A DNA stretch of 28,331 nucleotides from a virus: positions 1 through 28,331 of the IMG/VR virus record IMGVR_UViG_3300049846_000182. One strand, written 5' to 3'. Positions 1 through 28,331 of this stretch are shown here, in pieces. The notes below the pieces were generated by a model. The model was not told the origin of the DNA and ran no database searches. It was given only the letters and a program-made list of their open reading frames with translations. The position numbers and the translations under genes were made by a program. Position 1 is the first letter of the stretch, and every line of letters starts with the position of its first letter.

Positions 1-4
1 GCTA

Positions 5-67
5 ATGACTGCTCACATTACGCTCCCTAAACACCTGCTGTTTATCCAGGAGCGACTGTCCACCTAA
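5..67 (+). CDS. Very short ORF or 3' tail of an upstream gene
   Basis: An ATG at 5 opens a 20-codon frame ending in TAA at 65-67, 15 nt before the next start. The frame is also open to the window edge, so it may be the last codons of a gene that begins outside. The peptide (starting MTAHITLPKH) has no recognisable motif. It is listed only because it occupies otherwise unassigned DNA in the same orientation as the SSB block. Confidence 0.2.
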   Translation: MTAHITLPKHLLFIQERLST

Positions 68-82
68 ACCCACGACAGTGCC

Positions 83-298
83 ATGACGGATGAGATGATG
101 CACGCTCAGATGGCAGCAGCTTACGCCGCACAACGCAACATCATGAAGCCTCATCTCACTGCTGATCTTGAACTGCTACCACCGCATCTGCGGACGCAGT
201 TAGAGCACTTTATGCAGGCACGTCAGTACACACCACAACAAGCTCTTTCAATTATCCTTTCGAAGTTCTTCGGCTCATGCTCCAAATTACCGCAGTAG
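83..298 (+). CDS. Small unknown protein upstream of ssb
   Basis: A 71-aa protein of unknown function. It is Met- and Ala-rich at the N-terminus, then carries an amphipathic helical segment around residues 30-62 (LPPHLRTQLEHF onward). No catalytic motif, signal peptide or membrane segment is visible. Its last 22 nt overlap the start of ssb, so the two are probably co-translated. The ATG at 83 is the first start in the frame and has no strong Shine-Dalgarno sequence. The tight overlap with a certain gene and the helical, non-repetitive sequence favour a real gene over a chance ORF. Confidence 0.5.
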   Translation: MTDEMMHAQMAAAYAAQRNIMKPHLTADLELLPPHLRTQLEHFMQARQYTPQQALSIILSKFFGSCSKLPQ

Positions 299-615
299 GC
301 AATCTCGCCGCTGACCCTGAACTCAAAACTGTTGGTGACCGTGAGGTTGCTAATTTCACCCTGATGGTCAACAAAAAGGTCAAAGGGGAAGAACATACAA
401 CAGTGCTCCGCTGTGCTGTATGGGGTCCACGCGCAAAGGTCGTCGATGACTACCTCACCAAAGGCAGTCAAGTCACCGTGACAGGACAGGCTTACATCGA
501 AACGTTTGAGCGTAAAGATGGCAGCCCTGGCGCATCTCTCGATGTAGCTGTCAACGACTTCACGTTGCCTGCACGACAGAAGGCTGCAGCCGACGATGCT
601 GACATGCCTTTCTGA
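277..615 (+). CDS. ssb: Single-stranded DNA-binding protein
   Basis: A 112-aa SSB that coats single-stranded DNA during phage replication and repair. The N-terminal OB fold is recognisable from the opening strand (LQITAVGNLAADPELK), the ANFTLMVN strand, the RCAVWGPRA segment and the GSQVTVTGQA strand, in the usual order. The protein is short because the Gly/Pro linker is almost absent, but it ends in an acidic tail, ADDADMPF. In bacterial SSBs such a tail docks partner proteins, so this SSB probably still recruits host replication proteins. It overlaps the preceding small gene by 22 nt and is followed by a clear terminator, which separates it from the sigma-factor gene. Confidence 0.93.
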   Translation: MLQITAVGNLAADPELKTVGDREVANFTLMVNKKVKGEEHTTVLRCAVWGPRAKVVDDYLTKGSQVTVTGQAYIETFERKDGSPGASLDVAVNDFTLPARQKAAADDADMPF

Positions 616-661
616 GCTGTAACAGCCTTTGCAGTCACGTTCGTTCTGTATTACCCTACCC

Positions 662-686
662 GGGGGCTAAACGCCCCCTTTCTTTT
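662..686 (+). terminator. Rho-independent terminator after ssb
   Basis: A perfect 6-bp stem GGGGGC/GCCCCC (662-667 with 673-678) encloses the loop TAAAC and is followed by TTTCTTTT at 679-686. It lies between the ssb stop and the sigma-factor ATG at 693, so the sigma gene is served by readthrough or by its own promoter. Confidence 0.75.
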
Positions 687-692
687 GTCCTG

Positions 693-1613
693 ATGTCTGA
701 CACGCTGCGCGACTACCTCAATCAGATCGGCAAAATTCCTTTGCTAACCGCAGCAGAGGAGATTGAGCTTGGTCATGCCATCAAACGAATGGGTGAGATC
801 TGCAGCGATCAACCAACAAAAGCTGAACTGCGCATCATCAAGATTGGCAAGCGTGCCAAAGAACGAATGATTCAAGGCAACCTACGCCTTGTGGTTGGTG
901 TCGCCAAAAAATACAAGCACCTAACCAATCGCCTAACCATGCCAGATCTGGTACAGGAAGGCAATATCGGATTGATCCGTGCCGTAGAACTATTTGATCC
1001 TGAACGGGGATACAAGTTCAGCACCTATGCGTACTGGTGGATCAGGCAAGGCATCATGCGTGCGATTCAGATACAGGATCGCATCATCAAACTGCCGTCT
1101 GGTGCTAGCGACGCATTGCGCAAGGCTAGATTTTTCTCGATGGATTACAACCGCTTGCACGGCGTTAATCCAAGCATTGAGCAGTGCGCTGAAGTTGCCA
1201 ACGTAACGCCAAAGGCAATGAAGGATTATCTGGCTGCTTCTATCGACGCTGGCAGCTTAGATGCTCAGGTCAACAGCTCAGGCGAAGCTAGCACTTTCAT
1301 TGAACTAATCGCAGCGCAGGACGATCCTGTTGGCGATGAGCTAGAGCAAGATACGAAAATCGAAGCTGTACATCAGGCATTAAGTTACATGAGTGCTTCA
1401 AGTAGACAGATCATTGAGCTGCGTCATGGGTTAAACGATAACAATCAGCGATCCATTCGAGAAATTGCCAGGACATTAAACATCGCACAAGATGCAACTA
1501 AACGAAAAGTCCACATCGCTGAAAACGAAATGAAACTGATCCTAAAAAAGGGACCGCCAAAAAAGCACCAGACACAGAGCAACAGCTCCAGCTTGATCTG
1601 GGGTTGGGGTTAA
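693..1613 (+). CDS. Sigma-70 family RNA polymerase sigma factor (cyanobacterial group 2-like)
   Basis: A 306-aa sigma factor that would redirect host RNA polymerase to phage promoters. Region 1.2 is at residues 3-30 (TLRDYLNQIGKIPLLTAAEE). Region 2 is strongly conserved at 62-125, including NLRLVVGVAKKY, DLVQEGNIGLIRAVELFD and FSTYAYWWIRQGIMRAI, the core-binding and -10 melting parts. Region 4 (about 230-285) keeps REIARTLNI, but the recognition helix departs from the usual RVRQIE pattern (QDATKRKVH), so -35 recognition may have changed. Region 1.1 is absent, as in group 2 factors. The C-terminus is a short Ser/Gly/Trp tail. It sits just after a terminator and 3 nt before a zinc-ribbon gene. 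Capture from a cyanobacterial host is a likely origin, but that is inference. Confidence 0.92.
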   Translation: MSDTLRDYLNQIGKIPLLTAAEEIELGHAIKRMGEICSDQPTKAELRIIKIGKRAKERMIQGNLRLVVGVAKKYKHLTNRLTMPDLVQEGNIGLIRAVELFDPERGYKFSTYAYWWIRQGIMRAIQIQDRIIKLPSGASDALRKARFFSMDYNRLHGVNPSIEQCAEVANVTPKAMKDYLAASIDAGSLDAQVNSSGEASTFIELIAAQDDPVGDELEQDTKIEAVHQALSYMSASSRQIIELRHGLNDNNQRSIREIARTLNIAQDATKRKVHIAENEMKLILKKGPPKKHQTQSNSSSLIWGWG

Positions 1614-1616
1614 ACC

Positions 1617-1859
1617 ATGCCAGCGAACAAGATGGGCCCGCCATGCCCTGAATGTGGCTCACATTTGACTGATGTAGTAACAACAGAACGCGGTGAGGAT
1701 CGTAGCTTTTGGCGTGCTAGAAAATGCGTATCCTGCGAACATCGCTTTTATACCGTGCAGCAGCCTGAGCAGTATGTCATCAAAGGTACTGTGACCTGGA
1801 AATGCAGCGGAAAATCACGCAAGCCAATGATCAACTGGAGGTTCTATGAAGCGGGATAG
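1617..1859 (+). CDS. Small zinc-ribbon protein (NrdR N-domain-like)
   Basis: An 80-aa protein with four cysteines in the pattern CPEC (C10, C13) and CVSC (C37, C40), followed by EHRFYTV. The spacing and the RARKCVSCEHRFYT segment match the zinc ribbon at the start of NrdR, the repressor of ribonucleotide reductase genes. The ATP-cone domain that NrdR needs to sense nucleotides is missing, since NrdR is usually about 150 aa. A nucleic-acid-binding role is likely, but regulation by dATP is not. It starts 3 nt after the sigma gene and overlaps the next gene by 14 nt, so the three form one translational unit. Confidence 0.72.
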   Translation: MPANKMGPPCPECGSHLTDVVTTERGEDRSFWRARKCVSCEHRFYTVQQPEQYVIKGTVTWKCSGKSRKPMINWRFYEAG

Positions 1860-2181
1860 GTTAGCGATCAGCAGATTTCAGTCCGTTGAAACTTACGTCG
1901 ATTTTGATGGGCGTGTTTTTATTGCTTACTCTTCCGGTGCCAGCATCATTGTGCGTGATGTCAAAGCACTGCGTAAGTTTTTAGGCTTAGCACCGAAAAC
2001 ACCTAGTCGTGATGCTTTGGAGTCTTGGCTGGTTTCACTCGCCGCCATAGACGATGAGCGGCAAAGCCGCAAGACACAACAAACGACAGGACTGTCAGCA
2101 GAGGTTCTAGAAACGGGTTTTGGTCCTGAGTGTCATCTTGACGAGACTGACCCGAACCATCAGACCCGCACTGTAATTTAG
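1846..2181 (+). CDS. Unknown protein, last gene of the sigma operon
   Basis: A 111-aa protein not recognised. Residues 1-60 look like a small alpha/beta fold (SVETYVDFDGRVFIAY, then a helical stretch to about residue 68). The C-terminal third is polar and low in hydrophobics. A good Shine-Dalgarno sequence (GGAGG at 1836-1840) supports the start, which lies inside the preceding gene. Its last 179 nt are antisense to the convergent gene at 2003-2398. The C-terminal tail may therefore be shaped by that overlap, or only one of the two genes may run the full length. Confidence 0.6.
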   Translation: MKRDRLAISRFQSVETYVDFDGRVFIAYSSGASIIVRDVKALRKFLGLAPKTPSRDALESWLVSLAAIDDERQSRKTQQTTGLSAEVLETGFGPECHLDETDPNHQTRTVI

Positions 2182-2398
2182 CCTCTTCGGCTAAAAAAGC
2201 TTCCATTTCTAACTGAGCAATATGACCTGTCGCCTGACGTAATAACTTGCTGTAATACGCGTTTTGCTTAACTAGCGAGGAGCATAATTTAGCGACTTCT
2301 GTGGTATCGCCACAATGAAGTACAGTTCTTGCTTGGTTTTCAATTTGCAGTTCTTCCTCGATGGAGAACTCTACAACCATCCAGTCACCCCAAGACAT
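2003..2398 (-). CDS. Unknown helical protein with a possible C-terminal membrane segment
   Basis: A 131-aa protein. Residues 7-70 are helical (VEFSIEEELQIENQAR, then LCSSLVKQNAYYSKLLRQ) and resemble small helical proteins seen in cyanobacteria and cyanophages, but no function is known to me. After a polar, Gln/Asp-rich linker, residues 97-118 (PLLTVLSFVVSCGFAAHRLW) form a hydrophobic stretch that could be one membrane helix, followed by a basic end. It is the last - strand gene before the + strand block and overlaps the convergent gene at 1846-2181 by 179 nt. An alternative start is Met7 (2380). Confidence 0.55.
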   Translation of the reverse strand: MSWGDWMVVEFSIEEELQIENQARTVLHCGDTTEVAKLCSSLVKQNAYYSKLLRQATGHIAQLEMEAFLAEEAKLQCGSDGSGQSRQDDTQDQNPFLEPLLTVLSFVVSCGFAAHRLWRRVKPAKTPKHHD

Positions 2399-2430
2399 AG
2401 CTGTAGCGCGTATTACTTTAGGCTAGCCCG

Positions 2431-2598
2431 ATGAAACCACCAAAACTGGAAAAGATGGTTACATCAAATGGAATAGTGTGGGAGATTGCATACGCTGGGA
2501 TGACGCGGCAGTTTAAACGTGATTATGAAGCGACTGCGTTTTACTATCACTTATGTGAGTGCTATGTGCTTCAGTTAGCGCAGCGTAAGTATCAGTAG
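2431..2598 (+). CDS. Small unknown protein (55 aa)
   Basis: An ATG at 2431 opens a 55-codon frame ending TAG at 2596-2598, overlapping the 3' end of the convergent endolysin gene by 7 nt. The peptide reads like a compact folded domain: VTSNGIVWEIAYAG (a beta hairpin) followed by FKRDYEATAFYYHL (a helix). Similar short proteins occur in cyanophages, as far as I recall. No function is known. It fits the gap between two - strand genes almost exactly, which supports it as real, but it has no clear ribosome-binding site. Confidence 0.5.
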   Translation: MKPPKLEKMVTSNGIVWEIAYAGMTRQFKRDYEATAFYYHLCECYVLQLAQRKYQ

Positions 2599-3650
2599 TT
2601 CCAACGTACACGCGGGCGTCCTTTACGCATACCAAGATGCACAAATCCTTTTGGTGCTCCATAGCCTACGCTATACGGCCAATGCTTATCGCAATACTCT
2701 TGCACCTTATAGATGTCTGCTCCTTCGATATAAAAGTCAACAGCTCCTACATCAGGCGCATCGTATAAATGCTCTGAGCTGCTAGCACCACCAACCATGC
2801 GATTAATGGCAGGTGGACGATAGCCACTGGTAATGATCAAAGGCTTACCGCCAAAGTGTGCTCGTACCTTCTCTAAAAACTCAGCCAGCTCTGTAGCAGT
2901 CTTGATTTGATAGTCAGCAGCAAAACGTCGTTCTTCCTTATAAAGTGCAAACTCACCGATAGCAATATGTGGTGTCAGCTTGGCATTAAACGGTGATGTA
3001 GGGCGCAGCTTGACTGGCTCTTGCTGCTTAGGCAATGCACCGCCAGTAAATAATGCAACTTCATCCTTCCGTCGATTAACAAGCCCTTCTAACACCTTGC
3101 CACCACCTTTGTTCCAGCGTGGCAGCTCCTCGATCACAACTTTATTGGCATTTTCACCAGCCAGAAGGCGTTTGCGTAGCGTGCTTTCTTCCAGCGCACC
3201 TAAACCTACGTTGTAGGCAAAACTAACGATGGCTGCCACCTGCTCACCGCGCCATTTCTTCGCCAGCGGCAGCAATTCAAAAACGCCAGGTGCAAACAGG
3301 TTCTCAACCTCATGCAGCAGCATTTGATCTGCTTCCTGCTGCGTGATCTTATCGCCCATGCGTACGGCACGGTTCGCCAGCCTAGTAGCGCCATAGCCAA
3401 TAGTTGGAACACCAGCAGGGCAAAGGTACGCTTCTAGCCTGCAGCCCTCCCATTTTTTGATAATCTTCAATGCTGGTACTAACCACGCAGCAGGCAACGG
3501 TTCCTTGACGACAGGATCAGCGCGATACAGCTCAGCAAACTGATCTAGCGTCTCCTTATCAATACGCTCTTGCAGCCAGTCCCATGCTGCTAGCTGATGC
3601 GGTAGCTGCTTGAAATGCTTGGCAGCATCACGCAGTTGAATCGTGCTCAT
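2592..3650 (-). CDS. Modular endolysin: GH24 lysozyme plus M15-type peptidase
   Basis: A 352-aa enzyme that breaks host peptidoglycan at the end of infection. Residues 1-60 form a helical N-terminal region (LPHQLAAWDWLQ) that may help wall binding. Residues 60-205 are a GH24 (T4/P21-type) muramidase: E68, C77 and T83 fit the E-x8-(D/C)-x5-T catalytic pattern around WEGCRLEAYLCPAGVPTIGYG. Residues about 225-345 match a peptidase M15_3 (D-Ala-D-Ala carboxypeptidase-like) domain with probable zinc ligands H294 (SSEH), D305 (GAVDF) and H338 (FVHLG). There is no signal peptide, so export would depend on a holin. The genes just upstream, with which it overlaps by 4 nt, are small membrane-type proteins, consistent with a lysis cassette. 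Confidence 0.88.
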   Translation of the reverse strand: MSTIQLRDAAKHFKQLPHQLAAWDWLQERIDKETLDQFAELYRADPVVKEPLPAAWLVPALKIIKKWEGCRLEAYLCPAGVPTIGYGATRLANRAVRMGDKITQQEADQMLLHEVENLFAPGVFELLPLAKKWRGEQVAAIVSFAYNVGLGALEESTLRKRLLAGENANKVVIEELPRWNKGGGKVLEGLVNRRKDEVALFTGGALPKQQEPVKLRPTSPFNAKLTPHIAIGEFALYKEERRFAADYQIKTATELAEFLEKVRAHFGGKPLIITSGYRPPAINRMVGGASSSEHLYDAPDVGAVDFYIEGADIYKVQEYCDKHWPYSVGYGAPKGFVHLGMRKGRPRVRWNY

Positions 3651-3907
3651 TGATCAAACCAAGAGGATTTAATCTCCATTGCACCGCCTAGCTTGCGGCT
3701 TTCGCCAGTCTGCAACTCATCATCCGGTAGTTCATGAATGACGACAGGAGTAGATGACAAAGGCTGTGCAGCGTGCCAGCGTTGTTCCTCAATGTCTAGA
3801 CGCGGTTTTAGCGTTTTCTCGAACTTATTGTCTTGTGCCCAGCGGCGTAAGTTATGCCGCCAGTCCTTATCGCCAAACCGCGCCAACCATACCGTATCAG
3901 CGTTCAA
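3647..3907 (-). CDS. Unknown protein in the lysis cassette
   Basis: An 86-aa soluble protein, rich in Trp and charged residues (WLARFGDKDWRHNLRRWAQ), with no membrane segment. The function is not recognised. The start is a TTG at 3907-3905 that shares four bases with the preceding gene (TTGA), and its own stop overlaps the endolysin start (ATGA). Translational coupling therefore links it to a small membrane protein before it and the endolysin after it, which suggests a part in lysis or a neutral passenger. Confidence 0.6.
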   Translation of the reverse strand: MNADTVWLARFGDKDWRHNLRRWAQDNKFEKTLKPRLDIEEQRWHAAQPLSSTPVVIHELPDDELQTGESRKLGGAMEIKSSWFDQ

Positions 3908-4041
3908 CGCTTTGGGAACAGCACCTTAAGGGCTTTCAGAATCAGTTGAATCCAGCTGTTTTCCTTGATCGGCAGCAGGCTGATGATTTCAGAACCAGCG
4001 GCAATGATGATTGCAATGACGGCAGCAGTGGTTGGGTCCAT
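3904..4041 (-). CDS. Tiny one-helix membrane protein, holin candidate
   Basis: A 45-aa protein starting at ATG 4041-4039 and ending TGA at 3906-3904. Residues 5-23 (TAAVIAIIIAAG and onward) are strongly hydrophobic and can span a membrane once. The end is basic (KALKVLFPKR). This size and topology, directly upstream of the endolysin unit, fit a small holin or holin-like protein. It is only 45 codons, but it fills the gap exactly and its stop overlaps the next start by 4 nt, so it is probably real. The holin role is inferred from context. Confidence 0.6.
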   Translation of the reverse strand: MDPTTAAVIAIIIAAGSEIISLLPIKENSWIQLILKALKVLFPKR

Positions 4042-4073
4042 GAGGATTCAACGCTTTCATTCAGTGTACGGCG

Positions 4074-4325
4074 TTATTTGTATCTGCCAACCGTCATTTC
4101 AATTTGCCTAACCCTTCCTTCAAGATCCGCCAATCGCTCCTTACTATCGTTTTTAAGCTCCTGGATATCGGCAACTACGGTGTTGACAGATTGATCTAGT
4201 TTGGCAACCTGCATAAAAAGACCGCCCAACCCTAAAACCGCTGCGGTCAAAAGGGCTGGGACGGCTTGGTTAAACGGATTAGGTTGCTCAGGCGGCGCCG
4301 CGTATACCTCTTCGTGGCTGTCCAT
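4074..4325 (-). CDS. Membrane-anchored coiled-coil protein, probably lysis-related
   Basis: An 83-aa protein starting at Met (MDSHEEVYAAPP); upstream TTG and ATG starts at 4343 and 4340 are possible but less likely. Residues 20-42 (VPALLTAAVLGLGGLFMQVA) form one membrane helix. Residues 43-78 form a heptad-like coiled coil (VADIQELKNDSKERLADLEGR). This topology resembles XhlA-type or Rz-like accessory lysis proteins, although XhlA itself has the coil before the membrane helix. It lies upstream of the holin candidate in the same orientation. Confidence 0.6.
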   Translation of the reverse strand: MDSHEEVYAAPPEQPNPFNQAVPALLTAAVLGLGGLFMQVAKLDQSVNTVVADIQELKNDSKERLADLEGRVRQIEMTVGRYK

Positions 4326-4357
4326 TGTGAGGCATAACATCAACCCGTGCTTTTAAT

Positions 4358-4492
4358 TTAGCGACCTTGCCCGCGTGTCTTTTTGCGACCGTGGTTAGGC
4401 AGACTATTTTGTCCTTGCCCTTGGCGAGTTTTTTTTGGCTTGCCGGGCTGGTGTTGAATCCGTGCGGTGCCGGTCTTGCTTTTTACTGCCAT
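4358..4492 (-). CDS. Small very basic protein (44 aa)
   Basis: The frame runs from ATG 4492-4490 to TAA 4360-4358 and encodes 44 aa. It is extremely basic and hydrophilic (QHQPGKPKKTRQGQG, ending RKKTRGQGR). Such KPKKTRQG-type peptides are common small proteins in cyanophages, to my knowledge without an assigned function. The start overlaps the stop of the preceding gene by one base (TGATG), which supports translation. It could bind nucleic acid. Confidence 0.6.
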   Translation of the reverse strand: MAVKSKTGTARIQHQPGKPKKTRQGQGQNSLPNHGRKKTRGQGR

Positions 4493-4803
4493 CAGTTTGC
4501 CCAAGGAAGTCCAGCAGCCTTAGTCGGAGTGCGCTGCTCATTGATCTGGTTCAGCAACGCTTGGCCGATTTCCACCACCTTCTCGCTGCCTAACGCTTCC
4601 TTGACCCACTCAATCACCTGCTCCTTGGTGAGATCGGCGTAGGGGATCAGATTCTCAGGGCGCTCAAAGCCGATGGAGCCATAAGCGCCAGCGGAGTAGG
4701 TGCCGTCATGCGCATCGACGGTGTAGTGAGCGGTGTAAACATAGCCATCGGCGGTCTCCCGCTCCAGGTTGGCGATGTTCCAGGTGACGGTGAGGTCAGA
4801 CAT
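4492..4803 (-). CDS. Unknown cyanophage-type protein
   Basis: A 103-aa protein. The first half is beta-rich (TVTWNIANLERE, then DGYVYTAHYTVDAHDG) with a Gly/Tyr segment, and the second half is helical (TKEQVIEWVKEALG, KVVEIGQALLNQ). I associate this arrangement with a small conserved family encoded near the tail-fibre genes of cyanophages, without known function. It lies between the tail fibre and the lysis cassette, so it could be a virion-surface or lysis accessory protein. Confidence 0.7.
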   Translation of the reverse strand: MSDLTVTWNIANLERETADGYVYTAHYTVDAHDGTYSAGAYGSIGFERPENLIPYADLTKEQVIEWVKEALGSEKVVEIGQALLNQINEQRTPTKAAGLPWAN

Positions 4804-4813
4804 TGGCTTGGTG

Positions 4814-4957
4814 GTGACGGATGAAATGTACGGGTTTTGGGAAGTTGTGGCTAACTCCCCAGTGACTGGTGACGTGGACTACTGGCTTTGCTCAAAAACG
4901 TGTGTGGCTGACAAAGAATGTGCCTGCCAGACTCATGTTGCGCAAAACCAGTATTGA
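4814..4957 (+). CDS. Small Cys-rich ORF wedged between two opposite-strand genes
   Basis: A GTG at 4814 (or ATG at 4826) opens a frame ending TGA at 4955-4957, giving 47 or 43 aa. The reading is YGFWEVVANSPVTGDVDYW followed by a four-Cys segment (WLCSKTCVADKECACQTH) that could bind metal or form disulfides. It occupies the 164-bp space between two - strand genes almost exactly, and the - strand shows no ORF there. The amino-acid pattern looks protein-like, but there is no clear promoter or ribosome-binding site. Confidence 0.4.
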   Translation: MTDEMYGFWEVVANSPVTGDVDYWLCSKTCVADKECACQTHVAQNQY

Positions 4958-4967
4958 AGGGGACTAA

Positions 4968-7856
4968 TCAGCGCACCAGCCACTCTTCAACCGAATCATT
5001 GATGTCCCGCAGCTTGAGCCAATTAGCAGCAACGGGTTGGCCTTTGCGTAGCCGGAGCTTGCCCATCAAACCGATAGGAGACCACTCGGGGCGATCCTCA
5101 CGCGGCACATAAGGCTGCGTCGGGTCGTAGTCCGGGTTGAGCTGGCGATCACCGTTTTCATCCAGTAGGTAGCCGCCGAACTCATCTTTTAGGTACTTGC
5201 CAGACCAGTGGTTCCAGGCGGCATCACCAAGAACAACAGGTGCAGCACTGACGATGCCAATGATGGTGTCGCCGTTTTCTGCGATCTTGATCTTGTTGCC
5301 GACTAGGGCGACGGGATAGCCGCGACGGTCTTCAGCATCGGGGTTGCCGTCTTCCCACTCAAAGTATTCGGCGTAGTCAGCACCACCGCCGTTCCAAGAG
5401 CCATCGGCATAGGCTTGGCCATCGCCGCGAAGGTTGAATTCAAGATCACCGCCAGCATCACTCTGGCAAGACAGAAAGCGGTATGCAGAGTTAGCGACTC
5501 TGAAAGCGGTGGCAATCAGAATCTGACCGCTGTAACTAGCATTTGAAGAGTAGTAGCGGGTGTTGTCGCCACTTACGGTTGACTGATTGTATTCATGGAA
5601 AGCACCTCCTAAGCTGTAGTAAGAACCAGTATCGCTCGCCTTGAAGTAGCCACCGCTCGTGATGCGTGCGCGCTCGGTGGCTGAGGCTGCCCCATCCGCA
5701 GTAGTGGAGAACACTAGGCGGCCTGGCATGTCATTAGCGCCAGGGGTGCCATCTACCTCTGCTGAAATAAGGGCAGCTTCAACAAATTCTGAACCGTCTG
5801 AACCCTGAAATGTCAGTGTTCCAATCGTATCGCCGCTACTAACAATCGTGTTTGATCCAACAACAGTTCCTCGACTTTTAGCGAAAACAACAAACGGCTG
5901 GTAGCCATTGTTGTTGGCATTAGAGATTAGTGCGAACGAAGACAATGTGCTTCCAGTTCCAGCACCCTCTAATTGAGCAAGCGTTGAAAATGTGGAGTTG
6001 AAGAGGTTACTACGCGCAGTAGACGTACCAACTAACAACCTGCCGGAGCTATCAACACGCGCTCTCTCCGTCCCTTCCGTCGTCACAACAAACCGGCCAT
6101 CGCTGCCGGTGTCGATGACTTCAGCGGTGGTATTGCCTTGAGTAATGCTTGATCCGCCGCCACCGGAAGCTGTAGCCCAAGACAATGTGCCAGAGCCATT
6201 AGTGCTCAGAACTTGTCCGCTGGTGCCATCTGCACTGGGGAGGGTCCAAGTGACATTGCTTGCCACAGTGGCAGGACCTTGGAAGGCAACCCAGTTGCTG
6301 CTGTCTGCATCGGCAAAGCGCAGATCAGACTGAGCGTTGAGGGTTACATCACCGGTCAGTGCGCCGCCTGCTTTGGGCAGTGCTGCATTGGCTAGGTCAT
6401 AGGCAGACTTGACCGCATTGGGAGTGGCAGCGGTGGTGGTGCTTGTGCTGCTTGTCGAATCAGTGAGCTGAACAACCCCTGCAGTTGAGGTTGAGGCAGC
6501 TGTCCCAGCAACACTGATTGATCCGCTGCCGTTTGTGATTGTGATTCCAGTGCCAGCAGTCAGCGTAGATTTGCTCAGTGTGTTGCCAGTGCTGTTGCCG
6601 ATTAGCAACTGGCCATCGGTATAAGTTGTTTGTCCCGTACCACCATCAGCCACGCCAAGCGTTCCGGTGATGCTGCTTGCACCAAGATCAACAGCAAGCG
6701 TTCCGGTTTCAGTTACAAGCCCGCCGTTTGTTTTGAGACTTAAGGCAATATCTGGTGCCGTACCACCAGAGCTTGTAATTGGGGCAGTGCCTGTCACCCC
6801 TGTGACCGTGCCACCACTGCCCGTTGCGCTGATGGTGATGCTGCCATCGCCATTGGTGATGGTGACGCCAGTGCCCTGCGTGATGGTTGCTTTTGCGAGT
6901 GTGCCATCGGTCTTGCCGATAAGCAGCTGGCCGTTGCTGTAAGTGGTCTGCCCGGTGCCGCCATAACCAGTGGCGATTGTGCTGCCCTGCCATGTACCGG
7001 TGCCAATGGTGCCAACACTGGTGAGGCTGCTGCTAACGACTGCAGTGCCGAGACTGGTGGCATCCAAGACCTTGGTGCCAGCAATGCGGTATTCCTTAGC
7101 GCTGGCAATGTTGACGTGTTCGCTCAGCGTCCACGCATCGGTGGCATCGATCCAGTTAATCGTTTTGTCAGTAGTGCCTTTGAGCGTGATGCCACCACCA
7201 TCGGCCGTTATATCGGTAGGTGTTGCAACATCACCAAGGATGACATTTTTATCCTCTACAACAAGATTTTGAGTATTGATATTTGTCGTAGTTCCATTTA
7301 CTGTTAAATCTCCAGTGATGGTTACTGAAGAATCAAATGTTGCAGACCCAGTTACATCGAGCGTGCCAGGAATGTCGACATTATCTGTCCATTCAACGCC
7401 CGTGCCAGCGGCATCAGTCTGCAGAAGTTGACGGGCAGCGCCATCAGCAAGCTTGCTAACAGCAATTTCAGCATTGGCGGCAATATCTGCGTTTGTGATG
7501 CTGGCATTTCCGCCGACAACCACAGTTCCGCTCTGGTTTGGCAGCAGAATCGTGCGGTCTGCAGTCGGATTGACCACGCCAAGTGTGGTTTCAAAGCCAT
7601 CGGCAGTGCTGCCCTCAAACGTCAGCGTGCCAGTGGTGCCGATTTCTAAGTTGCCGAGGACCGTGCCACCTGAAACAATCGACGGGAAGTAGGCAAGACC
7701 ACTCCAGTTATTCGTGCCGTTGCCGATTTTGAACTTTTTAGTGTCTGATTCCAGCCCCAGTTCGTTGGCGAGCAGTACCGGGTTTACGGATGTCCAGTTG
7801 GCAGCCGTGTCAGCCCGAATCTGCAGACGTACTTGAACTGTGGTTGGAGTGGTCAC
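4968..7856 (-). CDS. Tail fibre/spike with self-cleaving C-terminal domain
   Basis: A 962-aa receptor-binding tail protein (GTG start at 7856). Residues 5-58 resemble the N-terminal attachment domain of Mtd-like tail proteins (ADTAANWTSVNPVLLANELG, ending FKIGNGTNNWSGLAYFP). The shaft is Gly/Thr/Ser-rich, with two copies of a GGTGQTTYxxGQLLIG repeat (298-345, 405-451) and a fibre repeat (about 460-495, GVVQLTDSTSS). The end, from about residue 825 (ADYAEYFEWEDGN, later GDTIIGIVSAAPVVLGDAAW), matches the Peptidase_G2 intramolecular chaperone type, which helps trimers fold and then cleaves itself off. Low-complexity repeats make phase and copy number prone to change, which is typical of host-range proteins. 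Confidence 0.85.
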   Translation of the reverse strand: MTTPTTVQVRLQIRADTAANWTSVNPVLLANELGLESDTKKFKIGNGTNNWSGLAYFPSIVSGGTVLGNLEIGTTGTLTFEGSTADGFETTLGVVNPTADRTILLPNQSGTVVVGGNASITNADIAANAEIAVSKLADGAARQLLQTDAAGTGVEWTDNVDIPGTLDVTGSATFDSSVTITGDLTVNGTTTNINTQNLVVEDKNVILGDVATPTDITADGGGITLKGTTDKTINWIDATDAWTLSEHVNIASAKEYRIAGTKVLDATSLGTAVVSSSLTSVGTIGTGTWQGSTIATGYGGTGQTTYSNGQLLIGKTDGTLAKATITQGTGVTITNGDGSITISATGSGGTVTGVTGTAPITSSGGTAPDIALSLKTNGGLVTETGTLAVDLGASSITGTLGVADGGTGQTTYTDGQLLIGNSTGNTLSKSTLTAGTGITITNGSGSISVAGTAASTSTAGVVQLTDSTSSTSTTTAATPNAVKSAYDLANAALPKAGGALTGDVTLNAQSDLRFADADSSNWVAFQGPATVASNVTWTLPSADGTSGQVLSTNGSGTLSWATASGGGGSSITQGNTTAEVIDTGSDGRFVVTTEGTERARVDSSGRLLVGTSTARSNLFNSTFSTLAQLEGAGTGSTLSSFALISNANNNGYQPFVVFAKSRGTVVGSNTIVSSGDTIGTLTFQGSDGSEFVEAALISAEVDGTPGANDMPGRLVFSTTADGAASATERARITSGGYFKASDTGSYYSLGGAFHEYNQSTVSGDNTRYYSSNASYSGQILIATAFRVANSAYRFLSCQSDAGGDLEFNLRGDGQAYADGSWNGGGADYAEYFEWEDGNPDAEDRRGYPVALVGNKIKIAENGDTIIGIVSAAPVVLGDAAWNHWSGKYLKDEFGGYLLDENGDRQLNPDYDPTQPYVPREDRPEWSPIGLMGKLRLRKGQPVAANWLKLRDINDSVEEWLVR
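6504..6965 (-). repeat. Two imperfect copies of an approx. 48-codon tail-fibre repeat
   Basis: Inside the fibre gene, 6822-6965 and 6504-6644 encode two related blocks. Both begin GGTGQTT(Y), continue GQLLIG, then (Q/A)GTG(V/I)TITNG and (D/S)GSI. They are separated by about 59 codons of related Gly/Thr-rich shaft. They probably arose by internal duplication. Confidence 0.7.
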
Positions 7857-8368
7857 TGGCTTGCGCCTCCGCCTTGCAAAATAAGCGTAGCTGTAACACT
7901 AGCCGTAGCACCATTTAACGTGAACGGCTGATAACCCACGAAGGCAAAGGAGCTAAACGCGGTTGTTGCGGGCAAGCCGGCATCACCGCCGTCCAAAATG
8001 TACGTCAAGTTGACGCCATCAATAACGCGCAGGCTAAAACTGACGTTGTAATGCAGCCCGGTGTGCTCCTCTTCTGGTGCTGATGCGTACCGATACAACG
8101 AGCTGAGTGATACGACAGTTAAGCCGCCCCAAATGTCCGTTGGAACCGTGAAGTACGACAGCGAGGCTTGGTTTTCGTAGTAGTGCTGCCGCAGGATCGC
8201 AACTTGCGTTTGACTTAGCCCCCGGTAAACAATGCGTAAAACCTGATTGTTGACTGCTTTGCTGTGACGGAAGCGGACCGGACCAGCAAAAGTAGAAACC
8301 TCGCTGATGTTGGCGCGGCCCATATCAAAGCCGATTTCGTTCGGAACCAGTGTTGGGAATACGGTCAT
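7853..8368 (-). CDS. Tail/baseplate accessory protein, paralogue of the next gene upstream
   Basis: A 171-aa protein with a beta-rich composition. The opening (FPTLVPNEIGFDMG) and the segment NNQVLRIVYRGLSQTQVAILRQHYYEN parallel the protein encoded just upstream at 8365-8733 (VVNGYTLRLGFTGLTQAQHFEITSHY). I read the two as duplicated tail-tip subunits. The C-terminal 40 residues are extra (Gly/Ala/Thr-rich, ending GGGASQ). It overlaps the fibre gene by 4 nt (GTGA) and its neighbour by 4 nt. The position between the tip protein and the fibre suggests a connector for the fibre. Confidence 0.65.
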   Translation of the reverse strand: MTVFPTLVPNEIGFDMGRANISEVSTFAGPVRFRHSKAVNNQVLRIVYRGLSQTQVAILRQHYYENQASLSYFTVPTDIWGGLTVVSLSSLYRYASAPEEEHTGLHYNVSFSLRVIDGVNLTYILDGGDAGLPATTAFSSFAFVGYQPFTLNGATASVTATLILQGGGASQ

Positions 8369-8733
8369 AACGTGTACGGCGCCACTAGCTCCAGTTCAAC
8401 GCTAACGGAGATCACATCAGGCATATACGTTGTGTCTGGTGCTTTGACATAGATCCAGCTATAGCCGGAAGGGAATGTCAGCCCAGACCCCAGAAGTGTG
8501 ATTGCGTCTAAATCGAACGGCTCAAATCTGCCGTGCAACATGTAGTGGCTCGTGATCTCAAAATGCTGGGCTTGCGTGAGTCCGGTAAAGCCAAGTCGTA
8601 GCGTGTATCCGTTGACGACGTTGGCGTGACGCACCATCAATTCGTCACCGTCTAGTGCCCCAAGTGGCGTGGATGGCGCAGCTCCAGGGGTGTATGTACG
8701 AGATTGCGGATTGAGTGCCGGAAAGTTAGCCAT
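8365..8733 (-). CDS. Tail/baseplate accessory protein
   Basis: A 122-aa beta-rich protein (FPALNPQSRTYTPGAAPSTP, then VVNGYTLRLGFTGLTQAQHF). It shares the order N-terminal loop, (V)xxxLRxxxxGL(S/T)QxQ and a beta-rich end with the downstream 171-aa protein. It overlaps both neighbours (1 and 4 nt). The function is inferred only from its place between the large tip protein and the fibre. Confidence 0.65.
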   Translation of the reverse strand: MANFPALNPQSRTYTPGAAPSTPLGALDGDELMVRHANVVNGYTLRLGFTGLTQAQHFEITSHYMLHGRFEPFDLDAITLLGSGLTFPSGYSWIYVKAPDTTYMPDVISVSVELELVAPYTL

Positions 8734-11153
8734 TATTCGCCCTCACTTTGGTCTGTGCGACCTTCCCATTCTGCTGCAACAGTGCTGCCGTTGACGCTGA
8801 ACTCCCATTTGCCAGCCACTGACAGCGTGCGACCTGTTACGGTGCCGCTCCAGCTAAAACCCGTTGTAGAACCAGAACAAGGGCTCGAATTGTATGCAAA
8901 AAACTTATCATAGTAAGACAGCTCTCCTATTGCATATAAGCCTGTTGGATTTGTGGTTTTATTAGTTGTGTATACAGATGCTCTCCAGTTGACAGGCCCA
9001 ACAGCCGGGCATGTTGTTGCATTATTACTTGCGAGGGGAACGTTAGTAACGCAGCCCCACACACCACTTATGGTCGCTGCCATATTTCCGGCAGAAATGT
9101 TTAACCAAGCAGATGTATATGCAGTTCTACCGGAAGGTGTTGTTTTTGTTCCAGTCCAGCGGACGTAGTTGTAGAAGTTGTAGTTTGCCTCCACAGGACC
9201 AGTCGTTTGTGTAACTGGCGAGCCATAACCATCGGGAGAACTTGGATCAGGGCAACGGCTATCAGCTTCAATCGTGTAATCAATATCCTCAGTGCCAACG
9301 GTATAGGTGCTTGTTGCACTGCCAACCAAATTGTCTTGCTGTACTTGAGTGCGCTCGCCGCCGTCTTTGGGTCGCTTGTACCAGGTGACTTGACCGTTTG
9401 GACACGTAGGCGCTGTCTCTAAATCGTCGCCGTTTAATGGTCGACCAAAGTCACCAGTTGCTCCAGTAATTTCAGGCGCAGTTTCTTCAATTGGATCTTC
9501 TGGGTTTGTTGTGTCACCCGCTGGGCTGCTACCGCCTGATGCGCCAATAACGTTGTTACGTCCCCCTGGAATCGTTGCATTATCGGGTCCGAATGTAATT
9601 GGCGTGGTGTTAGACGTAATCGTCGGAGTCGGTACGGTGTACTCAAAATTATCCGGGTCAGGAAGTACCGGCGGGTCAGGATCTGGCGTATTAGCAATGC
9701 TCGAACTGTCTGTGCGACGTCCCGCAATGTCGCAAGAAAAATCTGTCCTACCGGTTGCCATCGTGTAACCAGCGCCAACAGCCTCAGCAACTTTTAGTGC
9801 TACAAGACTGCGGTTTTGCTCATCAATCGGGAAGTGCGTTAGATCCAGGGTCACAACACCGCTGGTTGCCTTGCTGATGCGGTCTACTTCGTAAAAGAAA
9901 TCGTGGATTGCGTAGTCGGTAACGTCTGTCTCCCGTGCCAGCTGAACGCGCACAATGTCGCCTAGTTCCAGCGTGCTGTTAAAGGCGCCGGGGCGGACTT
10001 GGATGCGCAGGCTGTGCGTGATGTACTTACGGCGAGCAGCGTAATAAGTGCCTACCTTGACCGCGTGATTTTCAGAGGCGCAGTATTCACTTAGGTCGTA
10101 CTGCTCGTATGGACCAGTCAGTGCCTCACCAGTAAAACGCACTTCTGTGGTGCGAATGATGCCAATGTCGTCGTCTGGCTGCTGGCGCCACAACACCACG
10201 ATGCAGGCTGGCAGGCGTTGCTCCAGTGGCACATAGTCAATCTCAAAGCCGTTGGGCAGGAGATCGTTTTCGGTGAATTTGTACTCGGCTGTGATTGCGG
10301 TTGTTTTAATTGTGTAGTCGTTATTGATTGGAAGGCGTGGTTTGAGGATTTTCTTTCCGGCGCGATCACAGAAGCGCAACAGGAATCCTGCGCTTGTGCT
10401 GTATAACCACTCTTCAAGGTTTGTGGATGCTTGGACGATGCCGTTAAACAGTAATCCGTTGGTGTTTGTGAATTGAGCAGCGGTCAACATCGCCGCAGAA
10501 TCGATCAGCGTGCCTGGGACGCGATTGGTCTGCGTGATCAGATACAGAACAAGATCGACAAAGTTATTGCTGGAACCGACAACGCTATCAATGATGCGCG
10601 TGACCTGCATCCCGTTGCGTACGAAAACGTGAACCTGTTTATTCCAAGTGTCGTCAGCGTCGGCGTGCGTGTTTGCATAACTCAGCGTCGTCATATTGTC
10701 GTAACTTCCACTGGTTCCGCAGTAGTACGGGCAGTTCCAAGGAGTTTTGCCGGCAACGACGGTTACGGTATTGCCTGGGTTCCAAGTGCCAGCGCGGGCG
10801 TCATAAGCCTGCGCCCAAGTACCAACGCGACAAGCACGCTGGAATACATCCCGGACCTGAACTAGGGGCAGTTGCCCCTCACTCAGAACAAGCTCTAGGT
10901 TTACGGTTAGTTCGTTTGTAACGGCGTTGTTGCTATATGCCGCCTCGGTTGCTTTTGGGCTAACCAGCACACCGCCGATGCTGTCAATACGACGGCAAAA
11001 GACAATCGGGATCGGCTCGCCTAAAACAACAGCCTGCTGATCAGAGTCAAGCGAAGTGGCGCCAGCGGCTGCGTCGTCCTGCAACGGTGTGCTGATCGCC
11101 TCGCTTTGTGCACGAGAAACAAAAAGCGGCTCTGTGATTTGAAATTCGCTCAT
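8733..11153 (-). CDS. Tail tip attachment protein (J/TipJ-like)
   Basis: An 806-aa protein, the largest conserved part of the distal tail. Residues 40-60 (VVLGEPIPIVFCRRIDSIGG) and the region about 230-440, including LPNGFEIDYVPLEQRLP and FNSTLELGDIVRVQLARE, resemble the phage tail tip/hub family related to lambda gpJ. After residue 490 there is a Pro/Asp linker (NTPDPDPPVLPDPDN), then Thr/Gly-rich regions and a probable Ig-like or carbohydrate-binding C-terminal domain (about 680-800, many Cys, Trp and Tyr). The hub-like core would close the tail tube, and the variable end would contact the cell surface. Confidence 0.75.
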   Translation of the reverse strand: MSEFQITEPLFVSRAQSEAISTPLQDDAAAGATSLDSDQQAVVLGEPIPIVFCRRIDSIGGVLVSPKATEAAYSNNAVTNELTVNLELVLSEGQLPLVQVRDVFQRACRVGTWAQAYDARAGTWNPGNTVTVVAGKTPWNCPYYCGTSGSYDNMTTLSYANTHADADDTWNKQVHVFVRNGMQVTRIIDSVVGSSNNFVDLVLYLITQTNRVPGTLIDSAAMLTAAQFTNTNGLLFNGIVQASTNLEEWLYSTSAGFLLRFCDRAGKKILKPRLPINNDYTIKTTAITAEYKFTENDLLPNGFEIDYVPLEQRLPACIVVLWRQQPDDDIGIIRTTEVRFTGEALTGPYEQYDLSEYCASENHAVKVGTYYAARRKYITHSLRIQVRPGAFNSTLELGDIVRVQLARETDVTDYAIHDFFYEVDRISKATSGVVTLDLTHFPIDEQNRSLVALKVAEAVGAGYTMATGRTDFSCDIAGRRTDSSSIANTPDPDPPVLPDPDNFEYTVPTPTITSNTTPITFGPDNATIPGGRNNVIGASGGSSPAGDTTNPEDPIEETAPEITGATGDFGRPLNGDDLETAPTCPNGQVTWYKRPKDGGERTQVQQDNLVGSATSTYTVGTEDIDYTIEADSRCPDPSSPDGYGSPVTQTTGPVEANYNFYNYVRWTGTKTTPSGRTAYTSAWLNISAGNMAATISGVWGCVTNVPLASNNATTCPAVGPVNWRASVYTTNKTTNPTGLYAIGELSYYDKFFAYNSSPCSGSTTGFSWSGTVTGRTLSVAGKWEFSVNGSTVAAEWEGRTDQSEGE

Positions 11154-11611
11154 ATCCGTAGGGGAGTGCCGACCAGAGCCGTGGTGTACGTGCGGGGCGG
11201 GGCTTGCGCTCCAACGGGTGCCAACCCTGATCCTAGGGTCACTGACAGGGATGTAAACCCGCCGCGCACTTCTACTACTTCACCAAACACAGAGGCGATT
11301 AGGACCTGACTGGCAGATGGCGTCGTTTGTGTGGCAAGCGTGTTGAACTCATACATTCGTACTTCGCACAGCCAGTTCAGTCCTAAGGCGTAAGTAAACG
11401 TTTCGACAGCCTCGTTTGTGGCGGGGACTTGCAAAGTAAAGCGTTCGCCTGGAGTGCTGCCTCCTGTAAAAGCATCAATCGTAAAAGGGTGGTAATTCCA
11501 AGTCTTGCTATCAAATGTGATTGTCTGATTGACGTAGTAGGACTGCCAACGCTGGAAATCAGTCGCCCCTGAGAAGACCCTTAAATATACGGATTGACTT
11601 CTGTTCGTCAT
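11150..11611 (-). CDS. Distal tail protein (minor tail protein)
   Basis: A 153-aa beta-rich protein (RSQSVYLRVFSGATDFQRW, later FGEVVEVRGGFTSLSVTLGS). Its place between tape measure and tip protein matches the minor tail proteins that join tube and tip (the M/L position in lambda). I do not recognise a specific family. It overlaps the tip gene by 4 nt and the tape-measure stop by 1 nt. Confidence 0.68.
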   Translation of the reverse strand: MTNRSQSVYLRVFSGATDFQRWQSYYVNQTITFDSKTWNYHPFTIDAFTGGSTPGERFTLQVPATNEAVETFTYALGLNWLCEVRMYEFNTLATQTTPSASQVLIASVFGEVVEVRGGFTSLSVTLGSGLAPVGAQAPPRTYTTALVGTPLRI

Positions 11612-13590
11612 CAGCGAACTCCTGCGTAACGGCGAGCACCGGCGGAGCGATTCGTGTTCGTCAGCGCGATTGCCATTGTCTGCAGTGCAGATTCAAGATC
11701 GCCCATCGTCACGTACCTTGTGCCCTCCATTTGGGTGACAGGTCCAGTTTGAATGTTGATTGAAGGAACGGTGGTGCTACTGCCACTTGCGGTGGAGTTT
11801 GGAATTGCTGCAGCGCCTTGACGCCCAGAGATCCAATTCTGAGCAAATGCGTCAGCCTTGCTTTGCGGAACGATGTACTCAGGCTCGCCACCTTCCCCAA
11901 CAAGCGCCAGTGTCGGACGGGTAACAACACCACCTTCAGCAAATCGTGGCAACTTGATCTGAGGAACAAGAGGCAGATCTGGACCAGGAAGACTGTTAGC
12001 AGCCTTGATTAGGTTGTTGATCCCGTTTATAGCAATATTTAGTGATCCTTCGATTATGCCAATCAAGCTATTGAATACACTTTTGACAACATTTACAGCA
12101 GCCTTAAAAGGAGCCGTAATAACGTCTGTAATCTTTACGGCAATACCTTTAATGAAATCAACAAGTCTTGGAAAGGCCGCCTTAATTGGCTCAATAAACA
12201 TCTTATTGATAAACTCCCACGCGTCTCTATAGGGCTTCGTCAGAATATCAAATACAAGCTTCACACCTTGCTGGAATACTTTTACGATCTTGTCCCAGTT
12301 GTCAGTGATTGGCTTAAAAAAGTTGGAAATAAAAGCAGCTGCGGCTTTGCCTGCTTCTTTGATGAAGATTCCAAAGCCACCAATCAGGTCTTGGAACCAT
12401 TTGCCAATTCCTTTAAAAGCGTCGCCGATCTTGTCCCGAAAAGCATAAATTGCAACACCGGCAGCTACAACAGCCACAACAATACCAACCGGACCAGTCA
12501 ACAATGCAACGATGGCTGTAAGTGCAGGACCAAGGGCTCCCAACCAACCAGCAACAGTCGCCAATATGGACAGCCCACTAAATGCGGAAATCAATCCACC
12601 AACTGCGGTGATGATTGTTCCAAATGCAGAAATTACGATACCCAGCGGAACTGCGATCAATGAAAAAGCAATCGTGATTGCACCTAGAGCGATAATCAGC
12701 TTTTGAGCTGGCTCAGGAAGTTTCGTAAATGCATTAAGGAGACCAATCATAAAATCGCCGATTGGCTTCAATGTCTGCGCAATAGTTGCACCAACCCCAA
12801 GCTCTTTGAATTTGGCAATGACTTCAGATAGCTTTTGAACAAGTGGCGTGAATATAGGTAGCAGCTGAGTTCCGATTGTTGTATTGAGATTTTCTAGGGC
12901 AGCTTGGAATAGTTTGTATGGATCTGGCGGCGGTGGCTTGATTTTATTCAATTCACCCATTGCCTTAATGATTACATCTGTCGTGATCTTTCCGTCAGCG
13001 CCAAGTTGTTTGACCTCGCCAACAGTTACACCCATGACTTTGGCGACAGCCTGACCAACCATGGGCAAACGCTCCATGATCGAACGCAACTCATCACCCT
13101 GCAAAGCGCCAGAGCCCATGGCCTGACTTAGCTGCAGCATGACGCCTTCTGTATCTGCCGCAGACAGATTCATCATGGCGGCTGCATTATTGACGCCAGT
13201 AAACGTCTTGCCAATATTGTCAAGGCTGACGCCCATTGGACGCAAACGCCCGTAGAGATCAGCAACTGCTTTTGCAGCTGTCGTTTGCCCTAGTCCGTAT
13301 TTAGCTGCAGCATCAGTAGCCAGCTTGGTTACACCTTCTGTTTCTTTGTACTGTCCCGATAAAGCTTTAATTGTTTTTCCAGTTCTATCTGCTTCAATTC
13401 CAGCTTTAACAAATCCGCTGACAGCAGCACCGGCGCCAATGCTCGCGGCAATTCCTGCCAAGCCAGACATTTGCTGACCAATCTTGGTGATACCACCACC
13501 AAGTCCTTTAATCGCGCCGTCTAAACCTTTCAGTCCTGCCAGAGCTTTGCTGGCGTCTAGGTTGACCGCGATATTGGCAACGACGCTCAC
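11611..13590 (-). CDS. Tape measure protein
   Basis: A 659-aa protein that sets tail length and is ejected with the DNA. Residues 70-215 hold the conserved tape-measure domain (LSQAMGSGALQGDELRSIME, RLPMVGQAVAKVMG). Residues about 300-385 have several hydrophobic stretches (ITIAFSLIAVPLGIVISAFG, VGIVVAVVAAGVAIYAF), and the C-terminal part contains the typical FAEGGVVTRPTLALVGEGG motif. At about 1.5 Angstrom per residue this predicts a tail near 100 nm; that factor is the usual rule, not measured here. The start is GTG at 13590-13588 with AAGGG upstream, 26 nt after the GT frameshift product ends. Confidence 0.9.
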   Translation of the reverse strand: MSVVANIAVNLDASKALAGLKGLDGAIKGLGGGITKIGQQMSGLAGIAASIGAGAAVSGFVKAGIEADRTGKTIKALSGQYKETEGVTKLATDAAAKYGLGQTTAAKAVADLYGRLRPMGVSLDNIGKTFTGVNNAAAMMNLSAADTEGVMLQLSQAMGSGALQGDELRSIMERLPMVGQAVAKVMGVTVGEVKQLGADGKITTDVIIKAMGELNKIKPPPPDPYKLFQAALENLNTTIGTQLLPIFTPLVQKLSEVIAKFKELGVGATIAQTLKPIGDFMIGLLNAFTKLPEPAQKLIIALGAITIAFSLIAVPLGIVISAFGTIITAVGGLISAFSGLSILATVAGWLGALGPALTAIVALLTGPVGIVVAVVAAGVAIYAFRDKIGDAFKGIGKWFQDLIGGFGIFIKEAGKAAAAFISNFFKPITDNWDKIVKVFQQGVKLVFDILTKPYRDAWEFINKMFIEPIKAAFPRLVDFIKGIAVKITDVITAPFKAAVNVVKSVFNSLIGIIEGSLNIAINGINNLIKAANSLPGPDLPLVPQIKLPRFAEGGVVTRPTLALVGEGGEPEYIVPQSKADAFAQNWISGRQGAAAIPNSTASGSSTTVPSINIQTGPVTQMEGTRYVTMGDLESALQTMAIALTNTNRSAGARRYAGVR

Positions 13591-13616
13591 GGTAAACCCT
13601 TAGCGATACATCGATT

Positions 13617-14140
13617 CTACCTACGCTTTCTTGCTGCCTTGGCTTCCTCTTCGCGCTCGATCTTGAAAAAGGTATTCCACAAAAGCAGTTCTTCAGGCGT
13701 AATACGCTCTAAAAGCTCAGCCAACGTACAGCCAAGCTCTTTGGCAAGCGACAACTGGAGCATCAGCAGGTTATCCCGCCTTAGCTCCTGACTCAGTTTC
13801 CCGTGTCAATCTCCACCACGTCGTCTTGGATCAGCGCCAAAATGATCCGCTGCAGATCACTGTCACGTACCTCGTTTTTAAGCTCAGCTACTTCGCCAGC
13901 TTGGAACATGCGGTTACCGTTTTCATCCTGCGCCTTTTGCACTAGGAGTTGAATCGCCAAGGCGTTTGGATCGTTGCTATTGGCAGCCTTAGTTGCACGC
14001 TCACGTTCTGCCATCGTCAGCGCAGTGTGCCAAAACTCAAATTCAGAGCCATCGCTAAGCGTTACGACCTTGCGGATAGGCACAAGGTTTGCAGCCTTCT
14101 TTAGGCGATCAAGAGCACGCACAGGCTGAGCAGGAGACAT
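13617..14140 (-). CDS. Tail assembly chaperone GT (product of -1 frameshift)
   Basis: Reading gene G to its last sense codon and then slipping back one base at GGGAAAC (13802-13796) gives a 59-codon extension in the -1 frame, starting LSQELRRDNLLMLQLSLAKE, continuing with ITPEELLLWNTFF, and ending at TAG 13619-13617. The extension has the features of lambda gpT-type and similar extensions (LG-C-TLAELLE, TPEELLLW). The fusion is 174 aa with the ATG at 14140. No separate start with a ribosome-binding site is seen for the extension. In related phages G and GT bind the tape measure in a fixed ratio during tail assembly. Confidence 0.82.
13793..14140 (-). CDS. Tail assembly chaperone G
   Basis: A 115-aa protein (ATG at 14140-14138; a TTG three codons upstream is less likely). 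It has the usual chaperone arrangement: an early segment linked to substrate recognition (VVTLSDGSEFEFWHTALT), a helical middle and an acidic end (LALIQDDVVEIDTGN). It lies between the major tail protein and the tape measure. Its stop TGA directly follows a slippery heptamer, so most ribosomes terminate and a minority make GT. Confidence 0.8.
   Translation of the reverse strand: MSPAQPVRALDRLKKAANLVPIRKVVTLSDGSEFEFWHTALTMAERERATKAANSNDPNALAIQLLVQKAQDENGNRMFQAGEVAELKNEVRDSDLQRIILALIQDDVVEIDTGN
13796..13802 (-). promoter_or_regulatory. -1 ribosomal frameshift slippery site GGGAAAC
   Basis: On the - strand the heptamer G GGA AAC is in the correct phase (X XXY YYZ) and is followed at once by the zero-frame stop TGA. 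Slippage puts ribosomes in the frame that encodes the gpT-like extension. Position, phase and downstream coding all agree. Confidence 0.85.
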
Positions 14141-14173
14141 AAAAGACAATCTTTGCGCTCTACTTTAAGCATG

Positions 14174-14200
14174 AAAAAGCCCCCGGTGCAACCCAGGGGC
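14174..14200 (-). terminator. Terminator after the major tail protein
   Basis: On the - strand GCCCCTGG pairs with CCGGGGGC (one T-G pair) around a 6-nt loop, followed by TTTTT. It sits between the major tail gene stop (14224) and gene G, so it would lower expression of chaperone and tape measure relative to the abundant tail tube protein. Confidence 0.75.
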
Positions 14201-14223
14201 AAGTCATCTCCTAATTCAAGTTA

Positions 14224-14991
14224 TCAGCTCTTGCTGAAGTCGAAAGTGGGAGTACCGGCGGGACGGAAGGCGATTTCCACGGTCTGAGCATCGTCAGGGT
14301 TGACGGTCAGACTTGCAGAAGTCAATACAGCCTCAAACTCAACGCTACGGCTAAGAGTGGAGCTAACATTGCCACCACTTAGCACACGATCGATATACAG
14401 TTTGAACGATGCACCAGTCTGCTGCCGCTGGATTACGTCTTGGATCATGCGGTTGGACAGATTGGTATCATCATCAGTCGTATAAACCGTGCAGCTGCCT
14501 TGACCATCAGCAAAGCCAGTGATGTATCTACGGAATGGTGCATATTGACCAAGTGATTGACCGATGGTAGTTACATCAATCTCTTCACGAGTCATTTCAA
14601 ATGACCACTCGCGTACATCACCAACTGCCGCATACGATGCGTATGCAACTTGGAATGCGTTAGGGGTAACCGCAGTACCGTCGTCTGTGATCGCAACGGT
14701 AGAACCGCCAAGCGTTGCAGAAATTTGCATTACGCCAGTCGAAGCTGTATAGCCAATGACGTAATAAGTTGTCGCAGCACTGATACCAGCAGGCAGAGTG
14801 CCAGTACCAGCAGCGCCAGTTTCAGTGTTGACGACGCTAAATACCACAGGATCGCCAACCTTGAAATTGAGGTAGGTCGCAACTGTGATCTCATCATTCG
14901 CCACAGACACATTGGCTTCACCAAATGTGCCCTTGGTGCCAGCAGGCTTGTAGTAGAGAGCGCCGGACGTACCGGACAGAACAGTAGCCAT
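14224..14991 (-). CDS. Major tail tube protein
   Basis: A 255-aa protein. The start (MATVLSGTSGALYYKPAGTK) and the later segments (WSFEMTREEIDVTTIGQSLG, FADGQGSCTVYTTDD, FKLYIDRVLSGGN) have the look of phage major tail proteins that stack as hexameric rings. Residues about 25-110 form an inserted Ser/Thr/Gly-rich beta region that may be an exposed domain. The gene is between tail terminator and chaperones and is followed by a strong terminator, as expected for a highly expressed tube subunit. Confidence 0.82.
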   Translation of the reverse strand: MATVLSGTSGALYYKPAGTKGTFGEANVSVANDEITVATYLNFKVGDPVVFSVVNTETGAAGTGTLPAGISAATTYYVIGYTASTGVMQISATLGGSTVAITDDGTAVTPNAFQVAYASYAAVGDVREWSFEMTREEIDVTTIGQSLGQYAPFRRYITGFADGQGSCTVYTTDDDTNLSNRMIQDVIQRQQTGASFKLYIDRVLSGGNVSSTLSRSVEFEAVLTSASLTVNPDDAQTVEIAFRPAGTPTFDFSKS

Positions 14992-15020
14992 GTTGTGAAC
15001 GGTAGGTGGCTAAACCAAGT

Positions 15021-15452
15021 CTAGCTTTGCTCGTAAGCCTCAAAAGTTATGGACACTTGAGCTTGGTAAAACCCTTCCGGTGCAGCAGGTTCAATGATGC
15101 GTGGTCCCGAAGCTGCATCAAACTTGATATTTTGCAGCTGCAAACGCGAGAAGAGATCGATACAGCGTTGTGCGATGGTTAGCGCAGCGCCTACTCCCTG
15201 CCCTCGTGGGCAGAAGATATTGAACGACAAAGTACCATTTCTGCGGTCGTAGCCTTCGTCAGTGCCACGAGTAGCTGAGGTCAGGATCGTCAGGTAAGCA
15301 GAATCACCCCAAACGATGTTCGTTTGAACCCAGCTTGCATTATTTGGTGGCGTAAACGGAACATTTTGATATGCGACTTGCAGTGCTGGCGAAGCAGCAA
15401 ACTCTGTTGCTATCCGTCCTTCGATAGCAGCACGGATGGTATTAAGGCTCAT
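15021..15452 (-). CDS. Tail terminator protein (gpU-like)
   Basis: A 143-aa protein. The N-terminal helix (MSLNTIRAAIEGRIATEFAA) followed by strands with a GTLSFNIFCPRGQG segment and a C-terminal beta strand (GFYQAQVSITFEAYE) match the DUF4128/gpU-like group that caps the tail tube. The position immediately upstream of the major tail protein is the classical one. It overlaps the HK97 gp10-like gene by 4 nt. Confidence 0.75.
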   Translation of the reverse strand: MSLNTIRAAIEGRIATEFAASPALQVAYQNVPFTPPNNASWVQTNIVWGDSAYLTILTSATRGTDEGYDRRNGTLSFNIFCPRGQGVGAALTIAQRCIDLFSRLQLQNIKFDAASGPRIIEPAAPEGFYQAQVSITFEAYEQS

Positions 15453-15850
15453 GATTCCCTCCCAATGCGGTCAGCTTGTGCATTAACCCAAGTCTGCATA
15501 TTCTTGGCAACACCATCAACCCATCCAGATGGTGCCTGTTTACTCCAATCAGTAGCAAGTGGATCGGCATACGGCAGATTGTTATGGATGCTGTAAATAT
15601 TTCCAGCCTTCTCGCTACCAAGCGAATAATTTACTGCACGCGCTGGGGTTAGTGAATAAGTGCCAGGCGGCTGTCCTTGAAATGGTGCAGCGTTTTGTCC
15701 GATTGCCCAGCTAGCACGGAATCTTCCTGTATCAACAGGGCTTTCTTGCTTTAGGCGTGAATCAGTTTCAAGCACTGAAACTCGTAGCAGTTTTTCAAAC
15801 TGCTCTTGCGTGTATTTACCAATATCCTCAAATTTGATAACGCGTGCCAT
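15449..15850 (-). CDS. HK97 gp10-like tail completion protein
   Basis: A 133-aa protein. The motif SPVDTGRFRASWAIG near residue 37-51, after an N-terminal helix (TQEQFEKLLRVSVLETDSRL), is the signature of HK97 gp10-like proteins, which act at the head-tail join. A later NNLPYADPL segment also fits. It lies in the neck cluster between an adaptor and the tail terminator. Confidence 0.85.
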   Translation of the reverse strand: MARVIKFEDIGKYTQEQFEKLLRVSVLETDSRLKQESPVDTGRFRASWAIGQNAAPFQGQPPGTYSLTPARAVNYSLGSEKAGNIYSIHNNLPYADPLATDWSKQAPSGWVDGVAKNMQTWVNAQADRIGRES

Positions 15851-15851
15851 A

Positions 15852-16208
15852 TTATTCTCTCAAGAAGATTTCAAATACAATCGCGGTATTATCCTGCTCA
15901 ATCTTTGTTACTTGCACAATCTGCATAATACGACTAGCAACAGTAACTTGATCTGAAACAGCGGGCTCGAAACTAAGGTCAGCAGCAGCAATCGTCAGCT
16001 TCTTGTCTGTTCCTTTAACGAGGTCGTTGATCTCACGTTCGTTCACATCCTCCAGCACACCACGTACGGTGGTCGTAGCAACAGTTGGCGCAGCAGCTCC
16101 CGTGTTCGTGTTGTAAGCGCCAGTTGTCACCCTGCGAAATGTCACCTCGCCGCCGAACTTCAGCATCAGCTTGCTGGCAACTTTCCGTAGCGAGGATGCA
16201 AGTGCCAT
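15852..16208 (-). CDS. Head-tail adaptor/stopper protein
   Basis: A 118-aa beta-barrel-like protein (LMLKFGGEVTFRRVTTG, then TVRGVLEDVNEREINDLVKG, ending IMQIVQVTKI). The composition and position match small head-closure proteins (SPP1 gp16 / HK97-type stopper). It ends 1 nt before the gp10-like start and its start codon overlaps the stop of the small paralogue upstream by 1 nt. Confidence 0.7.
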   Translation of the reverse strand: MALASSLRKVASKLMLKFGGEVTFRRVTTGAYNTNTGAAAPTVATTTVRGVLEDVNEREINDLVKGTDKKLTIAAADLSFEPAVSDQVTVASRIMQIVQVTKIEQDNTAIVFEIFLRE

Positions 16209-16456
16209 CAGAGTTTGTAGGCGATACAGTGTCCACTTTGTAGTTCAATACTTGTGAATACACCGTAGATGATGGTGCCAGTATCAAACTGATGTCCAAC
16301 CAGTGTTACACCAGTCCAGTTTTGTGTAGTGATTGCTGAGATTTGAGAATTGCTCGTAAAATGCAATGCGCAAAATCTCCCACTGGCAGGAGTACCATTC
16401 GTTACAAATGCTGCGCCTTTCGCGTAGTCAATTCCGTAGACAGCTGAGTAGCTCAT
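16208..16456 (-). CDS. Small beta protein, tandem paralogue A
   Basis: An 82-aa protein (ATG 16456; a TTG two codons earlier is possible). The second half (TTQNWTGVTLVGHQFDTGTI, then IYGVFTSIELQSGHCIAYKL) aligns by eye with the neighbouring 78-aa protein, down to the final IAYK(L/I). A single beta sandwich is likely. The function is unknown. Because it lies between neck genes, it could be a virion decoration or head-fibre subunit. Confidence 0.65.
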   Translation of the reverse strand: MSYSAVYGIDYAKGAAFVTNGTPASGRFCALHFTSNSQISAITTQNWTGVTLVGHQFDTGTIIYGVFTSIELQSGHCIAYKL

Positions 16457-16458
16457 GA

Positions 16459-16695
16459 TCAAATCTTGTAAGCAATAATCTTGCCTGAAGCCAGCGTCAC
16501 GCTAGTAAAGACGCCTTCGATCTCATCGCCCTTGCCAAGCGGCACAGATGTAAAGGTATTTCCGCTTGCATTTTGCACAGTTGCAGTGCTAATCACCGCA
16601 TCTGCCAACGCATACAGCTTCCAGAAGCGACCAGTATGAGCGGCAGTGTCGCTGATATATTCAAAGCCAATGTTGTAGGAGTCGTTGTCAGCCAT
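16459..16695 (-). CDS. Small beta protein, tandem paralogue B
   Basis: A 78-aa protein (ATG 16695, starting MADNDSYNIGFEYI). The segments TGRFWKLYALADAVIST and EGVFTSVTLASGKIIAYKI match the next gene's SGRFCALHFTSNSQIS and YGVFTSIELQSGHCIAYKL. The two genes are therefore a tandem duplication. It starts 2 nt after the upstream neck gene and ends 2 nt before its paralogue. Small proteins of this type are seen as head decoration or fibres, but here that is inference. Confidence 0.68.
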   Translation of the reverse strand: MADNDSYNIGFEYISDTAAHTGRFWKLYALADAVISTATVQNASGNTFTSVPLGKGDEIEGVFTSVTLASGKIIAYKI

Positions 16696-16697
16696 GT

Positions 16698-17264
16698 TCA
16701 ACTCCGTTTGATGGAAAAGTTACCTGGTCCACTAATTCTAAGCCCAGTCAGATACCGCTCAAAGATTGGCGGTACACGATCAGCTCCGGTAGCCATGCTG
16801 CTAGCACCGGAGGTTGTAACGCTAAGGCTGCCGATAGTAACGGAGCGATAATCTTCCAGCCCGCTCAGCGAGAGACCGTCTTTGTTGTTGTTCAGGTAAA
16901 CCGCCAGTACCGCCTGTGCGTACTGGATCTGAGTTGGAATCTCAGTGTCGGTGAAATAATCAGTGGTGATGCGGAACGGGAAGCCTACGGCGTAGGTGTT
17001 GATATAGGTATCAGGCTTCCGCACACCTGTTCGTGGCCACTGCAGCGCTTGCGTGTCAGTTGCTCTGGCACCTAGAAAACGCTCACGGTCAAGGCGCTGT
17101 GCAGCAGATACCAGCGCACGATTCTTTTGATCAGTGGTGGCGGTGCCCCATGCCACCATGTCATCATCTTCTACAAACCCATCAATAAGGATTTGCGCTG
17201 CCGCTAGCGTCTGGTAGCTGTTGGCGTTTGCGCCCCCTACCGTTGCGTCGATTGTTACTGCCAT
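16698..17264 (-). CDS. Head-tail adaptor protein (DnaT-like/gp6-like)
   Basis: A 188-aa protein. It opens MAVTIDATVGGANANSYQTL and has helical segments rich in aromatics (QKNRALVSAAQRLDRERFLG, ALQWPRTGV). This matches the group often named putative DnaT-like ssDNA-binding protein in phage genomes, now regarded as a neck adaptor that sits on the portal. The WPRTGV motif is typical. The position right after capsid and decoration genes fits the adaptor role better than DNA replication. Confidence 0.8.
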   Translation of the reverse strand: MAVTIDATVGGANANSYQTLAAAQILIDGFVEDDDMVAWGTATTDQKNRALVSAAQRLDRERFLGARATDTQALQWPRTGVRKPDTYINTYAVGFPFRITTDYFTDTEIPTQIQYAQAVLAVYLNNNKDGLSLSGLEDYRSVTIGSLSVTTSGASSMATGADRVPPIFERYLTGLRISGPGNFSIKRS

Positions 17265-17379
17265 CGGTAGGATCCGAGGTTAGTTCAAGTTTAGGAGTGG
17301 GCTCCGCAATAGGAAAAGAGGCTGCCTCCTGAGAAGCAGCCTCACGTTCCTGGCGTCGCCTGAAGGCGAACAATCCCAT
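17182..17379 (-). CDS. Small basic/acidic tail protein, unknown
   Basis: A 65-aa frame starting ATG 17379 (MGLFAFRRRQEREAAS) and ending with an Arg-rich stretch (NNRRNGRGRKRQ) plus a short tail. The function is unknown. The start is 4 nt after the stop of the decoration gene, and its last 83 nt overlap the adaptor start in another frame. The 118-bp gap it fills would otherwise be empty, and similar MGLF-type peptides with Arg-rich ends are familiar from cyanobacterial phages. Translation before Met at 17379 would run into the decoration gene and is not supported. Confidence 0.5.
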   Translation of the reverse strand: MGLFAFRRRQEREAASQEAASFPIAEPTPKLELTSDPTDGSNNRRNGRGRKRQQLPDASGSANPY

Positions 17380-17383
17380 CAGA

Positions 17384-17791
17384 TCACTTGCGGTAAACAG
17401 TGAAGGCAGGAGTGCCCACTGCAGTGCAAACGAACACATAGGTGGCGCTGGTAGCAGCAGCCACGGTCGCCATGCCAGATACACCGCCGAGTGTGATGCC
17501 AGAGGCAGCAGCAGTCAGGGTAATGGCATGAGTGGCAGCAGCCACGTTGACCACGGTCAGCTCGAAGCTAGTGCCGATCTCAAGGGGACCACCGAAGTAG
17601 GTCTTGAGCTGAGCGCCAGTAGGAGTGGTCAGAGCACGACCCGCAGAAGGGGTCATGGTGACGATACCGCCAACGGTTTCAGCGGCAGTCAAAGTGGTGG
17701 CTTCATCAGCCGCCGCTTTAACAGAACGCTTGGTAGCAGTGACTTCAAGGACTGCGAGGTCGGAAGTCAGCTCAAAGATGGAAGAAGGCAT
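17384..17791 (-). CDS. Putative capsid decoration protein
   Basis: A 135-aa protein starting MPSSIFELTSDLAVLEVTAT at ATG 17791-17789, with GAGGA well placed upstream; the longer frame from 17830 would overlap the capsid gene. It is Ala/Thr/Gly-rich and beta-prone (THAITLTAAASGITLGG, AATSATYVFVCTAVG), like stabilising proteins that bind the capsid surface. The gene follows the major capsid gene by 10 nt, the usual site for decoration proteins. The family is not recognised. Confidence 0.6.
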   Translation of the reverse strand: MPSSIFELTSDLAVLEVTATKRSVKAAADEATTLTAAETVGGIVTMTPSAGRALTTPTGAQLKTYFGGPLEIGTSFELTVVNVAAATHAITLTAAASGITLGGVSGMATVAAATSATYVFVCTAVGTPAFTVYRK

Positions 17792-17801
17792 GATCAGTTC
17801 C

Positions 17802-18830
17802 TCAATCCATGTTCGAGACGTTGGTCGCACGCACGATGCCGATGTTCTTCAGCTCGTACACCTTCGACCAGTTGCCCACGGTCTCAAGCTGAGCGCGGGT
17901 CGGGTTCACCGTGGTAACGCCCCACTTAGCACCAACGGGGTGGTAGCAGTAGTGGAGGTCAATCGACATGGCATCGCTCTTGGCGAGGATGTCACGGTCG
18001 GTTTCAGTTTGCATAGCAAGCTGTTCGCCGCTAGCAACAGCACCTTGAGTAAAGAAGAAAGTGCCGTACTCAGTGGTGCTACCAGAACCGGCAGTGGGCA
18101 CATCATCCGAGACGATTACGCGAAGACCCATATAGGTCGGCACGCTTACTTCTCCGCCATAAGCAGCAACCATCGAACCACCGGATTGGGTGGTCGAAGT
18201 GCCACGAGCTTCAGCAGTGCTCACATAGTCGATAGCGCGACGCTCAACCAGGTCGTAGTAGACCTTGGAGTGCATAGCAACCGCAGTCAGCTTGTCACCC
18301 TGATCGCCAAGAAGGGCGCGGGCTTCAGCAACGTGGCGGGGGCTGAGAGTGGTGGGGGTATCAGCAGAAGCCGAATCGATGCAGAGATCGAAGAAGGCAG
18401 AGCTGCTGGTGTTGGTGTTCAGGCTACCGAACACGCCCTGCAGGCAAGACAGCAGATCCTTTTGACGCTGGTTAGCGATGTAATCAGCGATCTTGGCGCC
18501 GATGGCAGCCATAGGATCAGAACCGGCAGCGAGGGCAGCCAGGTCACGAGCCTCGAAGGCACGACCACGGTGCAGGATCACGCCGATCTGCTTATCAGCC
18601 TGGATCTTGCCAGGGGTGAGGCTGCCGCTATCAGTCAGCACCTCGAAATCGCCGGAAAGGTTAGCTTTCCAGAAGGGAACGTTGATGAAATCACCGCCCT
18701 CGGTGGCATTCAGCTCCGCCAGAGGCTGCACCACACCGCTAGCCAGGAAGGCATCACGCTGAGTGGTTTGCTCAATGACGTAAGGCGTAAATACCTCGGG
18801 GATGATGATGTCAGAGCGAAGAGTCGCCAT
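17802..18830 (-). CDS. Major capsid protein
   Basis: A 342-aa shell subunit. It opens MATLRSDIIIPEVFTPYV and carries GVVQPLAELNATEGGDFINV, HRGRAFEARDLAALAAGSDP, DYIANQRQKDLLSCLQG and later YMGLRVIVSDDVP, with FFFTQGAVA near residue 265, all consistent with an HK97-fold coat protein of the kind common in cyanobacterial and marine siphoviruses. It has its own good ribosome-binding site (GAGGACTTGTC before ATG) and lies directly after the scaffold gene. No protease gene was found nearby, and assembly with a separate scaffold is consistent with that. Confidence 0.88.
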   Translation of the reverse strand: MATLRSDIIIPEVFTPYVIEQTTQRDAFLASGVVQPLAELNATEGGDFINVPFWKANLSGDFEVLTDSGSLTPGKIQADKQIGVILHRGRAFEARDLAALAAGSDPMAAIGAKIADYIANQRQKDLLSCLQGVFGSLNTNTSSSAFFDLCIDSASADTPTTLSPRHVAEARALLGDQGDKLTAVAMHSKVYYDLVERRAIDYVSTAEARGTSTTQSGGSMVAAYGGEVSVPTYMGLRVIVSDDVPTAGSGSTTEYGTFFFTQGAVASGEQLAMQTETDRDILAKSDAMSIDLHYCYHPVGAKWGVTTVNPTRAQLETVGNWSKVYELKNIGIVRATNVSNMD

Positions 18831-18902
18831 GACAAGTCCTCAAGATTGGTTTACGGTGTCGGGCGCAGCCCTAAATACCAGCGCAGCCGGTTACGTTAAA
18901 GT

Positions 18903-19580
18903 TTAACGTCCTGCTGCTGCTTTCAATCTGTCATAAAGATCGCGGTCAGTGCGGAAGAGACGCGATTGTTCAGTCAGGTTGAAAGATTCAGGCGCAAAGG
19001 GGTTTTTGATGCCTGCTGGGATTTCGCCGCTGCTGCGCCCTGTAGGTGCTCCGCTGCCTTGTGGCTTGGGTTGCTTTTGCATCCAGGCTGGCAGGCTTTG
19101 CTTCGCCCACTCGCTAACGGGTGTGCGCTGGTAGCCATCGACAACTACGACCGTGCCATCAGCTTCCCGCTCGATTTGATCAGCGTTCAGCTTGGTTTTG
19201 AGCACCAAGTCAGGATCGTGAACGATGTCGGCTAAAGCGCTGACTGCTGGCGTGAGCAGTTCAAGTTCCCGCACTCGGGACTCAAGCTCTGCAATGCGCT
19301 GGTCCTTTTGCGCCGTCGCCTCACGGAACTGCTGCTCCAAAGCCTGCCGAGCTTCGGTGTATTTTCCTTGAGATTCAAGTTCTGCCTGTTCAGCGCGGCG
19401 CTTGAACTCCAGCAATTCGTCCAGATCAACGCCATCGGGCACAGTCGGTGCTTTCTTGGCAGAGCGAAGCTCAGCGATCAGTTCTTTGTTCTTGCGTTCG
19501 AGGGCTTCAACGCTGCGCTGCAACGCATCAGCATCAACCGTAGAAGCCGCAGGCTCTTGGTTGGTTTGCTCTTCAGACAT
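18903..19580 (-). CDS. Capsid scaffolding protein
   Basis: A 225-aa protein. Residues 18-115 form a long charged coiled coil (LQRSVEALERKNKELIAELR, RIAELESRVRELELL). The middle is hydrophobic helical (TPAVSALADIVHDPDLVLK), and the end is Pro/Gly-rich with a helical tail (DLYDRLKAAAGR). Length, coiled-coil content and position immediately before the major capsid gene are typical of phage scaffolds. Confidence 0.82.
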   Translation of the reverse strand: MSEEQTNQEPAASTVDADALQRSVEALERKNKELIAELRSAKKAPTVPDGVDLDELLEFKRRAEQAELESQGKYTEARQALEQQFREATAQKDQRIAELESRVRELELLTPAVSALADIVHDPDLVLKTKLNADQIEREADGTVVVVDGYQRTPVSEWAKQSLPAWMQKQPKPQGSGAPTGRSSGEIPAGIKNPFAPESFNLTEQSRLFRTDRDLYDRLKAAAGR

Positions 19581-19584
19581 GAAT

Positions 19585-19618
19585 AACCCGCAGGGTTAAG
19601 TACAACCGGTACTATAAG
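19585..19618 (+). promoter_or_regulatory. Putative promoter/operator between divergent genes
   Basis: This 41-bp space separates the scaffold start (-) from the gene at 19622 (+). It holds a perfect inverted repeat AACCCGCAGGGTT (19585-19597), a second repeat GTAC-N5-GTAC (19600-19612) and a -10-like TATAAG (19613-19618) only 3 nt from the ATG at 19622. The -35 is not evident. If the -10 is used, the mRNA would have almost no leader. Confidence 0.35.
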
Positions 19619-19621
19619 CGT

Positions 19622-19864
19622 ATGGAAATCCTTTTAGACAACGATCACGGTATTACGCTGCGTGAGCTACGCAAAATCATTAGCCGTATACCTGAGATCG
19701 ACGAAGACGGCAACGAGGTAAGGCTTTTTATCGTTAGCGGCAACCTGCATACGTCACCATTAAAAATCGCCGCCTTGGACGAAGACGGCGATCTGGTACT
19801 GGTTTCTGACTTTTGGCAGGCTGTAATGGAAGACCTAGAAAGCTGGGATGACTTTATAGGTTAA
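19622..19864 (+). CDS. Small acidic protein, lone + strand gene in the head module
   Basis: An 80-aa acidic protein (helix ITLRELRKIISRIPEIDEDG, strands VRLFIVSGNLHTSPLKIAAL, ending DFWQAVMEDLESWDDFIG). The fold looks complete, but the family is not recognised. It is the only long + strand gene between scaffold and the basic protein at 19865-20383, and its stop abuts that gene's stop exactly (19864/19865). A gene with its own orientation and probable promoter inside a late operon is often a moron, expressed independently. Confidence 0.68.
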   Translation: MEILLDNDHGITLRELRKIISRIPEIDEDGNEVRLFIVSGNLHTSPLKIAALDEDGDLVLVSDFWQAVMEDLESWDDFIG

Positions 19865-20383
19865 TCAGCGTCCGCGCTTCTTGATCATCGTGTTCAAGCT
19901 GCGCTTTGCTCCTGCAGCAGCACGGTTTTCTGCAGCAGAGCGGAACGGTGATCTCTTGCGTGCTTTACCGCTCAGCTCTTTGAACTTGGCTTTTGCTGCA
20001 CTGGCAGGAGCCTTGCCCATCTTTGCAGTTGGCTTACCGCGAGCGCCAGCCTTGGATCGAGCGCGTGCCTGTGCTTTAACAGAACGTTTCGTAGCAGCCT
20101 TTTGACCGCCAGTCATTTTGCCGCCCTTGCCAACAGTAAAGGCAGTGCCTTGACCGCGAGTTCCGCCGGTAGTACGAAGACCACCAGCGCGTTGCTGAGC
20201 GCCTTTTTGACCGCTAAAGCCTTTTGCTTTAACGCGAGAACCGATGGCAGTAGTGCCTTTTTCTTTCAGTTCAGCTGCTCGCGCGGTATTTTTTGCCCTG
20301 GTTGAAGTGCCTTTGCTTTTACCGCCGCCGCCTCCAGTGCCAGAGAAGCGCCCCATGGAGTCGCGCTTGTACGAACGTGCCAT
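19865..20383 (-). CDS. Highly basic Lys/Arg/Gly/Ala-rich protein
   Basis: A 172-aa protein of very high positive charge and low complexity (GTGGGGGKSKGTSTRAKNTA, KRSVKAQARARSKAG, ending MIKKRGR). It resembles histone H1-like or protamine-like chains and should bind nucleic acid. Together with the scaffold and head genes, a role inside the capsid (DNA condensation or packaging) is plausible. No enzyme motif is seen. Its Ala/Lys/Arg bias is unlike that of its neighbours. Confidence 0.72.
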   Translation of the reverse strand: MARSYKRDSMGRFSGTGGGGGKSKGTSTRAKNTARAAELKEKGTTAIGSRVKAKGFSGQKGAQQRAGGLRTTGGTRGQGTAFTVGKGGKMTGGQKAATKRSVKAQARARSKAGARGKPTAKMGKAPASAAKAKFKELSGKARKRSPFRSAAENRAAAGAKRSLNTMIKKRGR

Positions 20384-20421
20384 AGTCAGAACCGGAATGT
20401 CCTATGACAAGTCTAAAAGGC

Positions 20422-20694
20422 TTACCATTTCTCCTTTGCTGCCCACCATGCGGCGGACATCTTGCCCTTGGCGATATTTTTAGCGTGACGAGCCTTAAAA
20501 GATGCGCGGCGTGCTTTTGCTGCGTCTGATTCGCCTTGTTTTGGCGGGCTACCGCTAACACCCTGCTGACCGAAGCGGATCAGTTTTACCTTATCGCCCT
20601 CCTTAGCGAGCACTGCGTGAGATTTGTTCGGATGATTTGGTGTGCGCTTCGGTTTGTTGTAGCCCTCGAAGCGTTCGCCACGGTATTCAATCAT
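20422..20694 (-). CDS. Conserved small phage protein (DUF6321-like)
   Basis: A 90-aa protein (YRGERFEGYNKPKRTPNHPN, KLIRFGQQGVSGSPPK, FKARHAKNIAKGKMSAAWWA). I recognise this as a small, widespread phage family of unknown function, recorded as DUF6321. It is basic, with conserved RFGQQGVSGSP and KGKMSAA. In other phages it is found near the head genes, as here. It could be an internal virion protein. The start overlaps the preceding gene by 8 nt. Confidence 0.8.
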   Translation of the reverse strand: MIEYRGERFEGYNKPKRTPNHPNKSHAVLAKEGDKVKLIRFGQQGVSGSPPKQGESDAAKARRASFKARHAKNIAKGKMSAAWWAAKEKW

Positions 20695-20863
20695 CGTCGT
20701 CGTCCTCTGTGCAGGTAATAACCTCGATGCCTTCTGCCAGTCTGCCCATCAACGCGCCTAATACCTGAGGATCAGCAGGACACGGGAAGACAAAACGTCC
20801 CTCGATGATGCCATCGGTGCATTTGAGGTAAGTGCAGTTGCCTTCCCAGATCCTGCCTTTCAT
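20687..20863 (-). CDS. Small protein with a poly-Asp end
   Basis: A 58-aa protein (ATG 20863; MKGRIWEGNCTYLKC and onward) that ends TEDDDDD before TGA 20689-20687. Three or four Cys (C10, C15, C28, C51) are spread through a small fold. It overlaps its upstream neighbour by 4 nt (ATGA) and its downstream neighbour by 8 nt, so a translated unit is well supported. The function is unknown. Confidence 0.65.
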   Translation of the reverse strand: MKGRIWEGNCTYLKCTDGIIEGRFVFPCPADPQVLGALMGRLAEGIEVITCTEDDDDD

Positions 20864-21090
20864 CGTTTTAGCGGCGCTTCCTTTAGTTCAGACCGCAGCT
20901 TCAGCACTTTGCCGCCGGTTGATTCGGATTTGATCTCAAGCACTGGATCACCAGGTTGAGCGATGCGTACTACCTGCCCGCCAGATTGGGTGGTGATGGT
21001 GGCGCGTTTCTTGGCGACACCAGTCACAGTGCCGAAGGTGCGAGTGCCTTGGTATGTCCAGGCGACACGTGAGCCGATGCCGATTGCCAT
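20860..21090 (-). CDS. Small Tudor/SH3-like protein (DUF2945-like)
   Basis: A 76-aa protein (GSRVAWTYQGTRTFGTVTGV, later IAQPGDPVLEIKSEST and KVLKLRSELKEA). The order of beta strands and the VLKL(R)SELKE end match the DUF2945/hypervariable Tudor family. The role is unknown, and a nucleic-acid or peptide-binding SH3-like barrel is expected. It overlaps the genes on both sides by 1 and 4 nt. Confidence 0.72.
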   Translation of the reverse strand: MAIGIGSRVAWTYQGTRTFGTVTGVAKKRATITTQSGGQVVRIAQPGDPVLEIKSESTGGKVLKLRSELKEAPLKR

Positions 21091-21266
21091 TACTTCCGTT
21101 TGCGTGATTTGCCAGCTTCGCTTAGCGCGATAGCGATTGCCTGCTTACGGCTTTTGACTGTTGGTCCTTTTCCTGGTCCCGGTTTGCCGCTTTTTAACGC
21201 TCCTGCTTTGTACTCCCTCATTACTTTGCTGATCTTCTTGTCCGCCTTGGTTGGTTTCTTCGGCAT
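21090..21266 (-). CDS. Small Lys/Gly-rich phage protein (DUF6496-like)
   Basis: A 58-aa protein from ATG 21266 (MPKKPTKADKKISKVMREYK), continuing with SGKPGPGKGPTVKSRKQAIA and ending AGKSRKRK. It looks like the DUF6496 group of small basic phage proteins. The longer reading from 21404 is not supported, because its added N-terminus has no conserved pattern. It shares 122 nt with the overlapping gene at 21145-21435 in another frame. Confidence 0.7.
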   Translation of the reverse strand: MPKKPTKADKKISKVMREYKAGALKSGKPGPGKGPTVKSRKQAIAIALSEAGKSRKRK

Positions 21267-21435
21267 AACGCCAAGCCTCGACACCTGTAAGTAGTGTAGA
21301 GCCGTCAGCTGTAGCCCAGCCCTTGTCGGTATAAATCGCTGGCACCCACGCCTCACCCTGCAATGCTTCGACAGGATCAGAGGAAATGAAAAAGATCCCT
21401 TCATTACGGAAGTGTCTAAGTCCCGGCAGCTCCAT
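21145..21435 (-). CDS. Unknown protein overlapping the MuF end
   Basis: A 96-aa frame starting MELPGLRHFRNEGIFFISSD. The first 60 residues look like a real domain (PVEALQGEAWVPAIYTDKGW, TLLTGVEAWRYAEETNQ). The remaining 36 are polar and basic and are read across the DUF6496-like gene in another frame, so they may be a by-product of that overlap. The start lies 20 nt inside the MuF gene's 3' end. The function is not recognised. Confidence 0.55.
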   Translation of the reverse strand: MELPGLRHFRNEGIFFISSDPVEALQGEAWVPAIYTDKGWATADGSTLLTGVEAWRYAEETNQGGQEDQQSNEGVQSRSVKKRQTGTRKRTNSQKP

Positions 21436-23434
21436 ACCGTCTCCTGAGTTGCTCCAAGGTTAGTTCGCTGCCATCATCGCGCACAAGTTTTGCCATCGCA
21501 TCCTTAGGACCGTATTTCTTAGCAAGCAGGTCAAAATAACGCACGCGTTCCTTGCCTAGTACCTCAGCTTTGGTGGCAGCATCCTGCTTGGCTAGCCACT
21601 GACCGTAAGACGTATCAGCAGGTACTGGACCATCCATGCTGGCACGCTTACCAGGAGGCGGCGGATCAAAACCAAGTGCTTTGTAATCAATCACCGGTAC
21701 TGTGGTGCTTCGGCAATTATGAGTTAAGATGGCGTCGGCGCAGTAAGTGCCAGTCTCCGTCTCGAAGTTGTACACATGCCCACTAAATGGTTCCCAGCCG
21801 ACCCAGCAGACATCGGCTTGATCGTATCCCTCTATGACCAAGGAATCGGTGTTCGTGGCATCGCGGATCGCTTCGACGTCTCTCCACGTCCCATAGAGCG
21901 CATCATTCAGGAATCCGGGCGCAGACTCCGAACTAGGAGCGAGCAGCAATTTGCTCGTATGGCTCGAACCAGTGCCATTGAACGCAAAGCATTGGCTGCT
22001 GCTGCTAACAAAGCTAAACGTGGGCTGCCTAACAGCAATGAGACTTTGCAGCGAATGGCTGCTGCTCGTTGCCGCAAGGTCGGACCGCTTGAAGCTGAAG
22101 TCCAGCAATGTCTTGAGCAGGCTGGGATTGACTGCGAGGAGCAATTCCCGATTGGCAAGTACAACTGCGACTTGCTTTGCACTTTGGGGAATCGACGCGT
22201 CGCCGTGGAAGTCTGGGGCGGTGGTTGGCACTTCTACGGAGAACACCGCAGTCGATTCCCTGAACGCACGGAATATATCCTCGGCAGTGGTTACAGCATT
22301 GTCTTTCTGGTTATCTGCAACGGATTTAGATGGAATGACATTGCTCGCAAAAACCTTATCACCAACCTTTACGAGATTGGCAGGCTTCCAGCCGTCCGCC
22401 GTCAATACAGGATGATTTGGGGTGACTCTGAGCATGTGACTATTGGTGGTCTTGATGACATAGAGCTTGCCCTCGTAAAACCGACGGTAAACCGCCGCGA
22501 TCCTGCCACTGGTCGTTACTTGAGCATCCCCAGGTAAGCAGTTGAAATGCTGCGGCGGCATTGGACCTTTGCCGTATTCAAATTCCCGTCCATCTAGTGC
22601 AGCACAGATCGAGGAGGTTCGAGCATCGAGTGTTGCGACGTAGCGATAGCGCGGCGTGATGTCTTGATTGGCTTCGTAGACCTGTTGGCTGGCAGCGTTT
22701 GCTACCTGATTGACACTGGTGCGAACTAACGCTATCACCTGCTGATCAGTCGCTTTGGTTAGATCACCGCCAGCCTTGGTGAGCTGTTTGATGCTGCCGG
22801 TTTGCCCTAGTTCAAGGTTGCCTATTAAGCGTTTGGCAATCGCTGGTGTCGGTTCACCAGTTAGCAAGCCGTTACGAACAACCTGCGAGAACCGCTCAGC
22901 TTGATCAGCAGCTATTCCGCGAAATGCCTTTTGCACGACAGCACCGTTGGGCAGAGTGATGGTTGCACCTTGTGCAGCAGTCAGGCTGTAAGTCTGCGGT
23001 GCGCCTTGGACGGCAGCGAATAGATCATCACTTAGCGTCACGACATTGATCTGGGTTGGATCTGTTGTGACTACCGCCTGAGCGAACTGCGGGCTGATCT
23101 CAACGGTATTAACTGCACCGCGAGCGCCAGCAGGCAACACACGTCGTAACTGGTCCTCGACAAACTCAGACTGCAGTAAAGCTAAACCCTGCAGTTCAGT
23201 TGCCATCGTGTTGACACTGGCATTAGACCAAGTGCCAAGCGATTCCTTGAGCTGAGCAAGGATGGCACGCAGTCTGGCAGCCTTGACCGGTGCTGCTAGC
23301 TCATCAATGGTGCGAAGCTGGTTGACACTATCAACGATGATGTCGTTGTAGGCACTAACAATCTGCCTGGCAACGCTATTGCTGTAGCGGTTTAGGTCAA
23401 TCGCGTTACGGTATAAGGCTGATGGAGTAGCCAT
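21416..23434 (-). CDS. MuF-like minor head protein, split by an intein
   Basis: A 672-aa precursor. Residues 1-298 and 574-672 form a MuF/SPP1 gp7-like minor capsid protein, which is linked to the portal and needed for head maturation or DNA ejection. Conserved parts are visible: LVRTSVNQVANAASQQVYEA, TLDARTSSICAALDG, then PMPPQHFN^CRSTTVP, the family's PPxHxxCR motif. The intein (299-573) interrupts exactly this motif, and joining Asn298 to Cys574 restores it, giving a 397-aa protein. The gene follows the portal cluster, in the usual order. Its ATG directly follows the stop of the 83-aa gene upstream (TAATG). Confidence 0.9.
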   Translation of the reverse strand: MATPSALYRNAIDLNRYSNSVARQIVSAYNDIIVDSVNQLRTIDELAAPVKAARLRAILAQLKESLGTWSNASVNTMATELQGLALLQSEFVEDQLRRVLPAGARGAVNTVEISPQFAQAVVTTDPTQINVVTLSDDLFAAVQGAPQTYSLTAAQGATITLPNGAVVQKAFRGIAADQAERFSQVVRNGLLTGEPTPAIAKRLIGNLELGQTGSIKQLTKAGGDLTKATDQQVIALVRTSVNQVANAASQQVYEANQDITPRYRYVATLDARTSSICAALDGREFEYGKGPMPPQHFNCLPGDAQVTTSGRIAAVYRRFYEGKLYVIKTTNSHMLRVTPNHPVLTADGWKPANLVKVGDKVFASNVIPSKSVADNQKDNAVTTAEDIFRAFRESTAVFSVEVPTTAPDFHGDASIPQSAKQVAVVLANRELLLAVNPSLLKTLLDFSFKRSDLAATSSSHSLQSLIAVRQPTFSFVSSSSQCFAFNGTGSSHTSKLLLAPSSESAPGFLNDALYGTWRDVEAIRDATNTDSLVIEGYDQADVCWVGWEPFSGHVYNFETETGTYCADAILTHNCRSTTVPVIDYKALGFDPPPPGKRASMDGPVPADTSYGQWLAKQDAATKAEVLGKERVRYFDLLAKKYGPKDAMAKLVRDDGSELTLEQLRRRYGAAGT
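21716..22540 (-). other. Intein in MuF (Hint-fold splicing element)
   Basis: A 275-residue intein, codons 299-573 of the MuF precursor. Block A is CLPGDAQVTTSGR (Cys1 is Cys299). Block B contains LRVTPNHPVLTADGW with the TxxH-type TPNH. Block F is GHVYNFETETGTYCADAI, and block G is LTHN followed by Cys574. All residues needed for standard Cys-type splicing are present. No LAGLIDADG or HNH motif appears in the sense frame. The linker between the Hint halves (about 366-540) is Ser/Ala/Leu-rich and low in recognisable structure. Its antisense strand carries the endonuclease gene at 21776-22537. Splicing is expected from the sequence but not demonstrated. Confidence 0.9.
21776..22537 (+). CDS. 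Vsr/EDxHD-like homing endonuclease, antisense within the intein
   Basis: A 253-aa protein on the strand opposite the intein. Residues 12-48 form a helix-turn-helix (ADIGLIVSLYDQGIGVRGIA, DRFDVSPRPIERII). Residues 49-100 are a basic, Ala-rich linker. Residues 104-185 match a very-short-patch-repair-like PD-(D/E)xK nuclease: Glu in PLEAEV (E106/E108), D132 in YNCDLL, then VAVEVWGGGWHFYGEH with H152, which parallels the Vsr VAVFVDGCFWH block and the EDxHD homing endonucleases of phage fractured genes. The C-terminus (RRDPATGRYL) may bind DNA. The ATG is inside intein block F and the TAA (22535-22537) lies one codon from Cys1. No clear promoter or ribosome-binding site is seen. Cleavage of intein-free MuF alleles is inferred. 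Confidence 0.83.
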   Translation: MPTKWFPADPADIGLIVSLYDQGIGVRGIADRFDVSPRPIERIIQESGRRLRTRSEQQFARMARTSAIERKALAAAANKAKRGLPNSNETLQRMAAARCRKVGPLEAEVQQCLEQAGIDCEEQFPIGKYNCDLLCTLGNRRVAVEVWGGGWHFYGEHRSRFPERTEYILGSGYSIVFLVICNGFRWNDIARKNLITNLYEIGRLPAVRRQYRMIWGDSEHVTIGGLDDIELALVKPTVNRRDPATGRYLSIPR

Positions 23435-23685
23435 TATTCAATGCCCAAATCCTGTGGCTGACAGGCAGTTTGCATCGTGACATCAGCGCCAGACTTCAAT
23501 GCCTCTTTAATCAGCATGATCACAGCCTCCGGCGTTTCTTTTGTGCCGTTTTCTACGTTCATTTCTTCTACGGTGTATAACCTGCCGTTGCGATACCAGC
23601 TCAGTCTGATGACGGCAAAGATGTGAGGTTGCATCTGCCCTTTAACGCAGACGAGATGTTGCCTGCGTGGTTTCTTGGCTTCCAT
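23434..23685 (-). CDS. Unknown small protein between portal and MuF
   Basis: An 83-aa protein starting at Met 23685 (MEAKKPRRQHLVCVKG). A strong Shine-Dalgarno (GGAGG, 6 nt before this ATG) favours it over the ATG at 23712, which overlaps the portal gene by 4 nt but lacks one. A basic N-terminus is followed by a beta segment (HIFAVIRLSWYRNGRLYTVE) and a helix (PEAVIMLIKEALKS). The function is not recognised. It is always expected beside the portal. Confidence 0.62.
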   Translation of the reverse strand: MEAKKPRRQHLVCVKGQMQPHIFAVIRLSWYRNGRLYTVEEMNVENGTKETPEAVIMLIKEALKSGADVTMQTACQPQDLGIE

Positions 23686-23708
23686 AGCTAACCTCCATAG
23701 CCAGTTCA

Positions 23709-25160
23709 TCATGCCGGGATTTCTTCTGAATCTTCAAGCTCTACAGATTGTTCTGGCATTTGCTGTGTAGCTTGCGGCTCAGGCTGCTGCATCTCGATTA
23801 AACCACCAGCTTGCGTTGCTTCGACTTCTTGCTCTACATCAAAGTCGTCGCCTAATACTTCGCCATCAGCAAGGTTTTGCAACAGCGTTTCCTGCGTGAT
23901 GGTGCCTGCCGTATAAAGCTGCAGCAGTGCTTGAATGTCTGCTGGCTCAAGACGTGCGCCGAGGAAGTCGCGGTTAACGTAACTGCTGCCAACCTCAGTG
24001 ATGTTCAGGTATTCGGCGTGATAGGTCAAGCAGTTGTCAATGAGATCTTGCATGTTCTGAGCAATCACCATCATGGTGCTGTCGCCTTGACTGCGATCAA
24101 TGCGCTTAGCCTCTGCGGTTTCTGCAGATAGCTTTTGACCAAGTACCGCAGACAATCCAAGTTCGTTGATCTGGTAGGCGATCTGCTCAAGCCTGCGGAA
24201 CTGCGAGTCGAAACTGTTACCACTAGGTTCGATGTACTCAGCTTTGCCTTCTGCAGGGAAGGCGATTGCTTCGCCAGGACCAGCGGATACTTCTTCAGCA
24301 GCAGATGGGAAGCCAAAGAATGCAAGCATCGGCACCGCACAGATATGAAGCTGATTGTCCAGATCAGACTGCACCTGATAAGCCTTTAGGTTTAGCTCCG
24401 CGATGTCTTCCATCGGCGGTCGTGATTCCATAAAGTTGACGCGGTTTGAGTAAGCAACGCTGAAAGGAATCTTGTCCAGTGTTGTAGTACCGCTGTCGAA
24501 TACTTGGAAGTCGCCAGACTTTTCATCACGGCGATGCAGTTCAAATGCACCAGGAGTTAACACGCGCACCTGTTCGACTTCCTTCTCGCCGTATTCGCCA
24601 TCATTCACGATTACCTTTTCTAACAGGCGAAGTTGGCTGAGCTGCTGTGCCCCATCCTTTAGCTCTGTGCGCCAGCCGAGGATTTCACGTGGCGTATAGC
24701 TGACCCAATACGGTCGTCCATTTTCACCAGCAGCAGGAGCATCCACAAGCACACCAACGTGCCCGTAACGCACCATCTTTCGTGCGGTTTCATAAGTCCA
24801 GACGTTGAGGTCGTTGCCTAATAAGTCAACGTCGAATAACTGTTCGCGCACGATGTCAGATACATCGTTTAACCGGACAGGCTTGCGGGTCAACATGCCA
24901 GCCAGCATCCGTTCAAGGCGGACGTAATACGGCGGCACAACACTGCGAGCAAGCCTGTTGTCGTAGCTTTCGTCTAGCTCGCGTGGTTCCTGCGGCAGAT
25001 AACGACGATGCTTGCGACGCATCCCATAGGTGCCCTGCAGCAGGTCTTCAATCAGGATCCAGTGCGGTTCCTGCGCGTACCAAGCAGTATTCGCATCGTT
25101 GACTTTGGTGACGGTGCGACGCGCAGTGGGGCGGTCGTAGAAGTTATACCCTGAGTACAT
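23709..25160 (-). CDS. Portal protein (DUF4055-type)
   Basis: A 483-aa portal, the dodecameric ring through which DNA is packaged. Features of the DUF4055 portal group include the N-terminal LLQGTYGMRRKHRRYLP, VPPYYVRLERMLAGMLTRKP, YGHVGVLVDAPAAGENGRPY, the YTPREILGWR strand, and helical core with SAVLGQKLSAETAEAKRI. The C-terminal tail (from about 430) is Glu/Gln-rich and probably exposed inside the head. TerL lies upstream, separated by cyAbrB and a tRNA-like element, and MuF downstream. The ATG at 25160 is the only reasonable start. Confidence 0.88.
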   Translation of the reverse strand: MYSGYNFYDRPTARRTVTKVNDANTAWYAQEPHWILIEDLLQGTYGMRRKHRRYLPQEPRELDESYDNRLARSVVPPYYVRLERMLAGMLTRKPVRLNDVSDIVREQLFDVDLLGNDLNVWTYETARKMVRYGHVGVLVDAPAAGENGRPYWVSYTPREILGWRTELKDGAQQLSQLRLLEKVIVNDGEYGEKEVEQVRVLTPGAFELHRRDEKSGDFQVFDSGTTTLDKIPFSVAYSNRVNFMESRPPMEDIAELNLKAYQVQSDLDNQLHICAVPMLAFFGFPSAAEEVSAGPGEAIAFPAEGKAEYIEPSGNSFDSQFRRLEQIAYQINELGLSAVLGQKLSAETAEAKRIDRSQGDSTMMVIAQNMQDLIDNCLTYHAEYLNITEVGSSYVNRDFLGARLEPADIQALLQLYTAGTITQETLLQNLADGEVLGDDFDVEQEVEATQAGGLIEMQQPEPQATQQMPEQSVELEDSEEIPA

Positions 25161-25189
25161 GGCGCCGCTTCAATAACTGCAGTTTATTA

Positions 25190-25266
25190 GCACCCAGACG
25201 GGATTTGAACCCGCATCGTTCCTGCAGCAGCAGGTAACCGTCCTATCCATTGGCTCGGACTGGGTG
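25190..25266 (-). tRNA. tRNA-like element, apparently degenerate
   Basis: On the - strand a 77-nt sequence has a perfect 7-bp acceptor stem (CACCCAG/CTGGGTG), a normal T arm (stem GCGGG/CCCGT with loop TTCAAAT) and a D-loop-like AATGGATA. The D stem only forms as GTCC/GGAC if it borrows the last acceptor base. The anticodon arm does not give a 7-nt loop with U33 and has about two extra bases (GTTaCCT/AGGAAC around GCTGCTGC). No 3' CCA is encoded. It may be a decayed tRNA or an unusual one; the identity cannot be assigned. Confidence 0.5.
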
Positions 25267-25271
25267 GATGA

Positions 25272-25311
25272 CCCAAGCGTGAAACATCTTAAGAATGAAC
25301 AGAGGCTTGGG
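25272..25311. repeat. Inverted repeat next to the tRNA-like element
   Basis: CCCAAGC (25272-25278) is repeated inverted as GCTTGGG (25305-25311) with a 26-nt loop. It lies between the tRNA-like element and the cyAbrB gene stop. No T-run follows, so it is not a standard terminator. It may be an RNA processing signal. Confidence 0.35.
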
Positions 25312-25353
25312 CTCTATCTGCCCGATGCTTAGCAGAGCGGGAACAGTTGCAGC

Positions 25354-25701
25354 TTAAACAGCTACAGCGACATCAGCAGATGTAGAGGCAGCCTGCAGCG
25401 TGACAGACTTGCGGCCAAGTTTGATTTCAAACTCATCGCCAGGCTTAAAGCCCATCTCTTGAACGTAGCCTTCGCCAATGGACAGTTTGCCGTTGAACTG
25501 CACTTTTGTTTTGTAGGTCAGACTGCGACCGCGCTTAGCAGCGGGTTTGAGTTCAAAGCCTTTTGCTTCAAGCAGTGCTTCGTAGAACTGGGTAAAGCAG
25601 AGCTTCTCGCCTTTGACGTAGCCACACTCGCGGACGAGATCAGACTTGTTCATATCGCCGCATTCTTTGACCTTGGCGATGAGTTCAGAGCCGGTGAGCA
25701 T
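25354..25701 (-). CDS. cyAbrB-family transcriptional regulator
   Basis: A 115-aa protein starting at ATG 25701 (MLTGSELIAKVKECGDMNKS). The DLVRECGYVKGEKLCFTQFYEALLEA segment, then the LSIGEGYVQEMGFKPGDEFEIKLGRK end, matches cyanobacterial AbrB proteins that bind DNA and regulate carbon, nitrogen and stress genes. The longer frame to 25857 runs back through the terminator and into terL, so it is not used. It lies between TerL and portal, an unusual place for a regulator. It could let the phage imitate or disturb host cyAbrB control; that is inference. Confidence 0.85.
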   Translation of the reverse strand: MLTGSELIAKVKECGDMNKSDLVRECGYVKGEKLCFTQFYEALLEAKGFELKPAAKRGRSLTYKTKVQFNGKLSIGEGYVQEMGFKPGDEFEIKLGRKSVTLQAASTSADVAVAV

Positions 25702-25740
25702 TAGTAGGGTAAAACCATGGCGCCACGAAATATAGCAGCA

Positions 25741-25770
25741 AAATAGGAAACCCCCCACATAAGTGGAGGG
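25741..25770 (-). terminator. Terminator after TerL
   Basis: On the - strand CCCTCCAC pairs with GTGGGGGG (one T-G pair) around the loop TTAT, followed by TTTCCTATTTT. It lies 26 nt beyond the TerL stop and would partly separate the terminase genes from cyAbrB. Confidence 0.68.
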
Positions 25771-25795
25771 TCCTGCGGCGGGGTTGACCGCGTTG

Positions 25796-27115
25796 TTAGT
25801 ATACCCTAATGCCTGTGCCCTTTCCTGCGCGTTCGTAGAGCGGGTTGAAGGCGCCAAGGATCAGGTAGCCCAAACCGTCAGTCCAGTGTTCAATGCCTGC
25901 TGATTTGTCGATGACGTAATCGTCTGCGCCCTGCTTGTAGGTCACGTTCTTCAGGGCTTTGATCGTGTGTTTGCAGCGTGGGTGGATGAACAGCTTGAGG
26001 TGGCCGTCAGCAGTGCGGATCATCCAGTTGGTTGCGTTGATCTTGTCCTTAACTGCCCATGGCGCCTTGGGGCTAACGCATTGGAATCCGTAACGGCGGA
26101 TGATGTCGTGGTCGGTTCTGCCGGCAGAGCTGGTTTTCCTAGCGGAACCTGTCGGGTCTGGGTAGGCGATGATGCGGCGGTCAGGGAAGCGTGCCTTTAG
26201 GAGCTGGCACACTTCGTCTGTGTTGGATTGGTTTACTGATACTTCATCCCAAATATGCAGAGTGTCACCGACGCGACTGCCCAAAACGCCAGCCATGACA
26301 CTAACGTTAAAGTCAGTTCCCCAGTAGATTTCTCCGCCGGTGTCTTTGGCATTGTCAGTGACGTTATCGTCGCTGAAGTCAGGGTAGACACGCCCGGATA
26401 GGGTTTCAAAGGAGGCGAGATATTCTTGGCGGAAAGTGCGTTCGTCTAGCGTGCGCCGTGCTGCCTCGATTTCATCAGGCGGGACGTTGCCACCTTGAAC
26501 TGTGGTGTAGCTGTAGGTTTCCCAGTCACCTTCATCCTGCGCTTGCTCCCATAGGTCGTGAAACCAGTTCAAGCCAGCAGGCGTTGTAATAAACCATGCT
26601 GGACCGCCTTGATCTGACAGTGCTGGGCGCAGCACCATCTCCCATGCATCTTGTTTGACGTATGCGGCTTCGTCTATTACGAGGGTTGAAAGGCTAACGC
26701 CGCGCAGGCTGTCAGCATTTTCTGCGCCTTTGAGGGCGATGATGCTGCCGTTGGACAGTTCAACCGATAGCTCTGATTCGTTGCGTTTGATGCAGATGTC
26801 AGCAGGCACCATGGTTTTGAGCTGCCGCCATGCAATCTGCTTAGCCATTCTGTAGTTGGCTGTGACGTACCAGTTCAAGCTGCCTGGCTTGTCGATTGCC
26901 CACGCTACTAATCGTGCGATGCAAAGATAGGTTTTGCCAAAACGCCGCCCCGAGCAAAGCAGTTTAAAGCGGGCATCAGTATCCCAAACTTCGCGTTGCG
27001 GCTTGGTCAGGCTTTCGTATAACTCACTGGCAAATGGCTGCCAATCAAGCTGAGAAATAACCTTGACAGGTGGTTCCAGCAAAAAGCCGCCAGGAACGTT
27101 TGACAGAAGCGTCAT
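25796..27115 (-). CDS. Terminase large subunit
   Basis: A 439-aa packaging motor and nuclease. The ATPase domain has Walker A CSGRRFGKT (54-62), Walker B TLVIDEA (144-150) and the coupling motif WFITTPAG (174-181). The nuclease domain has D268 in GTDFN, an Asp in YPDPTGSARKTS, and a late DGLGYLILG. This domain order fits the Terminase_6-type TerL proteins. It overlaps TerS by 4 nt (ATGA), as expected for a terminase pair, and is followed by a terminator. Confidence 0.93.
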   Translation of the reverse strand: MTLLSNVPGGFLLEPPVKVISQLDWQPFASELYESLTKPQREVWDTDARFKLLCSGRRFGKTYLCIARLVAWAIDKPGSLNWYVTANYRMAKQIAWRQLKTMVPADICIKRNESELSVELSNGSIIALKGAENADSLRGVSLSTLVIDEAAYVKQDAWEMVLRPALSDQGGPAWFITTPAGLNWFHDLWEQAQDEGDWETYSYTTVQGGNVPPDEIEAARRTLDERTFRQEYLASFETLSGRVYPDFSDDNVTDNAKDTGGEIYWGTDFNVSVMAGVLGSRVGDTLHIWDEVSVNQSNTDEVCQLLKARFPDRRIIAYPDPTGSARKTSSAGRTDHDIIRRYGFQCVSPKAPWAVKDKINATNWMIRTADGHLKLFIHPRCKHTIKALKNVTYKQGADDYVIDKSAGIEHWTDGLGYLILGAFNPLYERAGKGTGIRVY

Positions 27116-27435
27116 AGCTCAATGCCAATCAGCTTTGCTTGCGTTGAGATTGAGTTAATCGCAACTTGAAGTTGACCACGTTTAGTTGCAGCTTGCTCGA
27201 TTTTGCGAAGACGACCTAAAGCTTCTGCCACCCAAGCTGGGCGAATCATGGAAGCATCCTCTTCAAGCTTGGCGCGCGCCCTAGCTATTAGCTCGTCTCC
27301 CATGCGAGGGGAGAGTTGCCATTGATCTGCAACAAACCGCAATATATCCGAGCGAGAATTACCTTCACATAGAAGACCGTAAACGGTGTCTACGCGAAAA
27401 GCGGTTTGGCTAGCAGTGGATCGTTTCCCTGCCAT
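27112..27435 (-). CDS. Terminase small subunit
   Basis: A 107-aa protein. An N-terminal helix-turn-helix-like region (TVYGLLCEGNSRSDILRFVA) is followed by a helical oligomerisation part and the characteristic end KRGQLQVAINSISTQAKLIGIEL, common in TerS proteins. It recognises the packaging start site and presents DNA to TerL. Its stop overlaps the TerL start by 4 nt. A -10-like sequence and direct repeats lie just upstream, so transcription of the late module may start here. Confidence 0.82.
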   Translation of the reverse strand: MAGKRSTASQTAFRVDTVYGLLCEGNSRSDILRFVADQWQLSPRMGDELIARARAKLEEDASMIRPAWVAEALGRLRKIEQAATKRGQLQVAINSISTQAKLIGIEL

Positions 27436-27443
27436 TATGGTTT

Positions 27444-27464
27444 GCGATAAACGCGATAATTATA
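27444..27464 (-). promoter_or_regulatory. Putative promoter with direct repeats upstream of TerS
   Basis: On the - strand TATAAT (27464-27459) is a perfect -10 element, 24 nt before the TerS ATG, and lies just past the stop of the upstream gene. No good -35 is visible. Between the -10 and the ATG, TTATCGC occurs twice (27459-27453 and 27450-27444), 9 nt apart, as would suit an operator for a regulator. Confidence 0.4.
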
Positions 27465-27466
27465 TA

Positions 27467-27682
27467 TTAGTTGGAGGTTAGCTGTTTGAGTTGATTTATT
27501 TTAGGTTCAACTAAATGGTGAGAGGAGACGGTGCCGCAGGTATCGCCTATGCAGACGCGAACGCAGCCATCAGACAAGTTTTCCAAGGTCGGTTGGACGG
27601 ATGAAGCGGCTGATTTGATCAGGGAATTCAGGCGGTCGCGGTGGGTCATGGCGAGTGTGGTATAGAGCGGTGTAGTAGTCAT
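27467..27682 (-). CDS. Unknown small protein upstream of TerS
   Basis: A 71-aa frame starting ATG 27682, sharing four bases (ATGA) with the stop of the gene upstream, with GGAG present 12 nt before the ATG. It has a helical start (HRDRLNSLIKSAASSVQPTL) and a beta stretch with two Cys (DGCVRVCIGDTCGTVSSHH). The function is unknown. An internal Met at 27649 is an alternative start. It overlaps a second candidate frame at 27570-27737. Confidence 0.5.
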   Translation of the reverse strand: MTTTPLYTTLAMTHRDRLNSLIKSAASSVQPTLENLSDGCVRVCIGDTCGTVSSHHLVEPKINQLKQLTSN

Positions 27683-27737
27683 CCATCAGTTTGAGCAGCT
27701 CCTGCGGGTCTGGTGGCTGGGGTTTGTGGTTTGGCAT
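27570..27737 (-). CDS. Possible small Pro-rich ORF
   Basis: A 55-aa frame from ATG 27737 (MPNHKPQPPDPQELLKLMDD, then YYTALYHTRHDPPRPPEFPD). It looks protein-like and could be a helical hook peptide, but it overlaps two better-supported frames (27467-27682 and 27679-28008) and has no ribosome-binding site. At most one of the overlapping pair in this stretch may be needed. Confidence 0.33.
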   Translation of the reverse strand: MPNHKPQPPDPQELLKLMDDYYTALYHTRHDPPRPPEFPDQISRFIRPTDLGKLV

Positions 27738-28008
27738 GAAGGGCGTTGATAACGGCGGCAGCGACGGATTCGATGATTGGACGCGGTGCGCAGCCACAGG
27801 AAGCCGCTAGAGCAGCCTGTACGGCGCGGTGATAGGCGTTAAGGGTGAGGGGTGCGGCAGCAGCGTTTGGGCTTACTGCAGGGTCACCTAGCGCACGAAG
27901 GCGCATGAGGGTAGAGCGATCCATGCCCAAGGCTTGCGCTTGACGGGTGATGTGCTCGTTTTCGGCTGGGGTTAAGCCGACTTTGACGGCGGTGCGTTTT
28001 TCGGTCAA
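27679..28008 (-). CDS. Small DNA-binding protein candidate (ribbon-helix-helix-like)
   Basis: A 109-aa protein starting TTG 28008 (TEKRTAVKVGLTPAENEHIT), 5 nt after the stop of the gene upstream. The first 40 residues (strand, then two helices: AENEHITRQAQALGM and RSTLMRLRALG) fit a ribbon-helix-helix DNA-binding unit of the Arc/MobC type. The rest is Ala/Pro-rich, with a helical stretch (IIESVAAAVINALHAK) that could form dimers. It may regulate the late genes. The call rests on pattern only. Confidence 0.58.
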   Translation of the reverse strand: MTEKRTAVKVGLTPAENEHITRQAQALGMDRSTLMRLRALGDPAVSPNAAAAPLTLNAYHRAVQAALAASCGCAPRPIIESVAAAVINALHAKPQTPATRPAGAAQTDG

Positions 28009-28013
28009 GGCGA

Positions 28014-28331
28014 TCAGAACGGCAGTGGTGGTTCGTCGTCGTCTGCTGGGTCAGCAGTAGATGGCTGAGGGTAAGGGGAGCCAGAACACAGGCGCACGTC
28101 CAACCCAGGGCGCAAGTTGATTTTGCGGAGGTTGGGGTTGCCGAGACGTTCAACCGCTACCGCCTCAGGTTTGGACTCACTTGAGACCATCCAACCGTTA
28201 GCCCAAGAGCCATCCGGTTGACATAGCTCGACAGAGGCACCGATCACAAAGGGGGTTGGTTGGGTTTTAGGCAGGGGGGTAAACCCCTCCCCCTCGGGAG
28301 AAGGGGGTAAAGGGGTAAAAGGGGGTAAACC
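28014..28331 (-). CDS. Partial gene: C-terminal region with SH3-like domain and SSB-like acidic tail
   Basis: This frame is open to the right edge, so the 5' end lies outside. A GTG at 28247 gives a 77-aa reading, but the open frame above it suggests the C-terminus of a longer protein. The region near the edge is Pro-rich (FTPLPPSPEGEGFTPLPK). Then comes a small beta domain (IGASVELCQPDGSWANGWMV) with repeated W/G that resembles an SH3-like barrel, and an acidic end ADDDEPPLPF like an SSB C-terminal tail. Such ends occur in replication proteins that dock to partners. The upstream protein could be a helicase or primase, but that cannot be seen here. Confidence 0.5.
   Translation of the reverse strand, partial: GLPPFTPLPPSPEGEGFTPLPKTQPTPFVIGASVELCQPDGSWANGWMVSSESKPEAVAVERLGNPNLRKINLRPGLDVRLCSGSPYPQPSTADPADDDEPPLPF
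28296..28325 (+). other. Four G-runs that could form a G-quadruplex
   Basis: On the + strand GGG (28296), GGGGG (28303), GGGG (28312) and GGGGG (28321) are separated by 4, 4 and 5 nt of A/T-rich spacer. A further GGGGGG lies at 28274-28279. The unit GGGG(G)TAAA is repeated, which looks like short tandem duplication inside a coding region; in the - frame it reads as FTPL-type peptides. Confidence 0.55.

Follow-up and report, generated by a model that had tools for sequence, protein, structure and literature searches.

An intein in a cyanophage capsid gene overlapped on the opposite strand by a gene for its inferred homing endonuclease

The window analyzed here comprises the whole 28,331-nucleotide stretch of the IMG/VR viral record IMGVR_UViG_3300049846_000182, in which a MuF-like head morphogenesis/minor capsid gene occupies positions 21416–23434 on the − strand, with its stop codon at 21416–21418. 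The assignment of this 672-aa ORF was supported by a match to phrog_241 (head morphogenesis, 1.7e-84) and by a Pfam Phage_Mu_F match above its cut-off. The gene is interrupted by an intein of 275 aa (21716–22540, −), extending from Cys1 (Cys299 of the ORF) to His274-Asn275 (His572-Asn573), which separates an N-extein of 298 aa ending in PPQHFN (22541–23434, −) from a C-extein (21419–21715, −) starting with Cys+1 (Cys574; CRSTT). Fully nested in this intein, the + strand carries a codon-aligned antisense ORF of 253 codons (21776–22537, ATG to TAA), located 60 nt inside one end of the intein and 3 nt inside the other. A previous sequence-only reading had described this arrangement as an intein whose homing endonuclease is encoded antisense, with both functions packed into about 825 bp; its coordinates were right and its observation was confirmed.

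On the sense strand, the expected splicing blocks were found at both ends of the insert and were strongly conserved in the sense-intein set (A2). Block A (22502–22540, −; CLPGDAQVTTSGR) bears the Cys1 nucleophile, and its residues C1, L2, P3, and G4 were invariant, as were T40, P41, N42, and H43 of the TPNH motif of block B (22412–22423, −). Block F (21755–21787, −; FSGHVYNFETE) was likewise invariant, and its His255 codon is the complement of the ATG of the antisense gene, a start position shared by 21 loci. Block G (21716–21739, −; ADAILTHN) contains the penultimate His and the terminal Asn. Altogether, the residues that define a class 1 intein of the Hint superfamily are present, and the TIGR01445 profile of the intein N-terminal region matched with 28.2 bits (cut-off 24.5), whereas PF14890 (2.6e-5, 24.5–26.7 bits) remained below its cut-off of 35.8 bits for the window. 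The stop codon of the antisense ORF (TAA, 22535–22537, +) is the complement of the intein Leu2 codon TTA, and a stop (TAA or TAG) opposite Leu2 was observed in most full loci, with no stop-generating codon occurring between. Between the terminal blocks, the sense linker (21836–22156, −; residues ~129–235) produced no Pfam hit and was predicted to be disordered, with residues 131–239 showing pLDDT <50 (linker ~20). Hence, no endonuclease domain was found in the sense polypeptide, and the single continuous ORF does not present the separate N and C halves of a split intein. The sense frame is nevertheless not merely a free linker, since residues ~84–135 (the PDFHGD region) are conserved in their own right. 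The FHGD motif (22199–22210, −; residues 111–114, opposite nuclease residues 142–145) is conserved beyond what the antisense frame imposes, and it persists in L333, a mini-intein locus lacking the nuclease.

The product of the + strand ORF, a member of a conserved family (A1), was modeled by AlphaFold with confidence (pLDDT 86.8) as a helix-turn-helix followed by a Vsr/DUF559-like nuclease. The predicted helix-turn-helix (21806–21919, +; residues ~11–48) is resolvase-like, with matches to PF02796 (6e-4) and, using the A1 profile, to the gamma-delta resolvase in PDB (0.008). It is followed by an RxRSEQQFARM motif (21929–21961, +; residues 52–62), invariant in A1 except for residue 53. The nuclease core (22091–22231, +) comprises E106, Y129-N-C-D132, V144-E145, and G149-x-W151-H152, within a predicted helix, three strands, helix, strand scaffold with pLDDT mostly 90–97. 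E106 was conserved in 66/67 copies, D132 in 67/67, E145 in 67/67, and H152 in 61/67, being replaced in the remaining 6. The sequence-only reading had named a Vsr/EDxHD-like core with D132 and H152; we correct this signature to E106, D132, E145, and W151-H152 (DUF559/MTES_1575/Vsr-like) rather than a strict EDxHD reading. The lack of any Vsr-like profile hit had been set out in advance as grounds for rejecting the proposal, and such a hit was obtained: PF18741 matched 14 of 16 family members, with 6.1e-5 for the window. However, this match (23.5 versus 38.2 bits) and that of PF04480 (12.9 versus 20.6 bits) fell below the gathering scores of Pfam, so that "Vsr-like" is a superfamily-level placement and not family membership. 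Structure comparison using Foldseek retrieved the catalytic domain of I-Bth0305I (PDB 3r3p; TM 0.60 by target length, prob 0.99), the Vsr-like homing endonuclease of a phage group I intron, as well as DUF559 folds. The PDB fold matches had E-values no better than 3e-3, the identity with the intron-encoded I-Bth0305I was ~15%, and its profile hit reached only E 0.25, whereas a single-sequence search of PDB gave only noise.

Homologs of the antisense ORF were found in 28 IMG/VR loci at 37–87% identity and in 86 phage records at ~24–37%, and the broader set comprised a further 79 viral loci, five GTDB genome loci, and one plasmid, in phages of at least five bacterial phyla. All 171 distinct nuclease ORFs recovered face an open, codon-aligned sense frame, none facing a sense stop, and both frames were open in every locus where both could be read. 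No free-standing homolog was present among these 171 ORFs, although one weaker free-standing zinc-finger DUF559-like ORF (E ~1e-3) was detected near an intein in locus L265. Loss of the antisense frame in homologs with intact intein blocks was another outcome named beforehand as fatal to the proposal; instead, among 80 loci found with the sense intein alone, 79 carry the nuclease ORF at full length and the 80th is cut by a contig edge. Among 80 found with the Hint parts alone, 74 do so by the script's count, or 75 with L313, whose flag came from a second nuclease ORF, and three more are cut by contig edges. Very distant phage relatives (E about 1e-32 or better) also carry the ORF. Out of 399 Pseudomonas genomes, only two carry the intein, one of them being the query's own genome.

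Codon-aligned antisense frames are the phase in which open shadow frames are easiest to obtain in GC-rich genes, which raised the possibility that the + ORF is an accident of codon use in the sense intein. To examine this, we counted the sense codons that generate antisense stops (TTA, CTA, and TCA), and found none among 1,432 Leu and 1,554 Ser codons of the overlap (0/2,986), whereas exteins use them at 19.8% and 14.6%, respectively. If the sense residues used extein codons, the overlap of the window alone would carry ~11 antisense stops (P(0)<1/2000), although in GC-rich relatives (loci L128 and L206) the expected number is only ~2. The ratio of substitutions at sense position 3 to position 1 was 3.9 upstream of the nuclease ATG, in block G, 0.4–0.9 in the body, 1.3–1.4 opposite blocks A–B, and 3.1 in the adjacent N-extein. 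This pattern thus flips at the boundaries of the nuclease ORF, so that the + strand is under protein-level selection opposite the linker, where sense position 1 evolves faster than position 3, and both strands are under such selection opposite the Hint blocks. The nuclease residues also exceeded the conservation imposed by the sense frame in every block (e.g., D132, 1.00 versus 0.27), and nuclease identity exceeded sense-intein identity in 348 of 351 pairs. Formal overlapping-gene dN/dS and gene trees of nuclease, intein, and extein were not computed. Together with the confident fold, these tests refute the shadow ORF. They also indicate that the sense linker is mostly the shadow of the antisense gene. 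The converse alternative, that the sense intein is itself a by-product tolerated without splicing, as proposed for ShiLan-type inserts, which lack splicing domains (PMC11855218), finds some support in this disordered linker. We consider it very unlikely, since C1, TPNH, FSGHVYN, and HN|C are invariant or nearly so and conserved beyond what the nuclease frame imposes, sense position 3 is the fastest site in block G, and the mini-intein L333 retains the splicing domain (PF14890, 43.9 bits, above cut-off) after losing the nuclease. A group I or II intron as the splicing element, which could be entertained given the antisense endonuclease genes reported in group I introns (PMC9548176), was practically excluded: no Rfam match at E<=1 was found in 21300–23000, and the insert is in frame, open, and carries Hint motifs.

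Next, we examined intein-less alleles. Of 80 MuF alleles without the intein, 79 exhibited a 0-nt insert, with extein identity of up to 97%, aligning to residue 298 and continuing directly into the C-extein, whereas the 80th was cut by its contig end. The cultured Synechococcus phages KBS-S-2A and S-H1 are also empty at this site, and vB_EcoS_fKuEco01 is an empty relative of the carrier phage Snoke. The identity of the nuclease tracked that of the intein (rho 0.86) and less that of the extein (0.41), and locus L001 exhibits 53% extein but 87% nuclease identity. On the C-side, the first ~45 nt of the C-extein differ from the closest empty alleles, and its first 15 nt showed 0.40 mismatch to the six closest empties against 0.04 among them, although this patch is short and could reflect ordinary recombination. 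Additionally, decayed states were represented by loci L132 and L349 and by the mini-intein L333. The extein/intein discordance, the short C-side patch, the decayed-nuclease copies, and the mini-intein fit a homing cycle. One contig harbors two inteins in one gene, each with its own antisense nuclease; a close-relative search for the second-site intein returned only its own contig.

Taken together, the interpretation offered by the sequence-only reading was supported: homologs keep the antisense frame, a Vsr-family profile reaches the + ORF, and the sense linker, for which a conserved-domain hit had been specified as contrary evidence, gave none, so that no refuting condition came true as a pattern. 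The arrangement is, moreover, widespread and not a one-off. Our preferred explanation, to which we assign a probability of roughly 0.88, is that of a mobile intein in a phage MuF capsid gene whose homing endonuclease is a separate gene on the opposite strand. In this view, the capsid mRNA would give a precursor from which the Hint domain splices out, rendering the insertion harmless, while the antisense gene would give the nuclease. In a cell co-infected with an intein-less phage, this nuclease would cut the MuF gene at or near PPQHFN|CRST, and break repair would copy the whole 825-bp element, both functions together, into the recipient. The analysis itself demonstrates the two reading frames, protein-level selection on both, precise empty alleles, horizontal spread relative to the exteins, and the decay states, whereas expression, cleavage, the target position, splicing, and hence homing are inferred, no biochemistry having been carried out. 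It is also possible, although unlikely, that the antisense gene is real and the element mobile but the nuclease is a regulator or an exclusion/competition nuclease sheltering in the intein, considering its resolvase-like helix-turn-helix, the absence of cleavage data, and the many roles served by DUF559/Vsr folds. Against this, nuclease and intein travel together at one conserved site, intein-less alleles are precise, extein and element histories differ, decay to a mini-intein occurs, and the closest solved homing relative is the intron endonuclease I-Bth0305I.

Known systems resemble this element in part. Canonical large inteins (e.g., PI-MtuI and PI-PfuI; LAGLIDADG or HNH) share a Hint domain in a conserved host gene, site-specific occupancy, and a homing cycle with empty, full, decayed, and mini states, but their nuclease lies in the same polypeptide and strand. 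Split inteins with a free-standing Vsr-like/EDxHD endonuclease gene lying between the halves (Dassa et al. 2009) likewise pair an intein with a Vsr-superfamily nuclease gene, whereas here the intein is one continuous polypeptide that the nuclease gene overlaps antisense. Antisense homing endonuclease genes in nuclear group I introns, such as I-DsqI in Didymium (PMC9548176), also lie opposite the host gene inside a self-splicing mobile element, but this element is an RNA intron in rDNA, so the endonuclease gene does not overlap another protein-coding frame. The ShiLan domain and the Pacc40 insert (PMC11855218) are in-frame phage insertions whose homing endonuclease is hidden in another reading frame, but the enzyme is an HNH on the same strand (third frame, for ShiLan), and no intein or intron splicing domain was found there. 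The annotated inteins of Jerseyvirus/Kagunavirus capsid genes (Snoke, PMC6776784; UPWr_S, PMC8425127) belong to the same family and site and carry the antisense gene too, although we found no mention of the nuclease in those reports. Literature searches returned no antisense endonuclease inside an intein, and we know of no such case; the known inteins were not scanned systematically for antisense nuclease ORFs.

A broader reading, which we regard as likely, is that these loci represent a whole, old class of selfish element in which the two strands of one DNA segment encode splicing and mobility as exactly codon-aligned antisense genes, stable across phages of at least five bacterial phyla and able to sit at more than one site in the host gene. 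Under this reading, the overlap uncouples the nuclease from capsid-gene expression and makes it harder to lose one function without damaging the other. Intein annotation assumes that the endonuclease, if any, is an in-frame domain, so that antisense endonucleases go unseen; the 86 deposited phage records carrying this one are usually annotated only as "hypothetical" or "head morphogenesis". To our knowledge, this is one of the longest, oldest, and best-controlled antisense overlapping gene pairs, with two folded protein functions on complementary codons, empty alleles, decay states, and a same-gene control, on which models of overlapping-gene evolution can be tested, and it may also give compact intein/endonuclease tools. 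It raises the questions of whether the overlap slows the loss of the nuclease and how a gene antisense to a late structural operon is expressed. Regarding the latter, and counting against our explanation, no sigma-70 promoter was found for the + gene in the window and its Shine-Dalgarno is weak, and in locus L030 the consensus scan found only one promoter, on the other strand. The Salmonella/E. coli/Pantoea relatives, however, have TATAAT (TGC-TATAAT in four of five) ~45 nt upstream, the motif at which the antisense promoter is predicted in Guernseyvirinae, and GAGG or TAGG before the ATG.

The window is a fragment of a cyanosiphovirus, as its major capsid protein is 92% identical to that of Synechococcus phage KBS-S-2A and 83% to that of S-H1, and its structural genes run on the - strand. 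The MuF-like head morphogenesis gene (21416-23434) is interrupted by an in-frame insert of 275 residues (21716-22540), which carries Cys1, TPNH (residues 40-43), FSGHVYNFETE, His274-Asn275 and Cys+1, and which scores above the cut-off of the TIGR01445 profile. On the + strand, positions 21776-22537 comprise an ATG-TAA ORF of 253 codons. The two frames are codon-aligned, each nuclease codon being the reverse complement of one intein codon, with the ATG being the complement of the His255 codon in block F and the TAA the complement of the Leu2 codon in block A.

Comparison of the + strand protein with Pfam revealed a MTES_1575-type restriction endonuclease core (6.1e-5) and a resolvase-type HTH (6e-4), and although both matches were below the gathering scores, 14 of 16 family members matched PF18741. 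An AlphaFold2 model built from 16 homologues exhibited a mean pLDDT of 86.8, with values of 90-97 over most of the nuclease core, and both Foldseek and profile searches placed this core with DUF559 (3hrl) and with the catalytic domain of the Vsr-like homing endonuclease I-Bth0305I (3r3p). The candidate catalytic residues E106, D132, E145 and H152 were conserved in 66, 67, 67 and 61 of 67 sequences, respectively. The sense protein, in turn, was modelled as two confident Hint pieces joined by residues 131-239 of very low confidence, and it resembles mini-inteins such as RadA.

To verify whether this arrangement exceeds what chance would produce, we performed four tests. First, homologues were ascertained by the nuclease, which retrieved 28 + 79 viral loci, 86 phage records, five genome loci and one Chloroflexota plasmid. 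Every one of these that was examined lies opposite an open, codon-aligned frame, whereas the other two antisense phases hold 2-38 stops, and over all the loci collected 171 distinct nuclease ORFs face no sense stop. Second, homologues were ascertained by the intein. Out of 80 loci found with the sense intein alone, 79 carry the nuclease over its length and one is a contig edge, the other loci scored as partial by the automated count being proteins with two or three HTH copies that HMMER had split into several hits. With a query made only of the Hint blocks, 74 of 80 loci were full by the automated count, or 75 when including L313, a MuF locus flagged only because it has a second nuclease ORF, while three were contig edges, one was decayed (locus L349) and one was a mini-intein (locus L333). 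Very distant sense relatives in Gordonia, Mycobacterium, Pseudomonas, Edwardsiella, Aggregatibacter and Vibrio phages also carry the nuclease (E about 1e-32 or better), and antisense stops, which are common in their exteins, are absent across the intein.

The third test addressed codon use. TTA, CTA and TCA, whose complements are stops, account for 0 of 1,432 Leu and 0 of 1,554 Ser codons in the overlap, in comparison with 19.8% and 14.6% in exteins. With extein codon use the window would have ~11 antisense stops, and the mean over 64 loci is 7.7. The fourth test examined the substitution pattern in 27 close relatives, in which the ratio of sense position 3 to position 1 was 3.1 in the last 20 N-extein codons, 1.3-1.4 opposite blocks A-B, 0.7 over residues 56-165, 0.4 over residues 166-235, 0.9 at the first nuclease codons, and 3.9 in the 20 codons upstream of the nuclease ATG. 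Hence, opposite the linker selection acts on the + strand protein, opposite the Hint blocks it acts on both proteins, and the change falls at the predicted start codon.

Next, we redrew synonymous codons in one frame and examined how conserved the other would be. Nuclease residues exceeded the expectation in every block (for D132, observed 1.00 and expected 0.27). These shuffles do not model relatedness, so the z-scores are descriptive. Sense residues exceeded the expectation strongly in blocks A, B and F and around FHGD, and hardly at all for residues ~150-200. The FHGD motif looks like a true sense motif, since it remains in the L333 mini-intein, whose antisense frame is full of stops. This mini-intein (L333, 2501-3034; 178 aa) sits at an N/CEC site, retains FHGDG in the sense frame, and matches Intein_splicing above the cut-off. 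At the position shared by nuclease E145 and sense F111, the codon is GAA in 67 of 67 sequences, fixed by both proteins.

With respect to mobility, 80 MuF relatives with 80-97% N-extein identity have no intein, of which 79 join the N- and C-extein with 0 nt between them and the 80th ends at the site. The cultured phages KBS-S-2A and S-H1 are also empty. The carriers most similar to the window in the element can have distant exteins, as in locus L001, which exhibits 53% identity in the extein, 77% in the intein and 87% in the nuclease, and nuclease identity follows intein identity (rho 0.86) and, to a lesser degree, the extein (0.41). Just after the insertion site, the window differs from its six closest empty relatives at 40% of the first 15 nt, whereas they differ among themselves at 4%. 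This excess fades within ~45 nt and none is seen on the N side, which is what co-conversion would leave, although the patch is short. Two loci with intact inteins but a decayed antisense nuclease, bearing an in-frame stop and a deletion of the HTH part (L132, 2914-4323, and L349, 2501 onward), together with the L333 mini-intein, complete the expected cycle. In contig 3300040801_000142 (loci L177/L313, with L383 on the same contig), one MuF gene has two inteins at different sites (ARTE/..TGN/TIRAHA and N/CRC; L313 1223-2314 and 2501 onward), each with its own antisense nuclease, that of the first having about three HTH copies. Longer inteins (about 315-380 aa), as in loci L024, L128, L168, L174, L179, L291, L292, L331 and others, tend to carry antisense nucleases with two or three tandem HTH domains, so that the sense linker grows with the nuclease. 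A free-standing zinc-finger ORF with a DUF559-like core (weak nuclease-profile hit, ~1e-3) was also found near an intein of this family on the reverse strand of locus L265 (3993-5151), and is a possible relative of the ancestor.

The element probably works as follows. Splicing would remove the insert from the capsid protein and the antisense gene would supply the nuclease, which would cut an intein-less MuF gene in a co-infected cell, whereupon repair would copy the element. The first two steps follow from conserved motifs, while cleavage and copying are drawn from the pattern of occurrence. Expression is the weakest link in this scheme, as no sigma-70 consensus was found in the window and only a weak GAAG precedes the ATG. 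In five Guernseyvirinae relatives (L030, L031, L039, L041 and L298), a TATAAT (TGC-TATAAT in four of them) lies ~45 nt upstream of the nuclease ATG and GAGG or TAGG lies 8 nt before it, both written inside the codons of the intein C-terminus, but these are close relatives and the observation is only suggestive. The window also contains an RNA polymerase sigma factor-like gene on the + strand (693-1613; phrog_351, 2.7e-63), whose bearing on + strand transcription was not tested.

Antisense homing endonuclease genes are documented in nuclear group I introns (PMC9548176; PMC3679873), and out-of-frame, same-strand HNH genes without any splicing element were described in phage methylases in 2025 (PMC11855218). 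Papers on Snoke and the UPWr_S phages mention the intein of this family, although we did not encounter the antisense gene in the sections consulted. No report of an antisense endonuclease in an intein was found in the open-access literature searched, which excludes most subscription journals and all bioRxiv preprints, and we are aware of none. We therefore regard the element as a mobile intein with a homing endonuclease, a pairing already known, but with a genome architecture unlike the two known ones.

The carriers of the family comprise cyanophage-like contigs (the window), phages of Gammaproteobacteria (Salmonella, Escherichia, Klebsiella, Vibrio, Pseudomonas, Edwardsiella, Aggregatibacter and others), Alphaproteobacteria (Rubellimicrobium, locus L131), Actinomycetota (Gordonia, Mycobacterium), a Bacteroidota MAG (Chitinophaga, locus L130) and a Chloroflexota plasmid (locus L032). 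In the GenBank record LC507823 (L031), fragments inside the intein region at 2554-2802 (-) and 2730-3131 (+), one of them a piece of the + strand, are annotated as hypothetical proteins, and some other records call the host gene NAD+--asparagine ADP-ribosyltransferase.
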